Assembly: GCF_003439925.1 (NCBI RefSeq)
Contig: NZ_QQRR01000001.1
Span: forward strand, 372,001 to 436,000
From: Haloprofundus halophilus
GTDB lineage: Archaea; Halobacteriota; Halobacteria; Halobacteriales; Haloferacaceae
Reading direction: 5' to 3'
Length of the DNA stretch: 64,000 nucleotides
How positions within the stretch are numbered: position 1 is the first letter of the stretch; each line of letters starts with the position of its first letter. Under the pieces are notes generated by a model. It saw only the letters and a list, made by a program, of their open reading frames with translations, was not told where the DNA came from and made no database searches. Position numbers and translations under genes: made by a program. Below are positions 1-64,000 of the stretch, piece by piece.

Positions 1-1
1 C

Positions 2-55
2 TGGACGAAGGTCCGCGTCGGCCGCTTCGAGCGCCGGATGATGAAGGTCGTCTGA
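2..55 (+). CDS. C-terminal tail of an unidentified protein (cut by window edge)
   Basis: An open frame enters from the left edge and ends at TGA 53-55, giving the basic tail WTKVRVGRFERRMMKVV. Too little is present to name the protein. It lies on the same strand as the PhoU-like gene that follows, so it may belong to a neighbouring phosphate-related unit, but that is only a guess. Confidence 0.3.
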   Translation, partial: WTKVRVGRFERRMMKVV

Positions 56-178
56 GCGCCCGCGCTGCCCTTAGTCACCCGTCGAGTCCCGTCGCGACTC
101 CGAGCCAAATTCTCCCGATTTATGATGTATTATCTCCCTATAGTGAAGATTAAGGTCATAGAAGGGATACGGAATGCC

Positions 179-1210
179 ATGGAGACGCGGAAAGTCCAGC
201 GGCTCGGTCCCTCGACGCTGGCGATGACGCTCCCGGCGGAGTGGGCGAAAGAACACGGCGTGAACAAAGGCGACGAGGTGTCGATTCGGATGGGCGGCAA
301 GGGAACGCTCACCGTGTTGCCGGAGTCGGCGTCGACGGAGGACTCGGAGGCGGTCATCCACGCCGACAACCTCGACGCGGACGGACTCGAACGCGCTATC
401 GTCGCCCAGTACGTTCTCGGGCGACGCGTGATTCACGTCGAGAAGTCCGAGGGCGCGCTCGACAGCGAACACATCAACGCCGTCTACAAGGCGGAGACGC
501 AGCTGATGGGCCTCGGCGTCATCGAGGAGACGCCCGAGCGAATCGCCATCCGGTGTTCGGTCGACCCCGAGGACTTCACGCTCGACAACCTGCTCGAACG
601 CCTCGAAAACACCGGGAGCACGATGCGCGGCGAGGCGGTGAAGGCGCTGGCGCACGGCAACCCGGACCTCGCACAGCGGGCGCTCAACCGCGAGCGACAG
701 GCGAACAAGATTTTCGTCCTCGTGCTCCGCCTCATCTTCACGGCCTACCAGAACCCGAACCTCTGTCGGGCGGTCGGCCTCGAATCGGGCTTTCCGCTCA
801 TCGGCTACCGCTCGGTGGCGAAGAACCTCGAACTCACCGCCGACAACGCCGAGGACATCGCCGAAATCGTCCTCAACACCGAAGGACACACCATCGACGT
901 CGACTCGGCGACGATGCGCCGCATCCGCGAGTTCACCGACCAGGTCGACGACATCACGGTCAAAGCGGTCCGGTCGGTCGTCGACCGCGACTACGACCTC
1001 ACCATCGAGGTGCGAGAGCAGTTCCGCGAACTCACCGACCGCGAGCAGGACATCCTCTCGGAGATTCCGGAGGTGTCGAACGAGGAGCTCCTTCGAATCC
1101 GCGAGGTGCTCGTCAGCCTCCAGCAGACCGCCCAGTACGCGATGCGAAACGCCGAAATCGCGGCGAACCTCGCGCTCAACGCCGAGTCCGAGCACGTCAC
1201 CATCTCCTGA
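179..1210 (+). CDS. phoU: AbrB-PhoU phosphate uptake regulator
   Basis: This 343-residue protein joins an N-terminal AbrB/SpoVT-type swapped-hairpin DNA-binding domain (about residues 1-50; METRKVQRLGPSTLAMTLP, then a GDEVSI strand) to PhoU-type helical repeats (about 110-330). The fusion is common in haloarchaea, where such proteins are thought to control phosphate transport genes; that role comes from the family. I chose ATG 179 because the AbrB fold starts exactly there. An in-frame ATG at 122 would add a 19-residue hydrophobic, un-AbrB-like extension. The protein is soluble and acidic, with no membrane segment. Its target genes are not visible here, since only a short tail of the gene to the left lies in the window. 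Confidence 0.85.
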   Translation: METRKVQRLGPSTLAMTLPAEWAKEHGVNKGDEVSIRMGGKGTLTVLPESASTEDSEAVIHADNLDADGLERAIVAQYVLGRRVIHVEKSEGALDSEHINAVYKAETQLMGLGVIEETPERIAIRCSVDPEDFTLDNLLERLENTGSTMRGEAVKALAHGNPDLAQRALNRERQANKIFVLVLRLIFTAYQNPNLCRAVGLESGFPLIGYRSVAKNLELTADNAEDIAEIVLNTEGHTIDVDSATMRRIREFTDQVDDITVKAVRSVVDRDYDLTIEVREQFRELTDREQDILSEIPEVSNEELLRIREVLVSLQQTAQYAMRNAEIAANLALNAESEHVTIS

Positions 1211-1267
1211 GAGACGAGACGGGGGGAGGTCGGCCGGGTTCCCTCCGGTCCCGCCGCGACCACCGAC

Positions 1268-1720
1268 TCAGTCGGCCGTCGCGTCCGCCTCGGTCAACAC
1301 GTCGCCACCGGCGCTTCCGGCGTCGGCATCGACCCGTTCGGCGGTCAGCGGATTCCGCCGGGTGATGCGGCAGTCGAAGGCGGGATGTTCGCCGAAGTGC
1401 CGAATCAGCATGTGGCGGCGCGACCCGGTGATACCGGTCCGACCGACGTCTTCGGCCGTGAACTCGCGGGGGAGACGGTCGTACAGGCGGCGCAGACTCT
1501 CGAAGCTCTCGAACACTTTCGCGTTGCCCGCCGACTCCGCGCTGCGCCGCGAGACGACGTAACTGCCGTCGTCGCGGTGCTCGCCCGCGGTGCGGAAGAA
1601 CTCGCGTTTCTCGGTCAGCGCGGTCCCGATGCTGTCTTGCAGTTCCGCAGCGTCGGCTCTCGACAGTTCGCACGTGCGGTCGCCGATGCGCAGCAGAATC
1701 GATTCGTCGTCGCTCGTCAC
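1268..1720 (-). CDS. Conserved haloarchaeal protein of unknown function (DUF7528-like)
   Basis: The frame encodes an acidic soluble protein with a beta-rich start (ILLRIGDRTCELSRADAAEL), the central block REFFRTAGEHRDDGSYVVSRR, and a C-terminal part with TAEDVGRTGITGSRRHMLIRHF. I recognise this only as a conserved haloarchaeal family, probably DUF7528, with no known function. The start is uncertain. GTG 1720 gives 150 residues and overlaps the stop of the upstream WHy-domain gene as GTGA, a common haloarchaeal coupling arrangement. The frame stays open with sensible sequence back to about 1759 (LVEFFSRDENAV) but has no standard start there. A TATA-like tract near 1810 could give it its own promoter. 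Confidence 0.65.
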   Translation of the reverse strand: MTSDDESILLRIGDRTCELSRADAAELQDSIGTALTEKREFFRTAGEHRDDGSYVVSRRSAESAGNAKVFESFESLRRLYDRLPREFTAEDVGRTGITGSRRHMLIRHFGEHPAFDCRITRRNPLTAERVDADAGSAGGDVLTEADATAD

Positions 1721-3063
1721 CGAGACGGCGTTCTCATCGCGGGAGAAGAACTCGACCAGGAGAGTGGGTACTCCGTTGCATGTACTCGATACACGGACGG
1801 ACGGGGTAAAAACGTTGTCGGCAGGTGCAGGTTTGGCGAGACGAACGCGACCAGCCCACCCTCGCCGGTTGGCGAGCGATTTCGACCTGCGGTCGAGTGA
1901 CTCCCGTCCGCGGTCGGACGATGCCCGTCTGCGGTCGCCAGATTTCGTTTTGCTTCGGTGCTGTTTCCGGTCGTTTCCGTGCTGTTTCCGGTCGACTCGG
2001 TACTGTTTCCGGCCGATTCGGTACTGTTTCCGGCCGATTCGGTACCGTTCGACCGCCCGACGTTCGTCTCCGTTCCGAACACGTCGGTCTGAATCGTCTG
2101 CGTGTACCGGACGCCTTGGAGGGGAAGGTCGAGTCTCACGCCGCCGGGCAGGCGGACGACGGCGGAGAAATCGATGGCGAGCGTCGTCACCTCCCCGCGG
2201 CGGACGTGCGTCACCCACCACTCGTCGAGTCGGTCGTTTTCGATGACGGCGGTCGCCTCGATACGCTGGGTCTGCTTCGGCCCGACGACGTACTCGCGGT
2301 TCGTCGACCCCCGTCCGACGCGGACGCCGTTCATGTGGATGTCGTAGCCGAGTTCGCTCAGCGTCAGCGGGACCGGCTTCGGGTTGTAGACGACGAACGA
2401 GGTGCGAATCGGCGTCGCCGACTCGTTGGCGTCGCCCCACCGTGCGCTCGTCTCGTTGACGTAGAGGACCGGGTCCGAGACGAGCGGTCGGTTCGCGTCG
2501 ATGGCTCGGGTCTCCGTCGAGTTGAACGCCGAGACGATATCAGTCTGGATATCGCGCTCGACCGTGGGCCCCTCGAAGGTGGCTTCGACGCCGCGGTACC
2601 CGGCGTCGGCGTCGACTCGGAGCGTCGTTCGCTCGCCGTTTTCGACGTGCGTCACCCACCACTCGGAGATGCGCTCGTTTCGCATCTCGGTCCGGAACGA
2701 GAGCGTCGTGTTGCCGCGGCCGATGCGGAGGCCGTTCTTGCGGTTCGAGGCCATCGGCACGTCGTTCATCCGCACGCCGTAGTCGATAGTCGCGCCGTCG
2801 ATGCTGACCCCGAGCGGGTTCGGATTCCGGACGGTGACGTTCGTCTCGATAGTCGTCGTGTCGTTGTCGACGGCGACGATTCGATTGCTGATTTCGGTGA
2901 CTTCGGGGGCGCCGACGAAGCCGAGCGCGGAGGCGACGACGAGGGCGACGGTCACGGCGACGAGCACGACGGCGATTCGACCCGACCGGCCCCTCGAAAT
3001 GCGCGACCGCAACGTCTCCGGCACGCTCGTCGCGTCCGGACGGTCCGCCGCACTCGGTTCCAT
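1717..3063 (-). CDS. WHy/LEA14-domain membrane-anchored protein with N-glycosylation-sequon repeat tail
   Basis: This 448-residue protein has a short charged N-terminus, one membrane anchor (about residues 29-52), and two related WHy/LEA14 domains (about 62-180 and 200-320). Each domain carries the pattern VRNPNPLGVSIDG or VYNPKPVPLTLSE and ends in a WWVTHV...GE.TTL block. Most of the protein should face the outside. After the second domain comes a run of NST sequons (about 340-375) encoded by 21-bp tandem repeats, then a low-complexity tail unlike the domains. WHy domains are linked to desiccation and stress in other organisms; the function here is unknown. The tail from about residue 376 may be read-through into former intergenic DNA. 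The stop overlaps the next gene. Confidence 0.75.
   Translation of the reverse strand: MEPSAADRPDATSVPETLRSRISRGRSGRIAVVLVAVTVALVVASALGFVGAPEVTEISNRIVAVDNDTTTIETNVTVRNPNPLGVSIDGATIDYGVRMNDVPMASNRKNGLRIGRGNTTLSFRTEMRNERISEWWVTHVENGERTTLRVDADAGYRGVEATFEGPTVERDIQTDIVSAFNSTETRAIDANRPLVSDPVLYVNETSARWGDANESATPIRTSFVVYNPKPVPLTLSELGYDIHMNGVRVGRGSTNREYVVGPKQTQRIEATAVIENDRLDEWWVTHVRRGEVTTLAIDFSAVVRLPGGVRLDLPLQGVRYTQTIQTDVFGTETNVGRSNGTESAGNSTESAGNSTESTGNSTETTGNSTEAKRNLATADGHRPTADGSHSTAGRNRSPTGEGGLVAFVSPNLHLPTTFLPRPSVYRVHATEYPLSWSSSSPAMRTPSR
1958..2041 (-). repeat. Four 21-bp direct repeats encoding NST sequons
   Basis: Four consecutive 21-bp units lie at 1958, 1979, 2000 and 2021; the last two are identical and a partial fifth follows. 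On the coding (minus) strand each unit is exactly seven codons and contains Asn-Ser-Thr, an N-linked glycosylation sequon. Copy-number changes would therefore keep the frame and alter the number of potential glycans on the WHy protein. Confidence 0.9.
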
Positions 3064-3161
3064 ACGAGGCCAGTGTCCGCGGGCTACTTAGCCGATATGG
3101 CTCGGTGGGAGAGACCGACCACTGTCGAATAAACTAAGTGGACGCCACCGAACCGGGTGGT

Positions 3162-3347
3162 ATGGCAACGCAGACGACTCAGACGGACATGGGCATCGGC
3201 GTGGCGATGCTGTTTTCGGTGCTCGCGCTCGTCGGCGCGGCGGTGATGCTCGTCGGACCCGATCAGTTGACGCAGGCGTGGGGATTCGCCGGCGCGATGG
3301 TCGCCGCGTCGCTGGCGGTCGTCGCCGTGCACGTGTACGCTAACTAA
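3162..3347 (+). CDS. Small two-helix membrane protein
   Basis: This 61-residue protein has a polar start (MATQTTQTDMGIG) followed by two hydrophobic helices (about 13-33 and 40-58) joined by a GPDQLTQAWG loop. It is a small integral membrane protein of a type common in haloarchaea; I do not know its role. ATG 3162 is preferred over an in-frame GTG at 3138 because a TATA-like AATAAACT lies about 27 bases ahead, which fits a leaderless transcript. Confidence 0.7.
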   Translation: MATQTTQTDMGIGVAMLFSVLALVGAAVMLVGPDQLTQAWGFAGAMVAASLAVVAVHVYAN

Positions 3348-3418
3348 CCTACCTAACTGCGGTTCGCTCGTCCGACCGAGTAACCGTTATTATCGTCAGA
3401 CACGTAGGAGGAACGTCG

Positions 3419-3643
3419 ATGACCGAATACACCGACGAGGAACAGCGGATTATCGCCTACCTCCGGGAGAGCGTCACTCGCGGTGAGCGGTACTTCCGGG
3501 CGAAGAACATCGCCGAGGCGATCGGCCTCTCGGCGAAGCAGGTCGGGTCGCGCCTGCCGCGTCTCGCGGAGAAATCCGAAGACGTCGAGATCGAGAAGTG
3601 GGGTCGCGCGCGCTCGACGACGTGGCGTGTCACCCGCAGTTAA
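3419..3643 (+). CDS. Small winged-helix protein (probably DUF7123 family)
   Basis: The 74-residue product reads as a compact winged helix: EEQRIIAYLRESV is helix 1, FRAKNIAEAIGLSAKQVGSRL is the helix-turn-helix, and the C-terminal WGRARSTTWRVTR is the wing. It should bind DNA and is short enough to consist of little else. A Shine-Dalgarno-like GTAGGAGG sits 8 bases ahead of ATG 3419, which fixes the start. Targets are unknown; nothing in the neighbourhood singles one out. Confidence 0.75.
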   Translation: MTEYTDEEQRIIAYLRESVTRGERYFRAKNIAEAIGLSAKQVGSRLPRLAEKSEDVEIEKWGRARSTTWRVTRS

Positions 3644-3680
3644 TCCACGGATTTTTGCCCTCTCCGCCTGATATGACCCC

Positions 3681-4118
3681 ATGACTGTCAGGGTTACGCG
3701 GACCTTCGAGTTCGACCACCCACCGGAGGCCGTGTGGGCGTTCATCTCCGACCCCGAGAAACGTGCGGGCGCGATAAGCGTCGTCGAGGATTACGACGTT
3801 CACCCGACCGACGAGCGGAAAGCGACGTGGCACGTCGCACTCCCGATTCCCCTTGTCAGGTCGACGATACCCGTCGAGACCGAAGACGTGACCCGTGACG
3901 CCCCCCGGTACGTGAAGTTCGTCGGCCGCTCGCGCGCGCTCCGCGTCACCGGCGAACACACCGTCGAGGGGACGGAGAACGGCTCCCGCCTCGTCAACGA
4001 GTTCGTCGTCGACGGCAGTTTGCCCGGGGTCGAGAGCTTCTTCAAGCGAAATCTCGACCGCGAACTCGACAACTTAGAACGGGCGCTGCGACGCGAGCTC
4101 GCCGAGGCGGAGCGCTGA
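3681..4118 (+). CDS. SRPBCC (START/Bet v1-like) family protein
   Basis: The 145-residue protein starts with the SRPBCC pattern VTRTFEFDHPPEAVWAFISD, continues with beta strands around a ligand cavity, and ends with the long C-terminal helix SFFKRNLDRELDNLERALR. Relatives (CoxG-like, polyketide cyclase-like) bind hydrophobic ligands or serve in assembly; the ligand here is unknown. It lies 3 bases upstream of the nitrilase-family gene, so the two are probably co-transcribed and perhaps functionally linked. Confidence 0.8.
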   Translation: MTVRVTRTFEFDHPPEAVWAFISDPEKRAGAISVVEDYDVHPTDERKATWHVALPIPLVRSTIPVETEDVTRDAPRYVKFVGRSRALRVTGEHTVEGTENGSRLVNEFVVDGSLPGVESFFKRNLDRELDNLERALRRELAEAER

Positions 4119-4121
4119 CCG

Positions 4122-4928
4122 ATGCGTCTCACCCTCGCCCAACTCGAACAGGACGCCGGAAGCGTCGAGAGCGCCCTCGAAGCCGCCGAAACGACCGTCG
4201 AAGCGGCGGCCGCCGACGGGGCGGACCTCGTCGCGCTCCCGGAACTGTTCGCCGTCGGCTACTTCGCGTTCGAATCGTACGCCCGAGTCGCCGAAGGTCT
4301 GGACGGGCCGACGTTCGGCCGACTCCGCGATATGGCGGTCGACCACGACGTCGGCCTCCTCGCCGGCAGCCACGTCGAGGACCTCGAAGCGAGCGCCGCC
4401 GCGGGCTACGACGTCCCCGCCGACGAGGGGCTGGCGAACACGACGACGTTTTTCGACCGCGACGGCTCGCTGCGGACGACGTACCGCAAACACCACCTGT
4501 TCGGATACGAATCCGCCGAAGCGCGTCTGCTCACGCCGGGCGAGCGTCTCGAACCGTTCGAGTTCGACGGCTTCACCGTCGGGACCTGTACCTGCTACGA
4601 CCTCCGCTTCCCGGAACTGACGCGTCGACTCGTCGACGACGGTGTCACCTTGCTCCTCGTGCCGAGCGCGTGGCCGTACCCCCGCGTCGAACACTGGCAG
4701 ACGCTGACGCGAGCGCGGTCTATCGAGAACCTCTGGTATCTCGGCGCGATAAACGGCGTCGGCGCGTTCGAGTCGGCGACGCTGCTCGGACGGTCGACGG
4801 TGTACGACCCGTGGGGGACGGCGTTGGCCAGCGCGGGTGACCGTCCCGCACACGTCACTGCTGACCTCGACCCCGACGAGGTGACGCGAGTCCGCGAGGA
4901 GTTCCCGGCGCTCGCGGACCGGCGGTGA
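4122..4928 (+). CDS. Carbon-nitrogen hydrolase (nitrilase superfamily)
   Basis: The 268-residue protein carries the nitrilase-superfamily Glu-Lys-Cys triad: LPELFAVGYF, then YRKHHLFGYE, then TCYDLRFPEL. Length and motifs match the Nit/omega-amidase-like amidohydrolase branch, which hydrolyses amides such as omega-amides or N-carbamoyl compounds in the cytoplasm; the substrate cannot be told from sequence. There is no signal peptide. It follows the SRPBCC gene after 3 bases, and the ATG falls directly before the first beta strand (MRLTLAQLEQD), so the start is clear. Confidence 0.9.
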   Translation: MRLTLAQLEQDAGSVESALEAAETTVEAAAADGADLVALPELFAVGYFAFESYARVAEGLDGPTFGRLRDMAVDHDVGLLAGSHVEDLEASAAAGYDVPADEGLANTTTFFDRDGSLRTTYRKHHLFGYESAEARLLTPGERLEPFEFDGFTVGTCTCYDLRFPELTRRLVDDGVTLLLVPSAWPYPRVEHWQTLTRARSIENLWYLGAINGVGAFESATLLGRSTVYDPWGTALASAGDRPAHVTADLDPDEVTRVREEFPALADRR

Positions 4929-4960
4929 CGAGGCGAGGGCCACGTTCCACGGTACCGTGA

Positions 4961-5095
4961 GACCCGTTAGCGGCATCAGTTCACCGTGTCGATGCCTTTA
5001 TTGAGGCGTACTCCTTAGGCGAATTCGCCGACGATATCGACGCTTTTCTCGTCGACGACTCGGCACAAATCAACCGCCGCACCACGCTGCAGTGA
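4961..5095 (+). pseudogene. Possible gene remnant (44 codons without a start)
   Basis: Between the nitrilase gene and the sugar dehydrogenase, one frame reads as an acidic, protein-like tail (HRVDAFIEAYSLGEF, then DDIDAFLVDDSAQINRR) and ends at TGA 5093-5095. The frame opens right after a stop and has no ATG, GTG or TTG early enough to make it a gene. It looks like the C-terminal end of a lost gene, possibly a transposase or integrase. I cannot name the family. Confidence 0.3.
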
Positions 5096-5121
5096 GGGGT
5101 CCACTGTGGCCATCGCCGCAT

Positions 5122-5147
5122 CGCTCCCCTAGCCCGGTGGGGGAGCG
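5122..5147. repeat. 8-bp perfect inverted repeat next to the remnant
   Basis: CGCTCCCC (5122-5129) and GGGGAGCG (5140-5147) can pair around a 10-base loop. It lies 27 bases after the putative gene remnant and upstream-distal of both flanking genes. It could be the end of a decayed insertion element or a transcription stop; no T-run follows. Confidence 0.45.
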
Positions 5148-5186
5148 CTCCCGCCTCGTCTTCCGAAGTTCCTCACGACACCCGAC

Positions 5187-6263
5187 TCACGAGTACCGTA
5201 TCTCGACGCGTTCGCCGGTTTCCGCGGCCTCGTACGCCGCCGTCGTCACCTGTACGTCCCGCAGCCCCTCCTCTCCGTCCGGGCCGATCTCCCCGTCGGT
5301 CAGTATCGCGTGCGCGAAGTAGTCGAACTCCTCGCGTATCTCGCCCGTCTGGGGTCCGTCCACCGTCGTCCGCACGTCGTTTCGGTGGACGGTCACTCGT
5401 CGCGGGTCCTCCGTGCCGAACGCGGAGTCGCTCAGTTCGACGTAACCTTCGGTCCCCCGAATCGAGAGGTGGCTCCTGGTGTACCCGGAGAACCCGGCGG
5501 TAAAGGAGGCGGTGACGCCGTCGGGGAACTCCAGTTGGAACGCGATCTGCTCGTCCACGTCGGCGAAGACGCCCTCGCCGCGCGTCGTCGCGGTGACCGC
5601 CACCGGATCGGCGTCGACGAGATACCGCGCCGCGTTCAGCGGATAGACGCCGACGTCCATCAGCGCGCCGCCGCCCGCGAGGTCGGCGTCGAGACGCCAC
5701 TGGTCGGGGCCGCGACCGCCGCCCATCACGTCGAAGGCGAACCCGCCGTGCAGCTGGAGCGCGTCGCCGATACCGCCCTCGCCGACGAACTCGCGGAGGC
5801 GGCGAACCGCGGGGTCGAACTGCATCCGGTAGGCGACCATCAGCGGCACGTCGGCGTCCTCGCACGCGGTGACGGCGCGTTCGGCCCCCTCGACGGTCGC
5901 CGCCAGCGGCTTCTCGGAGAGCACCGCCTTTCCGTTCTCCGCCGCCGTCTCGATGGCTTCGGGGTGGAGCGCGTTCGGGGTGACGACGTAGACGGCGTCG
6001 TAGGCGTCGGTCGCCGCGCCGTCGTGGTACTCCTCGTAGGTGAGGACGCGTTCGATACCGTGTTCGCTCGCGGCGTCTTCGGCGTTCTCGGGCGACCCGG
6101 TGACGAGCACCGTCGCCTCGGCGTAGTCGGCGTCCGCGAGGGCGGGGAGCGCCGCCTTGCGGGCGAACCCGCCGACGCCGACGACGGCGAACCGAACGGT
6201 TCCGTCCGCGCCGGTGTCCCAATCGCGTCGTGCGAACTCGTCGAAGTACTCGTGAATCTGCAT
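5187..6263 (-). CDS. Gfo/Idh/MocA family oxidoreductase (D-xylose dehydrogenase-like)
   Basis: This 358-residue NAD(P)-dependent sugar oxidoreductase has an N-terminal Rossmann fold (RFAVVGVGGFARKAALPAL, with a GVGGFA nucleotide loop), the family motif SEKPLAATVEGAERAV, and a C-terminal alpha/beta domain with GGGALMDVGVYPLNAARY. The N-terminal DEFARRDW block before the Rossmann fold resembles the haloarchaeal D-xylose 1-dehydrogenase (gfo6/XacA) group, so oxidation of a pentose or other aldose to its lactone is the best guess. No other pentose genes are adjacent, although a PfkB kinase, a TIM-barrel isomerase and an aldehyde dehydrogenase lie within 11 kb. The substrate is not established. 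Confidence 0.8.
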   Translation of the reverse strand: MQIHEYFDEFARRDWDTGADGTVRFAVVGVGGFARKAALPALADADYAEATVLVTGSPENAEDAASEHGIERVLTYEEYHDGAATDAYDAVYVVTPNALHPEAIETAAENGKAVLSEKPLAATVEGAERAVTACEDADVPLMVAYRMQFDPAVRRLREFVGEGGIGDALQLHGGFAFDVMGGGRGPDQWRLDADLAGGGALMDVGVYPLNAARYLVDADPVAVTATTRGEGVFADVDEQIAFQLEFPDGVTASFTAGFSGYTRSHLSIRGTEGYVELSDSAFGTEDPRRVTVHRNDVRTTVDGPQTGEIREEFDYFAHAILTDGEIGPDGEEGLRDVQVTTAAYEAAETGERVEIRYS

Positions 6264-6371
6264 ACGCCGCGTACGGGGGCCAGTACAAAAGTGATACTTC
6301 GAGGACCGGTCGGATCGACTCGGTTGTCGAGACGAACGACGTGTAACGCCGGAAAAATCCGGTCGGCTCGG

Positions 6372-7016
6372 TCAGAAGTCGGCGCGAAGCAGATTGTACG
6401 CCACCAGTAGCCACGCCGTCGCGTACGCGCCGACGAACAGCAGGCCGCCGAAGAGGCCGTTGAGTCCGAAGAAGATCGCCCCCTGCGAGATGGAGGGGCC
6501 GGTACCGGCGAACGCGATGCCCGCGAGTCGGAGTTCGGGTGCCTTCGCCCACCCGCTCAAAAGCAGCGCGATGCCCAGCGGCAGCGACGCTCCGATGAAG
6601 CCGACGTTACCGGCGAGGAAGCCGTAGGCGGCGTACTGCGCGAGCGTCGCCATCCCGGCCATCTCGAAGGCGAACTGCGCGCCGGCGCTGGCGAGGCTGA
6701 ACGCCATCCCGCCGCCGGTGCCGAGCACGCCCAACCACCAGTAGATGCCGCCCGCCTCCTCGTGGTACAGGACGAACCCGACGAGCGCGACGAACAGCAG
6801 GAGGATGCCCGCGACGAGCGCGAGTTGGTCGACGAGGAAGACGGTGTTCTGCACGTCGAACACGACGTCGCCACCGGCGGTCACGTCGGTGAGCGCCTGC
6901 TGGAGCAGGCCCGCGGTGACGAGGAGCGTGCCGAGCAACGCTGCGGCACCCCCGATGCGCCGCGACGTCGGATTCGACCGGCGGTTCTCCCTGTCTGAGA
7001 TGGTTGTATTGGCCAC
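6372..7016 (-). CDS. Multi-pass membrane protein of unknown function
   Basis: The 214-residue protein has a polar N-terminus (about residues 1-20) and six probable membrane helices, including AALLGTLLVTAGLLQQAL and LVAGILLLFVALVGFVLY. It is rich in Gly and Ala and has few charged residues in the helices. No catalytic or transport motif is visible. It stands alone between the sugar dehydrogenase and a tandem-repeat region, with its own start. Confidence 0.7.
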   Translation of the reverse strand: MANTTISDRENRRSNPTSRRIGGAAALLGTLLVTAGLLQQALTDVTAGGDVVFDVQNTVFLVDQLALVAGILLLFVALVGFVLYHEEAGGIYWWLGVLGTGGGMAFSLASAGAQFAFEMAGMATLAQYAAYGFLAGNVGFIGASLPLGIALLLSGWAKAPELRLAGIAFAGTGPSISQGAIFFGLNGLFGGLLFVGAYATAWLLVAYNLLRADF

Positions 7017-7099
7017 GGTGTATCAACCGAATCACTCGGTGGGAACTACTCGAACGTTGGGCTGGTAGGACCATAAATCCGCGACCGATTCGCCCGGCC

Positions 7100-7230
7100 G
7101 GCGTGGTCGGCGTAGTCGGCGTGGTCGGTGTGGTCGGCGTAGTCGGCGTGGTCGGTGTGGTCGGCGTAGTCGGCGTGGTCGGTGTGGTCGGCGTGGTCGG
7201 CGCGGTCGGCGCAGTCGGTGTGGTCGGCGT
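7100..7230. repeat. Tandem array of 9-bp GGCGTGGTC-type units
   Basis: About fourteen copies of a 9-bp unit (ggcgtggtc, with a/g and c/t variants) run without interruption and show a higher-order 27-bp period. The array fills most of the 317-base gap 7017-7333. Read as protein it gives only (Val-Val-Gly)n or Thr-Asp-His-type repeats with no start context, so I treat it as non-coding. An inverted repeat GAGACG/CGTCTC near 7272-7286 lies just past the stop of the minus-strand aldehyde dehydrogenase and may aid termination. Confidence 0.9.
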
Positions 7231-7333
7231 GTCGAACGTACGGTGAGACCTCAGACCGGACGCACCGAGAGACGGGCCGTCTCGGACGGCGCTCGACTTC
7301 GCGTCTCCGCCTCCGGTCGTACCGTCTCCGTCG

Positions 7334-8866
7334 CTACTCGTCTTTCGTCTTGATGTCGGCCGACAGCCCCTGCGCCATCTGGATGTCGTAGGAGTTGTTG
7401 AGCGTCCACGCGGTGCGCTCGGTGACGGCCTCGATTATCTCGCGGGCCGATGGGTAGCCGTTGCCGGACTTCTTGACGCCGCCGAACGGCAGGTGGACCT
7501 CCGCGCCGATGCACGGGAGGTTGCCGTAGGCGAGACCGACCTCCGCGTGGTCGCGGAAGTAGTTGATCTGGCGGTAGTTCTCGGAGATGATGGCTCCGGC
7601 GAGTCCGTACTCGGTGTCGTTCTGAATATCGACGGCCTCCTCGACGTCACCGTCGTACTTCAGGAGCGCGACGTGGGGACCGAACACTTCCTCGTGCGTG
7701 CAGCGCAGGTCGTCGTAGGGGTCCGCCTCGTAGACGAACGGTCCGATCCAGTTGCCGTCCTCGTGGCCGTCGGGAATCTCCGACTCGTCGAGTTCCGTGC
7801 GGTCGACGAGGACGTTCACGCCCTCCTCCTTCGCCAGTTCGTTGTACTTCGAGACCTTCTCTTTGTGCTCCGGTTCGATGAGCGGCCCCATGAACGTGTC
7901 CTCGCTCAGCGGGTCGCCGACGGCGACGTCTTCGGCGATGTCGACGAACCGCTCCTTGAACTCGTCGTACACGTCGGCGTGGACGACGAGGCGTTCGGAG
8001 GAGACGCAGCGCTGGCCGGTCGTCTTGAACGACGACATGACGGCGGAGTGGACGGCGGTGTCCATGTCCGCATCCTCGGTGATGACGATGTTGTTCTTGC
8101 CGCCCATCTCGGCGGCGACGAGTTTGCCCGGTTCGCCGCCGACCTTCGAGGCGATCTCGTGGCCGACTTCGGCGCTGCCCGTGAAGAGGACGGTGTCGAC
8201 GCGCGGGTCATCGACGATGGCCGCGCCGGCGTCGCCGAAGCCCTGCACCATGTTGAACACGCCGTCGGGAATTCCGCTCTCCTCGAACATCTCGGCGATG
8301 ACCTGGCCGCACCACGGCGTCTGCTCGGCGGGCTTCCAGACGACCGTGTTCCCCTCGACGAGCGCGACGGCCATGTGCCAAAACGGGATGGCGACGGGGA
8401 AGTTCCACGGGGTGATACAGCCGATGACGCCGCGCGGCTTGCGGCGCATGTAGGCGTCCTTGCTCGGGATTTCGGAGGGAACGACGTCGCCTTTCGGGTG
8501 CCGAGCGTCGCCGGCGGCCCACTCGACCATGTGGGCGGCCTCGACGACGTCGGCTTTCCCCTCCGAGATCTCCTTCCCGCACTCCTTCGTGATGATCTCC
8601 CCGAGTTCGTCGGTGCGCTCGCCCAGTTCGTGGTAGATGTCCCACAGGTACTCCGCGCGGTCGATGTGCGAGAGCGCGCGCCACTCGTCGAACGCCTCCT
8701 CGGCGGCTTCGAGCGCGCGGTCCACGTCCGCCTCGGTGCCGCGCCGGAATTCACCGAGCGTCTCGCCCGTCGCCGGGTTCGTGCTCTCGAACGTCTCCTC
8801 TCCCTCGCCGTCGGTCCACTCTCCGGCGATGTACTGCTGGCGGATGTCGCCCGTCTGTTGGCTCAT
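7334..8866 (-). CDS. NAD(P)-dependent aldehyde dehydrogenase
   Basis: The 510-residue protein has all the aldehyde dehydrogenase landmarks: the oxyanion Asn in ITPWNFPVAI (N155), the NAD-binding FTGSAEVG loop, the general base in AAEMGGKNNI (E253) and the nucleophile in TTGQRCVSS (C287). It oxidises an aldehyde to an acid in the cytoplasm. The MRRKPRGVIGCITPWNFP region resembles haloarchaeal semialdehyde dehydrogenases, such as alpha-ketoglutarate semialdehyde dehydrogenase of pentose breakdown, but the substrate is open. I chose ATG 8866 (MSQQTGDIRQ) over the upstream frame start because the family begins with QYIAGEW shortly after, and a TATA-like ATTTTTAAG lies about 35 bases ahead. Confidence 0.9.
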   Translation of the reverse strand: MSQQTGDIRQQYIAGEWTDGEGEETFESTNPATGETLGEFRRGTEADVDRALEAAEEAFDEWRALSHIDRAEYLWDIYHELGERTDELGEIITKECGKEISEGKADVVEAAHMVEWAAGDARHPKGDVVPSEIPSKDAYMRRKPRGVIGCITPWNFPVAIPFWHMAVALVEGNTVVWKPAEQTPWCGQVIAEMFEESGIPDGVFNMVQGFGDAGAAIVDDPRVDTVLFTGSAEVGHEIASKVGGEPGKLVAAEMGGKNNIVITEDADMDTAVHSAVMSSFKTTGQRCVSSERLVVHADVYDEFKERFVDIAEDVAVGDPLSEDTFMGPLIEPEHKEKVSKYNELAKEEGVNVLVDRTELDESEIPDGHEDGNWIGPFVYEADPYDDLRCTHEEVFGPHVALLKYDGDVEEAVDIQNDTEYGLAGAIISENYRQINYFRDHAEVGLAYGNLPCIGAEVHLPFGGVKKSGNGYPSAREIIEAVTERTAWTLNNSYDIQMAQGLSADIKTKDE

Positions 8867-9073
8867 ACTGTGACAAAATTTGCGAAGGGACAGCTTAAAA
8901 ATACACCCGGTCACGGAAGGGGTCGCCGGGTCGCCGGACGAACGGTCCGCCCGTCGGACAAGTCGGACAAGTCAGACAACGAACAAAGTCGTGCGTTGAA
9001 CAGTCCTCTCGGCGGACGGATCGTGCACTGAACAGGCATAGCCGTCATACGTCTGGGCGACGACTGTCGGAAC

Positions 9074-9508
9074 ATGGACGAACACTCCATCGAAAACGCG
9101 CCGGACTCGCTCGACGAACCCGCCTTGAGACGGATTCGGGCGGTCGCTACCTTCCTCGACGAGTCAGTGAGGATTCCGGGAATCGGGTACCGAATCGGGG
9201 CCGACCCCATTCTCGGCGCGCTTCCGGTCGCCGGCGACCTCGTCTCGGCGGGGCTCTCGATCTACATCATCGCGGAGGCGGCGAACCTCGGCGTGCCGCT
9301 GAACCGACTCATCCGGATGTTGGCTAACGTCGCCGTCGACACCGTCGTCGGCTCGGTTCCGGTTCTCGGGACGCTGTTCGACGCGGTGTGGAAGGCGAAC
9401 GTGAAGAACGTCGAGATAGTCGAAGACCACCTCGAATCGATGGCGGAGTCCTCGGGCTCGGACGGTCGTGGGCGCGACCCGGTGAAGATAGAGATCGACG
9501 AGGAGTAG
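9074..9508 (+). CDS. DUF4112 domain protein
   Basis: The 144-residue protein matches the DUF4112 pattern: LDESVRIPGIGYRIGADPILGALPVAGDLV, a hydrophobic helix, then DTVVGSVPVLGTLFDAVWKANVKNVEIVEDHLE. Two hydrophobic stretches suggest membrane association. Function is unknown across bacteria and archaea. The upstream region (8867-9073) holds three GTCGGACAA-type repeats at about 8954-8981 and no other gene. Confidence 0.85.
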   Translation: MDEHSIENAPDSLDEPALRRIRAVATFLDESVRIPGIGYRIGADPILGALPVAGDLVSAGLSIYIIAEAANLGVPLNRLIRMLANVAVDTVVGSVPVLGTLFDAVWKANVKNVEIVEDHLESMAESSGSDGRGRDPVKIEIDEE

Positions 9509-9568
9509 TCGCGCTCGGCCGGACTCCTTCGAGTCGCCGTCGAGCGTCGAGGAGAACGGTCACAACGG

Positions 9569-10366
9569 TCACGACGCGCGTTTTTCGATCTCGCCTTTGA
9601 CCGCCGCGGCGTCGAAGTCGTGGTCCGGGCGGATGTTGACGAAGTCCAGAAACTCCAGCGCCGCGAGCACGTCCTCCGTCGAGTACGCCGAGAGCGCGGC
9701 GTCGACGGTCTCCTGCGCGCCGATGAGCGGTTCCAGCGCGGCCAATCCACAGGCGATGTCGTACGAGCGGGCGTCGTCGCGGCCGTCCTCGCGGACGCTC
9801 GTCGCGTCGATGAAGTAGAGTTCGCCGTCGAGGATGAGCACGTTTTCTCCCCGCAAATCCCCGTGAGCGAGTCCGTTGTCGTGCAGTTCCTTCAGCGCCG
9901 CGAAGAGGTCCGGGGCGAGCGCAGCCTCCCGCTCGCGGTCCAGTTCGTCGAGCGACCGAAACTCGGGGAGATACTCGAGGACGACGACGCCGAGACCGTC
10001 GATTTCGAGCGCTTCGACGGGTTCGGGCGCGTTGATACCGATCTCGCGCATCCGCTTCGTCGCTTCCAGTTCGTGTTCGGCCATCTGGTACGGCGTCCCG
10101 AAATGCTCGAAGAATCCCTCCGTACCGCTCGAAAACGCGCCGAGATTTCGCCCCGTCGTGAAGATGGCGTGGACCAGCGAGTTCTGTCGGCTGATGACCT
10201 TGACGAACCACTCGTCGTCTAGAACGAACGGCGTCGACAGCCAGTTGTCCGCGTCGAGAAACCGGACGTGGACCTCCTCTCGGTCGAGTCGCTCCGCGAG
10301 CGTGCGGACGACCCCTTCGAGACGGTCCCAGTCGATTCGGCCGCGGACCAGACGGCGAAGTTCCAT
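9569..10366 (-). CDS. RIO-like atypical serine/threonine kinase
   Basis: The 265-residue protein has kinase-fold landmarks: an N-lobe lysine in DEWFVKVISRQNS, a hinge VVVLEYLPEFRSLDEL, the catalytic loop LHDNGLAHGDLRGENVLI and the metal-binding FIDATS. This is the short RIO/Bud32-type arrangement rather than a eukaryotic-type kinase; it may phosphorylate a protein or a small molecule. I chose MELRRLVRG (ATG 10366) because the frame upstream of it is Arg/Ser-rich and not conserved-looking. It is convergent with the DUF4112 gene and divergent from the acyl-CoA dehydrogenase. Confidence 0.8.
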   Translation of the reverse strand: MELRRLVRGRIDWDRLEGVVRTLAERLDREEVHVRFLDADNWLSTPFVLDDEWFVKVISRQNSLVHAIFTTGRNLGAFSSGTEGFFEHFGTPYQMAEHELEATKRMREIGINAPEPVEALEIDGLGVVVLEYLPEFRSLDELDREREAALAPDLFAALKELHDNGLAHGDLRGENVLILDGELYFIDATSVREDGRDDARSYDIACGLAALEPLIGAQETVDAALSAYSTEDVLAALEFLDFVNIRPDHDFDAAAVKGEIEKRAS

Positions 10367-10509
10367 CGGCGTGTGAGACGCGGGCGAGCGCAATAAGTGG
10401 CGCCCTGTGTGCGGGCGAGACGGGACTGAATCGAGTAGCCGAGCCGACAGCTTCGAATTCCTCACGGTCGTTCGCTGACTTTATCACTCGTCTCCCCGCA
10501 GTCGTCGGT

Positions 10510-11652
10510 ATGGACTTCGAACTCTCTGCGGAGCACCGGATGATTCGCGACAGCGTCCGGGAGTTCTGCGAGGAGGAGATCGCCCCCATCGCCCAGGAGG
10601 TCGAGAACGAGCACCGCTTCCCCGCGGAGGTGTTCGAGGAGCTCGGCGAACTCGACATGATGGGCGTCCCCATCTCCGAGGAGTACGGCGGCCTCGGCGG
10701 CGACCAGCTGATGTACGCGCTCGTCACCGAGGAGCTCGGCCGCGTCTCCGGCGGTATCGGTCTCTCCTACGCCGCACACGTCTCGCTCGGGTCGAAACCC
10801 ATCGAGATGTTCGGCACCGAAGCGCAGAAGGAGCGGTGGCTCACGCCGCTGGCCTCCGGCGAGGCGATGGCCGCGTGGGCACTCACCGAACCCGGTTCGG
10901 GCAGCGACGCCAGCGACATGGATACGATGGCCGTGAAGGACGGCGACGAGTACGTCCTCAACGGCACGAAGCAGTTCATCACGAACGCCTCCGTCGCCGA
11001 CAGCGTCCTCGTGAAAGCCGTCACCGCCCCCGGCGAAGGCTACGACGGCATCTCGACGTTCATCGTCGACCCCGAGGCGGACGACGGGTTCGAGGTCACC
11101 ACCGTCTGGGACAAGATGGGGCTGAACTGCTCGCCGACCTGCGAGATATCGCTCGACGACGTGCGGGTCCCCGAGGACCGCCTGCTCGGTGAGGAGGGCG
11201 AAGGCTGGAAGCAGACGATGAAGACGCTCGACGGCGGGCGCATCTCCATCGCCGCGCTGTCGACGGGGCTCGCGCAGGGCGCGTACGAAGCCGCAAAACA
11301 GTACTCGGGCGAACGCGAGCAGTTCGGCCAGCCCATCTCGAAGTTCGACGCCATCCGCGACAAAGTCGTCGACATGTACCGCAAAACCGAGCGCGCGCGG
11401 CTCCTGACGCACAAAGCCGCCGTCCGCTACGACGCGGGCGAGTCGGTGACGACGGAGTCGGCGCTGGCGAAACTCGACGCCAGCGAGGCGGCCCGCGAGG
11501 TCGCCGAGGACGCCGTGCAGGTGCTCGGCGGCTACGGTTACACCGAGGATTTCGCCCCCCAGCGGTTCTACCGCGACGCGAAACTGATGGAGATCGGCGA
11601 GGGAACGAGCGAGATTCAGCACCTCGTACTCGGCCGGCAACTCGGCCTCTGA
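10510..11652 (+). CDS. Acyl-CoA dehydrogenase
   Basis: The 380-residue flavoenzyme introduces a trans-2,3 double bond into acyl-CoA in beta-oxidation or branched-chain amino acid breakdown. Visible signatures are the N-terminal helical domain starting MDFELSAEHRMIRDSV, the FAD-contacting WALTEPGSGSDASDM, KQFITNASVAD, and the C-terminal LMEIGEGTSEIQ with the probable catalytic base E364. Length is standard. It is monocistronic, with the RIO-like kinase divergent. Chain-length preference cannot be told. Electrons would pass to an electron-transfer flavoprotein that is not in this window. Confidence 0.93.
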   Translation: MDFELSAEHRMIRDSVREFCEEEIAPIAQEVENEHRFPAEVFEELGELDMMGVPISEEYGGLGGDQLMYALVTEELGRVSGGIGLSYAAHVSLGSKPIEMFGTEAQKERWLTPLASGEAMAAWALTEPGSGSDASDMDTMAVKDGDEYVLNGTKQFITNASVADSVLVKAVTAPGEGYDGISTFIVDPEADDGFEVTTVWDKMGLNCSPTCEISLDDVRVPEDRLLGEEGEGWKQTMKTLDGGRISIAALSTGLAQGAYEAAKQYSGEREQFGQPISKFDAIRDKVVDMYRKTERARLLTHKAAVRYDAGESVTTESALAKLDASEAAREVAEDAVQVLGGYGYTEDFAPQRFYRDAKLMEIGEGTSEIQHLVLGRQLGL

Positions 11653-11738
11653 AATCGGCGCTTTTCGTATCAGTACATTTTATACTCCGGTTCTTCGTCA
11701 CGTAGCAGAGAGCGGGCTTCTCGACTCGCCGGACACAG

Positions 11739-13892
11739 ATGGTCATCCACATCGTATCAATCACACTTCTGCTGTTCTCGGGGGTCGTGTGCGCCGCCGT
11801 CGCCGCCTCCGTTCTGAGCGGGACGGCCGCGTACTCGCGGTGGACGCGGTACCCCTTCGCGGCGCTGTCGCTCTCGGGTGCGGTCTGGGCCGTCGCGTAC
11901 GCGGCGTTGCTGCTGGCACCGACGCGAGTCGAGATGCTCCCGTGGTTTCGGCTGATACTCGTCTCTGCGACGCTGTCGCCGGTGTTCTGGTTCGTGTTCG
12001 TAATCGCCTACAGCGGGTACAAACGACTGCTGTCGCGCGGCGCGTTCGCCGTCCTCGCGGCCGAACCGCTCGTCATGGTCGGCTTCGCGCTCACCGACAG
12101 CGTGCTTTTCATCGACGCGACGGCGGTCGATACGACGCTCGGATACACGACGCTCGTCGTCGCCCCGGGGCCGCTGTACGCCACGCACCTCGTCTACTCG
12201 TTCGGACTGAGCGTCGCCGCACTCGCGGTGCTCGTCCACCTCCTCCGCCAGTCGGAGCAGTTCTACCGCAAGCAGGTCGCCGTACTGATTCTGTCGGGTG
12301 TGGTGCCGCTCGTGGGCGCGCTCCCGCTCGCCCTCGGCGTCACCTCCCTCGACTTCGCGCCGATGACGTTCTGGGTGAACAACAGCCTTATTCTGTTAGC
12401 ACTGCGCCGGTACCGGCTCTTGGACGTGGTTCCCGGTGCGCGCGCACACCTGTTCGAACGACTCGAGGACGGTATCGTCGTTCTCGACCCGAACCGGTGC
12501 GTCGCCGCGATGAACCCCGCCGCCTGCGAGACGTTCGGATTCGAACGGGCGCCCGTCGGTCGACCGGCAGCGACCGTAGTTCCGGACTCCGCGGAAATCC
12601 GGTCGCTGCTCGACGGAGACGACGACCACCTCGAGGTCACGGTGTCCGACGACGGCGACAGTTCCATTCTCGACGTGACCGCGACCACCGACGGCCCGCG
12701 CGGGAGCGCGATACTCGTCTTTCGGGACATCACCGAGCGTAGACAGGTCGAACGACAGTTCCGCGCGCTCATCGAGAATTCGCACGACATCATCGTCGTC
12801 CTCGACGCGGCGGCGACGTACGCGTACGTCAGTCCGTCGATGGAGACGGTGATGGGCTACGACCCCGACGGACACGTCGGCGAGAGCCCGTTCGACTACA
12901 TCCATCCCGACGACCGCGAGCAAGCGACGGCCGTGCTGCAAGACGCTATCGAATCCGGAACGCCCGAACGCGCCGAGTACCGCTACCGTCACGCCGATGG
13001 CTCCTGGCGAACGTTCGAGGCCGTCGGCATCAGTCTCCTCGACGACCCGGCGGTAGAGGGAATCGTCATCAGTGCGCGCGACGTGACGGAGCGTCGCCGG
13101 TACGAACAGCGGTTGCAGGTACTGAACCGCGTCCTCCGCCACGACCTGCGAAACGACATGAACGTCGTCCTCGGCTACGCGGACCTCGTGTACAACGACC
13201 CGCACTCTCCGGAGGTGCGAGAGTACGCGCGGATGATTCGGAACCGCGCCACCTCGCTGGTCGACGTGGCCGACCGAACCCGCTTCGTCGACCGGACGCT
13301 CGAACGGACGTCCGAGGAACTCGGCACCGTCGACCTGACGGCGCTCGTCGACGACGCGCTCACCGACGCTCGCCGGGGGTTCCCGGAAGCGACGTTCACC
13401 GCGTCAGTCTCAGGTCGGTATCAGGTCTACGGTGGCGAACGGATTCTCGTCGCCGTGGAGAACCTCCTCGAAAACGCCGTCGAACACCACGACCGGGAGT
13501 CGCCTACCGTTCGCGTCGCCGTCGACACCGCCACCGACGACGGCGGAACGTTCGTCGAACTGTCCGTCGCCGACGACGGGCCGGGTATCCCGGCCGAAGA
13601 GCAGCGCGTGGTCGAGTCGGGCGTCGAAACCCCGCTCGAACACGGCAGCGGTATCGGACTGTGGCTCGTCAACTGGATTCTCACCGAGGCCGACGGCGAA
13701 CTCCGCTTCGACGAGAACGACCCCCGAGGGAGCGTCGTCACACTCCGTTTTCGCGAGGCTCCGTCGGCGTGTGACGAGAGCGACCGGAACGACATGCGCG
13801 ACGAAGTTCACGGACACGACGAGCGCGACGAAGTTCACGGATACGACGAGCGCGACGAAGTTCTGGACGAAGCGCCGGAGTCGGGGCTCTAA
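11739..13892 (+). CDS. Membrane sensor histidine kinase (7TM-PAS-PAS-HisKA-HATPase)
   Basis: The 717-residue protein begins with seven predicted membrane helices (about 1-222, histidine-kinase 7TM sensor type). A PAS domain follows (about 235-335, ending VFRDITERRQ), then a second PAS/PAC (about 340-455, ending SARDVTERRR), HisKA with the phospho-acceptor in NRVLRHDLRND (H468), and an HATPase domain with NLLENAVEHHD and ADDGPGIP. No receiver domain is fused. The C-terminus ends in an in-frame 9-residue repeat (DERDEVHGY-like) encoded by 27-bp units. ATG 11739 starts the first membrane helix directly. No cognate response regulator is adjacent, as is usual for haloarchaea. Confidence 0.92.
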   Translation: MVIHIVSITLLLFSGVVCAAVAASVLSGTAAYSRWTRYPFAALSLSGAVWAVAYAALLLAPTRVEMLPWFRLILVSATLSPVFWFVFVIAYSGYKRLLSRGAFAVLAAEPLVMVGFALTDSVLFIDATAVDTTLGYTTLVVAPGPLYATHLVYSFGLSVAALAVLVHLLRQSEQFYRKQVAVLILSGVVPLVGALPLALGVTSLDFAPMTFWVNNSLILLALRRYRLLDVVPGARAHLFERLEDGIVVLDPNRCVAAMNPAACETFGFERAPVGRPAATVVPDSAEIRSLLDGDDDHLEVTVSDDGDSSILDVTATTDGPRGSAILVFRDITERRQVERQFRALIENSHDIIVVLDAAATYAYVSPSMETVMGYDPDGHVGESPFDYIHPDDREQATAVLQDAIESGTPERAEYRYRHADGSWRTFEAVGISLLDDPAVEGIVISARDVTERRRYEQRLQVLNRVLRHDLRNDMNVVLGYADLVYNDPHSPEVREYARMIRNRATSLVDVADRTRFVDRTLERTSEELGTVDLTALVDDALTDARRGFPEATFTASVSGRYQVYGGERILVAVENLLENAVEHHDRESPTVRVAVDTATDDGGTFVELSVADDGPGIPAEEQRVVESGVETPLEHGSGIGLWLVNWILTEADGELRFDENDPRGSVVTLRFREAPSACDESDRNDMRDEVHGHDERDEVHGYDERDEVLDEAPESGL
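13798..13866 (+). repeat. 27-bp tandem repeat at the 3' end of the histidine kinase gene
   Basis: Units start at 13798, 13825 and 13852 (the third is truncated). Each full unit is nine codons and encodes the acidic RDEVHG(H/Y)DE motif at the extreme C-terminus. The first two units differ at one base. The repeat keeps the frame and could vary in copy number between strains. Confidence 0.9.
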
Positions 13893-13947
13893 CCGCTCGG
13901 TAGCGAATCGGATTCGCACTCACGCCGAGAGCGTGCCGTGGTCGCCT

Positions 13948-14469
13948 TCACGCGAACTCGCCTTCGAGCAGGCCGTAGTGAAGCAGGTCGCGGTACTCGC
14001 CGCCGACGTACGCCTCCTCTCTGTGGGTCCCTTCCAGCGTGAACCCCACCTTCTCCAGCACGCGCTGTGAACCGACGTTGTGGTCGTACGCCTCGGCGAC
14101 GACTTTGTGCATCCGGCGCTCCTCGAACGCGTAGCGCGAGACGGTTCGAACGGCGTCGGTGCAGTAGCCGTTGCCCCACGCTTCCGGGGAGATCATGTAG
14201 CCGAGTTCGGCTGTACCCCACGTCTCGTTCGGAGTCACTCCGACGAGACCGACCGGGTCGCCGTCGTCGCAGACGAGAAACTGGTCGTCGGTGTCGTCGC
14301 CGATCGATTCGATCCACTCCATCTCCTGGGTGCGGTTCTTCGGTCGGTAGGAGCCCAGCGTCGGCCACACCGCCGGGTCGTCGACGAGTCGTTGGACGAA
14401 CTCGACGTCGGCCTTCTCGACGGTTCGGAGTTCGACGCGCTCCCCTCGGAGGAACACCGGTCCGGGCAT
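13948..14469 (-). CDS. GNAT family N-acetyltransferase (RimJ/RimL-like)
   Basis: The 173-residue protein shows the GNAT fold of the RimJ/RimL type: an N-terminal LRTVEKADVEFVQRLVDD, the EMEWIESIGDD region, GTAELGYMISPEAWGNGYCTDAVR with the acetyl-CoA pyrophosphate loop, and NVGSQRVLEKVGFTLEG. It transfers an acetyl group from acetyl-CoA to a protein N-terminus or small molecule; the acceptor is unknown. It is convergent with the histidine kinase gene. Confidence 0.88.
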   Translation of the reverse strand: MPGPVFLRGERVELRTVEKADVEFVQRLVDDPAVWPTLGSYRPKNRTQEMEWIESIGDDTDDQFLVCDDGDPVGLVGVTPNETWGTAELGYMISPEAWGNGYCTDAVRTVSRYAFEERRMHKVVAEAYDHNVGSQRVLEKVGFTLEGTHREEAYVGGEYRDLLHYGLLEGEFA

Positions 14470-14558
14470 AGCTGACGCTCTCGGCGCGCGCTACTGAATC
14501 GTTCGGTGGCGTGCGAATCGTACTCATCGTCGGAGACGGACGAGAACCGTCGGGTCGT

Positions 14559-14606
14559 TGTTCTCGTCGTTTTCGTCGTTCTCGTCGTTCTCGTCGTTCT
14601 CGTCGC
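14559..14606. repeat. 9-bp GTTCTCGTC tandem repeat
   Basis: Five units of a 9-bp repeat lie in the spacer between the acetyltransferase and the TIM-barrel gene. In one minus-strand frame it would spell repeated Asp-Glu-Asn, but no convincing gene surrounds it. Confidence 0.85.
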
Positions 14607-14752
14607 CGAGCGCACCCGTCTCGGCACTGTCGCCGACGTCGGCGTCGACCCGGAGAGAGGGTCGCGCGTCATCGTTCGAACGGGGGGAGAGGGGCGCGAA
14701 GAGCTTCGGATTCGGGGAACCACCTAACACGTTCGCGCACGGAGGGCCTGCT

Positions 14753-15541
14753 ATGGACGCCCGCACCGGGTACGTCACCCAGATGAACATGGACCTCGAC
14801 GCGGCTATCGAGGCGGCCGCCGAGTACGAGTTCGACTACGTGGAGGCGATGATGGACGGCGACACCGAGCGCCATCGACTCGACGAGCGGGCCGACGAGG
14901 TTCGGCGGGCGCTCGACGACCGGGAGCTGGACCTGATGGTCCATCTCCCCTTCGGCGGTATCGACCTGGGGTCGCCGTTCGAGCACGTCAGAGCGGGGTC
15001 GGTCGCCGAGCAGAAAGCCGCAATCGATACCGCCGCCGCGCTCGGCGCGGAGAAGGGCGTCCTCCACCCGACGACGGGCGCGTGGTCGCCCGCGTGGGAC
15101 TCCTCGTCGCTGCGGGACAACGCGCTCGACTCGATACGCGAACTCGTCGCGCACGCGGACGAACGCGAGTTCGAGGTCTGCGTCGAGAACATCCCCCGGA
15201 GCCTCTTCCGGACCCACGAGTTCTCCCAGTTGCTCGCCGAGACCGAGGCGTCGATGACGCTCGACACCGGCCACGCGCGGATGGACGGCCGCGACTCCGG
15301 CGGCATCGCCTCGTTCGTCGAGGAACACGGCGACCGTATCAGCCACGTCCACCTCAACGACACGCGGCAGGCCTCGGACGAACACCTGCCGTTCGGCGCG
15401 GGCAACCTCGACTTCGAGCGCATCCTGGGCGCGTTCCCCGACGACTGGACGGGGACGCTCTCGCTCGAAGTGTTCACGTTCGGCTTCGACTACATCGAGA
15501 CGAGCAAGGTACATCTCGACGCGCTCCTCGACGAGCGCTGA
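14753..15541 (+). CDS. Sugar phosphate isomerase/epimerase (xylose isomerase-like TIM barrel)
   Basis: The 262-residue protein has the AP-endonuclease-2/xylose-isomerase-like barrel pattern: AAAEYEFDYVEAMMD, LMVHLPFGGIDLGS, a CVENIPRS strand with its metal-binding Glu, MTLDTGHARMDG (Asp and His), HVHLNDTR and LSLEVFTFG. These residues normally hold a divalent metal. Substrate is unknown; isomerisation or epimerisation of a sugar or inositol derivative is likely. ATG 14753 (MDARTGYVTQMNMD) is chosen because upstream in-frame sequence is the 9-bp repeat. A PfkB kinase follows 88 bases downstream, so the pair may act on the same sugar. Confidence 0.82.
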   Translation: MDARTGYVTQMNMDLDAAIEAAAEYEFDYVEAMMDGDTERHRLDERADEVRRALDDRELDLMVHLPFGGIDLGSPFEHVRAGSVAEQKAAIDTAAALGAEKGVLHPTTGAWSPAWDSSSLRDNALDSIRELVAHADEREFEVCVENIPRSLFRTHEFSQLLAETEASMTLDTGHARMDGRDSGGIASFVEEHGDRISHVHLNDTRQASDEHLPFGAGNLDFERILGAFPDDWTGTLSLEVFTFGFDYIETSKVHLDALLDER

Positions 15542-15629
15542 GTACTGCCCGTCGACGACGTAGCCGACCTCTAGTCGAATCCTGACGGAATCGCCCGGAT
15601 TGATGGTAGCCGCTCGCTTACCGTCGCGT

Positions 15630-16586
15630 ATGACACGGATTCTCGTCGCCGGCGAGGCGCTCATCGACTTCATCCCCGACGCGTCGGGGAGCCTCGCGTC
15701 GGTCGAGTCGTTCTCCCGACGCGCAGGGGGCGCTCCGGCGAACGTCGCCGTCGCGCTCTCGCATCTCGACGCCTCCGTCTCCTTCTGGACGCGTCTCGGC
15801 ACCGACCCGTTCGGCGACTACCTCGCCGAGTTTCTGGCCGACCACGGTCTCTCCGACGAGTACGTCGAACGCGACCCGAACGGGAAGACGACGCTCGCGT
15901 TCGTCAGCCTCGGCGAGGACGCCGACCGGGAGTTCAGTTTCTACCGCGACGCGGCCGCCGACGCCCGACTCGAACCCGGCACCGTCGACGACGACGCCCT
16001 CGCCGAGTTCGAGTGGCTCCACGCCGACGTGCTCTCGCTCGATACCGAACCGTCCCGAACCGCCGTGCTCGACCTGCTCGAACGCGCCACCGAGACGGAC
16101 GTGACGGTCTCGTTCGACCCGAACGCCCGACCCGAACGCTGGACGGAGTTCTCCTACCGCGAGTCGGTTCGTGAGGGGTTCGCGCTCGTCGACGTGGTGA
16201 AAGCCACGCCAGAGGACCTCCGTGAGGCTGGACTCACCGGCGACGCGGCGGAGTTGGCCCGCGAAATCTGTACGTTCGGGCCGCACACCGCGGTCATCAC
16301 GCTCGGCGACGCGGGGGCGTACGCCTACGCGACGCCGGAGGCACCGTGGAGCGACGGCGGGGAGGTCGAGGCGACGCACGACGGCTACCCCGTCGACCCG
16401 GTCGATACGACCGGCGCGGGCGACGCGTTCACCGCGGGCGTCGTCGCGGCGTTGTCTGCGGGCGAGTCGCTCGCCGAAGCGCTCGCGTTCGCCAACGCCG
16501 TCGCCGCGGTGACGACGACCGAACCCGGCGCGATGACGGCGCTTCCCGACCGGAACGCCGTCGAGACGTTCAGAGCCGACGAGTAG
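15630..16586 (+). CDS. PfkB family carbohydrate kinase (fructokinase-like)
   Basis: The 318-residue ribokinase-fold enzyme has both PfkB signatures: RRAGGAPANVAVALSHLD near the N-terminus, and DPVDTTGAGDAFTAGVVAAL with the catalytic Asp and anion hole near residue 260. The first signature is fructokinase-like, but 2-keto-3-deoxygluconate kinases of haloarchaea are close relatives, so fructose, another ketose or KDG are all possible. ATG 15630 (MTRILVAGEALIDF) is preferred to the in-frame start at 15600. Confidence 0.88.
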   Translation: MTRILVAGEALIDFIPDASGSLASVESFSRRAGGAPANVAVALSHLDASVSFWTRLGTDPFGDYLAEFLADHGLSDEYVERDPNGKTTLAFVSLGEDADREFSFYRDAAADARLEPGTVDDDALAEFEWLHADVLSLDTEPSRTAVLDLLERATETDVTVSFDPNARPERWTEFSYRESVREGFALVDVVKATPEDLREAGLTGDAAELAREICTFGPHTAVITLGDAGAYAYATPEAPWSDGGEVEATHDGYPVDPVDTTGAGDAFTAGVVAALSAGESLAEALAFANAVAAVTTTEPGAMTALPDRNAVETFRADE

Positions 16587-16674
16587 CCGCCGGGTTTCCG
16601 TCGGCACGGGCGCGACGAAAGCGGACCGCATAAGTACCGAACGGCGATTTGTTTGCGCCAATGGTCGGGGCACC

Positions 16675-18285
16675 ATGACGGGCAAACGGACGGAATCGGA
16701 GTTCGTAGAGTACGGTATCGAAGACAAGCCGCCATTGGGCGAGTCGCTGCTGCTTGGCCTGCAGCACTACCTGACGATGGTCGGCGCGAACATCGCCGTG
16801 CCGCTCATCCTCGCGGCCGCACTCGGGATTCCGGACTCGCTCGTTCCGCGCTTCGTCGGGACGTTCTTCGTCGTCTCCGGCGTCGCCACGCTGGCGCAGA
16901 CGACGTTCGGTAACCGCTACCCCATCGTGCAGGGCGCACCGTTCTCGATGCTCGCGCCCGCGCTGGCGGTCATCGCCGTCGCACAGACGGGGAACCCGCC
17001 GGGAGCGGACTGGCAGTACGCGCTGCTGCAGTTACAGGGAGCGATTATCGCCGCCTCGCTGGCCGAGATCGTCGTCGGCTATCTCGGCTTGTTCGGCCGT
17101 CTTCGGAGATTTGTCTCGCCGGTGGTCATCGCGCCTACCATCGCGCTCATCGGCCTCTCGCTGTTCGACACACCGCAGATCACTGCAGTCACGAACGACT
17201 GGTGGCTGTTGGGACTGACGCTCGGTCTCATCGTCCTCTTCTCGCAGTATCTCGACACGTCCGCTCGCATCTTCAAGCTCTTCCCCGTCCTCCTCGGCGT
17301 CGTCACGGCGTACGCGCTCGCCGCCGCGTTGAGCGTCGTCGGCGTCTATCAGGCCGGGATGCCCGGTTACGTCCCGCTGGGCGAGGTGCTCGCCGCCCCC
17401 GCGTTCATGCCGATTCACCCCTTCCAGTGGGGGATGGCCGGCGGCGCGAACACCGTGGCGGTGACGGTTCCGGTCGTCGGGTGGCCGCTCGCGTTCGGCG
17501 TCCCGCAACTGACGCTCTCGTTCGTCGTCGGGATGCTCGCGGGCGTCGCCGCGTCGATGGTCGAGAGCTTCGGCGACTACCACGCTGTCGCCCGTCTCTC
17601 GGGTCTCGGCGCACCGAGCGAGAAGCGCATCAACCACGGCATCGGGATGGAGGGAATCATGAACGTGTTCGCTGGCGTGATGGGTGCCGGCGGGTCGACC
17701 TCCTACTCGGAGAACATCGGCGCTATCGGCATCACGGGGGTCGCCTCCCGTTACGTCGTTCAAGTCGGCGCGGCGCTGATGCTCGTCGTGGGCTTCGTCG
17801 GCTACTTCGGCCAACTCGTCGCGACGATTCCGGACCCCATCGTCGGCGGCCTCTTTCTGGCGATGTTCGGCCAAATCGTCGCCGTCGGCCTCTCGAACCT
17901 CGAATACGTCGACCTCGACTCCTCTCGCAATGTGTTCATCGTCGGCTTCGCGCTCTTCGCCGGACTGGCGATTCCTGCCTACATGGGCAACGTCGCCGCC
18001 GCGAACCCGGACCTCAGCGGCGCGGAAGCGTTCCGTCAGGGCCTGCAGAACGTCGCGCTCGTCGGTCCCATCCTGGGAACGAAGCTCGTCGGCGACGTGC
18101 TCTACGTCGTCGGTAGCACCGGGATGGCCGTCGGCGGTCTCGTCGCGTTCTTCCTCGACAACACCATCGAGGGGACGCGGGCCGAACGCGGTCTGGAGAC
18201 ATGGGAGGAAGCGGCCGAATCCGACGAGGAGTTCGCCTCCGCCTACGACCGGTTCGTCCGCGGCGACGAGACGAAAGCCGACTGA
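16675..18285 (+). CDS. NCS2 family nucleobase (uracil/xanthine) permease
   Basis: The 536-residue protein has about 12-14 membrane helices and NCS2 hallmarks: LLLGLQHYLTMVGANIAVP, the substrate-site region QGAPFSMLAPALAVI, SMVESFGDYHAVARLSG, and YSENIGAIGITGVASRYV. It should import a nucleobase by cation symport across the cytoplasmic membrane. Whether it prefers uracil, xanthine or uric acid is not visible. The acidic C-terminal tail (TWEEAAESDEEF) is typical of haloarchaeal versions. It is transcribed alone. Confidence 0.93.
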   Translation: MTGKRTESEFVEYGIEDKPPLGESLLLGLQHYLTMVGANIAVPLILAAALGIPDSLVPRFVGTFFVVSGVATLAQTTFGNRYPIVQGAPFSMLAPALAVIAVAQTGNPPGADWQYALLQLQGAIIAASLAEIVVGYLGLFGRLRRFVSPVVIAPTIALIGLSLFDTPQITAVTNDWWLLGLTLGLIVLFSQYLDTSARIFKLFPVLLGVVTAYALAAALSVVGVYQAGMPGYVPLGEVLAAPAFMPIHPFQWGMAGGANTVAVTVPVVGWPLAFGVPQLTLSFVVGMLAGVAASMVESFGDYHAVARLSGLGAPSEKRINHGIGMEGIMNVFAGVMGAGGSTSYSENIGAIGITGVASRYVVQVGAALMLVVGFVGYFGQLVATIPDPIVGGLFLAMFGQIVAVGLSNLEYVDLDSSRNVFIVGFALFAGLAIPAYMGNVAAANPDLSGAEAFRQGLQNVALVGPILGTKLVGDVLYVVGSTGMAVGGLVAFFLDNTIEGTRAERGLETWEEAAESDEEFASAYDRFVRGDETKAD

Positions 18286-18386
18286 GGGCCGTCCGAACAT
18301 CGGCCAACGTCGTCCGAGACGCGCGTCTTCGACGCCCGCCTGCCGCCTCCCCTACCTCTTTTTGTGCCGAACCCCTCGAATCGAGC

Positions 18387-19184
18387 ATGACGCTCGACCT
18401 GCCGTCGATGGGCCTCGGAACCTCCGGTAACAAAGACCCCGAAGAGTGCGCGAGCACCGTCGCCGCGGCGCTCGATATCGGTTACCGCCACGTCGACACC
18501 GCGCAGATGTACGACAACGAAGAACCCGTCGGAGCGGGTCTCCGACAGAGCGACGTCGACCCGGATGACGCGATTCTCGCGACGAAAGTCCACCCGAAGA
18601 ACCTCGCACCCGAGGACGTTCGGCGCACGACGGAGGAGAGTCTCGACCGACTCGGCGTCGACTCGGTCGACCTGCTGTACGTCCACTGGCCGACCCACGC
18701 TTACGACGCTGAGACGACGCTGCCGGTCTTCGACGAACTGCGCGAAGCGGGGCTGACCGACCACGTCGGCGTCAGCAACTTCACGCCGGAACTGTTGGAC
18801 GAAGCGCGAGAGACTCTCGACTCGCCCATCGCAGCCCACCAGGTCGAGTGCCACCCGCTACTCCCTCAGGAGGAACTGCGCGCCGACGCCCGCGAGCACG
18901 GCTACTCGCTCGTCGCGTACACCCCACTCGGACGGGGCGAAATCTTCGACGAACCCGAACTCGTTGAGGTGGCCGAGAAACACGACGCGAGCGTCGCGCA
19001 GGTCTGCCTCGCGTGGTCGATGGCGCAGGACGTCATCGTCCCGATTCCGAAGTCGACGGGCGAACACGTCGCCGAGAACTTCGCCGCCCGAGAGCTGGAG
19101 TTGGACGACGACGACCTGGCGAAGATAGACGGCATCGACCACGAGAAGCGCATCATCGACCCCGACCACGGGCCGTGGAACTGA
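18387..19184 (+). CDS. Aldo/keto reductase
   Basis: The 265-residue TIM-barrel oxidoreductase has the catalytic tetrad: D52 and Y57 region in YRHVDTAQMYDNEE, the lysine in ATKVHPKNL, and the histidine in LLYVHWPTHAYD. The NADPH-binding tail IPIPKSTGEHVAEN also matches. It reduces an aldehyde or ketone; length and motifs fit the short 2,5-diketogluconate reductase-like branch. ATG 18387 is placed about 27 bases after a TATA-like CTCTTTTTG. Physiological substrate unknown. Confidence 0.9.
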   Translation: MTLDLPSMGLGTSGNKDPEECASTVAAALDIGYRHVDTAQMYDNEEPVGAGLRQSDVDPDDAILATKVHPKNLAPEDVRRTTEESLDRLGVDSVDLLYVHWPTHAYDAETTLPVFDELREAGLTDHVGVSNFTPELLDEARETLDSPIAAHQVECHPLLPQEELRADAREHGYSLVAYTPLGRGEIFDEPELVEVAEKHDASVAQVCLAWSMAQDVIVPIPKSTGEHVAENFAARELELDDDDLAKIDGIDHEKRIIDPDHGPWN

Positions 19185-19363
19185 GTCGAGTCGAGCGGGA
19201 CGCCTCTCGACCGTGAGTTAGCGAACAGGCGGCGCAAATCCGTGTCGCGGAGGAGCGCGCCGCACACCCGCCTCGACTCCCCCCGCGACCGCACGTTAGA
19301 GCACGGAGATGGGTGGTTCCATCCCCGTATTTGAAGTTTCGCGCCGCGTCCGGTCGCGGGTGA

Positions 19364-19558
19364 CTACCGTTCGTCCCCGCTCACCAACCCCGCCCGTCCA
19401 AGCGTGACGAGAATCAGGTATCCGACGGTACCGACGGCGAAGATCAGAACCGGGACGACGAACGGGCCGAACGTCGAAATCAGCGCATCTACCGGACCGA
19501 GTTGGAGCACGAATTCGGCGGGCGTTCGCCACTCGAAGGATGCGACGACGGGAGCCAC
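19364..19558 (-). CDS. Small membrane protein
   Basis: This 64-residue protein has one strong membrane helix (PFVVPVLIFAVGTVGYLILVTL, described here as residues about 32-53) after an amphipathic N-terminal part, and a short charged tail ending SGDER. It has no known domain. Codon use fits haloarchaeal genes. The adjacent stretch 19185-19363 shows no gene I can support. Confidence 0.5.
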   Translation of the reverse strand: MAPVVASFEWRTPAEFVLQLGPVDALISTFGPFVVPVLIFAVGTVGYLILVTLGRAGLVSGDER

Positions 19559-19716
19559 GGTACCCGCGATACGTCGGCCACCGGGTTAACTCTCCGGTCA
19601 GTCGCCGAATCGTTGGAACTGCTAAATCGACGGAATCGCCAGACCGACGGAACCGCCGAAGCCGCTTCGTCGACCGAAAACGGACCGATTTTACGCCCGC
19701 GGTGAGATGCCGCGGT

Positions 19717-20226
19717 ATGTTCCGAACGGGCCACTACGGCGTCTCGCTGCTCGTCTTCGCGCCCATCGGCTACACGCTCGTCAGCGCGGGGGCCGTCACC
19801 CCCGCGTTCGCCCTCGGCGCGACGATGCTCTGGCTGTCGATGCTGCCGGACGTGGACCACAAGCTACCCGGAGTTTCCCACCGCGGGCCGACGCACACGC
19901 TGTTGTTCGCGGGACTCGTCGGTGGTCTGTTCTGGGGCGTCGCCGCCGTCGTAACCGACGCTCTGGGGGCGTTCTCCGTCTCGCTCGGCGGCGCGAGCGT
20001 CGGCCTCGCCGTCTTCGCGTTCGTCGTCGGTTTCCTGACCGTCGTCGGTCACCTCGTCGGCGACGCGCTCACGCCGATGGGCGTCAACTTCCTCTGGCCG
20101 CTGTCGGGGAGAGGGTACTCGCTGTCGCTGACGACGGCGGACAGCGCGGTCTGGAACTACGGACTGTTCGTCCTCGGCGTCTTCGTGACGGCGGCGTGGG
20201 TCAGCGCCGCCCTCGGCGTCGTCTGA
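19717..20226 (+). CDS. Membrane-bound metal-dependent hydrolase (DUF457/YdjM family)
   Basis: The 169-residue protein begins MFRTGHYGVSLL and carries the DUF457 metal-site pattern: an early His, then MLPDVDHKLPGVSHRGPTHTLLFA with Asp and several His, then GHLVGDALTPMG. Four hydrophobic helices place it in the membrane. Homologs are predicted metal-dependent hydrolases of unknown substrate. ATG 19717 starts at the conserved N-terminus; the long upstream frame is not protein-like. Confidence 0.85.
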   Translation: MFRTGHYGVSLLVFAPIGYTLVSAGAVTPAFALGATMLWLSMLPDVDHKLPGVSHRGPTHTLLFAGLVGGLFWGVAAVVTDALGAFSVSLGGASVGLAVFAFVVGFLTVVGHLVGDALTPMGVNFLWPLSGRGYSLSLTTADSAVWNYGLFVLGVFVTAAWVSAALGVV

Positions 20227-20280
20227 ACGCGGTCTCGATTCGGACGTACGATTAAGTACGGTCTCACCGAATCCGCGGGT

Positions 20281-20886
20281 ATGACGGACGACTCGACCCC
20301 CGCGCTGGACGACGACGCGATGCGCCGTTTTCCCGTACCCGACTTCGACGAACTGCCCGAGGACCTGCAGGAACGCATCACCGAGGAGACAGAACGCGCT
20401 GGGTTCACCCCGAACGTCTTCTCGGGTTTCGCGTACAAACCCTCGCACTTCCGAGCGTTCTTCGAGTACCACGACGCGCTCGTCGACGACACGGCGCTCG
20501 ACCGCGAGGAGATAGAGCTGATAATCGTCGCCGTCTCCGGCGTCAACCACTGCTACTACTGCAACGTCGCCCACGGCGCGCTCGTCCGCATCTACGCGAA
20601 AGACCCCCTGCTCGCGGACCAACTCGTCGCCAACTACCGAACGGCCGACGTGAGCGACGAGCGGATGGCGATGCTGGACGTGGCGGTGAAACTCACCGAA
20701 GCGCCCGCGAAAGTCGGCGAGGAGGACTTCGAGAAGTTACGCGACGCGGGCTACTCCGAGGAGGCCATCTGGGACATCGGCGCGGTCACGTCGATGTTCA
20801 ACCTCTCGAACCGGATGGCGATGTTCGCGGACATGCGCCCGAACGATGAGTTCCACACGCTGGGGCGGCAGCCGAGAGAAGAGTAA
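20281..20886 (+). CDS. AhpD/carboxymuconolactone decarboxylase-like peroxidase-related protein
   Basis: The 201-residue protein has the AhpD-type core: helix FEYHDALVDDTALDREEIELIIVAVSG, then NHCYYCNVAHGAL with the redox CxxC and following His, and TSMFNLSNRMAMFADMRPNDEF at the C-terminus. This matches the peroxidase-related family. The CxxC is expected to cycle between thiol and disulfide, but a physiological partner is not visible. A promoter-like TTAAGTACGG lies about 25 bases ahead of ATG 20281. Confidence 0.88.
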   Translation: MTDDSTPALDDDAMRRFPVPDFDELPEDLQERITEETERAGFTPNVFSGFAYKPSHFRAFFEYHDALVDDTALDREEIELIIVAVSGVNHCYYCNVAHGALVRIYAKDPLLADQLVANYRTADVSDERMAMLDVAVKLTEAPAKVGEEDFEKLRDAGYSEEAIWDIGAVTSMFNLSNRMAMFADMRPNDEFHTLGRQPREE

Positions 20887-20999
20887 CAGGGGACGGTAGT
20901 CCGGGCTCTCTGTTCGGAGTTCGCTGCGAAACTGATGCGCTTCGGTCGGGGTGTCCAGATGCGAACGACGCAACCGAGATAAGGAACAATCCGCTTTCG

Positions 21000-21158
21000 T
21001 TACGACTCGTCAGCGCCTAGTTGGAAAGAGCTGAAGCACCGGTAGCACCGATACACGGGCTGATAATCGGTTGCCTGCGGTGCGAAGGTACCTTCGGTCC
21101 GCATCTTTAGAACCAGTCTACTCTGGCAGTTCGTGCAGACCGGGCGGTTCAACACCAT
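21000..21158 (-). CDS. CxxC...CxxC zinc-ribbon microprotein
   Basis: A 52-residue frame in the gap between the AhpD-like gene and copZ encodes MVLNRPVCTNCQSRLVLK, a basic middle, and VYRCYRCFSSFQLGADES. The two CxxC pairs (C8/C11 and C38/C41) are spaced for a single zinc ribbon. An A+T-rich TATA-like ATTATATG at about 21183-21190 lies 25-30 bases upstream, consistent with a leaderless transcript; GTG 21167 is an alternative start. Haloarchaea carry many such one-domain zinc microproteins, some affecting motility or metabolism; this one's function is unknown. Confidence 0.65.
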   Translation of the reverse strand: MVLNRPVCTNCQSRLVLKMRTEGTFAPQATDYQPVYRCYRCFSSFQLGADES

Positions 21159-21283
21159 TCTGGTCACGGATACGACATTCCCGCATATAATTACATCGAG
21201 GCTACTGTTCGCAGCGAGACGGGCGGTACGTCACGTCTCGGTTCACACGGAGAAATCGCACAACTAGGGGCCTCTAGCTCGAG

Positions 21284-21481
21284 TTACGCCTTCGCCTCGT
21301 AGCCCGCATCGTCGACGGCGACCACGAGGTCAAGTGGGTCGGCGTCGCCCTCGACGCTCGCCGTGTCCGACTCGTGGTCCGCGCTCGCGTTCTCGACGCC
21401 GTCGACGTCTTCGAGCGCCTCTACGACGCTTTTCTCGCAGCCATCACAGCTCATTCCTTCGACGGTGAGTGTCGTCGTCAT
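21284..21481 (-). CDS. copZ: Copper chaperone (HMA domain), CopZ-like
   Basis: The 65-residue protein is one heavy-metal-associated domain: TTLTVEGMSCDGCEKSVVEAL holds the metal-binding CxxC (C12, C15), followed by the ferredoxin-like beta-alpha fold. It should bind Cu(I) in the cytoplasm and pass it to the CopA ATPase encoded 0.8 kb away. It is divergent from the TRASH-domain regulator, with 127 bases between them that contain two copies of the putative operator motif, so the pair is probably copper-regulated together. Confidence 0.92.
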   Translation of the reverse strand: MTTTLTVEGMSCDGCEKSVVEALEDVDGVENASADHESDTASVEGDADPLDLVVAVDDAGYEAKA

Positions 21482-21517
21482 GTCCCGTCGTACTCGCCGT
21501 CGACTCTTTCACCTTTC

Positions 21518-21532
21518 CCTTTCGAACCGAGG
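21518..21532. promoter_or_regulatory. Operator-like motif, copy 1 (copZ/regulator spacer)
   Basis: CCTTTCGAACCGAGG lies between the divergent copZ and regulator genes. It resembles the perfect inverted repeat ahead of copA at 22236-22250 (shared core TTCGAAYCGA). Confidence 0.45.
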
Positions 21533-21548
21533 CCGAAACCGCGATTTC

Positions 21549-21566
21549 ACCTTTGGAATCGAAACC
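21549..21566. promoter_or_regulatory. Operator-like motif, copy 2 (regulator promoter)
   Basis: ACCTTTGGAATCGAAACC lies just ahead of the CTTACC promoter-like element of the regulator gene. Its core TTGGAATCGAAA matches the other two copies at most positions. Confidence 0.4.
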
Positions 21567-21608
21567 GGTCACCGAACTCACTTACCTCTTCACGTCGAAG
21601 TGCTTCCC

Positions 21609-22199
21609 ATGCGAACCCTCGACGACACCGACCGACAGATTCTGCGTCTCCTCTTGGACGACGCCCGGCGACCGTACAGCGATCTCGCCGACCACGTCGG
21701 CCTCTCCGCGCCCGCCGTCTCCGACCGCGTGGACCGACTGCGCGAGATCGGCGTCATCAGACGGTTCACCGTCGACGTGGACCGGTCGTTGCTTCGGGAG
21801 GGAATGCCGATGCTGGTCGAACTCGACGTTCGGCCCGCCTCCGCGGAGGACATCGCCGAGGCGCTGACCGCGCACGAGCGAACCGACCACGTCTTCCGGA
21901 CCGCCGACGCCCGCGTCGTCTTCCGCGCGCCGATACGCGAGGGAGACGTGACGGCGTTCCTCGACAGCGTCGTCGACCTCGACGACGTCCGCGACATCGA
22001 CGCGAACCTCGTCGTCGACGACGAGTGGACGCCCGGACTCGGCGACGCCGACCTGGCGCTCTCCTGCGTCGAGTGCGGCAACACCGTCACCAGCGAGGGC
22101 GAGTCCGCGCGCTTCGACGACGAACTGTACCACTTCTGTTGCGACTCCTGTCTGGCGAACTTCGGGGAACGGTACGACAGACTCCAAAGCGGCGTCTGA
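21609..22199 (+). CDS. Copper-responsive transcription regulator (Lrp/AsnC HTH plus TRASH domain)
   Basis: The 196-residue protein has an N-terminal Lrp/AsnC helix-turn-helix (DDTDRQILRLLLDDARRPYSD...SAPAVSDRVDRL, about 4-50), a middle RAM-like alpha/beta domain (about 65-140) and a C-terminal TRASH metal-binding domain with C153, C156, C177/C178 and C181. This architecture matches the haloarchaeal Cu-sensing regulator studied as VNG1179C in Halobacterium salinarum, which activates a copper ATPase gene; the direction of control here is not shown by sequence. ATG 21609 starts the HTH exactly. Its neighbours copZ and copA support the role. Confidence 0.88.
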   Translation: MRTLDDTDRQILRLLLDDARRPYSDLADHVGLSAPAVSDRVDRLREIGVIRRFTVDVDRSLLREGMPMLVELDVRPASAEDIAEALTAHERTDHVFRTADARVVFRAPIREGDVTAFLDSVVDLDDVRDIDANLVVDDEWTPGLGDADLALSCVECGNTVTSEGESARFDDELYHFCCDSCLANFGERYDRLQSGV

Positions 22200-22235
22200 A
22201 CTCAGCCCATTTTTCGAATCCCGATTCCGAACTTA

Positions 22236-22250
22236 CCTTCGAATCGAAGG
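22236..22250. promoter_or_regulatory. Perfect inverted repeat in the copA promoter
   Basis: CCTTCGA and TCGAAGG flank a single central A. The repeat directly follows a promoter-like ACTTACC (22231-22237). A second imperfect dyad, TTCGAATC...GATTCCGAA, lies just upstream at 22213-22231. Position and dyad symmetry suggest the binding site of the TRASH-domain regulator. Confidence 0.55.
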
Positions 22251-22260
22251 CACAAGTCGC

Positions 22261-22288
22261 ATGAGTGCGGGGCACGTATATCGAATCA

Positions 22289-22296
<8 letters not shown>
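22261..22296 (+). other. Short upstream ORF overlapping the copA start
   Basis: ATG 22261 opens an 11-codon frame ([11 protein letters not shown]) whose TGA at 22294-22296 overlaps the copA start ATG at 22289. The predicted transcription start (about 25 bases after ACTTACC) falls near 22258-22262, so this ATG could be the first codon of the mRNA. It may couple to or tune copA translation, or may be chance. Confidence 0.3.
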
Positions 22297-24967
<2,671 letters not shown>

Positions 24968-25099
24968 CCGCCGTCGGGTTCGGCTCCGCCACCTCGGTTT
25001 CGACGCGCGTCGCAGCGACCACCTCTCACTCGCCGTGACCGACCGCGTCGAGTGACGCACGTAATCCTTATTGAGACCCTACGCGTCCATCAGTTTACG

Positions 25100-25294
25100 A
25101 TGGCGACTGGAACGGTTGTGTTCTTCAACGACACCGGCGGCTACGGCTTCATAGAGACCGACGACTCCGAGGAGGACGTGTTCTTCCACATGGAGGACGT
25201 CGACGGTCCCGACCTCGAAGAGGGGCAGGAAGTGGAGTTCGAGATCGAGGCGGCGGAGAAAGGCCCGCGTGCGGTGAACCTCGAACGGCTGTAA
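25100..25294 (+). CDS. Cold-shock domain protein CspA-like
   Basis: The 64-residue protein is a single cold-shock domain with RNP1 (GGYGFIET) and RNP2 (EDVFFHMED), a 5-stranded OB fold that binds single-stranded nucleic acid. It is more acidic than bacterial CspA, as usual in haloarchaea. ATG 25100 (MATGTVVFFNDTGG) is the family start; CCTTATTGA about 30 bases ahead is a plausible TATA box. A 16-bp perfect palindrome (25332-25347) follows the gene and may be a weak terminator. Confidence 0.93.
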   Translation: MATGTVVFFNDTGGYGFIETDDSEEDVFFHMEDVDGPDLEEGQEVEFEIEAAEKGPRAVNLERL

Positions 25295-25375
25295 GGAGCG
25301 ACCACCGCGTCGACCCCGTCGACAGCGATCGGACAGCCGCGGCTGTCGGAGAAGTACCGTTTTAAACCCCCGACC

Positions 25376-25508
25376 CGTGCTACCACCTGCCGCGTTCGAC
25401 TGCGGCACATCACTCGACGAAATCAGTCGACGCCGACCGGCGTCTAGCACGCTGTTTCGAACTCGACTACCGGCCGTCGCGCCGCCTCCTAAAGCGGCGC
25501 GACCTGTC
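25376..25508. ncRNA. Candidate structured RNA or multi-stem DNA element downstream of cspA
   Basis: The 338-base gap 25295-25632 has no convincing gene but folds unusually well. A 7-bp stem (25376-25382 with 25445-25451, CGTGCTA/TAGCACG) encloses three hairpins: TGCCGC/GCGGCA, TCGAC/GTCGA and GACGCCG/CGGCGTC. A separate perfect 10-bp hairpin GTCGCGCCGC/GCGGCGCGAC follows (about 25477-25504). The TATA-like GTTTTAAAC (about 25359-25367) would start plus-strand transcripts inside the outer stem, so the strand is undecided. High G+C makes chance stems common, so confidence is low. Confidence 0.25.
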
Positions 25509-25632
25509 CCCGCGGTTCGACGAGTCACCGAGAGTGCTCCGATTCGGAACCGTTTCTCAGTACCGTACGTTCAGTTTCGTCGCCGCGGTACGCGTCGGAA
25601 CAGTTTTGGGAAGTCTCCGAGTCGACGCGGAC

Positions 25633-25803
25633 ATGTCAGAGACCCTCCAGACCGCACTCTTGGTTTACATCGCCGCGCTCCTGACCGCTCACGTGCTCGG
25701 GTTCACCACACTAGCCCTGGTCATTGTCGCGGTAGGACTTTTCGGCGGTCTCGTCGCCGGGTTGTCTTACTACGGCGAGCAACCAACGAAAAGTACTAAC
25801 TGA
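25633..25803 (+). CDS. Small two-helix membrane protein
   Basis: The 56-residue protein starts MSETLQTALLVYIAALLTAHVLG and consists of two hydrophobic helices (about 6-24 and 26-46) with a short polar tail. The ATG at 25633 is preferred to the frame start at 25534. A TTTTGGG promoter-like element lies about 30 bases ahead. Function unknown. Confidence 0.6.
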   Translation: MSETLQTALLVYIAALLTAHVLGFTTLALVIVAVGLFGGLVAGLSYYGEQPTKSTN

Positions 25804-25836
25804 ACGCGAATCAGCGAGTTCCTCCGAAACGCGCGT

Positions 25837-27453
25837 CTACTCCCCGAACAACTGTTCCTCGCGCTCTCTGAGTTCGATGCGACGAATCTTCCCGCTCGAC
25901 GTCTTCGGCAACTCGTCGACGAACTCCACCCGCCGCGGGTACTTGTAGGGGGCCGTCTCCTCCTTCATGAACTCCTGAATCTCCTCGACGAGCGCATCGT
26001 CGCCGTCGTATCCCTCGGCGAGGATGACGTACGCCTTCACCACGTTGCCGCGCTCGGCGTGCGGACTGCCGACGGCGGCGGCCTCCGCGACCGCCGGGTG
26101 CGACACCAGCGCGTCCTCGACCTCGAAAGGACCGATGCGGTAGCCCGCCGAGAGGATGATGTCGTCGGCGCGGCCCTCGAAGAAGAAGTAGCCGTCCTCG
26201 TCGCGGGAGGCCAGGTCGCCGGTGCGGTAGTACTCGCCCGCGAAAGTCTTCTCGTCGAGGTGGGGTTTCTCGTAGTAGCCGTCGAAGATGCCGGGACAGT
26301 CGACCGGCACGGCGATTTCGCCGATCTCGCCGTCGTCGACCTCCGCCTCGTTCTCGTCGATTATCGTGGTGCCGAGGCCGGGCGTCGGTTTGCCCATCGC
26401 GCCGGGCTTCACCTCGATTCCCGGATAGTTCGTGACGAGCGCGACGGTTTCGGTTTGGCCGTAGCCGTCTCGCGGGGTGACGCCGAAGGCCTCCGTTATC
26501 ATCTCGATGGGTTCGCGGTTCAGCGGTTCTCCCGCCGAGAGCGCCGCCTTCAGCTCCACGTCGTACTCGTCGAGGTCCGTCTGGGTGAACATCCGGTACT
26601 GCGTCGGGACGGCGCAGAGGCGGGTGACGCCCTCGTCGGCCATCAGTTCGAGGAACGCGTCGGGGTCGAACTCGCCGTCGTACAGCAGTTGCGTCGCGCC
26701 CGTCGTCACGCCGACGCCGACGGGGCTCCAGAACCACTTCGCCCAGCCGGTGCCCGTGGTCGCCCACAGCAGTTCGTCGCTCATGTCCGAATCGGCGGTG
26801 ACGCCCCACCAGTAGGGCGCGTTGACGAGTTCGAAGCAGCGCATCCACCGGTGTCTGTGGAGCACGGGCTTCGGCTGGCCCGTCGTCCCGGAGGTGTAGT
26901 TGATGGACATCGGGTCCTCGGCGGCGAGTTCGGGCCCGTCGTGCTCCGTCGACTCCTCGGAGACGAGCTCCGAGTAGGAGTGCCAACCCTCGCGCTCCCC
27001 GCCGACGCAGACGAGGTTCGAGAGCGGCGAGTCGTCGACGACGGGGTCGACCATCTCGGCGAGGTCGGCGTGGGCGACGACGGTCGTCGCCTCGCAGTCG
27101 TTCGCGCGGAACTGGAGGTCTTTCGGCTTGAGCATCGACGAGCAAGGGACCAAGAGCGCGCCGCGTTTGAGCGCGCCCAACTGGATGGCGAACACGTCCG
27201 GGTGTCGCGGGAGGAGGTGCATCACCCGGTCGCCCTCGCCGACGCCGAGCGATTCGAGGGCGTTCGCGAAGCGGTTCATGTCGTCGCGGAGGTCGGCGTA
27301 CGTCCGCTCCTCGCGCTCACTCTCGTTCAGAAAGTGGAGGGCGACTCGGTCGCCGAACTCGTCGGCGTGCGACTCGACGACCGCCGGGAGGTTGTAGTCG
27401 GCGGGGATATCCCACTCGAACGACGCGAGCTCGTCATCGTACGTGAGTGCCAT
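25837..27453 (-). CDS. Acyl-CoA synthetase (acetyl-CoA synthetase-like, AMP-forming)
   Basis: The 538-residue ANL-superfamily enzyme activates a carboxylic acid with ATP and CoA. Signatures are the P-loop-like INYTSGTTGQPKPV, the adenylate-binding DGYGQTETV, the hinge Asp region YYRTGDLASRDEDGYFFFEGR, and the catalytic Lys in ELPKTSSGKIRR. Overall pattern (WMRCFELVNAPYWWGVT, TGTGWAKWFW) fits the medium-chain/short-chain acyl-CoA synthetase branch. I chose ATG 27453 (MALTYDDELASFEWD); the upstream frame is Ser/Arg-rich. Substrate unknown. Confidence 0.9.
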   Translation of the reverse strand: MALTYDDELASFEWDIPADYNLPAVVESHADEFGDRVALHFLNESEREERTYADLRDDMNRFANALESLGVGEGDRVMHLLPRHPDVFAIQLGALKRGALLVPCSSMLKPKDLQFRANDCEATTVVAHADLAEMVDPVVDDSPLSNLVCVGGEREGWHSYSELVSEESTEHDGPELAAEDPMSINYTSGTTGQPKPVLHRHRWMRCFELVNAPYWWGVTADSDMSDELLWATTGTGWAKWFWSPVGVGVTTGATQLLYDGEFDPDAFLELMADEGVTRLCAVPTQYRMFTQTDLDEYDVELKAALSAGEPLNREPIEMITEAFGVTPRDGYGQTETVALVTNYPGIEVKPGAMGKPTPGLGTTIIDENEAEVDDGEIGEIAVPVDCPGIFDGYYEKPHLDEKTFAGEYYRTGDLASRDEDGYFFFEGRADDIILSAGYRIGPFEVEDALVSHPAVAEAAAVGSPHAERGNVVKAYVILAEGYDGDDALVEEIQEFMKEETAPYKYPRRVEFVDELPKTSSGKIRRIELREREEQLFGE

Positions 27454-27574
27454 GCACGCCACGTCGGAACCGTACCGGATAATCATTCGGGTCGTCGCAG
27501 TCGGCGGGTCGGGCGGTGCAGAGCCGGCGGCGGTCGGCACAGTACGACGAATCTGTGCGTCGACGGTCGAATCG

Positions 27575-27727
27575 ATGGCCGACGCCGCGCTCCGACCGGT
27601 CGGCGCGATACGCTCCGAGAGACGCGGGAAAATCGCTGACGGACTGGACGAGTTCGTCGACGGTCGATACGATGTTCGTGGAGAGCGGCCGGGCACGTGG
27701 TTCGACTCGCGCCCGAAGGAGGAGTAG
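27575..27727 (+). CDS. Doubtful small ORF in the acyl-CoA synthetase / aldo-keto reductase spacer
   Basis: The 351-base spacer 27454-27804 holds a 50-codon frame starting MADAALRPVGAIRSERRGK and ending in a charged tail (WFDSRPKEE). Third positions are moderately G/C-rich, as in genes, but no motif or clear promoter supports it. A real promoter for the next gene is visible: GGGTTTTTGTCC near 27772, about 27 bases before ATG 27805. Confidence 0.2.
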   Translation: MADAALRPVGAIRSERRGKIADGLDEFVDGRYDVRGERPGTWFDSRPKEE

Positions 27728-27804
27728 GATTCAGTACGGATAGCTCTTCAGGCAGACCGCACCCGTTCGCGTGGGTTTTTGTCCCCTCCGAGAGAGTGAC
27801 TCGC

Positions 27805-28779
27805 ATGGAGTACACCACCCTCGGCGACACGGGGATGACCGTCTCGCGAATCTGCCTCGGCTGTATGAGCTTCGGGACGAGCGACTGGCGCGAGTGGGTG
27901 TTGGACGAGGAGGCCGGACTGGAACTCGTCGACCGCGCCATCGACCTCGGTATCAACTTCTTCGACACCGCGAACATGTACTCGAACGGCGAGTCCGAGC
28001 GCATCCTCGGGAAGGCACTGGAGGGCCGCCGCGACGAGGCCGTCGTCGCCACGAAGGGGTACTTCCCGATGGACGACGACGACCCCAACTCGGGCGGGCT
28101 GTCGCGCAAAGCCATCGAACAGCAGCTCGACGCGTCGCTCGACCGGTTGGGGATGGACACCATCGACCTGTATCAGACGCACCGATACGACTACGACACG
28201 CCCATCGACCAGACGCTCGCGGCGCTCGACGACGCGGTCAGACGAGGAAAAATTCGCTACTTCGGCGCGAGTTCGATGTGGGCCCATCAGTTCTCCGAAG
28301 CATTGTACGCCAGCGACCTGCTCGGCTACGACCGCTTCGTAACGATGCAGAACCACTACAACCTGCTCTACCGGGAAGAGGAGCGCGAGATGCTCCCGCT
28401 CTGCGAGAAGGAGAACGTCGGCGTCATCCCGTGGTCGCCGCTCGCCCGCGGATGGCTCGCCCGTCCGCACGAGGAGGCCCGCTCGACGAAGCGCGGCGAG
28501 ACCGACAGCCTCGCGCACGGTCACCCGTATCTGGAGGGCGGCGGCCGAGAAGTCAACGAGCGCGTGCAGGAACTCGCCGACGAGAAGGGCGTGAAGATGG
28601 CCCAGATCGGCCTCGCGTGGCTGTTCCACAAGGACTGGGTCGACGCGCCCATCGTCGGGACGACGAGCATCGAACACCTCGAAGACGCCGTCGAGGCGCT
28701 CGACATCGACCTGAGTTCGAGCGAGATGGAGTATCTCGAAGAACCGTACCAGCCGGTACGCGTCTCGGGTCACGAGTAG
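27805..28779 (+). CDS. Aldo/keto reductase (YajO/Tas-like)
   Basis: The 324-residue barrel enzyme has FFDTANMYSNGESE with the catalytic Asp and Tyr, KGYF with the Lys region, and LYQTHRYDYDTPIDQTL with the His. Near the C-terminus it has IVGTTSIEHLEDAVEAL for the NADPH phosphate. It belongs to the longer aldo/keto reductase branch related to YajO/Tas, distinct from the shorter enzyme at 18387. It reduces an aldehyde with NADPH. ATG 27805 fits a leaderless transcript from the TTTTTG TATA element. Convergent with the MFS gene. Confidence 0.9.
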   Translation: MEYTTLGDTGMTVSRICLGCMSFGTSDWREWVLDEEAGLELVDRAIDLGINFFDTANMYSNGESERILGKALEGRRDEAVVATKGYFPMDDDDPNSGGLSRKAIEQQLDASLDRLGMDTIDLYQTHRYDYDTPIDQTLAALDDAVRRGKIRYFGASSMWAHQFSEALYASDLLGYDRFVTMQNHYNLLYREEEREMLPLCEKENVGVIPWSPLARGWLARPHEEARSTKRGETDSLAHGHPYLEGGGREVNERVQELADEKGVKMAQIGLAWLFHKDWVDAPIVGTTSIEHLEDAVEALDIDLSSSEMEYLEEPYQPVRVSGHE

Positions 28780-28791
28780 CGACGGCCGTCC

Positions 28792-30102
28792 TCAGTCGTC
28801 GGCTTCGCTGACCCCCGGCACGGCCACGGACTCGCCCGTCGCCAACCGACGCACTGCCCGCGAGGCGACCAGCGCGATACCGATTTCAGTGAAGCCGACG
28901 ACGACGAACGCCTCGAAGTAACCGAGCAGTTCGGCCGACGACCCGCCGAGGAGAAACCCGGTCAGGAAGCCGAGGCTGCCGAAGATGTTGAACCCGCCCA
29001 TCGCCGCGCCTCGCTCGTCGGCGTCGGCGATGTCGGTGACGAGCGCCATCGTCGCCGGCGAGACCAGAGCACCGAAGACACCGACGAGCACCATCGCTCC
29101 CGCCGCGAGCGTCAGCGACGGCGACGCGCCGACGACGACGATGGAGACGCCGTACAGTATCGACCCGACGACGACCGGGAGGAAGCGTCCGATTCGGTCC
29201 GAGAGCACCCCCATCGGATACTGCAGGAGCGCGAACGGGCCGAAGAACATCGCGAGCACGAGTCCCGCCCCGAACGCGTCGAGGCCGAACACGTCGCGGA
29301 AGTAGTAGATGCCGACGAGCGAGAAAAATCCGGCCGTGAGGCGGTCGATGAAGCCGAAGGCGTACGGCACCCGCAGCGCCGGTCTGTCGACGACTTTCCG
29401 GAGAACCTTACGCGCCCCGGCGCGTTCGTCGGTGCCGTCGGGGCCGTTGGTGCCGAGGTCGTCGCGGCTGTTGGTGTCGGCGGCGGCGACGTCGCTCGCG
29501 CCGCTCCCGCTCCGTTCCGCGCCCGGCGAGCGGTCGGTCACCGTCGCCGTGAGGACCGCGACGAGGCCGAGTAACACCGCCGCGCCGTACACGGGCGCGA
29601 GCGGGTCGGCGGTCGAGAGTCGGCCGCCGACGACCGACCCGACGGCCGCGCCGAGGCCGATGGCGATGCCCGCCGCGCCCATGTTGCGGCCGTTGCCGCC
29701 GCCGAGGTCCATCAGCATCGTCATCGACAGCGAGAACGCGCCGATGGTGAACGCGCCCCCGACGACGCGAATCAGGAGGACGCCGCCGAAGCCGACGCCG
29801 AGCGAGGGGACGGCGCTCAAGAGGAGGTAGCAGGCGACGCCGCCGACTGCGCCGACGACGATGAGCGGGACGCGACGGCCGGTCGCGTCGCTGAGCGCGC
29901 CCCAGAGGCCGGCGAAGACGACGAACGCCGCGTACTCGGAGACGAGAAACCACATCCCCGCGTCGAGATCGCCGGCGCCGCCGAGCGCTCGCACGAGGTC
30001 GGAGACGCCCGGGTAGAGGAGCACCTGCGAGACCAACACCGCCCACACCGAGAGCGCGAGCGTGAGTCGTTCGCGTCGCGCCGAGTCGTTCATATCGGTC
30101 AT
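28792..30102 (-). CDS. MFS transporter
   Basis: The 436-residue protein has about 12 membrane helices in two halves joined by a polar, Asp/Gly-rich loop (about residues 190-235). The first half has the MFS motif A region GLWGALSDATGRRVP, and the second half repeats it as YPMGVLSDRIGRFLPVV. It resembles drug or metabolite exporters; the substrate is unknown. Its start is 49 bases downstream of the Tp34-like lipoprotein gene on the same strand, so it may be the last gene of that operon. Confidence 0.88.
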   Translation of the reverse strand: MTDMNDSARRERLTLALSVWAVLVSQVLLYPGVSDLVRALGGAGDLDAGMWFLVSEYAAFVVFAGLWGALSDATGRRVPLIVVGAVGGVACYLLLSAVPSLGVGFGGVLLIRVVGGAFTIGAFSLSMTMLMDLGGGNGRNMGAAGIAIGLGAAVGSVVGGRLSTADPLAPVYGAAVLLGLVAVLTATVTDRSPGAERSGSGASDVAAADTNSRDDLGTNGPDGTDERAGARKVLRKVVDRPALRVPYAFGFIDRLTAGFFSLVGIYYFRDVFGLDAFGAGLVLAMFFGPFALLQYPMGVLSDRIGRFLPVVVGSILYGVSIVVVGASPSLTLAAGAMVLVGVFGALVSPATMALVTDIADADERGAAMGGFNIFGSLGFLTGFLLGGSSAELLGYFEAFVVVGFTEIGIALVASRAVRRLATGESVAVPGVSEADD

Positions 30103-30151
30103 TCGAATCGATGTCGGAAAGCGCTGTCTCTGTGCGTCCGCGAGTTCGAGT

Positions 30152-31195
30152 TCAGAACGTCATCGGCGGCATGTCGAGGAACGCCGTCTCGAAGCCCTCG
30201 TGACGCGCCGACTGCGGCGGCGTGTCGACGACGAGTTCGAGGTCGTCGTCCGCCGACAGCCCCTCGACGTTCGCGCCGTAGTGGAATCCGACTTCGGGGT
30301 CCAGCGCCGCTTCGAGCGCGACGTCCGTCCCGCCGACGGTCGCCGACAGCCCCATGCTCGGAATCACGAGCCCGTTTTGCGGCGTCCGCGGCGAGACGAG
30401 GAGGTAGGGACGGTCGCCGAAGCGACCGCCGGAGACGGCGCTGGCGGCGAAGACGGCGTCGCCGCTCGTCTGGGTACCGAACGACTCGCCCGGCAGCGCG
30501 TCGGGGGCGGGCGCTCTCCCGACGGGCATCGTCGCCCCGTTCGGCATCTCCATCTCCATCGCTTCGAGCGCGCCGGGGTTCCCCTGGCGGTCTTCGAGTA
30601 TCGTGTACGGGATGTCGTTTCGCTCGCGTTCGCTGTACTCGAACTCCAGTTCGACGCTGGCGGGTTCGCCGAACTTCCCCTCGAACTCGCCGAACCGGCG
30701 GATGTTCGTCCCGCCGACGTCGACGCGGACGGTGTAGCTGCCGTCGCCCGGCAGCGGCCAGTTGTCGCCGTAGTGAAAGCCCATCCGCTGTGAGAGCATC
30801 TCGTAGACGACCTCCTCCTCGCGGTTCCCGTCGCCGTCGGTCGTCTCGACGGTGACGCCGCTGCTGGGGATGGTGACGCCCGACTCGGCGTCCCAGACGC
30901 TCACCATCAGGTGAATCGCGTCGTTGCGCCCGACGTCGACGCGCTCGGTCTGTCGGCCCTGAACGGTCCAGAAGCGGTGCGGCCAACTGTACATCACGCC
31001 GACGGTGAGATCTCCTGCGTTCGCCATCCCGACCATCTCCATCCCCTCCTGGTGAGTGGGGATGTAGGAGGCGGACGGGCGGTTCTCGACGACCGGCGGT
31101 TCGCGGCTCGCCGTCGTCTCGAACAGGTCCGTACAACCCGCCAGCGAGCCCGCGAAGCCGACACCGACCGCGCCGAGGAGGGTCCGTCGTCTCAT
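30152..31195 (-). CDS. Tat lipoprotein of the Tp34/P19 iron-binding type
   Basis: The 347-residue protein starts with a twin-arginine lipoprotein signal (MRRRTLLGAVGVGFAGSLAGC; lipid Cys C21), so it is anchored on the outer face of the membrane. The first domain has Met/His clusters (HQEGMEMVGMANAGDL, H48/M52/M54/M57; WPHRFWTV, H73; DAIHLMV, H95/M98; MGFHYGDNWPLPG, H141) like the periplasmic Cu/Fe-binding P19/Tp34 family. A second half repeats a related pattern (EVGFHYGANV, H305). Binding of iron or copper is inferred from that family. Nearby genes encode a regulator, a small membrane protein and a DyP-fold Tat lipoprotein. Confidence 0.75.
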   Translation of the reverse strand: MRRRTLLGAVGVGFAGSLAGCTDLFETTASREPPVVENRPSASYIPTHQEGMEMVGMANAGDLTVGVMYSWPHRFWTVQGRQTERVDVGRNDAIHLMVSVWDAESGVTIPSSGVTVETTDGDGNREEEVVYEMLSQRMGFHYGDNWPLPGDGSYTVRVDVGGTNIRRFGEFEGKFGEPASVELEFEYSERERNDIPYTILEDRQGNPGALEAMEMEMPNGATMPVGRAPAPDALPGESFGTQTSGDAVFAASAVSGGRFGDRPYLLVSPRTPQNGLVIPSMGLSATVGGTDVALEAALDPEVGFHYGANVEGLSADDDLELVVDTPPQSARHEGFETAFLDMPPMTF

Positions 31196-31273
31196 GCGCG
31201 TGGCTAGGCGGGTGCGACGGTTACGGGTTCTGGTCCGCTTCTCGAAGCGGGTCCCCGAGTCGGCGGTCCCGCC

Positions 31274-31786
31274 TCAGGGTTCGAGTAGCCCGTCGACGAG
31301 TCGCGTGAATCGGTCGACGAACCGTTCGGGGAGCGACGGCGACACCGACGCGAGCAGGCGGGCGGTCGCTTCGGGCCGCGCCAGCGCAAGCGTCACCCGG
31401 CCGCGACTGTCGTAACGTTTCTCGACGACCGACTGCTCTTCGAGCCGTTTCGTGTGCCACGCGAGCGTGCTCCTGGCGATGCCGACTTCGTCGGCGACCT
31501 CGGCCGGGGTGGCTTCGTCGCGTTCGAGCAGCACGCCGAGCACGTCGCGGGCCGTCTCACGTCGCACCAGCGCCAGCACGCCGCGTTCCCACTCGTCGAA
31601 CGTCGACGGGTAGTAGTGGGTCTTGCCGTACAGGTGCGTCTCCGCGACCCGTTCGTCGCGGCCGAGTCGTCGAAGGTGGTACTGCACCTGACCGGGCGCG
31701 AGGTCGAGCGCCCGGACGAGTTCGTTGAAGTGGACGCCGGGGTTGTGGTGGACGTGCGCCGCGATACGGCTGCGCGTCGCGCTCAC
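31274..31786 (-). CDS. Tandem winged-helix transcription regulator
   Basis: The 170-residue protein contains two winged helices. The first (about 5-55) reads RSRIAAHVHHNPGVHFNELVRALDLAPGQVQYHLRRL. The second (about 75-135) reads VLGVLLERDEATPAEVADEVGIARSTLAWHTKRLEEQSVVEKRY. This is the usual haloarchaeal double-wHTH design. Its GTG start overlaps the TAG stop of the upstream membrane-protein gene by one base (TAGTG), so both are surely on one transcript and may be translationally coupled. It probably controls the lipoprotein and DyP-like genes beside it; direct evidence is lacking. Confidence 0.85.
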   Translation of the reverse strand: MSATRSRIAAHVHHNPGVHFNELVRALDLAPGQVQYHLRRLGRDERVAETHLYGKTHYYPSTFDEWERGVLALVRRETARDVLGVLLERDEATPAEVADEVGIARSTLAWHTKRLEEQSVVEKRYDSRGRVTLALARPEATARLLASVSPSLPERFVDRFTRLVDGLLEP

Positions 31787-32118
31787 TATCGCTCACCCGT
31801 CGGTGACGCCCGCTCGATACTGCGTGCGTAGTACACCGCCGCGATGACGAGCGCGACCATCACGAAGTCCAGTGCGTGTTCGATGGCGTGGTGGGAGGGA
31901 AACGGGATGACGCCGCCGATAGTGAGGACGGCGACGCCGCTTCGGGCCAGAAGCGCCGCGAGTGCTAACACGACGAGCGTGTGCGACCGCGACTGCCGAC
32001 GTAACAGCGCGATGAGTCCGACGGCGACGATGAGCGTCGAACTGAACCCCGCCAGCACGACGGCGGCCACCTCCGGGGCGCTCATCGTCGGCGCGGCGTG
32101 TGCTGAGAACGTGTGCAT
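31786..32118 (-). CDS. Small His-containing membrane protein coupled to the regulator
   Basis: The 110-residue protein has three hydrophobic helices: AAVVLAGFSSTLIVAVGLIALL, TLVVLALAALLARSGVAVL, and FVMVALVIAAVYYARS. HHAIEHALD lies just before the third, giving three His near the membrane surface. The family is unknown to me beyond haloarchaeal membrane proteins. It is the first gene of the minus-strand operon, followed by the regulator with a one-base overlap. It could serve as a membrane partner or sensor input for the metal/heme module; that is inference from position and His residues. Confidence 0.72.
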   Translation of the reverse strand: MHTFSAHAAPTMSAPEVAAVVLAGFSSTLIVAVGLIALLRRQSRSHTLVVLALAALLARSGVAVLTIGGVIPFPSHHAIEHALDFVMVALVIAAVYYARSIERASPTGER

Positions 32119-32259
32119 CTCTATCTGGTCGGGGTTACGCCTCGACGGTTATGGCTTGATTGGTGTGGTTCTCGAAAGCGAACGCTCTCGCTTCGGTGCT
32201 GTGGACGGTTCGACGGCCACACCAGAACCCCTATCCGCGAAACGGGCATAGAAACGACG

Positions 32260-33555
32260 ATGAGTCCGGGGACCGACGAGTGGAGTCGAAGAGACGTGCT
32301 GAAAGCCGCCGTCGCCGTCGGCGGCGCGGGCGCGCTCTCGGCCTGTCTCGACCTGGCCGACGAACCCGTCCCGGAGGGCACCTCCGACCTTTCGACGCTG
32401 CCGGAGCGGCAGCACGCCTGGAACGACTTGCTCGCGCGCGACGGCGCGGAGAACGTCGAACTCCCGCGTCACCAGACGTTTCTGTATCTGACGCTCGACC
32501 GCGACGGGACGCCGACGACCGCCGACCGCCGCGCAGTCGAGAACGCGTTGACGACGCTGGACCGCGCCTACGAGCGGAGCAACGAGGGACTGATTCACTC
32601 GCTGGCGTTCTCCCCGGCGTACTTCTCGCGCTTCGACGACCCGCTTCCGGAGAACGTCGACCTGCCGGAGCCACGGGCGCTATCGCCGTTCGAAACCCCC
32701 GCGTTCGACCGACAGGACGCCCTCTTACATCTGGTCAGCGACCGCGCCGACGCGCTGCTGGAAGCCGAGGAGGCGCTGACCGGCGAGCGAGACACCGTCA
32801 ACGGGGTGACGATGGAGACGCCGCTGTCGGCCGCGTTCTCCGTCGACTCCCGGCGGACGGGGTTCATCGGGAAGGGCATGCCCGCCGAGCGACAGGACGT
32901 GGGCGGCGTCCCCGACGGTAAACCGGTGCCCGAGGAGTCGCCGCTGTTCATGGGATTCAAGGCCGGATTCGCCGGGAACCAGGCGACCGAGGAGTACGTC
33001 ACCATCCCCGACGGCCCGTTCGCGGGCGCGACGACGAAACACGTCTCGAAGCTCCGTCAGCGCCTCGACGACTGGTACGTCGAGCAGGAGTTCGACGACC
33101 GAGTGGCCGAGATGTTCAGCCCCGAGCACGCCGCCGAGGGACTCGTCGAGGGCGTCGGCGACAACCTCGGCGACAGCAGCGGCGTCACGCCCGAGATAGT
33201 CGACCGCATCCGCGAGCACGCCCAGCAGTACGGCCGGGTCGGCCACGCCCAAAAGGCCGCCCGCGCCAACCGCGACGAGGAGGGGAACGTCCGCCTCCTC
33301 CGGCGGCACGTCGAGTCGACCGACGACGACGAGGCGAGCCTCCACTTCCCGGTGCTGCAGCGGCGCATCACCGACTTCGAGGAGGTGAGACGGGCGATGA
33401 ACGGGACCGACCTCACCGACGAACCGGCCATCCGACAGCGGGTGAACAACGGGATTTTGGAGTACATCTTCGTGGAGAATCGCGGGAACTTCCTCGTCCC
33501 GCCGCGTCGCCTGCGCGCGCTGCCGACGCCGACCGGCGAGGTTCCGGGGCTGTAA
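32260..33555 (+). CDS. DyP-fold Tat lipoprotein (EfeB/deferrochelatase-like, altered active site)
   Basis: The 431-residue protein has a Tat lipoprotein signal (SRRDVLKAAVAVGGAGALSAC, lipid C29). Its C-terminal half follows the dye-decolorising peroxidase pattern: MGFKAGFAGN (232-240), GRVGHAQKAARAN with the proximal heme His candidate H329, NVRLLRRH (R348/R349), LHFPVLQRRITDFEEV and GNFLVPPRR. The family GxxDG motif reads GFKAG here, so the distal catalytic Asp is Ala (A235). It may bind heme without normal peroxidase chemistry. ATG 32260 gives a proper Tat signal; the upstream frame does not. Divergent (141 bases) from the membrane protein/regulator operon, paralleling EfeO-EfeB pairings. 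Confidence 0.75.
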   Translation: MSPGTDEWSRRDVLKAAVAVGGAGALSACLDLADEPVPEGTSDLSTLPERQHAWNDLLARDGAENVELPRHQTFLYLTLDRDGTPTTADRRAVENALTTLDRAYERSNEGLIHSLAFSPAYFSRFDDPLPENVDLPEPRALSPFETPAFDRQDALLHLVSDRADALLEAEEALTGERDTVNGVTMETPLSAAFSVDSRRTGFIGKGMPAERQDVGGVPDGKPVPEESPLFMGFKAGFAGNQATEEYVTIPDGPFAGATTKHVSKLRQRLDDWYVEQEFDDRVAEMFSPEHAAEGLVEGVGDNLGDSSGVTPEIVDRIREHAQQYGRVGHAQKAARANRDEEGNVRLLRRHVESTDDDEASLHFPVLQRRITDFEEVRRAMNGTDLTDEPAIRQRVNNGILEYIFVENRGNFLVPPRRLRALPTPTGEVPGL

Positions 33556-33564
33556 CGGGGCAGC

Positions 33565-33678
33565 TCAGACCGCGACCGGCCGCGAGATGACCCAGAGCGA
33601 TAACACCGCGTACCCGACCATCAGCGTCGAAAGCGGCGTGTGGGAGACGACCGCCGCGCTGCGTCGAGCGCGGAACAC
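33565..33678 (-). CDS. Single-helix membrane microprotein
   Basis: A 37-codon frame from GTG 33678 encodes a basic N-terminus (VFRARRSAAVV) and one membrane helix (SHTPLSTLMVGYAVLSLWVIS). It is tail-to-tail with the DyP-like gene, ending 9 bases from its stop. An A+T-rich ATATCTACC lies about 20 bases upstream. The pattern resembles one-helix membrane proteins common in haloarchaea; ATG further in is possible. Confidence 0.4.
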   Translation of the reverse strand: MFRARRSAAVVSHTPLSTLMVGYAVLSLWVISRPVAV

Positions 33679-33738
33679 ACAATCCAGTGGTAGATATCCG
33701 GTGATAGTTACTTGTTCACACGGCACGTAGATCGACAC

Positions 33739-34104
33739 ATGCCCACCGTACAGTTCCGCGGACGCGACATCGACTGCGAGGAGGGTGAGGTGCTGCGCGA
33801 CGTGTTGCTGGCGGCCGGACTGTCGCCGCACAACGGGCGCGCACAGCAGTTGAACTGTCGCGGTCACGCAACGTGTGGAACGTGCGCCGTCGAGGTGGAA
33901 GGCGGCGTGAGCGAGATGGAGAAGCGGGAACGGCGTCGGCTCTCGCTCCCGCCGCACAGCCTCGACTCGGGGCTTCGACTCTCCTGTCAGACCCGCGTCG
34001 AAGGCGACGTGCGGGTGACGAAACACGAGGGGTTCTGGGGTCAGCACGTCGACGGTGAACGCGTCGTCTCGGAGGAGCACGACGACGCGGCTAACCGCGT
34101 CTGA
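33739..34104 (+). CDS. 2Fe-2S ferredoxin
   Basis: The 121-residue protein has an adrenodoxin-type [2Fe-2S] binding pattern Cx5Cx2C (NCRGHATCGTC) and the fourth Cys in LRLSCQTRVEGD. It carries electrons in the cytoplasm. An acidic C-terminal tail (ERVVSEEHDDAANRV) follows the fold. ATG 33739 (MPTVQFRGRDIDCEEGE) is the natural start. It is convergent with the 3-hydroxyacyl-CoA dehydrogenase gene. Its redox partner is not evident. Confidence 0.9.
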   Translation: MPTVQFRGRDIDCEEGEVLRDVLLAAGLSPHNGRAQQLNCRGHATCGTCAVEVEGGVSEMEKRERRRLSLPPHSLDSGLRLSCQTRVEGDVRVTKHEGFWGQHVDGERVVSEEHDDAANRV

Positions 34105-34110
34105 ACGCGC

Positions 34111-34968
34111 TCAGTACTCGTAGAAGCCCTTGCCGGTCTTCTTGCCGAGGTCGCCCGCGTCGACCTTCCGCTTCAGCAGGTAGGCGGGTTTGTAGCGGTC
34201 GCCGAGTTCCTCGAACAGCGTCTCGCTGGCGTCGAGACAGATGTCGAGACCGATGTGGTCGGCGAGTTGGAGGGGGCCCATCGGGACGTTCGTGCCGAGT
34301 TTCATCCCCTTGTCGATGTCCTCCTTGGAGGCGACGCCCTCGTCGTAGGCGCGGATACCCTCGTTGAGCCACGGCATCAGGATGCGGTTGGTGACGAACC
34401 CCGGTTTGTCGTCGGACTCCCACGTCTCCTTGCCGAGCTCCTCGGAGAACTCGTAGGCGAAGTCGACGACGTCCGAGTCGGTCTTCTCGCCGCGGACGAC
34501 TTCGACACCCGTCATGATGGGGACGGGGTTCATGAAGTGCAGGCCGACGACGAGCCCCGGTCGGTCCGTTGCGCTGGCGATGGTCGTGATTGAGAGCGTG
34601 GAGGTGTTCGTCGCCAGCACCACGTCGTCGGGGACGACCTCGTCGAGGTCCGCGAAGATGTCCTGTTTGATGTCCATGTTCTCCACCGCGGCCTCGATTA
34701 CGAGGTCGCAGTCGGCGAGGTCGGAGAGTTCGGTCGTCCCCTCGATTCGGCTCTGAACCGCCTCGGCCTCGTCCGCGTCCATCTTCTCCTTCGAGACGAA
34801 CCGCGAGAGACTGTCGTCGATGGCCGAGAAGCCGCGGTCGAGGAACTCCTGTTTCAGGTCGCGCATCACCACGTCGTAGCCGGCGGTGGCGGCGACTTGG
34901 GCGATGCCGTTACCCATCGTTCCCGCGCCGACGACGCCGACGGTCCGAATGTCATCGATATTCCGCAT
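34111..34968 (-). CDS. hbd: 3-hydroxyacyl-CoA dehydrogenase
   Basis: The 285-residue NAD-dependent enzyme oxidises 3-hydroxyacyl-CoA to 3-ketoacyl-CoA. It has the Rossmann motif [21 protein letters not shown], the catalytic-His region [19 protein letters not shown], and the C-terminal [13 protein letters not shown] with KTGKGFYEY at the end. Length is that of the monofunctional bacterial-type enzyme without a hydratase domain. Together with the acyl-CoA dehydrogenase and enoyl-CoA hydratase elsewhere in the window it fits beta-oxidation, although the genes are not in one operon. Confidence 0.95.
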
Positions 34969-35127
34969 AGTTCCGTCTGCTTCGGGGAGTCACCTAAGCG
35001 TAGCGGAGCGTCGTCGCGAACGCCCATGGACGGGACGCGCGAGTCCCTCCGCGCCTCGTTTCGTTCCACTGGACCGACACCTACAGAAACGTTGAAGTGA
35101 CGGTACCGAAAGAGATAGTTGATTGCC

Positions 35128-35751
35128 GTGGCAGACTGTCCCGAATCAAGTAACGTTCGAGACCTGCTCGCGCTCCACCACGTCGGGCCCAAGACGGCGC
35201 ACGCGTTGGACGCTGCCGACGTGACCGACGACGACGTCCGCCGCAAGCGCGTCTCTTACACCGAGTTGGTCGACGCGGGCGTCAACCCCGGTGTCGCCGC
35301 GCGTATCCGCCGCGCGCACTCGCTGTCGTGGTCGTTCGAGTCGAGCGGACAGGACCTCGAACGCCGGTCGGCGCAGGTTCGGGGTCTCGGCGACGCAGAA
35401 CGGGCGTGGGTCGCGGCGAGTTCGGGGGACTGGGAGTCCCACGAGGTTGCCGCGGACGATTCGGACGACGAGTGGCCTCGGAGCGAGCCGCCGACGTTCG
35501 ACGTCGCCGAGACCGACGGCAGCGGTGAGTCGGCGGCCGCCGAGGCCGCGTGGCGCGCGCAGAGTCGTCCGACGCCGCTGACCGTCCTCGACTCCGTCGA
35601 CGACGAGGACGCGGCGCTGCTCGCGGAGGCCGGGATCGTCTCGGTTCGGAGCCTCACGACCGCGAACCCCGAACACGTCGCCGACGTGCTCGAACTCGAC
35701 GCGACGACCGTCCGTCGGTGGCACGCCGCCGCCTGTCGGCATCGCCGGTGA
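35128..35751 (+). CDS. Helix-hairpin-helix protein of unknown role
   Basis: The 207-residue protein starts ADCPESSNVRDLLALHHVGPKTAHALDAADVT, a helix-hairpin-helix fold. It has a long acidic linker (about 90-150) and ends with a second HhH-like unit: TVLDSVDDEDAALLAEAGIVSVRSLTTANPEHV. HhH folds bind DNA or mediate protein contacts. GTG 35128 is chosen over an in-frame TTG at 35119. It stands upstream of fba but with its own terminator-like A+T-rich spacer between. Confidence 0.7.
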   Translation: MADCPESSNVRDLLALHHVGPKTAHALDAADVTDDDVRRKRVSYTELVDAGVNPGVAARIRRAHSLSWSFESSGQDLERRSAQVRGLGDAERAWVAASSGDWESHEVAADDSDDEWPRSEPPTFDVAETDGSGESAAAEAAWRAQSRPTPLTVLDSVDDEDAALLAEAGIVSVRSLTTANPEHVADVLELDATTVRRWHAAACRHRR

Positions 35752-35756
35752 CTATT

Positions 35757-35769
35757 TACTCATAGAGTA
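35757..35769. promoter_or_regulatory. TACTC-ATA-GAGTA inverted repeat ahead of the fba-fbp operon
   Basis: A perfect 5-bp dyad lies 6 bases after the HhH gene stop and about 100 bases before the fba TATA box. The half-sites TACT and GAGTA are those reported for the sugar-responsive regulator TrmB in Halobacterium (TACT-N7-8-GAGTA), but the spacer here is only 4 bases. Regulatory role is a guess. Confidence 0.35.
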
Positions 35770-35865
35770 GTAAGTTTTGAAATCGGTGAACTCCGCTCTC
35801 GTCCGCTTTCAGCGCCTATCGGGGCGATGTCTCCGGTTTCGCTTCTGGCGGTTTCGGACCGAGGA

Positions 35866-35873
35866 TTTATATA
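35866..35873 (+). promoter_or_regulatory. TATA box of the fba-fbp operon
   Basis: TTTATATA is a near-consensus archaeal TATA box. Its centre lies 27 bases ahead of ATG 35897, which predicts a leaderless transcript starting at the aldolase start codon. Confidence 0.7.
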
Positions 35874-35896
35874 GCAGTTCACCGGATTTTGAACCG

Positions 35897-36727
35897 ATGA
35901 TTCCATCGGCAGATGCGGCCATCACCCGGGACGACAAAGCGTTGATCCTCGCGTACGACCACGGCTTAGAGCACGGTCCGGTGGACTTCGAGGACGTACC
36001 GGAGACGACCGACCCGGAGACGGTGTTCGACATCGCGACGCACGACGCCGTCACGGCGTTGGCGGTCCAGAAAGGCATCGCCGAGGGTTACTACCCCTCC
36101 TACGAGGACGACGTGAACCTGCTGTTGAAGCTCAACGGCACGTCGAACCTCTGGATGGGCGAACCGAACAGCGCGGTGAACTGCAGCGTCGACTACGCCG
36201 CCGAACTCGGCGCGAAAGCCATCGGATTCACCGTCTACGGCGGCTCGAACAACGAAATCGAGATGGTCGAGGAGTTCCGCGAGGCCCACGAGGCCGCCCG
36301 CGAACACGACATGTCGGTCGTCATGTGGTCGTACCCCCGCGGTCAGGGGTTGAAGAACGACACCTCCGCGGACACCATCGCGTACGCGTCGCGGATGGGC
36401 CTCGAACTCGGCGCGGACATCACGAAGGTGAAGTATCCGGGCTCCGCGGAGGCGATGCAGTGGGCCTGTGAGTCCGCCGCCGGGTCGAAAGTCGTGATGA
36501 GCGGCGGGTCGAAGACGTCGGACCGAGCGTTCCTCTCGACGGTGGAGACGGCGATGCGCGCCGGCGGCTCCGGACTCGCCGTCGGACGCAACGTGTTCCA
36601 GCGCGAGAACCCGAAGGAGCTACTCGACGCGCTCGAAGCGGTCATCTTCGACGAGAAGACCGCCGACGAGGCGCTCGGACTCATGCCCTCCTCGAACGGC
36701 AACCGCGCGACCGCCTCCGACGACTGA
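35897..36727 (+). CDS. fba: Archaeal class I fructose-1,6-bisphosphate aldolase
   Basis: The 276-residue DhnA-type aldolase interconverts fructose 1,6-bisphosphate with dihydroxyacetone phosphate and glyceraldehyde 3-phosphate. It shows [22 protein letters not shown], and DITKVKYPG, where K177 is the likely Schiff-base lysine by comparison with the Thermoproteus enzyme. It also has the phosphate site [13 protein letters not shown] and [13 protein letters not shown] 35897 fits the TATA spacing. Its TGA overlaps the ATG of the fructose bisphosphatase gene by one base, so the two enzymes of gluconeogenesis are co-translated. Confidence 0.94.
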
Positions 36728-37614
36728 TGGGACGCTCCGCAGACACGGGGTCGAACGGGCCGACGGACCGGACGGTCCGCGAGATACTCGAAACTATCGC
36801 CGAGCTGGCGCCGACCGTCCGCGACTCGCTACCCGGTCGCCGCCAGAAGAGCGAGACGAAAAACCCCAGCGGCGAGACGCCGATGGCCGCCGACGTGTAC
36901 GCCGACGAACTGTTCGAGGAGGGCCTCGGCGGCCTCGACAACGTCGGCGAGTACGCGAGCGAGGAGCGCGAGTCGGTCGTCGAGACGGGCGAGGGACTCT
37001 CCGTCGCCGTCGACCCGCTCGACGGGTCCTCGAACCTGAAGTCGAACAACACGATGGGCACCATCGTCGGCGTCTACGACGCGCCGTTGCCCGCGCGCGG
37101 CGAGAACCTCGTCGCCGCGGCATACGTGCTCTACGGACCCATCACGACGCTCGTCGCCGCCGTCGAGGGAACGGTGACGGAGTACGTCGTCGACGACGGC
37201 GAACTCGAAGCGGTCCGCGAGAACGTTCGGTTGCCCGAGGACCCCGGCGTCTACGGGTTCGGCGGTCGGGTCCCCGACTGGCCCGACGACTTCGAGGCGT
37301 ACGCGCGCGAGGTCGAGTCCGACGAGTCGCTGAAACTGCGCTACGGCGGCGCGATGATCGGTGACATCAACCAGGTGCTCACCTACGGCGGCGTGTTCGC
37401 GTATCCCGCGTTGAACTCCGCGCCGAACGGAAAACTTCGCCTCCAGTTCGAGGGGACGCCCATCGGCTACATCGTGGAGAGCGCCGGCGGCGCGTCGACC
37501 GACGGCGCCCGGTCGCTGATGACGGTCGAACCGACCGACCTCCACCAGCGCGTCCCGGTGTACGTCGGTAACCAGTCGCTCGTCGACCGACTGGAGTCGG
37601 CGCTCTCCTCGTAA
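36727..37614 (+). CDS. fbp: Class I fructose-1,6-bisphosphatase
   Basis: The 295-residue Mg-dependent phosphatase converts fructose 1,6-bisphosphate to fructose 6-phosphate. It has the substrate loop [16 protein letters not shown], the metal/phosphate signature [40 protein letters not shown], and [11 protein letters not shown] near the C-terminus. This is the bacterial/eukaryotic class I type rather than the archaeal bifunctional class V enzyme. Its start is fused to the aldolase stop (TGATG), making a gluconeogenic two-gene operon. Confidence 0.95.
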
Positions 37615-37795
37615 GCATCGGCTCGGACACGCCGCGCGCGGCGGCGTCGACTGGGCCGTAGCGTCGGCCGCGGCCGCGGCCGCGACGCTGACTGCGGTTG
37701 CGACGTCGACGATTCGGACAGTCGACCGGGACCTGTAACTCTTCGTGATAAAACCGTCCGTAACGTATTAATGTCGCTGCTGCCCAGTCCGCGGC

Positions 37796-40006
37796 ATGAG
37801 TGAGACCCGTCCGTCGCGCGTGCTCTGCGTCGACGACGACGCGAGCCTTCGCGCGTTGACGACGGCGCACCTCGAACGACAGGGGCTCTCGGTCGTCACC
37901 GCCCCGGACGGGCCGTCCGCGCTTGACACGCTCGCCGAAGCGGAGTTCGACGGAATCGTCAGCGACTTCGAGATGCCGGAGATGGACGGTCTCGAACTGC
38001 TCGAGGCGGTGCGAGCGCGATACGACGCGCTGCCGTTCGTCCTCTTCACCGCGAGAGGCAGCGAGGACCTGGCGAGCAGGGCGATTTCGGCCGGCGTCAC
38101 CGACTACATCAGAAAGAACGGCGGGGCCGACCAGTTCGAGTTGCTCGCCAACCGCGCGGCCAACTACGTCTCGCAGTACCGCGCCGAGCGGGCGCTCGAC
38201 CGGAGCGAGGAGCGATACCGACGACTCGTCGAGACGTCGCCGTCGCCGATCGGCATCTACACCGAGGACGGCCGCCTCGCGTACGTCAACGAAGCGGCGG
38301 TCGGCTACTTCGGCGCCGAGGACACGGACGACCTCGTCGGGCGGTCGATATTCGAACTGGTCGACGACTCGGACTTCGACCTGGCTCGACGACGAAGCCG
38401 GCGCGTCTTCGAAGAACGCGCGGTGGCCGCACCGACCGAGCTCCACCTCCGCGGCCTCGACGGACGACCGCTACACGCCGTGTTGGCGACCGCGCCGATC
38501 ACGTTCGAGGGTGCCGACGCCGCTCAGATAGTCCTGAACGACGTCACGGAGTTCAAGCGGACGCAGCGGGCGTTCGAGCGCGAAAAGCAGTTCACCGAAG
38601 CCGCGCTGGACGCCCTCGACGACGTGTTCTTCGTGGTGGACACCGACGGCCGCCTCACCCGCTGGAACGGGCAGTTGAACGAGGTGACCGGCTACGACGA
38701 CGCCGAACTCGAAGGGATGCCGGCGAGCGCTTTTTTCCCGGCCGACGACGCCTGCGTAGAGCAGTCCGTCGAGGCGCTGTTCGTGGACGGGACCGTGACG
38801 TTCGACGGCGAATTGCTGACGAAGTCGGGCGAACTCGTCCCGTTCGAGGTGCGCGCGGTTCGCATGACCGACGAAGCGGATGGCCTCATCGGTGCCTGCG
38901 GCATCGCCCGCGACGTGACCGAGCGACGCGCACGCGAGAAGGAACTCGAACAGTATCGCACGGTCGTCGAGACGATTCCGGACGCGACGTACGTGTTAGA
39001 CGCCGATGGTTACATCCAGATGGTAAACGACGCTCACACCGAGGGGACCGGCGACTCGCTGAACGACCCCGTCGGCGTGCACGTCAGCCAGTACCTGAGC
39101 GAGGAGGGAATCGCCCGCGGTCGACGGGTGATAGAGTCGTTGCTCGCCGACGAGAGCCGGTTCTCGGGGCGCTTCGAGTTCGAAATCGAGAACGCCGACG
39201 GAGAGCGACGCCGATACGAGGACCACATCTCGGTGCTCACCGACGAAGACGGACGGTTCGACGGCTCCGTCGGCATCGTCCGCGACATCACGGAACGCAT
39301 CGAGCGCGAGCGAGCGCTCAGCAGACAGAACGAACGGCTCGACAAGTTCGCGAGCGTCGTCAGCCACGACCTCCGGAACCCGCTGAGCGTCGTCGACGGC
39401 TATCTCGAACTCGCTCGGGAGACGGGCGAAGAGGACCACTTCGACGCGATGGAACGCGCCGTCGACCGGATGGAGAACCTCGTAGACGGCTTGCTGTCGC
39501 TGGCGCGCAACGGCCGAGTCGTCGACGAACGCGAATCGGTCGAGTTGCGAAGCGCCGCCGAACGCGCCTGGGGGTACGTTCCGACGAACGGGGCGACGCT
39601 CATAGTCGACGGCAGCCACACCGTCGACGCCGACGAAGCTAGACTGCGCGAACTGTTCGAGAACCTCTTTCGGAACTCGGTCGAACACGGCTCGCCGCGC
39701 GGTCGGGCGAAAGCTGACGACGCGGACGGCGGCTCCGCGGGCAGCCGAGCGGAGTCCAACGGCGAGCGCGACGGGACGGTGACCGTCCGCGTCGGTGCGT
39801 CCTCGGACGGTTTCTACGTCGCCGACGACGGTCCGGGCATCCCCGAAGACGAACGCGACGCGGTGTTGGAGTACGGCTACTCGACGAACGAGTCGGGTAC
39901 GGGTTTCGGTCTCACCATCGTCGCCGAGATAGCCGAGGCTCACGGGTGGGAGGTCACCGTCTCCGAGAGCGACAGCGGCGGTGCGCGGTTCGACTTCCGC
40001 ACCTGA
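37796..40006 (+). CDS. Hybrid sensor kinase: receiver-PAS3-HisKA-HATPase
   Basis: The 736-residue soluble protein starts with a receiver domain (about 7-122; acidic pocket DDD at 13-15, phospho-acceptor D57 in VSDFEMPEMDG, K107 in DYIRKNGG). Three PAS domains follow (about 138-253, 264-378 and 386-503, each ending in a DVTE or DITE motif). A HisKA domain has the phospho-acceptor H524 in VVSHDLRNPL, and an HATPase domain (about 610-735) has LFRNSVEH and ADDGPGIPED. There is no membrane segment, so it senses cytoplasmic cues. The N-terminal receiver suggests it is itself controlled by another kinase. Confidence 0.93.
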   Translation: MSETRPSRVLCVDDDASLRALTTAHLERQGLSVVTAPDGPSALDTLAEAEFDGIVSDFEMPEMDGLELLEAVRARYDALPFVLFTARGSEDLASRAISAGVTDYIRKNGGADQFELLANRAANYVSQYRAERALDRSEERYRRLVETSPSPIGIYTEDGRLAYVNEAAVGYFGAEDTDDLVGRSIFELVDDSDFDLARRRSRRVFEERAVAAPTELHLRGLDGRPLHAVLATAPITFEGADAAQIVLNDVTEFKRTQRAFEREKQFTEAALDALDDVFFVVDTDGRLTRWNGQLNEVTGYDDAELEGMPASAFFPADDACVEQSVEALFVDGTVTFDGELLTKSGELVPFEVRAVRMTDEADGLIGACGIARDVTERRAREKELEQYRTVVETIPDATYVLDADGYIQMVNDAHTEGTGDSLNDPVGVHVSQYLSEEGIARGRRVIESLLADESRFSGRFEFEIENADGERRRYEDHISVLTDEDGRFDGSVGIVRDITERIERERALSRQNERLDKFASVVSHDLRNPLSVVDGYLELARETGEEDHFDAMERAVDRMENLVDGLLSLARNGRVVDERESVELRSAAERAWGYVPTNGATLIVDGSHTVDADEARLRELFENLFRNSVEHGSPRGRAKADDADGGSAGSRAESNGERDGTVTVRVGASSDGFYVADDGPGIPEDERDAVLEYGYSTNESGTGFGLTIVAEIAEAHGWEVTVSESDSGGARFDFRT

Positions 40007-40066
40007 GCCGTTGTCTTCGCGCCTGTACCGCCGTCTCCGTACCTGAACCGCCGTCTCCGTACCTGA
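40005..40066. repeat. Degenerate 21-bp tandem repeat at the 3' end of the hybrid kinase gene
   Basis: Two identical 20-base stretches ACCGCCGTCTCCGTACCTGA lie at 40026-40045 and 40047-40066. Two more diverged units precede them, the first overlapping the gene's own stop codon context (CACCTGAGCCG). The unit is 21 bp, and several units repeat an in-frame TGA. The remaining spacer to the next gene (40067-40160) holds its promoter region. Confidence 0.75.
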
Positions 40067-40160
40067 GCCGTGGTTCGGCCTCCGAACCGCGGCCCCGCTC
40101 TCGGTTCGGTGGCGATTCTACATGGAAAACAATTTGCGACCACCTTACGCAGTCGAGCGT

Positions 40161-41915
40161 ATGAAAGTCCGCATCGGCGAGGGCGCGAGCGACGACGAAG
40201 CGAACGCTATCGCCCGAGCGCTGGCGACGCACCTCCGAACCGACGTGTCGGTCCACGTCGGCGACGGCGACGACCCGGTCGCGGAAGCGACGACCCCGGC
40301 CGACGCGTACCCCATCGAGGACGACCTCGAACCCGGCGAACGCGAGGCGGCGCTCCGTGCCGAAATCGAGGACATCCTCGGCGGCGGTCCCGAGAAGTAC
40401 AAGGAGCGCTTGCCCGAGCAGGGGAAACTGTTCGTCCGCGACCGACTCGACCTCTGGTTCGGCGACGACGAGAGCGAACTGAAGTTCGAGGACGGCAAGT
40501 TCGCCGCCTTCGACGAGTGGCATCCCGACAGCCCCGAGGTTGAGGAGGGAGACCCTGGCAACCGCCTGCCCGGCGACGGCCTGCTGACGGGCGCGGCCGA
40601 GTTCGAGGGCCGCGACCTCCACTTCATGGCGAACGACTTCACCGTCAAGGCGGGGAGCATGGCCCGCCTCGGCGTCGAGAAGTTCCTCCGGATGCAGCAG
40701 CGCGCGCTCAAGAGCGGCAGACCCGTCCTCTACCTGATGGACTCCTCTGGCGGTCGAATCGACCAGCAGTCGGGCTTCTTCGCCAACCGCGAGGGCATCG
40801 GGAAGTACTACTACAACCACTCGATGCTCTCCGGGTACGTACCCCAGATCTGCGTGCTCTACGGACCCTGCATCGCCGGGGCGGCGTACACGCCCGTCTT
40901 CGCCGACTTCACTATCATGGTCGAGGAGATGTCGGCGATGGCCATCGCGTCGCCGCGGATGGTGAAGATGGTCACCGGCGAGGAGATCTCGATGCAGGAC
41001 CTCGGCGGTCCGGAGGTCCACGCCGAGCACTCCGGAAGCGCCGACCTCGTCGCCCGCGACGAGGAACACGCCCGCGAACTCGTCTCCGACCTCCTGACGT
41101 ACCTGCCGAACAAGGCGGGCGAAAAACCGCCGCGGAGCGAACCCAAACCCCCAAAATTCAGTCCCGAGGGTATCGACGAACTCATCCCCGAATCGCCGAA
41201 CCGCGCGTACGACGTGCTCGACCTGATAGAGCGCATCGCCGACGCGGAGTCGGTGTTCGAGATAAAGTCGGCGTACGGCTCCGAAATCGTCACGGCGTTC
41301 GTCCGCATCGACGGCCGACCGGTGGGCGTCGTCGCCAACCAACCCACGGAGCGCTCGGGGGCCATCTTCCCGGACGCCGCCGAGAAAGCCGCGGAGTTCA
41401 TCTGGACCTGCGACGCCTACGAGATTCCACTCCTGTACCTCTGCGACACGCCGGGCTTCATGGCCGGGTCGCAGGTCGAGAAGGATGCGATTCTGGAGAA
41501 GGGCAAGAAGTTCATCTACGCGACGTCGTCGGCGACGGTCCCGAAACAGACCGTCGTCGTCCGGAAGGCGTACGGCGCGGGCATCTACGCGATGGGCGGC
41601 CCCGCCTACGACCCCGAGAGCGTCATCGGTCTGCCGTCCGGTGAGATCGGCATCATGGGTCCCGAAGCCGCCATCAACGCGGTCTACCGGAACAAACTCG
41701 ACGCCATCGAGGACCCCGAGGAACGGAAGAAGCGAACCGAGGAGCTCCGCGAGGAGTACCGCCGCGACATCGACATCCACCGCATGGCGAGCGAAGTCGT
41801 CGTCGACGAAATCGTGCCGCCGAGCGACCTCCGCCGGGAACTCGTGAACCGCTTCGAGTTCTACGCCGACGTGCAGAAAGAGCTCCCGGACAAGAAGCAC
41901 GGCACGGTGCTGTAA
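40161..41915 (+). CDS. Acyl-CoA carboxylase, carboxyltransferase (beta) subunit
   Basis: The 584-residue crotonase-fold carboxyltransferase moves a carboxyl group from carboxybiotin to an acyl-CoA. The two half-domains are visible: LYLMDSSGGRIDQQSG and LYGPCIAGAAYTPVFADF in the N half; VVANQPTERSGAIFPDAAEKAAEFIW, TPGFMAGSQVEKDAIL and YGAGIYAMGGPAYDPE in the C half. An extra 60-residue acidic N-terminal segment (about 1-65) precedes the fold. Closest in pattern to propionyl/methylcrotonyl-CoA carboxylase subunits. No biotin carrier or biotin carboxylase gene lies nearby. ATG 40161 (MKVRIGEGASDDE) is preferred to the frame start at 40122. Confidence 0.9.
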   Translation: MKVRIGEGASDDEANAIARALATHLRTDVSVHVGDGDDPVAEATTPADAYPIEDDLEPGEREAALRAEIEDILGGGPEKYKERLPEQGKLFVRDRLDLWFGDDESELKFEDGKFAAFDEWHPDSPEVEEGDPGNRLPGDGLLTGAAEFEGRDLHFMANDFTVKAGSMARLGVEKFLRMQQRALKSGRPVLYLMDSSGGRIDQQSGFFANREGIGKYYYNHSMLSGYVPQICVLYGPCIAGAAYTPVFADFTIMVEEMSAMAIASPRMVKMVTGEEISMQDLGGPEVHAEHSGSADLVARDEEHARELVSDLLTYLPNKAGEKPPRSEPKPPKFSPEGIDELIPESPNRAYDVLDLIERIADAESVFEIKSAYGSEIVTAFVRIDGRPVGVVANQPTERSGAIFPDAAEKAAEFIWTCDAYEIPLLYLCDTPGFMAGSQVEKDAILEKGKKFIYATSSATVPKQTVVVRKAYGAGIYAMGGPAYDPESVIGLPSGEIGIMGPEAAINAVYRNKLDAIEDPEERKKRTEELREEYRRDIDIHRMASEVVVDEIVPPSDLRRELVNRFEFYADVQKELPDKKHGTVL

Positions 41916-42050
41916 TCTCGGCTTACCGCCGAACAACGCCGCGTAGGCGGTGCGTTCTGCGTTTTCGACAATAGCCAGTGACCGGTAGCGACTCGTTGTC
42001 GACGAGTACGCTGCGGATTACCAAGGCTCATTCCCGCGTCTTCGGTGGTA

Positions 42051-42431
42051 ATGAGCAGAGAGGACGTGAGCGGCTTCGGGGCCGCCGGAGCGAACGGGAC
42101 CGTCGCGGCGTACTCACCGATAACGACACTCGCGCGGTTCGAGCCGCACCTCTGGGCGTTCGCGCTGCTCGGGTTCGCCCTCGACGTGGGACTCACCGCC
42201 TACGGTCTCTCGCTGGGGCTCGCGGAGATGAACCCGCTCGCGCGGACGCTCATGGAGACGGTCGGCGTCGTCGAGGCGATGCTGCTGCTCAAAACGTTCT
42301 CGCTGGCCGTCGCCCTCGTCGGCTGGAAGATTCTCCCGGCGTTGTATCGGTTCGTCGTCCCCGCCGGACTCTCGCTGCCGACGTGGATCGCCGTCGGAAT
42401 CAACAGTTCCCTCATCGTCTCGCTGCTGTAG
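42051..42431 (+). CDS. Membrane protein with DUF5658-like pattern
   Basis: The 126-residue protein has three hydrophobic helices: WAFALLGFALDVGLTAYGLSL, AMLLLKTFSLAVALVGW and LPTWIAVGINSSLIVSLL. Between the first two lies EMNPLARTLM; the D..LT..G......E.NP pattern resembles DUF5658. Function unknown. The start ATG 42051 lies in an inverted repeat ATTACC...GGTAAT (arms 42017-42022 and 42047-42052) that may be regulatory. Confidence 0.65.
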   Translation: MSREDVSGFGAAGANGTVAAYSPITTLARFEPHLWAFALLGFALDVGLTAYGLSLGLAEMNPLARTLMETVGVVEAMLLLKTFSLAVALVGWKILPALYRFVVPAGLSLPTWIAVGINSSLIVSLL

Positions 42432-42608
42432 CCGGTCACCTCTCTCTCTCTCGGCTCGTTCTCCCCGTATCTTTTTGAGTGACAACGAGGCCATGCCCGC
42501 CCGTGACCTGACCGTCACCGCGGTTCCGACGAGGCGGGTGTGCGGCCATCCGACCGCGGACGATGTAGCGCGGCCGCCTGCTCGCCACTACTCCCCGATA
42601 GCTCGTTC

Positions 42609-43082
42609 CTACCCGTCGGACTCGGGCCGCTTCAGCGACAGCACCGTTCGGTCGAACTCGCAGACCAGCTCCTCGTCCCGCTCCTCGTCGCCGACGACGA
42701 ACGCCTCGACGTGCATCGTCACGACGCCGCGCTCGCCGTCGCTCGTCTCGCGTTTCTCCGTCACCGTCGACTGCGCTCGGATGGTGTCACCGTGGTACAC
42801 CGGCGCGGGATGAGAGACGTCGTCGTACGAGAGGTTGGCGACGATAGTGCCGTCGGTGGTCTCGGGAATCGAGACGCCGACGGCGAGACTCATCGTGTAG
42901 AGACCGTTGACGAGGCGCTCGCCGAACTGCGTGTCGGCCGCGAACGCCGCGTCGAGGTGCAGCGGTTGCTGGTTCATCGTCATGTCGCAGAAGCGCTGGT
43001 TGTCTCCCTCGCTCACGGTCCGGCGCGTCGCGTGCTCGATGGTCTCGCCGACCTCGAACTCCTCGTAGTAGCGTCCGGTCAT
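42609..43082 (-). CDS. MaoC family dehydratase
   Basis: The 157-residue hot-dog protein has the R-specific hydratase landmarks: [40 protein letters not shown], with the Asp-x4-His-type pair in the N-Q-P-L-H block, then [16 protein letters not shown]. It hydrates an enoyl-CoA or a related acid thioester. ATG 43082 starts at [13 protein letters not shown], the family start. It is divergent from the first glutamate dehydrogenase and shares its A+T-rich regulatory spacer. Next to CitE- and glutamate-related genes, hydration of a mesaconyl/crotonyl-type CoA is possible but unproven. Confidence 0.88.
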
Positions 43083-43179
43083 GCTCGCCGCGTCGGCCGG
43101 TCGGCGCAAAATCTTACCGGTCGATGCTGAGGTTCTCCCCCGACCGCCTCCGCAATATCTGACCGGACCAAAAGACATT

Positions 43180-43197
43180 AACAACAATTATGTTGTT
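43180..43197. promoter_or_regulatory. Perfect inverted repeat AACAACA-ATTA-TGTTGTT in a divergent promoter
   Basis: A 7-bp perfect dyad with a 4-base A+T centre lies between the MaoC gene (minus) and glutamate dehydrogenase (plus). It is strikingly A+T-rich for this genome. It sits about 110 bases before the gdh start and 98 bases before the MaoC start, suitable for an operator controlling either or both. Confidence 0.55.
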
Positions 43198-43308
43198 CGG
43201 AACGGAAGCGCAGACGAATGCTCCGGAGATGCCCTTCGCCGGCGGACGCTCCGGTCCTGTCGCACCGGAAGCGTGCGACTGCGAATCACAGACACGAGAG
43301 AGTCATCT

Positions 43309-44586
43309 ATGGCAGCTAAAGGTACATCGAAGGTCGAAGAAGAATCGGAGTCGGCGGTCCAAACCGCCCGGCGGCAGTTAGAACGAGCGGCGGCACAGGT
43401 CGATGTCGACCAGGGAATCATCGAGCGGTTGTCGTACCCGGACAAGGTCCACCAGGTGTCGATTCCACTCCGTCGCGACGACGGGTCACTGGAGGTGTTC
43501 ACCGGCTATCGAGCCCAGCACGACAGCGTCCGCGGGCCGTTCAAGGGCGGTCTGCGCTACCACCCCGACGTGAGCGCCGAGGAGTGCGTCGGCCTCTCGA
43601 TGTGGATGACCTGGAAGTGCGCCGTGATGGACATCCCCTTCGGCGGCGGCAAGGGCGGCGTCGTCGTCGACCCGAAGACGCTCAGCGAGGGCGAGAAGGA
43701 GCGACTCACGCGTCGCCTCGCCGAGGAACTCCGCGACATCATCGGTCCGATGCACGACATTCCCGCCCCCGACATGGGGACGGGCCCGCAGACGATGGCG
43801 TGGTTCATGGACGCCTACTCGATGCAGGAGGGCGAGACGACACCCGGCGTCGTCACCGGCAAACCGCCGGTCATCGGGGGCAGCCACGGCCGCGAGGAGT
43901 CGCCGGGCCGCAGCGTCGGCATCATCGCCCGCGAGGCGATCGACTACTACGGCTGGGAGCCCGCGGAGACGACCGTCGCCGTCCAGGGCTTCGGCAGCGT
44001 CGGTGCGAACGCGGCGCGCTTCTTAGACGACCTCGGCGCGAAGGTCGTCGCCGTCAGCGACGTCGACGGCGCCATCTACGACCCCGACGGCCTCGACACG
44101 AAGGACGTGGAAGGTCACGACGAGCAACCCGGCATGGTGTCCGGCTACGACGCGCCGGAGACGCTCAGCAACGAAGAACTGCTGGAACTCGACGTAGACG
44201 TACTCATCCCGGCGGCCGTCGGCAACGTCCTCACCGCCGACAACGCGAACAACGTGCGGGCGGAGATGATCGTCGAGGGCGCGAACGGACCGACGACGTC
44301 CGCCGCGGACACCATCTTCGAGGAGCGCGGCGTCCCCGTGATTCCGGACATCCTCGCGAACGCCGGCGGCGTCACCGTGAGCTACTTCGAGTGGCTTCAG
44401 GACATCAATCGCCGCGCGTGGCCGCTCGAACGCGTCAACGACGAACTCGAGACGGAGATGCTGAAGGCGTGGAACGCCGTCCGAGCAGAGGTCGACGAGC
44501 GGGGCGTCACGTGGCGCGACGCCGCCTACATCGTCGCGCTCTCTCGCGTCGCCGAGGCCCACGAGGTTCGAGGACTCTGGCCGTAG
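43309..44586 (+). CDS. gdhA: Glutamate dehydrogenase, first copy
   Basis: The 425-residue hexameric-type enzyme interconverts glutamate with 2-oxoglutarate and ammonia. It has the substrate-binding [14 protein letters not shown], the catalytic-lysine region [16 protein letters not shown], the [14 protein letters not shown] segment, and a Rossmann [12 protein letters not shown] (about 225-236). The C-terminal half contains [15 protein letters not shown] and ends in GLWP. ATG 43309 is chosen because [12 protein letters not shown] precedes the family core by the usual distance. A second copy follows 1 kb downstream and differs in coenzyme-site residues, so the two may use different nicotinamide coenzymes. 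Confidence 0.94.
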
Positions 44587-44673
44587 CGCGTTCGCCCGCC
44601 GTATCGTCGCCGAACCGATTCGAGTCGACCCGGACCGGCGGAACTTAAACCGTCGCTCCGCATCGTTCGAGGT

Positions 44674-45519
44674 ATGTCCCGACGTAGCGTACTCTTCTCG
44701 CCGGGTGACCGCCCGGAGCTCATGCGGAAAGCCCCGACGAGCGACGCCGACACCATCGTCTTCGACCTCGAAGACGCCGTCTCGCCCGAGCGAAAGGCCG
44801 ACGCCCGCGAGGCGATTCGAGACGTGCTCTCGGACTCCGAGTTCGACCCCGACGCCGAGGTCTGCGTCCGCCTCAGCGGGGTCGATCTCGGTGCGGACCT
44901 CGACCGAATTCTCGCCGACGACGCTCGGCTCGACGCCGTGATGCTCCCGAAGGTCGCGTCGGAGGCGGACGTCGAGCGAGCGGCCGACCTTCTCGACGAG
45001 CGCGGCCGAACGCTCCCGGTGCTCGCGCTCGTCGAGAGCGCCGCGGGCGTCCTCGCGGCGGAAGACATCGCTGCCGTCGATGCGACCGACGCGTTGGCGT
45101 TCGGGGCCGAGGACCTCGCCGCCGATATCGGCGCGACGCGGACCGAGGAGGCGACGGAGGTGCTCTACGCCCGCCAGCACGTCGTTCTCGCGGCGAGTGC
45201 AGCCGGCGTCGACGCCCTCGACATGGTGTACACCGATTTCCAGAACCCGGAGGGGTTAGCCGAGGAGACGTCGTTCGGGCTCACCCTCGGCTACGACGGG
45301 AAGCTCGCCATCCACCCCGCGCAGGTACCGGTGATAAACGACGCGTTCACGCCGAGCGACGGCCGAATCGAGTGGGCACGGAAGGTCGTCGCGGCCAAGG
45401 AGAGAGCCGACGACGAGGGTCGCGGCGTCTTCCAGGTCGACGGTGAGATGATAGACGGGCCGCTGGTCGCGCAGGCGGAACGCATCTTGGCGCGGGCGAA
45501 GGCGGCGGGGAAGCTGTAA
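44674..45519 (+). CDS. CitE-family lyase (HpcH/HpaI aldolase superfamily)
   Basis: The 281-residue TIM-barrel protein matches citrate lyase beta/malyl-CoA lyase enzymes: SVLFSPGDRPELMRKAP binds CoA, TIVFDLEDAVSPERK has the acidic metal pair, and MLPKV and LALVESAAGVLAAEDI (Glu) follow. It also has FGAEDLAADIGATRT, and DFQNPEGL with KLAIHPAQVPVIN at the C-terminus. Reactions in this family include malyl-CoA or beta-methylmalyl-CoA cleavage and malyl-CoA thioester hydrolysis. Its place between two glutamate dehydrogenases suggests a role in methylaspartate-cycle-like or dicarboxylate metabolism; this is inference. Confidence 0.85.
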   Translation: MSRRSVLFSPGDRPELMRKAPTSDADTIVFDLEDAVSPERKADAREAIRDVLSDSEFDPDAEVCVRLSGVDLGADLDRILADDARLDAVMLPKVASEADVERAADLLDERGRTLPVLALVESAAGVLAAEDIAAVDATDALAFGAEDLAADIGATRTEEATEVLYARQHVVLAASAAGVDALDMVYTDFQNPEGLAEETSFGLTLGYDGKLAIHPAQVPVINDAFTPSDGRIEWARKVVAAKERADDEGRGVFQVDGEMIDGPLVAQAERILARAKAAGKL

Positions 45520-45591
45520 ACACGAGTAGCGGTGGCGATTGCTGTTGCTTCGGCAAGCTTTAATCGTTCTCCGAGTCCTCTCTCAGAGCAT

Positions 45592-46848
45592 ATGTCTGAG
45601 GAGGCCAACCCGTTCGAGAGTTTACAGGAGCAGGTGGACGACGCGGCCGCGTATCTGGACGTCTCGCCCGACGTACTCGAACGCCTGAAGAACCCCGAAC
45701 GCGTCCTGGAAGCGAACCTCTCCGTCGAGATGGACGACGGACGGCTCGAAGTGTTTCGCGCGTATCGCTCGCAGTTCAACGGCGACCGCGGCCCCTACAA
45801 GGGCGGTATCCGCTACCACCCGAACGTCTCGCGCGACGAGGTGAAGGCGCTGTCGGGGTGGATGGTGTACAAGACCGCCGTCGTCGACATCCCCTACGGC
45901 GGCGGGAAGGGCGGCATCGTCATCGACCCCAACGAGTACAGCGAGAGCGAACTCGAACGCATCACCCGGTCGTTCGCCACGGAACTCCGTCCGATAATCG
46001 GCGAGGACAGAGACGTCCCCGCACCCGACGTCAACACCGGTCAGCGGGAGATGAACTGGATCAAAGACACCTACGAGAAACTGGAGAACACGACCGCACC
46101 GGGCGTCATCACCGGCAAAGCCATCGACTCCGGCGGCAGCGAGGGCCGCGTCGAAGCGACCGGTCGCTCGACGATGTTCACGGCGCGCGAGGCGTTCGAC
46201 TACCTCGACAAGGAGATGGAAGGCGCGACGGTCGCGGTGCAGGGCTACGGCAACGCCGGGTCTATCGCGGCGTACCTCATCGAGGACCTCGGCGCGAACG
46301 TCGTCGCCGCCTCCGACTCCAGCGGCGCCGTCTACAACGCCGACGGCTTCGACGCGCGGGAGGCCAAGGAGTTCAAAGCCGAGACGGGCAGCCTCAGCGG
46401 CTTCGACGGTGCGACCGAGGAGATGAGCAACGAGGACCTGCTGACGCTCGACGTCGACCTCCTCGTCCCCGCCGCGCTCGAGAACGCCATCGACGGCGAC
46501 CTCGCCCACGACGTGCAGGCGGACGTCGTCGTCGAAGCGGCGAACGGACCTCTGACGCCGGAGGCCGACGACGTGCTCACCGACCGCGACGTGGCCGTCC
46601 TCCCCGACATCCTCGCCAACGCCGGCGGCGTCACCGTCTCGTACTTCGAGTGGGTCCAGAACCGCCAGCGCTTCCACTGGTCGGAGGAGCGCGTCAACGA
46701 CGAACTGGAGACGGTCATCGTCGACGCGTTCGAGGACCTCGTCGACGCATACGAGTCCAACGACGTGCCGAACTTCCGCACCGCCGCGTACGTCGTCGCC
46801 ATCCAGCGCGTCGTCGACGCCTACGAACAGGGCGGTAACTGGCCGTAG
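45592..46848 (+). CDS. gdhA: Glutamate dehydrogenase, second copy
   Basis: The 418-residue paralog has [44 protein letters not shown], the Rossmann motif [12 protein letters not shown], and the shared [15 protein letters not shown], ending in GGNWP. It differs from the upstream copy at the nucleotide motif (GYGNAG versus GFGSVG) and shares only the core, so it is not a recent duplicate. ATG 45592 lies about 28 bases after a TATA-like GCTTTAATC, which predicts its own leaderless transcript separate from the CitE gene. Confidence 0.94.
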
Positions 46849-46869
46849 ACGCTCGCTGTCTCCTCCCCT

Positions 46870-46995
46870 CGTCCTCTCGCCCCACCCACCCGTCTCTCTC
46901 CTTCGTCCTCTCGCCCCACCCACCCGTCTCTCTCCTTCGTCCTCTCGCCCCACCCACCCGTCTCTCTCCTTCGTCCTCTCGCCCCACCCACCACT
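46870..46995. repeat. 34-bp polypyrimidine tandem repeat
   Basis: Units beginning CGTCCTCTCGCC lie at 46870, 46904, 46938 and 46972, exactly 34 bp apart; the first three are complete and the last decays after about 24 bases. The plus strand is nearly all C and T. The period is not a multiple of three, so it is non-coding. It fills part of the 406-base gap 46849-47254; the rest of the gap shows only the pyrB promoter region. Confidence 0.92.
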
Positions 46996-47254
46996 CACTC
47001 CGTCTCTCCCCTCCACCTCTCGTCTCCCACCCCCGGTCGTAGCGTACTCCAGCGACCCCGGTCTACGCGAATCCGTGTCCGGTTCTCCCGACTGGTTCCG
47101 ACGTCACAGCCTCGCTTCTCGCCTCCGGAACCACTGACGGTCGTCACCGGTTCGAATTTCGAAACTGGCCCCGACTGAATCCGCACGATGCTGTATAGTT
47201 CTCAGAACCACGTTCCCGATTGATTCAAGTCGCTGCACTACCCGCCTGTACGTA

Positions 47255-48181
47255 ATGCGTCAGGACCACCTCATCTCCGCGGCGAACCTGTCACGGGAGA
47301 GCATCGAGGCGGTGCTCGACCGGGCGGCGGCCATCGACGCCGACCCGGCCGCGTACCGTCAGCGACACGCGGGGGCGGTGCTCGCGCTCTGTTTCTTCGA
47401 ACCGAGCACGCGCACCAAGATGAGTTTCGACACCGCGATGAAACGCCTGGGAGGGACGACCGTCGACATGGGCACCGTCGAGTCGTCGTCGGTCAAGAAA
47501 GGCGAGACGCTCGCCGACACCGTCCGCGTCGTCGAGGGGTACGCCGACGCCATCGTCCTCCGGCATCCCTCCGAAGGCGCGGCGAAGATGGCCTCCGAGT
47601 TCGTCGACGTCCCGCTCGTGAACGCGGGCGACGGCGCGGGTCAGCACCCGAGTCAGACGCTCCTCGACCTCTACACCATCCGCGAACGAGCGGGGTTGGA
47701 CGACCTCTCGGTGGGTATCATGGGCGACCTCAAGTACGGTCGGACGGTCCACTCGCTCGCGCACGCGCTGACGAACTTCGACGTCCGCCAGCACTTCATC
47801 AGCCCCGAGAGCCTCCGCCTGCCGCGAAACGTCCGCTTCGACCTGCACGAGGCGGGAGCGCACGTCCGCGAGCACACCGACCTCGAGGCGGTGCTCCCCG
47901 AACTCGACGTGCTGTACGTCACGCGCATCCAGCGCGAACGCTTCCCCGACGAGAACGAGTACCGCGCCGTCGCCGGACAGTACCGAATCGACGAGGAGAC
48001 GCTGGAGGCCGCCCGCGACGACCTGAGCGTGATGCACCCGCTGCCACGGGTCGACGAGATCGCACCCGAGGTGGACGAGACCGAGTACGCGACGTACTTC
48101 GAGCAGGCGCACAACGGGATTCCGGTCCGGATGGCGCTGCTCGACGGGCTGCTGGCGCGGGCCAAGGAGGGTAGCCGATGA
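47255..48181 (+). CDS. pyrB: Aspartate carbamoyltransferase, catalytic chain
   Basis: The 308-residue enzyme makes carbamoyl-aspartate in the second step of pyrimidine synthesis. It has the carbamoyl-phosphate loop [24 protein letters not shown], the [12 protein letters not shown] signature, [13 protein letters not shown], and the aspartate-binding HPLPRVDEI. Its TGA overlaps the pyrI ATG by four bases (ATGA), so both chains are made together for the holoenzyme. Confidence 0.97.
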
Positions 48182-48642
48182 GCGACCACGAACTCCGCGT
48201 CTCGAAGATTCGCAACGGGACCGTCATCGACCACGTCACCGCCGGACAGGCGCTGAACGTCCTCGCCATCCTCGGCATCGACGGCTCCGAGGGCGAAGGG
48301 GTCAGCATCGGCATGAACGTCCCGAGCGACCGTCTCGGTCGCAAGGACGTGGTGAAAGTCGAGGACAGAGAGCTGAGTCAGTCGGAGGTCGAGGTGTTGT
48401 CGCTCATCGCGCCGGAGGCGAGCATCAACATCATCCGCGACTACGACGTCGTCGAGAAGAGTCGGGTCGACCGTCCCGAGACCGTCACCGGCCTGCTCTC
48501 CTGTCCGAACCGCAACTGCATCACCAACGACGACGAACCCATCGCCTCGAAGTTCACCGTCGTCGCAGACGGGGTGCGCTGTGCCTACTGCGGAGAGATC
48601 GTCCGCGACGACATCGCCGCCCATCTCGACGTGCAGACGTAG
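48178..48642 (+). CDS. pyrI: Aspartate carbamoyltransferase, regulatory chain
   Basis: The 154-residue protein has the allosteric nucleotide domain (about 1-95; [31 protein letters not shown]) and a C-terminal zinc domain with CPNRNC and CAYC supplying four Cys that bind zinc and contact PyrB. It lets the enzyme respond to CTP and ATP. The four-base overlap with pyrB couples translation. Confidence 0.97.
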
Positions 48643-48760
48643 CGCGGCGACGACCACCGCTCGAACGCGGTTCTCCGAGTCCGGCAAACCCGCAGATAGG
48701 GACGCGATATCCGGGGGTTTGGTCACAATACCTTTGTACCACCCGACTGTATCCGTGGCC

Positions 48761-48865
48761 ATGTCTGGAAAGGCAAAACTCGTGCTCGTACTGGCGATGA
48801 TGACGCTCGTCTACGTCTTCGCCTCCGGCGGAGCCGAACCCGTCGAGGTCGAAGTCGAAGCGTAA
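48761..48865 (+). CDS. 34-residue single-helix membrane protein
   Basis: A short frame encodes MSGKAKLVLVLAMMTLVYVF and an acidic tail (EPVEVEVEA). A promoter-like ATACCTTTGTACC lies about 28 bases ahead of ATG 48761, consistent with a leaderless transcript. The one-helix-plus-acidic-tail design recurs in haloarchaeal microproteins. Function unknown. Confidence 0.55.
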   Translation: MSGKAKLVLVLAMMTLVYVFASGGAEPVEVEVEA

Positions 48866-48941
48866 CCCGCGAGTTTCGGTCCCCGACTCTTCGAATCGCC
48901 GAGGGGTGAGCCGACGCTCTCCTCGACTCGGGTGCGCTCGA

Positions 48942-49382
48942 CTACCCCGCGACCGGGTCGACACCGAGTTGCCGCAGCATATCGAGCAAGTCCCAACACG
49001 CGTACGTCTCGGCGATCTTCCCGTCTTCGAGGCGGTGGATGACGATGCCGCCGATCTCGAACTCGTTGCCGGTAGGCTTGATGCCCATAAACTCGCCGTC
49101 GTGGGTTCCCCGCTCCGTCGCTCTGACGACGACGTAGTCGTCGACGACGAGGAGTTCGTCGATATCCACGCGAGCGTCGCCGAACGCGTCTTTGAACCCA
49201 TCGACGAACTCGACAAACGCTTCACGGCCCGTCATATCCGGATTCGGTCCCAGCTCGTGGCGGACGTAGTTCTCGGTCAACACCTCGTCGGCGACACCGT
49301 AGTCACCGCCGCCGACCAGCTCGTCGAAGAAGCGTCTGACCGTCCGTTCGTTTCGTTCCCGTTTTTCGGGTTTCAGTACCAT
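48942..49382 (-). CDS. SnoaL-like ester cyclase family protein
   Basis: The 146-residue protein has the NTF2-like SnoaL pattern: ERTVRRFFDELVGGGDYGVADEVLTENYVRH, GREAFVEFVDGFKDAF, VRATERGTHDGEF, and IVIHRLEDGKIAETYACWD at the end. Relatives include ester cyclases and many uncharacterised proteins that bind small hydrophobic molecules; no specific reaction can be assigned. ATG at 49382 (MVLKPEKRER) and 49391 are both possible. It is convergent with the small membrane protein upstream. Confidence 0.82.
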   Translation of the reverse strand: MVLKPEKRERNERTVRRFFDELVGGGDYGVADEVLTENYVRHELGPNPDMTGREAFVEFVDGFKDAFGDARVDIDELLVVDDYVVVRATERGTHDGEFMGIKPTGNEFEIGGIVIHRLEDGKIAETYACWDLLDMLRQLGVDPVAG

Positions 49383-49541
49383 CTTCCTCACCTCGTTCGC
49401 AGGGTGTCAGTAGGTCGCACGCGAAGATTAGTATTCTCGCTAATACATCGGACAGTTCGACGAGCCAGTGTCCTCGCGGAGTGGGTACGCCGTCTCCGTC
49501 AGAACGAACGACTTAGGGACGGTCACCGCCAACCGGCGGGT

Positions 49542-50471
49542 ATGTACGGGGTCGTCACGCGCAACGCAGAGGAAGTCGAGTGGCCGGACTTCGACGCCGG
49601 GTTCTACGAGGTCAAAGACGTCACCGGTCGCGCGGCCGCGCCGCTTCCGAACGCGGTCAACATGGTCTCGTGTTTCGGCGACAACGCCGCCGCCGACGAG
49701 AATCCCGAGCTCGTTCCCGTGAACCGAGAGGGCGAACTCGCCACTCGCGACCGGACGTACTTCGACTGGGCGTACATCTGCCCGACGAACGAGAAGTACC
49801 GCGAGGGGCTGCTCGAAATCATCGAGGACTGCGCCGCCGAGAACGGCGACGTGCGCCTCGACGACGTGGGGTTCCCGCGCGAGGGGTACTGTCACTGCGA
49901 GCGCTGCGAGCGGCAGTACGCGGAGTGGGCGGAACAGCGTTCCGCCGAAGAACCGAGCGGGTCTCGTCCGCGAGGTGACGAGGGCGACGACTGGTTCGCC
50001 TGGCGCGCGTCGGTCATCACCGAGTTCGTCGCCGAGGCCACGGAGCGCATCCCTGGGAAGACGTATCTCACCCTCTACCCCGACCCGTATCCGGGGCATC
50101 TCTACACGCGCGCCGGCCTCGACATCGAGGCCTTGGCGGAGCACGTCGACGAGTTCGTCGTCCCCCTGTACGACATCCACTACGCGACGACGTACTGGCT
50201 CGAATCCATCGCCAAGGGCTTTCAGAGCCGACTGAACTGGACGCCGGACGAGTCGACGCCGCCCTCCGGCGGAGGCGACGGCACGGGTACGCCCTTCTCC
50301 ATCGAACTCTACGCCGTCAACGTAGACGTAGACGACCTCGTCCACGCGACGGAAGTAGCCGAGGCCTACGCGAACGACGTGTTCTTCGGCTACGACGCGA
50401 GCAACGCCGCCGCCGCCGTGCGTCGCAAACGTGCCGACGCCCGCGAGGGTGTCACCTACGGCGACGAGTGA
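49542..50471 (+). CDS. Unrecognised 309-residue protein, barrel-like, with CHCERC motif
   Basis: The protein starts MYGVVTRNAEEVEWPDFDAGFYEVKD and has YICPTNEKYREGLLEIIEDC, then LDDVGFPREGYCHCERCERQYAEW, KTYLTLYPDPYPGHLYTRAGLDIEAL, VPLYDIHYATTYWLESIA, and a C-terminal FFGYDASNAAAAVRR. Alternating strands and helices with Asp/Tyr/His-rich strand ends resemble a glycoside-hydrolase-type TIM barrel. The Cys-rich CHCERC segment might bind a metal. I do not recognise the family and propose no reaction. ATG 49542 follows a clear spacer and starts the conserved-looking sequence. Confidence 0.7.
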   Translation: MYGVVTRNAEEVEWPDFDAGFYEVKDVTGRAAAPLPNAVNMVSCFGDNAAADENPELVPVNREGELATRDRTYFDWAYICPTNEKYREGLLEIIEDCAAENGDVRLDDVGFPREGYCHCERCERQYAEWAEQRSAEEPSGSRPRGDEGDDWFAWRASVITEFVAEATERIPGKTYLTLYPDPYPGHLYTRAGLDIEALAEHVDEFVVPLYDIHYATTYWLESIAKGFQSRLNWTPDESTPPSGGGDGTGTPFSIELYAVNVDVDDLVHATEVAEAYANDVFFGYDASNAAAAVRRKRADAREGVTYGDE

Positions 50472-50505
50472 CCCCGACGACCGGCCGGGTCTCCCTTCCG
50501 GGCGG

Positions 50506-50622
50506 TCACGGTGGTCCGTAGCTTGCCGCCCAGACGACAGCGATTCCGAGAAGCGTCACGAACACCGCGAGCGCGACGAGTGTCAGTAGCGTGCGACCGC
50601 CCGTTTCTCTCGGCTCTGCCAC
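50506..50622 (-). CDS. 38-residue single-helix membrane protein
   Basis: A frame from GTG 50622 encodes a polar start (VAEPRETGGR), one membrane helix (TLLTLVALAVFVTLLGIAVVW) and a short tail (AASYGPP). It is antiparallel to, and 34 bases past, the end of the 309-residue protein gene. No promoter is obvious. Likely real from its codon pattern and clean helix, but not certain. Confidence 0.45.
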   Translation of the reverse strand: MAEPRETGGRTLLTLVALAVFVTLLGIAVVWAASYGPP

Positions 50623-50725
50623 GTCTCCGCTCGGGAACCGACGGAGGTGGTTCGCTCGCCCGTCGACCTCGGGCCGAGTTCGGCGGAACGGTTTTCCCCG
50701 ACCGTGATGCAAGGTAACACGAGTT

Positions 50726-50881
50726 ATGGCATCCAAACAGAGTGCGCGTTCGCGGTGTCTCAACTGCGGCTTCGAGGCGCCGTCCGGCGGAGACGAGTGG
50801 GACCGCGTCGAAGTACCGCGATTAGGCGAGATGACGCGCTGTCCGGGGTGCGGGTCGACCAACGTCATGAGCGGACGATAG
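50726..50881 (+). CDS. CxxC...CxxC zinc-ribbon microprotein
   Basis: The 51-residue frame encodes MASKQSARSRCLNCGFEAP, an acidic middle (GGDEWDRVEVP), then EMTRCPGCGSTNVMSGR. The two Cys pairs (C11/C14 and C39/C42) with CGxxxP and CPGCGS contexts are a textbook zinc ribbon. ATG 50726 has an A+T-richer AAGGTAACACGAGTT just ahead. Such microproteins are widespread in haloarchaea; this one's role is unknown. Confidence 0.72.
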   Translation: MASKQSARSRCLNCGFEAPSGGDEWDRVEVPRLGEMTRCPGCGSTNVMSGR

Positions 50882-51240
50882 ATGGGAGGGTCCAGCGGGC
50901 GCCGCATCCGCCCCCGTTGGCCGGGCTGCTCCCGCTTTCGCGGTCCGAGCCGCTCCCGTCGTCCGCTCCCGCCGTCCGCTCCCGCCGCCCCGTCCGCCCC
51001 AGTCGTCCCGAGCAACACCGCACCACGGGTTCGGCGGGACGAGTAGATTGTAGTCTGTCACTACCGATATCGTCGTCCGGGTCAGGTTCCTCAGCGCGAC
51101 AGCCGGACAGAACGAACCCCGTACAGACATCTGTGCTCGGCGATTTTGTCCCCCGATGCGGAGATGGTGTTAGGCAGATAAACTCTACTGAAATAGGGCA
51201 TATACTCGGATTGAATAACCGCTTTACCGATAGTTCGGCC
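50882..51240. other. Gene-free spacer with 12-bp repeats and the ATP-grasp promoter
   Basis: The 359-base spacer contains three to four CGTCCGCTCCCG-like 12-bp repeats (about 50950-50990). From about 51170 it becomes A+T-rich (AGATAAACTCTACTGAAATAG, given as 51177-51197; GCATATACTC near 51198). The latter is a plausible TATA box for the ATP-grasp gene. I see no gene here. Confidence 0.5.
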
Positions 51241-52461
51241 ATGAGCACCCCCGGGCCGGGAGCCGAGTCGATAGTGATTCCGGCGATAAGTGCACCGAGC
51301 AGTGTCAGTTTCGTCAGGTCGCTGGGCCGCCGCGACGTTCGTCCGATAACCGTCTCCGAACGGAAGACCGCCTCCGGCTTCTCGTCCCGCTACAGCGCCG
51401 AGAGCCACGTCGTCCCCGGACCCGGCGAGGACCTTCAGGGGTACGAGGATGCGCTCCTCTCGCTGGCCGAACGCTCCGACGTTCGGACGCTGGTGCCGAT
51501 GCGCGAGGCGGACGTGTTCGTCTTGGCTCGCCGACGAGAGCGGTTCGCCGACCACGTCTCGACGCTGTGGCCGTCGTTCGAGCAACTCCGGACCGTCCAC
51601 GACCGCCTAAGGCTCGTGGAAGTCGCCGCCGACGCGGGCGTGAGTGCACCCGAGACGCAACTGCTGAGCGAAGTCGACGACAGGGACCGAAACCGCATCG
51701 TGAAAGGTCGGTACTCGGTGCTGACCCACGAGTACGAAGCCTCGGTGCCGCCGCGGAAACTGCTCGACCCCGGCTCTACGAGCTATCTCGAAGCGGGAAC
51801 CGAGCCCGACGTGGCGTCGATCCGCGGCGAGATGCGACACGACCCCATCGCACAGGAGTTCGTCGACGGCGACGAGTACGCGCTGTGGGCGCTGTACGAC
51901 GACGGCGAACCGGTCGCCACGTGTCAGAAACACCAACTTCGCGGCTGGAACTACGCCGGCGGCACGAGCGTCTACCGCCGTACGGTCCGACTGCCCGAGT
52001 TGGAAGCGGCCGGGCGCGCGCTGTTGGACGAACTCGACTGGCACGGGTTCGCCTCCGTGCAGTTCAAGCGCGAGCCGGAGTCCGGCGAGTTCACGCTGAT
52101 GGAGATAAACCCGCGCGTCTGGGTGTCGCTTCCCTGTTCGGTTCGCGCCGGAGCCGACTTCCCGCTGTACTACTGGCAGACGGCCACCGGTCGACCGGTC
52201 GACATCGACCCGGAGAACCCCTACGAGGTCGACGTCGCGACCCACCTGCTCCGCGGCGAAGCGGCACACCTCACGAGCATCCTCACGAACGAGGAGTCGT
52301 TCGTCGACCCGCCGACGCTCGCCTCGACCGCCGTCGGGATGGCCAAGTCGATGTACCGGCCGAAACACCGCGGTATCGACTACCTGAGCGCCGACGACCC
52401 GCTCCCGTTCGTCCGCGGCGCGCTCAACGTCTCGCTCGGGCAGATGAAGAACGCGCTGTGA
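51241..52461 (+). CDS. ATP-grasp family carboxylate-amine ligase-like protein
   Basis: The 406-residue protein begins with a Rossmann-like pre-ATP-grasp domain (about 1-110; IVIPAISAPSSVSFVRSLGRRDV). An ATP-grasp fold follows: KGRYSVLTHEY, IAQEFVDGDEYALWALYDDGEPVATCQKHQLR, and the Mg-binding LMEINPRVWVSLP. It should join a carboxylate to an amine, thiol or other nucleophile via an acyl phosphate. The acceptor is unknown. It stands alone, with a long A+T-rich promoter spacer upstream. Confidence 0.85.
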   Translation: MSTPGPGAESIVIPAISAPSSVSFVRSLGRRDVRPITVSERKTASGFSSRYSAESHVVPGPGEDLQGYEDALLSLAERSDVRTLVPMREADVFVLARRRERFADHVSTLWPSFEQLRTVHDRLRLVEVAADAGVSAPETQLLSEVDDRDRNRIVKGRYSVLTHEYEASVPPRKLLDPGSTSYLEAGTEPDVASIRGEMRHDPIAQEFVDGDEYALWALYDDGEPVATCQKHQLRGWNYAGGTSVYRRTVRLPELEAAGRALLDELDWHGFASVQFKREPESGEFTLMEINPRVWVSLPCSVRAGADFPLYYWQTATGRPVDIDPENPYEVDVATHLLRGEAAHLTSILTNEESFVDPPTLASTAVGMAKSMYRPKHRGIDYLSADDPLPFVRGALNVSLGQMKNAL

Positions 52462-52491
52462 GCGCGTCGGCGTCGTTCGTGTCCGCCTCCG

Positions 52492-53352
52492 CTACTCGCC
52501 GCGGAAGTCGGGCGAGCGCTTACCCATAAACGACTCGACGCCCTCGGTGTGGTCCGCCGTCTCGAACACCGCCGACTGCGCGCCCGCCTCGTTGGCGATA
52601 GCCGACGAGAGCGACAGTTCCCAGCCCTGGTCGAGCAGTCGCTTCGAGGTCCGGAGCGCGACGGTCGGTCCCTCGGCGATTTTCTCGACGAACGCGTCGA
52701 CCCGCTCGTCGAACTCTTCGTCGGAGTACACGTGGTTGACGAGGCCGAGGTCGAGCGCTCGCTCCGCGTCGAGCAGTTCGCCGGTGAAGACGAGTTCCTT
52801 CGCCACGTTGTCGCCGACGAGTCGCGGGAGGAGATAGGAGGTACCGGAGTCGACGGCGAGGCCGACCTGCCGGAAACCGAAGCCCATCCGGGCCTCCTCG
52901 CTCATCAGTTGCACGTCGCAGGCGATGGCGACGTTCGCGCCGGCCCCGACGGCGACGCCCTCGATTTTCGCCACCGTGGGGAACTCGCACTCGGCGAGTC
53001 GCTGGACGCATCTCCCCGTGTTCTGGATAATGTGTCGCACGGCTTCGTCGAGCGACCAGCTCCCCGACTGCAGTTCCATCATCGCGTTCACGTCGCCGCC
53101 CGCCGAGAACGACCCCTCGGAGCCGGTGACGACGACGCAGCGAGCGTCCGACCCCTCCAACTCGTCGAGCGCGTCGATGAGACCGTCGGCGACGTCGACG
53201 GTGAGCGCGTTGCGCAGACCGGGGTTGTTCAGCGTGATGGTGGCGACGCCCGTCTCCGCGTCTCTGTCGAGGAGCACGGCGTCGGTACCGCCGTCCGTGC
53301 CGATTTCGGATTCCGTAGCGTCGTCGTCGCCGTCGGAGTCGCCCTCAGTCAT
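52492..53352 (-). CDS. Enoyl-CoA hydratase/isomerase
   Basis: The 286-residue crotonase-fold enzyme has an acidic N-terminal extension (about 1-25), TLNNPGLRNALTVDVADGL, the oxyanion-hole segments GSEGSFSAGGDVNAM and GVAVGAGANVAIACDVQLMS, and GFRQVGLAVDSGTSYLLPRLVG. It hydrates or isomerises enoyl-CoA. Its ATG overlaps the end of the acyl-CoA ligase gene by eight bases (ATGACTGA), so the two are one translational unit. A ligase plus hydratase pair suggests breakdown of a fatty or aromatic acid. Confidence 0.92.
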   Translation of the reverse strand: MTEGDSDGDDDATESEIGTDGGTDAVLLDRDAETGVATITLNNPGLRNALTVDVADGLIDALDELEGSDARCVVVTGSEGSFSAGGDVNAMMELQSGSWSLDEAVRHIIQNTGRCVQRLAECEFPTVAKIEGVAVGAGANVAIACDVQLMSEEARMGFGFRQVGLAVDSGTSYLLPRLVGDNVAKELVFTGELLDAERALDLGLVNHVYSDEEFDERVDAFVEKIAEGPTVALRTSKRLLDQGWELSLSSAIANEAGAQSAVFETADHTEGVESFMGKRSPDFRGE

Positions 53353-54919
53353 CCGACGCCTCGGCCTCGCCAACGAGTTCGAACTTCTGGACCTTCCCGG
53401 TCGTCGTCCGCGGCAGTTCGTCGACGAACTCGACCTCTCGGGGGTGTTTGTACTCCGCGAGGTTGGTGAGGCAGTACTCGCGGATATCGTCGGCGCTCAC
53501 GTCTGCATCCGGCGCGCGGACGACGAACGCTTTCACCGTCTCGCCGCGGCGGTCGTCCGGGATGCCGACGACGGCGACGTCGGCGACGGCCTCGTGCTCG
53601 AACAGCAGCTCCTCGACCTCGCGCGGGTAGACGTTGTAGCCCGCGGTGTTTATCATGTGCTTGGCGCGGTCGACGACGTAGAAGAAGCCGTCCTCGTCGT
53701 GGTAGCCGAGGTCGCCGGTGTGGAACCAGCGCTTGCCGTCGTGCTCGGTGAACACCTCGGCGTTCGCGTCGGGGAGGTTGTAGTAGCCCTTCATCACGTT
53801 CGGCCCGCTGATGACGAGTTCGCCCGTGATTTCGTCCAAATCCACCTCGTCTTCGTCGACCGGACCCTCCGAGACCGGGCCGATCTCCTGGAACTCCTCG
53901 GTGACGATGCGCGCGTCGATGCCGGGCAGCGCCTTCCCGATGCTGCCGACGCGGCGGCCGTCCTTGGGGCTGTTGAAGTGGGTGACGGGGCTGGTCTCGG
54001 TGAGGCCGTAGCCCTCGTAGACTTCGACCGGGTAGAGCTCCTCGAACTTTCTGAGAACCTCGACCGGGATGCCCGCACCGCCGACGCCGCAGAGCCGAAG
54101 CGAGGAGAGCTCGAACTCCTCGGCGTTCGGCTGGTTGATGACGTCGTTGTACATCGCGGGGACGCCGTGCATCAGCGTGAGCCCCTCGTCGGCGACGAGC
54201 GACATCGCCTCCTGGGCGTCCCACGACGGTAACGGGTAGTACGCGCCGCCGCCGAACAGCGTCGCGTTCATCACGACGGTCATGCCGTAGATGTGGAACA
54301 GCGGCAGTACCCCGAGCTGTTTGTCGTCGGCGCGGATGCCGTCGGGGACGATGGCGATGGACTGCTCGGCGTTCGACGCGAGGTTGTGGTGCGTCAGGAG
54401 GACGCCCTTCGGTTGTCCCGTCGTTCCGGACGTGTACGGCTGGACGGCCTCGTCGTCGTCGTCTCGGTCGACCGTCTCGAACTCCGGGTCGCCGCAGAAG
54501 GCCTCGAACGACGTCGCGCCCGCGGACTCGCCGCCGACGCCGACGACGTGTTCGACGTCCGTCTCGTCCTGTACCTCCTCGACGAACGGCACGAGGTCCG
54601 AGAGCGCGACGACGACTTTCGCGCCGCTGTCGGCCAGGAGGTGGCCGATTTCGCGGGCTTTGTACTGCGGGTTCATCGGGACGACGACGCCGCCGGCTCG
54701 GAGCGTCCCGTGGAACGCGACGACGAACTGCGGGAGATTGGGCAGGTAGATGGCGACGCGGTCGCCCTCGCCGACGCCGGCCTCGGCGAGACCGGAGGCG
54801 AACGCGCCGGTCTGTCCCCAGAACTCCCGATAGTTCACGTCGTTGCCCTTGAAGCTCAGCGCGAGGTTCTCGGGGTGTTCCTCCACCGTCGAGGCGATGT
54901 TTGTGACTAAATTTGTCAT
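53345..54919 (-). CDS. AMP-forming acyl-CoA ligase (fatty acid or O-succinylbenzoate type)
   Basis: The 524-residue ANL enzyme shows QPYTSGTTGQPKGVLLTHHNL, GYGLTETSPVTHFN, FHTGDLGYHDEDGFFYVVDR, YNVYPREVEELL, and the catalytic Lys in ELPRTTTGKVQKFEL. It joins a carboxylic acid to CoA. Its coupling to an enoyl-CoA hydratase argues for fatty-acid use. Its position beside menC means an O-succinylbenzoate-CoA ligase (menE) role cannot be excluded. ATG 54919 (MTNLVTNIASTVEEHPEN) is chosen, with ACCTTTTAGC about 33 bases ahead as promoter. Confidence 0.9.
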   Translation of the reverse strand: MTNLVTNIASTVEEHPENLALSFKGNDVNYREFWGQTGAFASGLAEAGVGEGDRVAIYLPNLPQFVVAFHGTLRAGGVVVPMNPQYKAREIGHLLADSGAKVVVALSDLVPFVEEVQDETDVEHVVGVGGESAGATSFEAFCGDPEFETVDRDDDDEAVQPYTSGTTGQPKGVLLTHHNLASNAEQSIAIVPDGIRADDKQLGVLPLFHIYGMTVVMNATLFGGGAYYPLPSWDAQEAMSLVADEGLTLMHGVPAMYNDVINQPNAEEFELSSLRLCGVGGAGIPVEVLRKFEELYPVEVYEGYGLTETSPVTHFNSPKDGRRVGSIGKALPGIDARIVTEEFQEIGPVSEGPVDEDEVDLDEITGELVISGPNVMKGYYNLPDANAEVFTEHDGKRWFHTGDLGYHDEDGFFYVVDRAKHMINTAGYNVYPREVEELLFEHEAVADVAVVGIPDDRRGETVKAFVVRAPDADVSADDIREYCLTNLAEYKHPREVEFVDELPRTTTGKVQKFELVGEAEASDD

Positions 54920-55014
54920 GTGCCATCTCACCACATGTCCGCCGTCGCTAAAAGGTTTGTTTCGAACAACGCTCGTAAACCGACGACGGGTGTCGATTTC
55001 CCCGTCGCCTCGCA

Positions 55015-55150
55015 CCTCGTCGCGCTCCGTTGCACCTCGTCGAACTCCGTCGCACTCGCCGCGCTCCGTCGAACTCCGTCGCAGTCACCGCGCTCCGTCG
55101 AACTCCGTCACACCTCGTCGCACTTCGTCAAACTCGTCGCGCTTCGCTCG
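55015..55150. repeat. Degenerate repeats of CGTCGCACTC / CTCCGTCGAA type
   Basis: The spacer between the ligase and menC carries overlapping imperfect direct repeats of about 10-26 bp (CTCCGTCGAACTCCGTCGCA recurs as CTCCGTCGAACTCCGTCACA). No gene fits. This is one more of the window's low-complexity spacers. Confidence 0.65.
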
Positions 55151-55167
55151 GCAGTGACGGGACCCGT

Positions 55168-56238
55168 TCAGTATCGCAACAGAGAGTCGAACGTTACGCC
55201 CGCGATACCCGGTCCCTCGGGGACCGAACTCTCCCCGTCTATCACCGGAACCGGGTCGTCGGCGAGGTCCTCGGCGAGCAGGTCGCCGGTAGCGAGACCG
55301 CACGGCGAAACCCCGGGGAGCGCGGCGGCGACGTGGACGGCGGCGGCGCGCGCGACGGCGGCGTCGACGGTGGTCGTGACGACCGGTTCGACGTCGCATC
55401 GGCGGAGATACCGCGCCAGCGACAGCGTCGGTCCCGGGCCGCCCAGCGCCATCGGTTTCAGAACCAGCACGTCGGCGTAGTCGCGGATGTTCAGCGGCAG
55501 CGACACGGACGAGTCGTACAGCGTCTCGTCGAGGGCGACGCCGACGCCGCGACCTCTCAACCCCGCGTGCCCGTCGAGGTCGGCGGCGGGGAGCGGTTGT
55601 TCGACGTACGAGAAGTCGAGGTCGGCGAGCAGGTCGACCGCCCGCTCGGCCGTCCCGCGGTCCCACGCGCCGTTGGCGTCGGCTCTGAGAACGACGTCGT
55701 CGCCGACGGCGTCGCGCACCGCTCGAAGCCGCTTCTCGTCGGCCTCGAACGGTCGCGCGCCGACTTTCAGTTTGAGACAGTCGAAGCCGCCTTCCACCGC
55801 GATTTCGGCCGCGGAGACGGTTTCGTCGAGCGCCCCGTCGCCGACGGTGGCGTTGACCGGGACGGTCGCCGGTCGAGCGGCTCCGCCGCGCCGCGTCCCG
55901 AACTGCTCGGCGAGCCAGTCGTGCAGTGCCACCTCCCGTGCGCGAGCCTCGACGTCCATCCGCGCGAGGTTCACCGCGTGACGGGCCGCCGGTCCGAGCG
56001 TCGCGGCGTCGAACTCGTAGCCCCTGTCTGCGGCGTCCTGCAACTCCTCCAACCGGGCGCGACACTCGACGTACGACTCGGTCCACCCCGGGAGCGGCGT
56101 CGCCTCGCCGACGCCCCGGACGCCGTCGTCGGTCTCGACGCCGACGAGGAAACCGCGGCGTTCTCGTATCTCGCCGTTCGCCGTGCCGAGCGGCTTCCGG
56201 AGACGAAGCGAGAACGGTTCGACTCTCACACCCCGCAT
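55168..56238 (-). CDS. menC: O-succinylbenzoate synthase (enolase superfamily)
   Basis: The 356-residue enzyme dehydrates SHCHC to O-succinylbenzoate in menaquinone synthesis. Enolase-superfamily residues are in place: the KxK of CLKLKVGA, RADANGAW with the first metal Asp, SYVEQPL with Glu, ALDET with Asp, and LKPMALGG with the second catalytic Lys. The start MRGVRVEPFSLRLRKPL is the family N-terminus. Its ATG lies one base past the menA stop, so menA-menC form an operon. Confidence 0.88.
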   Translation of the reverse strand: MRGVRVEPFSLRLRKPLGTANGEIRERRGFLVGVETDDGVRGVGEATPLPGWTESYVECRARLEELQDAADRGYEFDAATLGPAARHAVNLARMDVEARAREVALHDWLAEQFGTRRGGAARPATVPVNATVGDGALDETVSAAEIAVEGGFDCLKLKVGARPFEADEKRLRAVRDAVGDDVVLRADANGAWDRGTAERAVDLLADLDFSYVEQPLPAADLDGHAGLRGRGVGVALDETLYDSSVSLPLNIRDYADVLVLKPMALGGPGPTLSLARYLRRCDVEPVVTTTVDAAVARAAAVHVAAALPGVSPCGLATGDLLAEDLADDPVPVIDGESSVPEGPGIAGVTFDSLLRY

Positions 56239-56239
56239 A

Positions 56240-57187
56240 TCACATCACAGACCCGACGGCCACCCCGGCGGCGAACAACACCGCGTACGCCGCCAGCAGT
56301 TTCCCGGTCCGTTCGAGCGCGGGGTTCAGTTTCTCGCCTTTCGTCTCGGTGACGACGATGCGGGTCAGCCGAATCGCGAGCGGCAGCGTGAAAAACGGCA
56401 GGAGCACCGTCCACGCGTAGTCCGCCGCCAACCAGAAGTAGGCGGGAACGGCGTAGGCCAGCGCGAACATGGCGACGTACTCCGCCCGCGCGAAGCCGTA
56501 CCCGTAGCGGACCGCGAGCGTCCGCTTGCCCGTCGTCGCGTCTTCCTCCCTGTCTCGGACGTTGTTGACGACGAGGATGTTCGTCGAGATGGCCGCGACG
56601 GGCAGCGAGGCGAGAATCACTTCGAGGGGAACGGTTCCGGCCGGAACGCCCACCGCGAGGGGGTCGGCGAGAATCGAGGCGGCCTGGACGTAGTAGGTGC
56701 CCGTGACCGCGACGAGGCCGAAGAAGACGAAGACGAACACGTCGCCCAACCCGTGGTAGCCGAGCGGGTACGGGCCGCCGGTGTAGGCGATGCCGCTGGC
56801 GACCGAGAGGAGACCGATGACGAGGATGGGGACGCCGCCGACGTAGACGAGGTACGTGCCCAGCAGGATGGCGGCGGCGAAGGTGAGATACATCGCCCGC
56901 TTCACCTCCTCGGGGTCGATGAGACCGCCCGCGGTTACCCGAGTAAAGCCCTCGCGCGCTTCGGTGTCCGCGCCCTGCATCGCGTCGTAGTAGTCGTTGG
57001 CGAAGTTCGTCCCGATCTGGATGAGCGCCGCGCCGACGAGCGCGGCGACGGCGGGCCAGAAGGCGAAGACAGAGTCGTGGAACGCGAGTCCGACGCCGAC
57101 GACGACCGGCGCGGCGGCGGCCGGGAGCGTCTGCGGCCGCGCCGCGATGACCCACGCCTTCCGGCGCGAGATGTTCTGCGTACTCAT
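56240..57187 (-). CDS. menA: 1,4-dihydroxy-2-naphthoate polyprenyltransferase
   Basis: The 315-residue membrane enzyme of the UbiA superfamily attaches the isoprenoid tail to DHNA. It has the first Asp-rich motif NFANDYYDAMQGADTEAR, the second NNVRDREEDATTGKRTLAVRYG, and eight to nine membrane helices. ISRRKAWVIAARPQTLPAA is the typical N-terminus. The gene sits immediately upstream of menC on the same strand. A small plus-strand gene starts 38 bases from its start, in divergence. Confidence 0.93.
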   Translation of the reverse strand: MSTQNISRRKAWVIAARPQTLPAAAAPVVVGVGLAFHDSVFAFWPAVAALVGAALIQIGTNFANDYYDAMQGADTEAREGFTRVTAGGLIDPEEVKRAMYLTFAAAILLGTYLVYVGGVPILVIGLLSVASGIAYTGGPYPLGYHGLGDVFVFVFFGLVAVTGTYYVQAASILADPLAVGVPAGTVPLEVILASLPVAAISTNILVVNNVRDREEDATTGKRTLAVRYGYGFARAEYVAMFALAYAVPAYFWLAADYAWTVLLPFFTLPLAIRLTRIVVTETKGEKLNPALERTGKLLAAYAVLFAAGVAVGSVM

Positions 57188-57225
57188 TGGCTCCGTCTCC
57201 GTGCTAGGGAGTCGTCAAATTTGGC

Positions 57226-57399
57226 ATGTCGGGTCGGCACCTCGACTCGGAAGTCGGCACCGACCTCGGCGTCGCCGACGAGAACATCGAGCGAGCGGCG
57301 TGGTTCGAGGAACTGCCCGAGGAGACGTTCGACCGGAAGTTCGCGGAGGCAGTGTTGAGCAAGGCCGAGAGTAAAAAGCTGAGCAAATCAACGGTGTAG
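57226..57399 (+). CDS. 57-residue charged hypothetical protein
   Basis: The frame encodes MSGRHLDSEVGTDLGVADEN, then IERAAWFEELPEETFDRKFAEAVL, and a Lys/Ser-rich tail (SKAESKKLSKSTV). Third positions are strongly G/C and the composition is typical of haloarchaeal proteins. A perfect hairpin with a T-run follows 36 bases after the stop, as expected for a transcribed gene. It is divergent from menA. I recognise no family; it might also be a remnant of a longer gene. Confidence 0.5.
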   Translation: MSGRHLDSEVGTDLGVADENIERAAWFEELPEETFDRKFAEAVLSKAESKKLSKSTV

Positions 57400-57434
57400 C
57401 ATCCGCGCGAACGACAGAGTCGTGAGCGCGGTTC

Positions 57435-57466
57435 ACCGGTCGCGCCGTGCGCGACCGGTCTTTTTT
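57435..57466 (+). terminator. Hairpin plus T-run, intrinsic-type terminator
   Basis: ACCGGTCGCGC (57435-57445) and GCGCGACCGGT (57449-57459) form a perfect 11-bp stem with a 3-base loop, followed by six T (57461-57466). It terminates the small plus-strand gene at 57226-57399. A second T-run lies at 57475-57480. Confidence 0.7.
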
Positions 57467-57482
57467 GGTCCAGATTTTTTGG

Positions 57483-57527
57483 CGGGGTTCGAGCGCCGCG
57501 AAGCGGCGTGAGGACCCCGTTAAAAAA
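57483..57527 (-). terminator. Nested hairpin and T-run after menB
   Basis: Directly after the menB stop, the minus strand reads six T (57527-57522). A nested hairpin follows: outer CGGGGT/ACCCCG (57483-57488 and 57514-57519), inner CGCCGC-GAA-GCGGCG (57494-57508). The T-run alone probably ends menB transcription, as is common in archaea. Confidence 0.5.
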
Positions 57528-57533
57528 GGTGGG

Positions 57534-58445
57534 TTAGTAGTGCCATGGGTAGTCCGAGAAGTTCGGCTCCCGCTTCTCCAAAAAGGCGTCCCGGCCCTCC
57601 TTCGCCTCGTCGGTCATGTAACCCAGACGGGTCGCCTCGCCCGCGAACACCTGCTGGCCGACCATCCCGTCGTCGATGGCGTTGAACGCGAACTTCAGCA
57701 TCCGAATCGCCGTCGGGCTCTTGCTCGTGATCTCCTCTGCCCACTCGAACGCCACGTCCTCCAGTTCGTCGTGCGGAACCGCCTCGTTGGCCATCCCCAT
57801 GTCGACGGCCTCCTCGGCGGAGTAGGTCTTCCCGCGGAAGAAAATCTCGCGAGCTTTTTTCTGGCCGACCTGCCGGGCCAAATAGGCCGACCCGAATCCG
57901 CCGTCGAAGGAGGCGACGTCGGGGTCGGTCTGGAGGAATTTCGCGTGTTCCTCGGAGGCGAGCGTCAGGTCGCAGACGACGTGTAAGGAGTGGCCGCCGC
58001 CGACGGCCCAACCGGGGACGACGGCGATGACCGGCTTGGGCATGAAGCGGATGAGTCGCTGCACTTCGAGGATGTGCAGACGGCCCGCCTTCGCCGTCTT
58101 GACGGCGGGGTCGTCGTCCTCGGCGGCTTCGTCGTCGCCGCGGTACTCGTAGCCGGAGCCGCCGCGGACCGACTGGTCGCCGCCGGAGCAGAACGCCCAC
58201 CCGCCGTCCTTCTCCGAGGGGCCGTTTCCGGTCAGGAGCACGCAGCCCACGTCGGCCTGCTTGCGGGCGTGGTCGAGCGCGGCGTGGAGTTCGTCGACGG
58301 TGCCCGGGCGGAACGCGTTGCGCACTTCGGGGCGGTCGAAGGCGATGCGGACGACGGGCGCGTCGACGGCGCGGTGGTAGGTGATGTCCGAGAAATCCGT
58401 CGAGACGACCTCCCAGCGGTCGGGGTCGAAGAGCTCCGAGACCAT
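57534..58445 (-). CDS. menB: 1,4-dihydroxy-2-naphthoyl-CoA synthase
   Basis: The 303-residue crotonase-fold enzyme cyclises O-succinylbenzoyl-CoA. It has FSDITYHRAVDAPVVRIAFDRPEVRNAFRP, the loop FCSGGDQSVRGGSGYEY with the MenB-specific SGGDQ, and VVPGWAVGGGHSLHVVCDLTLAS for the oxyanion hole. It also has PDVASFDGGFGSAYLARQVG and the C-terminal PNFSDYPWHY. These are hallmarks of MenB rather than a general hydratase. It is transcribed apart from menA/menC, separated by the small plus-strand gene. Confidence 0.95.
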   Translation of the reverse strand: MVSELFDPDRWEVVSTDFSDITYHRAVDAPVVRIAFDRPEVRNAFRPGTVDELHAALDHARKQADVGCVLLTGNGPSEKDGGWAFCSGGDQSVRGGSGYEYRGDDEAAEDDDPAVKTAKAGRLHILEVQRLIRFMPKPVIAVVPGWAVGGGHSLHVVCDLTLASEEHAKFLQTDPDVASFDGGFGSAYLARQVGQKKAREIFFRGKTYSAEEAVDMGMANEAVPHDELEDVAFEWAEEITSKSPTAIRMLKFAFNAIDDGMVGQQVFAGEATRLGYMTDEAKEGRDAFLEKREPNFSDYPWHY

Positions 58446-58523
58446 ACCGAACGCGGGTCCGGAGCCGCGAAAAAGGTTGCCGTCGGGCGGCCGCGCGTTC
58501 GCCTCGGTGCGTCCGCCGCTGGT

Positions 58524-59045
58524 TCACGCACTCGCCGTTCTAAACTCGTATATGGCGTGACACGCCCGAAGCAGCGCCGCGACTGCCAGCGGCGGAACGG
58601 CGACGGCGACGACGACGCCGACGAAGTCACCGGAAACGGCGCCGACGCCGATGCGCGGGCCGGCGGGAAGCCCCGGGAGGAGCGCGAGGCTGGTCGCTGC
58701 CCACAGGGCGACGTTGTAGCCGACGACGCGGAGGCCGGCCAGCGCGTACGACCGCGGCGGCCACGCCGGACCGACGCCGACCCAGTCGCCGCGGAACGCG
58801 CTCACCGAGACGGCGAGCGAGACGAAGGCGACGCCGAAGACGAAGACGACGTCGGCGGCGGCGAAGAGGCTTCGGCCCGCCGTCACCGAGAGCAGCCAGA
58901 GCGTGGCGGGTATCGTCAGGACGGCCACCGAACCGCCGCCGGAGAAGAGGTCTTCCAGGACGCGGCCGAGTCCGTCCGGCTCCTCGCGCGGGCGAAGCTG
59001 CCGTTGCTCGGTTGACGGGTCCGTGCCGCGGCGCGGTGAGGACAT
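58524..59045 (-). CDS. Membrane protein within the menaquinone cluster
   Basis: The 173-residue protein has a charged N-terminus (about 1-30) and four to five hydrophobic helices: VLTIPATLWLLSVTAGRSLF, VVFVFGVAFVSLAVSVSAF, VGYNVALWAATSLALLPGL and GVVVAVAVPPLAVAALLRA. It ends YEFRTASA. No known domain. It lies between menB and menD on the same strand and could have a membrane role linked to quinone synthesis, but only position supports that. Confidence 0.65.
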   Translation of the reverse strand: MSSPRRGTDPSTEQRQLRPREEPDGLGRVLEDLFSGGGSVAVLTIPATLWLLSVTAGRSLFAAADVVFVFGVAFVSLAVSVSAFRGDWVGVGPAWPPRSYALAGLRVVGYNVALWAATSLALLPGLPAGPRIGVGAVSGDFVGVVVAVAVPPLAVAALLRACHAIYEFRTASA

Positions 59046-59133
59046 GCGTTAGGCGTTCGTCGGGAAGTACGTAAATCTCTGCTCGGCGGGTGTCGGGCGA
59101 CGGTGTCCGGTCGTCGGAAACGAAGACTCTCCG

Positions 59134-60909
59134 TCAGTGGAGGTCGGCGACGCGTTCGACGACCTGCTCGTGTAGCGCCTCCCGCGTTCGGTGGCTCTCC
59201 TCGGCGTCGGTTCGAACCTCGATGACCTGCGTGCCGGCGCTCGCGACGGATTCGGCGTACGCCTCGCGGAACTCCTCTCGTGCTTCGACGCGCTCGAAGT
59301 CGAGGTCGTAGAGGTCGCCCGTCGCCTCGAAGTCGAGGCCGTGCGGCGTCTTGAACTGCGAGGTGAAGGGCGGGTCGAACTCCTCGATAGGGAGCATGTG
59401 GAAGATGCCGCCGCCGTCGTTGTTGACGAGGACGACCGTGGCGTCCACCTCACACCGTCCGAGCGCCAACAGACCGTTCATGTCGTGGTAGTACGCGAGG
59501 TCGCCGAGGACGAGCGTCAGCGGGTCGGTCGTCGCGCTGCCCGCGCCGAGCGCCGTCGAGACGATGCCGTCGATGCCCGACGCGCCGCGGTTACCGAGCG
59601 CGGTGACGTTCTTGTCGGAGGGGCGGGCGAACCGGTCGAGGTCGCGGACCGGCATGCTGTTGGAGACGAACAGCGTCGACGGGTCCGGCGCGAGGTCGGC
59701 CACGTCTTCCAGAACCTTCCCCTCGAACAGCTCGTCAGCTCGGTCGACCGTCTCCCAGTGCTCGCGGTCGGCCGCGAGCCACCGGTCTCGCCACGCAGCG
59801 CTGTCGGGACCGGAGACGAGGCGGGCGACGTGGGCGGCGAGGCGGGAGGGGTCGGCGACGACGAGGTCCGACGCCGCGAACTCGGCTTCTCGCCACTCGG
59901 CGGCGGGGTCGACGACCAACTGCCGGGCGCCGGTCCGCGCGAGGTACTTCCTGAGCGGCTTCGAGGTGGGCGACGCGCCGATCCGAAGCACGACCTCGGG
60001 GTCGGGCCAGTCGGCGACGGCCTCGGCCGCGAGGAAGTCGTCGTAGCCGCCGACGACGGGCGTCGTCCGGACGTGGCCGCCGAACCGGAGACCGGAGAGC
60101 GGGTCGGCCAGAATCGGGAACCCGGTGCCGTGCGCCAGAACCGCCACCGCCTCCGGGTCGACGCCCGGCGGGTCGGCGGGTCCGGCGACGACGAGGCCGC
60201 GCTCGGCCGAGAGCAGTTCGGCTATCTGCTGCAGCTCCCGGTCGTCCAACTGCGGCACGCCGCGGGTCGTCCGGACGTACGCGCCGTCGTGGTCGCCGCC
60301 GCTACCCCCCTCGCGGCCGTGAGCGGCCAGCGGCGGGAGGTCGGCGGGCACGTCACCGTCGACCGGTACGGGTTCCAGCGGCTTGCGGAACGGGACGTTC
60401 AGGTGAACCGGACCCGAGGGCGTGCCGGTCGCCTGCGCCAGCGCGCGGTGCGCCGTCGTCCGGAGCCCGCGGAGTTTTCGGTCCGTGGCCTCGGGCTCGG
60501 GGAGGTCTTTGTACCAGCGGACGGAGTCGCCGTAGAGCTTCTCCTGGTCGATAGTCTGGTTCGCCCCCGAGTCGCGGAGCTCCGGCGGGCGGTCGGCGGT
60601 CAACACGAGCATCGGGACGCGCGCCTGCGAGGCCTCGACGACTGCGGGATGGAAGTTCGCAGCAGCGGTGCCCGACGTGCAGACGAGCGGCGTCACGTCG
60701 CCGGTTCGTCGCGCCCGGCCGAGCGCGAAGTACGCCGCCGAGCGTTCGTCGAGGTGCGAGAAGACGTGGATGTCGTCGTGACGGTCGAACGCGGCGGTCA
60801 ACGGCGTCGAACGACTGCCGGGAGCGATGCAGACCGCCGACACGCCCGCCTCGGCGAGTTCGTCGACGAGCACGCGCGCCCACAGCGTGTTTCGGTTCGG
60901 CGCAATCAT
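59134..60909 (-). CDS. menD: 2-succinyl-5-enolpyruvyl-6-hydroxy-3-cyclohexene-1-carboxylate synthase
   Basis: The 591-residue ThDP enzyme adds 2-oxoglutarate to isochorismate. It has the N-terminal pyrimidine-binding region with CIAPGSRSTPLTAAF and SHLDERSAAYFALG (catalytic Glu), TSGTAAANFHPAVVEA, a middle domain with RIGASPTSKPLRKYL, and the C-terminal ThDP/Mg motif LALGDLAYYHDMNGL...VLVNNDGGGIFHMLP. The start MIAPNRNTLWARVLVDEL is typical. It supplies SEPHCHC for the downstream steps in this cluster. Confidence 0.95.
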   Translation of the reverse strand: MIAPNRNTLWARVLVDELAEAGVSAVCIAPGSRSTPLTAAFDRHDDIHVFSHLDERSAAYFALGRARRTGDVTPLVCTSGTAAANFHPAVVEASQARVPMLVLTADRPPELRDSGANQTIDQEKLYGDSVRWYKDLPEPEATDRKLRGLRTTAHRALAQATGTPSGPVHLNVPFRKPLEPVPVDGDVPADLPPLAAHGREGGSGGDHDGAYVRTTRGVPQLDDRELQQIAELLSAERGLVVAGPADPPGVDPEAVAVLAHGTGFPILADPLSGLRFGGHVRTTPVVGGYDDFLAAEAVADWPDPEVVLRIGASPTSKPLRKYLARTGARQLVVDPAAEWREAEFAASDLVVADPSRLAAHVARLVSGPDSAAWRDRWLAADREHWETVDRADELFEGKVLEDVADLAPDPSTLFVSNSMPVRDLDRFARPSDKNVTALGNRGASGIDGIVSTALGAGSATTDPLTLVLGDLAYYHDMNGLLALGRCEVDATVVLVNNDGGGIFHMLPIEEFDPPFTSQFKTPHGLDFEATGDLYDLDFERVEAREEFREAYAESVASAGTQVIEVRTDAEESHRTREALHEQVVERVADLH

Positions 60910-61031
60910 CGTTCAGACCTTGGCGCGCGCCGTCAAATAGGCGGCGCGATAGCCTCGTACCGCTCCTCGCTTCGCAAGGGTCGTCGCCGCTCGCTCAAGA
61001 GACCTATAACGGACCGCGCCGACGGGCGACC

Positions 61032-61262
61032 GTGAACGACGAACACGCCCTCGTCGAACAGCACGACATCGATTCGGAAGACCAGTTAGACCGCGAGATT
61101 CTCCACCTCGTCCGCCGGCTTCGCCGAGAAGGGTACACGCTGCGGGAGCTCGTCCCTCGACTGCGGCGGAAGGCGGACTACTACGCCGAGTTCGCCGAGG
61201 AGTACGACAAGTGGGACTACACGCCCTCGGAGTCCGGTCGAGCGGCCGTCGACGACGAGTGA
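61032..61262 (+). CDS. 76-residue acidic/helical hypothetical protein
   Basis: The protein starts from GTG 61032 and reads MNDEHALVEQHDIDSEDQLD, then ILHLVRRLRREGYTLRELVPRLRRKADYYAEFAEEYDKWDY. It is a helical, highly charged small protein. It lies between and opposite to menD and menF. No domain is recognised; a coiled or dimerising helix is likely. Confidence rests on clean codon pattern and length. Confidence 0.6.
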   Translation: MNDEHALVEQHDIDSEDQLDREILHLVRRLRREGYTLRELVPRLRRKADYYAEFAEEYDKWDYTPSESGRAAVDDE

Positions 61263-61303
61263 CGAACGGCGGGAGAAGAACGGGTAACGGGTCGCCTCGC
61301 AGA

Positions 61304-62647
61304 CTACCGCTCCAACTCGTCCAGAATCGGTCGCACTTTCGGCTGGAGTTCCTCCCACTCCGCCTCCGGGTCGCTGTCGCCGACGATGCCGTTGCCCGCG
61401 AACAGCGTCGCCCGCGTCCCGCCCGCGACTCCGGAGCGAATCCCGACGGCGAACTCGCCGTCGCCTTCGGCGTCGAACCAACCGACGGGCGAGGCGTACC
61501 AGCCGCGGTCGAACGACTCGGTCTGTCGAATCGTCTCCAGTGCCGCCTCCAGCGGCAGGCCGCCGACGGCGGGCGTCGGGTGCAGCGCCTCGACGAGCGA
61601 CAGCACGTGCGTGTCGTCGTCGAGCGTCGCCGAAATGGGTGTCCAGAGGTGCTGGATGTTGCTCAGTTTGCGAATGCGTTTGTCGCGGGCGGTCACGTCG
61701 CCGAATCTCTCTAACTGCTCGCAGACGGTGTCGGCGACGAGTTGCTGTTCGTGCTGGAGTTTCTCGCTCTCCAGCAGCGACGCGGCGAAGTCGGCGTCGT
61801 CCTCGGGCGTCTCGCCGCGCGGCATCGACCCCGCCAGCGCCTCGGTCTCGACGGTTCGGCCGTCGCGCTTGACGAGGCGCTCCGGCGGCGGGCCGAAGAA
61901 GGCGGCCTCGTCGGTCGGTTGGACGAGGAAGCGATAACACTCGGGGTACGTCCGGCGCAGCCGTTCGAGCACGTCCGGGATGTCGACTCGCTCGGCGAGT
62001 TCGAGGTCCAGCGCCGTCGCCAACACGACTTTCAGCAGGTCGCCCGACCGGATGCGTTCGGTGACCTGTTCGACCTGCGCGACCCACTCGTCTCTGGGTG
62101 TCCGCCAGCGTCTGTCGACGACGCCGGGCGACCCGCCGCTGGGTCGCATCATCGGCAGTTCCGAGAGCGAATCGCGCGCGGCGTCGAGCGCCGAGTCGGC
62201 CGTTTCGGGCGTCGCGTCCGGCCCGTACTCGACGACGGTGAGCCACGTCGCGTCGTCGCCGCGGGTCAACTGCACGCGCGGGAGGACGAACGTCGCCGCC
62301 GCGAAGCCGGTCCACGGCGGCGTCTCCTCGTGACCGGCGTCGAACGAGAGGCCGCCGAGCATCCGCGGCCGCGTCGCCGCCGGCCCTTCGTGGTCGACGT
62401 CGTCGAAGACGGCGGCCGCCTCGTCGCGGAGGTGGTCGAACCGCTCCGGTCCCGACGCGCTGAGGTGCGCCGCCGCCCCGCCGCCGACGAGTTCGAGGCC
62501 GTCGGGCGACGCCCAGTGGACTCGGGGGGCGGTCTGGTCGGCGAGGAAGGCCCGAAACGAAACGTCCGGAATCTCGCAGGACCGACTCACGAGCGTCGCC
62601 TCGGCGTGCGACGCCGTCGTCTGCTGGTTGCGCTGCGCCGGGTTCAT
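61304..62647 (-). CDS. menF: Isochorismate synthase
   Basis: The 447-residue chorismate-binding enzyme converts chorismate to isochorismate, the first committed step. Visible motifs are KVVLATALDLELAERVDIPDVL, SPERLVKRDGRTVETEALAGSMPRG (chorismate site), KEKIRKLSNIQHLWTPI-like KRIRKLSNIQHLWTPI, LHPTPAVGGLPLEAAL, WYASPVGWFDAEGDGEFAVGIRSG and the final AGNGIVGDSDPEAEWEEL with Mg-binding Glu. Its product feeds menD 0.4 kb away on the same strand. Confidence 0.95.
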   Translation of the reverse strand: MNPAQRNQQTTASHAEATLVSRSCEIPDVSFRAFLADQTAPRVHWASPDGLELVGGGAAAHLSASGPERFDHLRDEAAAVFDDVDHEGPAATRPRMLGGLSFDAGHEETPPWTGFAAATFVLPRVQLTRGDDATWLTVVEYGPDATPETADSALDAARDSLSELPMMRPSGGSPGVVDRRWRTPRDEWVAQVEQVTERIRSGDLLKVVLATALDLELAERVDIPDVLERLRRTYPECYRFLVQPTDEAAFFGPPPERLVKRDGRTVETEALAGSMPRGETPEDDADFAASLLESEKLQHEQQLVADTVCEQLERFGDVTARDKRIRKLSNIQHLWTPISATLDDDTHVLSLVEALHPTPAVGGLPLEAALETIRQTESFDRGWYASPVGWFDAEGDGEFAVGIRSGVAGGTRATLFAGNGIVGDSDPEAEWEELQPKVRPILDELER

Positions 62648-62666
62648 CTAAGGGGGGTTAGGACGC

Positions 62667-62820
62667 GGGGCTTTTGAACCCCACCTTTTGCGCTGCGGGC
62701 GCGCTTCGCGCGCCCTCGGCAAAAGCTGTCTTCGCGGTGAAACCGCGAAGGCTTAGCAGACGCGAAGCGTCTGCTCTCGGACCAAAAGCACTCGTCACTC
62801 ACTTCGGCGGCTTCGCCGCC
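62667..62820. repeat. Array of perfect short hairpins with GAA/TTC triloops
   Basis: Within the 259-base spacer 62648-62906 at least four perfect stems occur: GGGCGCGC-TTC-GCGCGCCC (62697-62715), CTTCGCGG-TGAAA-CCGCGAAG (62730-62750), GCAGACGC-GAA-GCGTCTGC (62756-62774) and GGCGGC-TTC-GCCGCC (62806-62820). A GGGG/CCCC pair lies near 62667-62682. The same GAA-triloop design occurs at 57494-57508. The array marks the switch from high-G+C core DNA to A+T-rich DNA. Confidence 0.8.
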
Positions 62821-62906
62821 TCCGTTCGTTCCTCGGCCCACTCGCTCGGCTTCGCCTCGCTCGCGGAGAACAGCTTTCAATCGGAAAAACAGCACATAGC
62901 GCCTCT

Positions 62907-63581
62907 TTAGTTCCCCCTCTCGTAGTATTCGTTCATAAGAGTGCGTCGATTCAACCACTTTTGGAATTCTTCTCGGTTTGATTGGCAGATGAAGATGAAA
63001 TTCACCTTGCAGTCCGCTTGCTCAAGAACTTGGTAATCAATCTCATCGCTGATGATTTGATTTTCAATGTCTCTAAGCTGTATAATTCCCTCAAGCGGGT
63101 ACGGAATGTCATTTCGAATAGCAAATAGTGTATCACTCAATGAACTCCAGTTATCGAGAGACGTGATGCCTTCAAATGAAAAATCGCCTTCTCGTCCAAT
63201 AACTTCAACCAAGTTGGCTCCCTCTGGTGAGTCATCTGCGGGGAGTAACTGGCATTCACAAGAAAAACGATACAATGTTGAAATATTGTCTATATCTAGT
63301 TCTTTGATTCGTGGTATCGTGTTGTCATCAAGAAGGTCATTCACTACACGTTTTGTTTGAATATAATCCTCGCTGTGGTTCACCGTCTTCATAACACTCT
63401 CTCTAGTCTGCTTTTCTCCTTGGATATTCCCGGGTAAAAACGCACTCAGTCCAGCCCGAAGTTTGCTTCTTTCTTCCTCTTCTCTGACCACTTTCGAGGT
63501 ATCATCAATTCGATCGAAGAACAACTGTTGAATGTGTGAGGGCGAATAATAGAGAATGTGTTGATACGATATACTGTCCAT
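62907..63581 (-). CDS. A+T-rich accessory gene, unknown function (faintly DUF6414-like)
   Basis: The 224-residue protein begins MDSISYQHILYYSPSHIQQLF and continues with KLRAGLSAFLPGNIQGEKQTRE, a pattern reminiscent of DUF6414-type proteins that open with a short beta strand, a Tyr-rich segment and a GNIQGE-like block. The C-terminal part has DNWSSLSDTLFAIRN and CKVNFIFICQSNREEFQKWLN. Codon use and base composition are clearly A+T-rich and unlike every other gene here, a sign of horizontal transfer. Such genes often sit in defence or mobile islands; no defence partner is in view. The family call is weak. Confidence 0.7.
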   Translation of the reverse strand: MDSISYQHILYYSPSHIQQLFFDRIDDTSKVVREEEERSKLRAGLSAFLPGNIQGEKQTRESVMKTVNHSEDYIQTKRVVNDLLDDNTIPRIKELDIDNISTLYRFSCECQLLPADDSPEGANLVEVIGREGDFSFEGITSLDNWSSLSDTLFAIRNDIPYPLEGIIQLRDIENQIISDEIDYQVLEQADCKVNFIFICQSNREEFQKWLNRRTLMNEYYERGN

Positions 63582-63740
63582 TTACAATGGGTGTTGTAGT
63601 ATCGGATTATAGTATTTTCTAGCGTCCATCGTTTGGGCTAACAAGTCCAAAACATAGGGCATTCGTGGAACATCAGCTCCCTATCTAGTGCAAATTCGTC
63701 AGGTAGCTACTGCCGTGGAATTCGACGAAACTACGTTATC

Positions 63741-63860
63741 AGGGCCCTGTTGAAACCCTCATCCGATGACAGATGTGGCGTGCTGAATACAGAGGGATGT
63801 ATTCAGCAAGCCATTGATGTTTGTTTCACTCAGCCAGTAATGAAACAGCCCTCAGGTAGT
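63741..63860. mobile_element. Possible insertion-sequence end or MITE
   Basis: The stretch begins AGGGCCCTGTTGAAACCCTC and closes near ATGAAACAGCCCTC, whose reverse complement begins GAGGGCTGTTTCAT, giving a loose terminal similarity (AGGGC...TGTT). Inside lies a perfect 11-bp hairpin TGCTGAATACA/TGTATTCAGCA (63781-63808). It has the look of a haloarchaeal IS end or a small non-autonomous element, but no transposase is visible in the window. The remaining bases of the gap 63582-63943 show no gene. Confidence 0.35.
63781..63808. repeat. Perfect 11-bp inverted repeat
   Basis: TGCTGAATACA (63781-63791) and TGTATTCAGCA (63798-63808) pair around GAGGGA. No T-run follows. It is the strongest dyad in the A+T-rich right end. 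Confidence 0.85.
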
Positions 63861-63943
63861 GTGCATTTACCGCTTCAATCTCGCACCGCTGTCTGCTCCG
63901 GAGGATATAGGTCGCATCACAGACATACAGTAGACAGTTCAAT

Positions 63944-64000
63944 ATGCACGACGCTATAGCCGAGACACTTCCGGGGTGGGCCACCTATCTTGCGGTGGTT
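63944..64000 (+). CDS. Start of a protein cut by the window edge
   Basis: ATG 63944 opens a frame MHDAIAETLPGWATYLAVV that runs off the right edge without a stop. An A+T-rich CAGTTCAATATG context precedes it. Nineteen residues are too few to identify the protein; the amphipathic start followed by hydrophobic residues could be a membrane or transposase-type N-terminus. Confidence 0.35.
   Translation, partial: MHDAIAETLPGWATYLAVV

Follow-up and report, generated by a model that had tools for sequence, protein, structure and literature searches.

A putative extracytoplasmic copper-handling module of haloarchaea, with a coupled regulator pair and a shared upstream motif

The window analysed here is a 64-kb stretch of the Haloprofundus halophilus genome, in which a reading made without database searches (the sequence-only reading) had placed four neighbouring open reading frames. 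All four are present. The reverse strand encodes a Tat lipoprotein with two fused P19/Tp34-type domains (30152..31195; N-terminal Iron_transport, PF10634, and C-terminal DUF7350, PF24041), a double winged-helix regulator of the HVO_0163 type (31274..31786; HTH_HVO_0163_N, Pfam PF24266, 6e-35, and HTH_24, 3e-15) and a DUF7471 membrane protein (31786..32118; Pfam PF24283, 2.7e-27), and the forward strand encodes a DUF7405 Tat lipoprotein of DyP fold (32260..33555; Pfam PF24152, 2.6e-168). The TAGTG overlap between the DUF7471 stop and the regulator start at 31786 and the divergent gap of 141 bases (32119-32259) before DUF7405 were likewise found as described. An MFS transporter gene (28792..30102, reverse strand; Pfam MFS_1, 5e-33) follows the DUF7350 gene on the same strand after an interval of 49 bp, an arrangement of MFS directly after DUF7350 that occurs in 11 loci, the window counted among them, and its product is a candidate co-transcribed permease for the DUF7350 gene. 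On the other flank, a 30-codon 3' stub (33568..33657, reverse strand; tblastn E 7e-10, 83% identical) is left of TM10, a multi-TM partner gene that is located after DUF7405 in sister species and has been deleted in the window, from which about 2.8 kb is gone at the stub compared with loci L133 and L113. The fused P19-type repeat, the missing DyP aspartate and the three copies of a control motif, described below, were absent from the sequence-only reading.

Both lipoproteins carry the N-terminal twin-arginine and lipobox cysteine that had been attributed to them, and these are invariant among the relatives (44 DUF7405 and 45 DUF7350 sequences). The suggested Tp34 character of the first lipoprotein was borne out by its match to PF10634 (26.7 bits, cut-off 21), alongside the Pfam DUF7350 match of 5e-46. 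In an AlphaFold model (pLDDT 88), which structurally matches FetP, P19, FtrA and Tp34, residues 50-194 adopt the P19/Tp34 fold (Z 14.2, 134 residues, 2.4 A); a phmmer search of the PDB with the single sequence gave nothing above threshold, the match to FtrA being sub-threshold. The N- and C-terminal halves of the protein align with each other by hhalign at E 3e-7 (reversed control 0.003). H73, H95, M97, M133, M138 and H141 are invariant in the 45 DUF7350 sequences and, together with H305 and H332, are the conserved candidate metal ligands. The DUF7350 lipoprotein is a fusion of two domains, both of the copper-binding P19/FetP/Tp34 type, in which histidines and methionines are conserved.

The DyP fold assigned to the second lipoprotein was supported by structure: its AlphaFold model (pLDDT 90) matches DyPs including EfeB (3o72) with Z of 25-27 over approximately 290-309 residues, whereas the sequence of the window's protein has no Dyp_perox match in Pfam or NCBIfam. 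Several other DUF7405 proteins exceed the cut-off of Dyp_perox_C (PF20628). A phmmer search of the PDB with the single DUF7405 sequence returned chance matches only, and hhalign against E. coli EfeB alone gave E 0.14, with the conserved blocks in nearly the same register. H329, a histidine of the proximal heme-ligand type, is invariant in all 44 DUF7405 sequences and in register with the histidine of a solved DyP (hmmsearch, sub-significant E 0.25), and R266 occupies the distal-arginine position in 31 of the 44, a position assigned by hand from its spacing to a conserved tryptophan. The catalytic aspartate of the DyP GxxDG motif is replaced by A235 in the window's protein (GFKAG), and the family has alanine (21), serine (21), threonine (1) or glycine (1) at this position, never aspartate. 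DUF7405 proteins therefore possess the DyP heme-protein fold and have retained the heme-ligand histidine and lost the peroxidase aspartate. An ordinary active DyP was rejected because the aspartate is missing in 44/44 sequences, and its loss renders a DtpA-like enzymatic role of DUF7405 uncertain. DUF7405, a naturally occurring family of DyP fold that lacks the peroxidase aspartate, is useful for exploring roles of this fold beyond peroxidase chemistry.

The three histidines noted in the small membrane protein (H76, H77 and H81) are present and, with D84, form an HHxxxHxxD pattern at the end of TM2 that is invariant in 82/82 DUF7471 relatives and is predicted by the positive-inside rule to lie outside the membrane. 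The HTH gene is coupled to DUF7471 on the same strand in 42 of the 90 DUF7471-holding loci. The two proteins form a coupled pair, of which DUF7471 is predicted to be, and probably is, the metal sensor. The placing of the small membrane protein in the module agrees with its conservation; its likeness is to an HTH-coupled sensor and not to a substitute permease, a role that is disfavoured by its three TM segments, its coupling to the HTH gene and its invariant extracytoplasmic His/Asp residues.

Across 145 Halobacteria genomes, DUF7405 occurs in 128 and DUF7350 in 124, the two lying no more than 6 kb apart in at least 71 genomes, and the lipoproteins, the regulator and the His-bearing membrane protein occur together across haloarchaea, as had been anticipated. 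The recurrent neighbours identified are SCO1, COX15-CtaA, COX3, DsbD_2, TlpA, DsbA, P1B ATPase, NosD and NosL; no EfeO or FtrB/FtrD-like partner was recognised among them. SCO1 and DUF7350 are separated by no more than 5 kb in 19 cases against 0.4 expected (19 genomes, 7 genera), and SCO1 and DUF7471 in 21 cases against 0.45 expected (20 genomes), in statistics that ignore the kinship of the genomes. Taken with the shared promoter motif described below, SCO1, NosD/NosL, CtaA, the thioredoxins and the P1B ATPase place the module in a context of copper-enzyme maturation. The sequence-only reading had offered iron, copper or heme handling; copper or heme holds as an option, and an iron system reduced from EfeUOB or FTR1-P19 finds no support, given that context, the absence of FTR1 and the unlinked FecCD. 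A reduced or alternative iron uptake, in which the P19-type lipoprotein would bind ferrous iron with the help of a copper site, the DyP-fold protein would oxidise the iron and the MFS or another membrane protein would be the permease, draws on P19/FetP and EfeB being bacterial iron-uptake parts (PMC10783030, PMC3577903), on the fold matches to P19-type and DyP proteins and on the MFS gene after DUF7350, but is opposed by the linkage to SCO1, NosD and NosL with their common motif and by the lost catalytic aspartate. It was rejected as the main reading, and we consider it quite improbable, as FTR1 was found in 0/145 Halobacteria genomes (bacterial controls were positive) and the FecCD iron/cobalamin ABC permease family, used as a control, showed no excess linkage (1 seen against 0.54 expected).

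One motif, TTCGA-N4-CRCACCA, precedes all three transcription units of the module at a fixed distance of approximately 35 bp from the start codons, and in relatives it precedes SCO1, NosD, NosL, DUF7405 and DUF7350. The sites in the window are 32209..32224 (forward strand; TTCGACGGCCACACCA, 35 bp before the DUF7405 start, best PWM score), 31231..31246 (reverse strand; TTCGAGAAGCGGACCA, 35 bp before the start of the DUF7350 lipoprotein, second-best) and 32161..32176 (reverse strand; TTCGAGAACCACACCA, 42 bp before the start of DUF7471-HTH, third-best), the DUF7405 site being inverted relative to that of DUF7471-HTH. These upstream sites are the top three among 128,000 window positions, and the strict motif has exactly two sites in the 64 kb against 0.05 expected. 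Upstream of genes, the strict motif was found for 23/111 DUF7405, 14/28 SCO1 and 2/8 NosL, compared with 5/3472 control ORFs (Fisher 1e-31 for DUF7405 and 1e-27 for SCO1, kinship of the genomes ignored); outside the window's genus the counts are 18/106 for DUF7405 and 14/28 for SCO1. With the PWM at fixed spacing, sites precede DUF7350 (66/146), DUF7405 (48/111), SCO1 (19/28) and NosD (5/8), compared with 9/3302 controls. Motif sites occur in 30 of 59 DUF7471-bearing genomes and in none of the 11 that are DUF7471-less, a co-occurrence that suggests the HTH protein as the putative binder of the motif. One DUF7471-less genome, G130, has a near-threshold site at 17.7. We also considered the haloarchaeal denitrification promoter motif CGAAYATDKTYG, located 66-79 bp from the starts of nirK, nor and nosZ (PMC10062603, PMC11218638), which is similarly tied to nos genes; it was rejected as the identity of the module motif, which differs in sequence and in its placement at approximately 35 bp. 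Sigma-70 and terminator scans yielded nothing useful, the promoter model not being applicable to archaea. Several of the nine PWM-positive controls resemble, by eye and from their N-termini, secreted cupredoxin-type or His-rich proteins.

The distribution of the motif also bears on two further explanations. Copper resistance instead of delivery, with the module induced by excess copper and copper sequestered or oxidised outside the cell, would accommodate the 8 neighbourhoods of 79 that contain P1B ATPase genes and the resemblance (Z 9.8) of the P19-type domain to the copper resistance determinant CrdA; the motif, however, is found before none of 13 P1B ATPases, yet precedes the delivery factors SCO1 and NosD/NosL, and we regard this explanation as unlikely. 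Heme handling would make DUF7405 a surface binder or deliverer of heme for oxidase assembly and DUF7350 only a redox helper, the copper linkage arising from the heme-copper oxidase target. The DyP fold with its invariant proximal histidine and the neighbours CtaA (heme A synthase) and COX3 are in line with this, but CtaA is weakly linked (near DUF7350 in 2 of the best 49) and is preceded by the motif in 0/7 cases, and the Met/His-rich P19-type protein and the SCO1/Nos linkage indicate copper, leaving heme handling quite improbable.

We propose, with a probability of about 0.7, that the module handles copper at the outer surface of the haloarchaeal cell for the loading or upkeep of copper enzymes, and is not an iron importer. 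Most likely it handles copper, and perhaps heme, for respiratory enzymes, because its control signal is common to known copper-delivery genes of relatives. The DUF7350 protein would bind copper and pass it on, DUF7405 would hold heme and act in electron transfer or copper redox chemistry and not as a normal H2O2 peroxidase, and the adjacent MFS protein may move metal across the membrane. DUF7471 would sense metal outside the membrane and signal to the HTH protein, which would bind the motif and set the level of the whole gene set; the copper enzymes served may be heme-copper oxidases, nitrous oxide reductase and cupredoxins. SCO1 had no match in the window's own genus and therefore any copper relay there must work without it. 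Counting against the copper reading, P19 copper sites serve iron transport, and the P19/FetP relatives of known function act in iron import (PMC10783030). More tentatively, and at slightly less than even odds, these elements may constitute a haloarchaea-wide and apparently undescribed extracytoplasmic copper regulon, in which DUF7471 and the HVO_0163-type HTH read outside copper via the TTCGA-N4-CRCACCA operator, approximately 35 bp before the starts, and control the double-P19 chaperone, the non-peroxidase DyP-fold heme protein, SCO1 and the Nos maturation factors.

The closest known system appears to be the Streptomyces sco-ecuC-dtpA operon, in which a Tat DyP lies within a copper-chaperone operon (PMC4736821). 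The S. lividans operon sco-ecuC-SLI_4212-dtpA (PMC4736821) likewise combines a DyP-fold protein exported by Tat with SCO, a putative transporter and a copper chaperone located outside the cytoplasm, in a setting where secreted copper enzymes are supplied with their metal, a setting that is predicted on the haloarchaeal side. In contrast, the haloarchaeal chaperone is a fused double domain of P19/Tp34 fold, the DyP-fold protein is without the GxxDG aspartate, the module has its own regulator/sensor pair and DNA motif, and SCO1 is linked or co-regulated in relatives, at the same locus only in some, and missing from the window's genus. The FetMP and FTR1-P19 systems (Campylobacter, E. coli F11, Brucella FtrA) share the P19 fold with His/Met and, at some loci, thioredoxin-like neighbours, but differ from the Halobacteria, which have no FTR1 (0/145), two fused domains and linkage to SCO1/Nos instead of iron genes. 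EfeUOB also pairs a Tat DyP-fold partner, EfeB, with another surface metal protein, whereas the haloarchaeal module is without EfeU/FTR1, has lost the DyP aspartate and has no recognised EfeO at the locus.

Little is known of the loading of archaeal copper enzymes outside the membrane or of copper sensing at that site; a survey of Haloferax mediterranei found no annotated copper-type regulator (PMC9240420). In the literature searched, no mention of DUF7405, DUF7350 or DUF7471 was found, and HVO_0163 is mentioned once, in an acetylome study. Our results correct the 'iron transport' label that DUF7350 proteins would receive from PF10634, and offer a regulator/sensor pair, a DNA motif at a fixed position, a list of targets and two new surface proteins. 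All of these can be tested in the genetic model Haloferax volcanii, in which the DUF7405, DUF7350 and DUF7471 families are present.

We propose that the four-gene module most likely handles copper on the outer side of the cell, binding the metal, holding it in a redox state fit for use and handing it on toward copper enzymes, the DUF7471-HTH pair most likely setting the level of the module. The gene layout given by the sequence-only reading is correct in full: four open reading frames, assigned by Pfam to DUF7350 with Iron_transport (30152-31195), HTH_HVO_0163_N (31274-31786) and DUF7471 (31786-32118) on the reverse strand, the latter two overlapping as TAGTG, and, divergent across a 141-base gap, DUF7405 (32260-33555, forward strand). 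Of the named relatives, Haloprofundus marisrubri comes nearest at the locus (74% for DUF7350).

AlphaFold models of the two lipoproteins, built from alignments of 44 (DUF7405) and 45 (DUF7350) relatives, are confident (pLDDT 90 and 88) and bear out both folds suggested earlier. The DUF7405 model has the DyP fold (Z 25.6-27; matches include EfeB 3o72 and 2y4e), and H329, at the proximal position, and H362 are invariant in the 44 sequences; the proximal His is in register with that of a solved DyP in a sub-significant hmmsearch match, and the protein may bind heme. The counterpart of the DyP GxxDG motif reads GFK[A/S]GF, with Ala or Ser at the distal Asp position in 42/44 sequences and Asp in none. 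Since the distal Asp, to which H2O2 deprotonation in DyPs is ascribed (PMC7611857, PMC8463360), is replaced, ordinary peroxidase chemistry by DUF7405 is unlikely. The genome carries a second, divergent DUF7405 paralogue (G000:C2:380080-381072, locus L132; 40% identical). In the haloarchaeal genomes G135, G050, G054, G082 and G087, Dyp_perox_C is matched at a few places outside the listed DUF7405 loci, and these proteins may be true DyPs.

Residues 50-194 of DUF7350 match FetP, P19, FtrA, Tp34 and HftA (Z 12.7-14.2), as well as the copper-binding CrdA (Z 9.8). This type of domain is repeated in the C-terminal half (hhalign of the two halves, E 3e-7; reversed control, 0.003), and the DUF7350 profile matches both halves in many such proteins, the window's own weakly (E 4.8e-4). 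Because the P19 relatives with solved structure are single-domain, the lipoprotein is a natural fusion. H73, H95, M97, M133, M138, H141 and H332 are invariant in 45 DUF7350 sequences, as are H76, H77, H81, D84 and R41 in 82 sequences of DUF7471, whose His/Asp group should sit outside the membrane by the positive-inside rule; DUF7471 would act as sensor and the HTH protein as DNA-binding partner.

Of the 145 Halobacteria genomes, 128 have DUF7405, 124 have DUF7350 and 121 have DUF7471; DUF7350 was not found outside the class in the sampled genomes of the phylum. The genes are conserved together: at least 71 genomes have DUF7405 and DUF7350 no more than 6 kb apart, and at least 38 have DUF7471 at most 8 kb from DUF7405. 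An FTR1 permease was found in 0/145. Recurrent neighbours include SCO1, COX15-CtaA, COX3, DsbD_2, TlpA, DsbA, a heavy-metal P1B ATPase, NosD and NosL, together with a PQQ-type propeller, DUF7282, an MFS transporter and a multi-TM protein of about 450 residues. At a distance of up to 5 kb, SCO1 accompanies DUF7350 in 19 cases vs 0.4 expected (19 genomes, 7 genera) and DUF7471 in 21 vs 0.45 (20 genomes; Poisson, relatedness ignored), and the FecCD permease control gives no excess (1 vs 0.54 and 0 vs 0.41, relatedness likewise ignored). Halorubrum-type genomes lacking DUF7350 still keep the DUF7471-SCO1 link.

The divergent promoter contains an inverted repeat that is kept in sister species. The motif TTCGA-N4-C[AGT]CACCA occurs exactly twice in the 64 kb (0.05 expected), and a third copy ahead of DUF7350 is one mismatch from consensus; with a weight matrix whose training set included the window's DUF7405 site and excluded its DUF7350 site, the three module sites rank top among 128,000 positions. 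Among relatives, a strict motif site stands upstream of 23/111 DUF7405, 14/28 SCO1, 2/8 NosL and 1/8 NosD genes, nearly always 34-36 bp ahead of the start (18/106 DUF7405 and 14/28 SCO1 without the window's genus), compared with 5/3472 control ORFs. At fixed spacing the weight matrix finds 66/146 DUF7350, 48/111 DUF7405, 19/28 SCO1 and 5/8 NosD against 9/3302 controls. Several of these nine control sites (in loci L128, L237, L035, L171 and L106), at the same spacing, precede secreted proteins judged by eye to be copper-type/cupredoxin-like, lipoprotein or His-rich, which are likely further regulon members. The motif differs from the known haloarchaeal denitrification motif. As sites co-occur with DUF7471 (30/59 genomes with it, 0/11 without; p 0.0016, relatedness ignored), the DUF7471-HTH pair is the leading candidate for the factor reading the motif. 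The next-best window scores, 15.7 at 7213-7238 (reverse strand) and 15.0 at 39987-40012 (forward strand), with a threshold of 18.4, are possibly further sites or chance.

The closest studied case comes from Streptomyces: a single operon there encodes the Tat-exported DyP DtpA, SCO and the chaperone ECuC, which serve the maturation of the copper oxidase GlxA, and copper rescues the phenotype (PMC4736821). We propose that the haloarchaeal set works alike; however, it is not of the Streptomyces type by descent of its parts, as its chaperone has another fold and its DyP lacks the acid-base residue. The metal would be copper, flowing from the surface toward enzymes. As SCO1 is absent from the window's genus, another acceptor would be needed there. 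The MFS family includes known copper importers, CcoA among them, and the MFS protein encoded downstream of DUF7350 (28792-30102, reverse strand) is a candidate transporter.

In the sister species (loci L133 and L113), a multi-TM gene and a PQQ-type propeller gene directly follow DUF7405. The window is without this stretch of about 2.8 kb, which is also contiguous in G021 (L015), and retains a 30-codon 3' stub of the deleted multi-TM gene (33568-33657, reverse strand; tblastn E 7e-10). The multi-TM protein (about 450 residues; L133:4139-5563, forward strand, and relatives) has no Pfam or NCBIfam match, occurs in 99/145 Halobacteria genomes (E <= 1e-10), its gene often neighbouring DUF7350/DUF7405 or a P1B ATPase gene, and has a distant homologue elsewhere in the window's own genome (G000:C1:548096, 36%). 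Just past the deletion scar lies a 2Fe-2S ferredoxin-type gene (33739-34104, forward strand), and similar genes (cluster c46) are found near some relatives.
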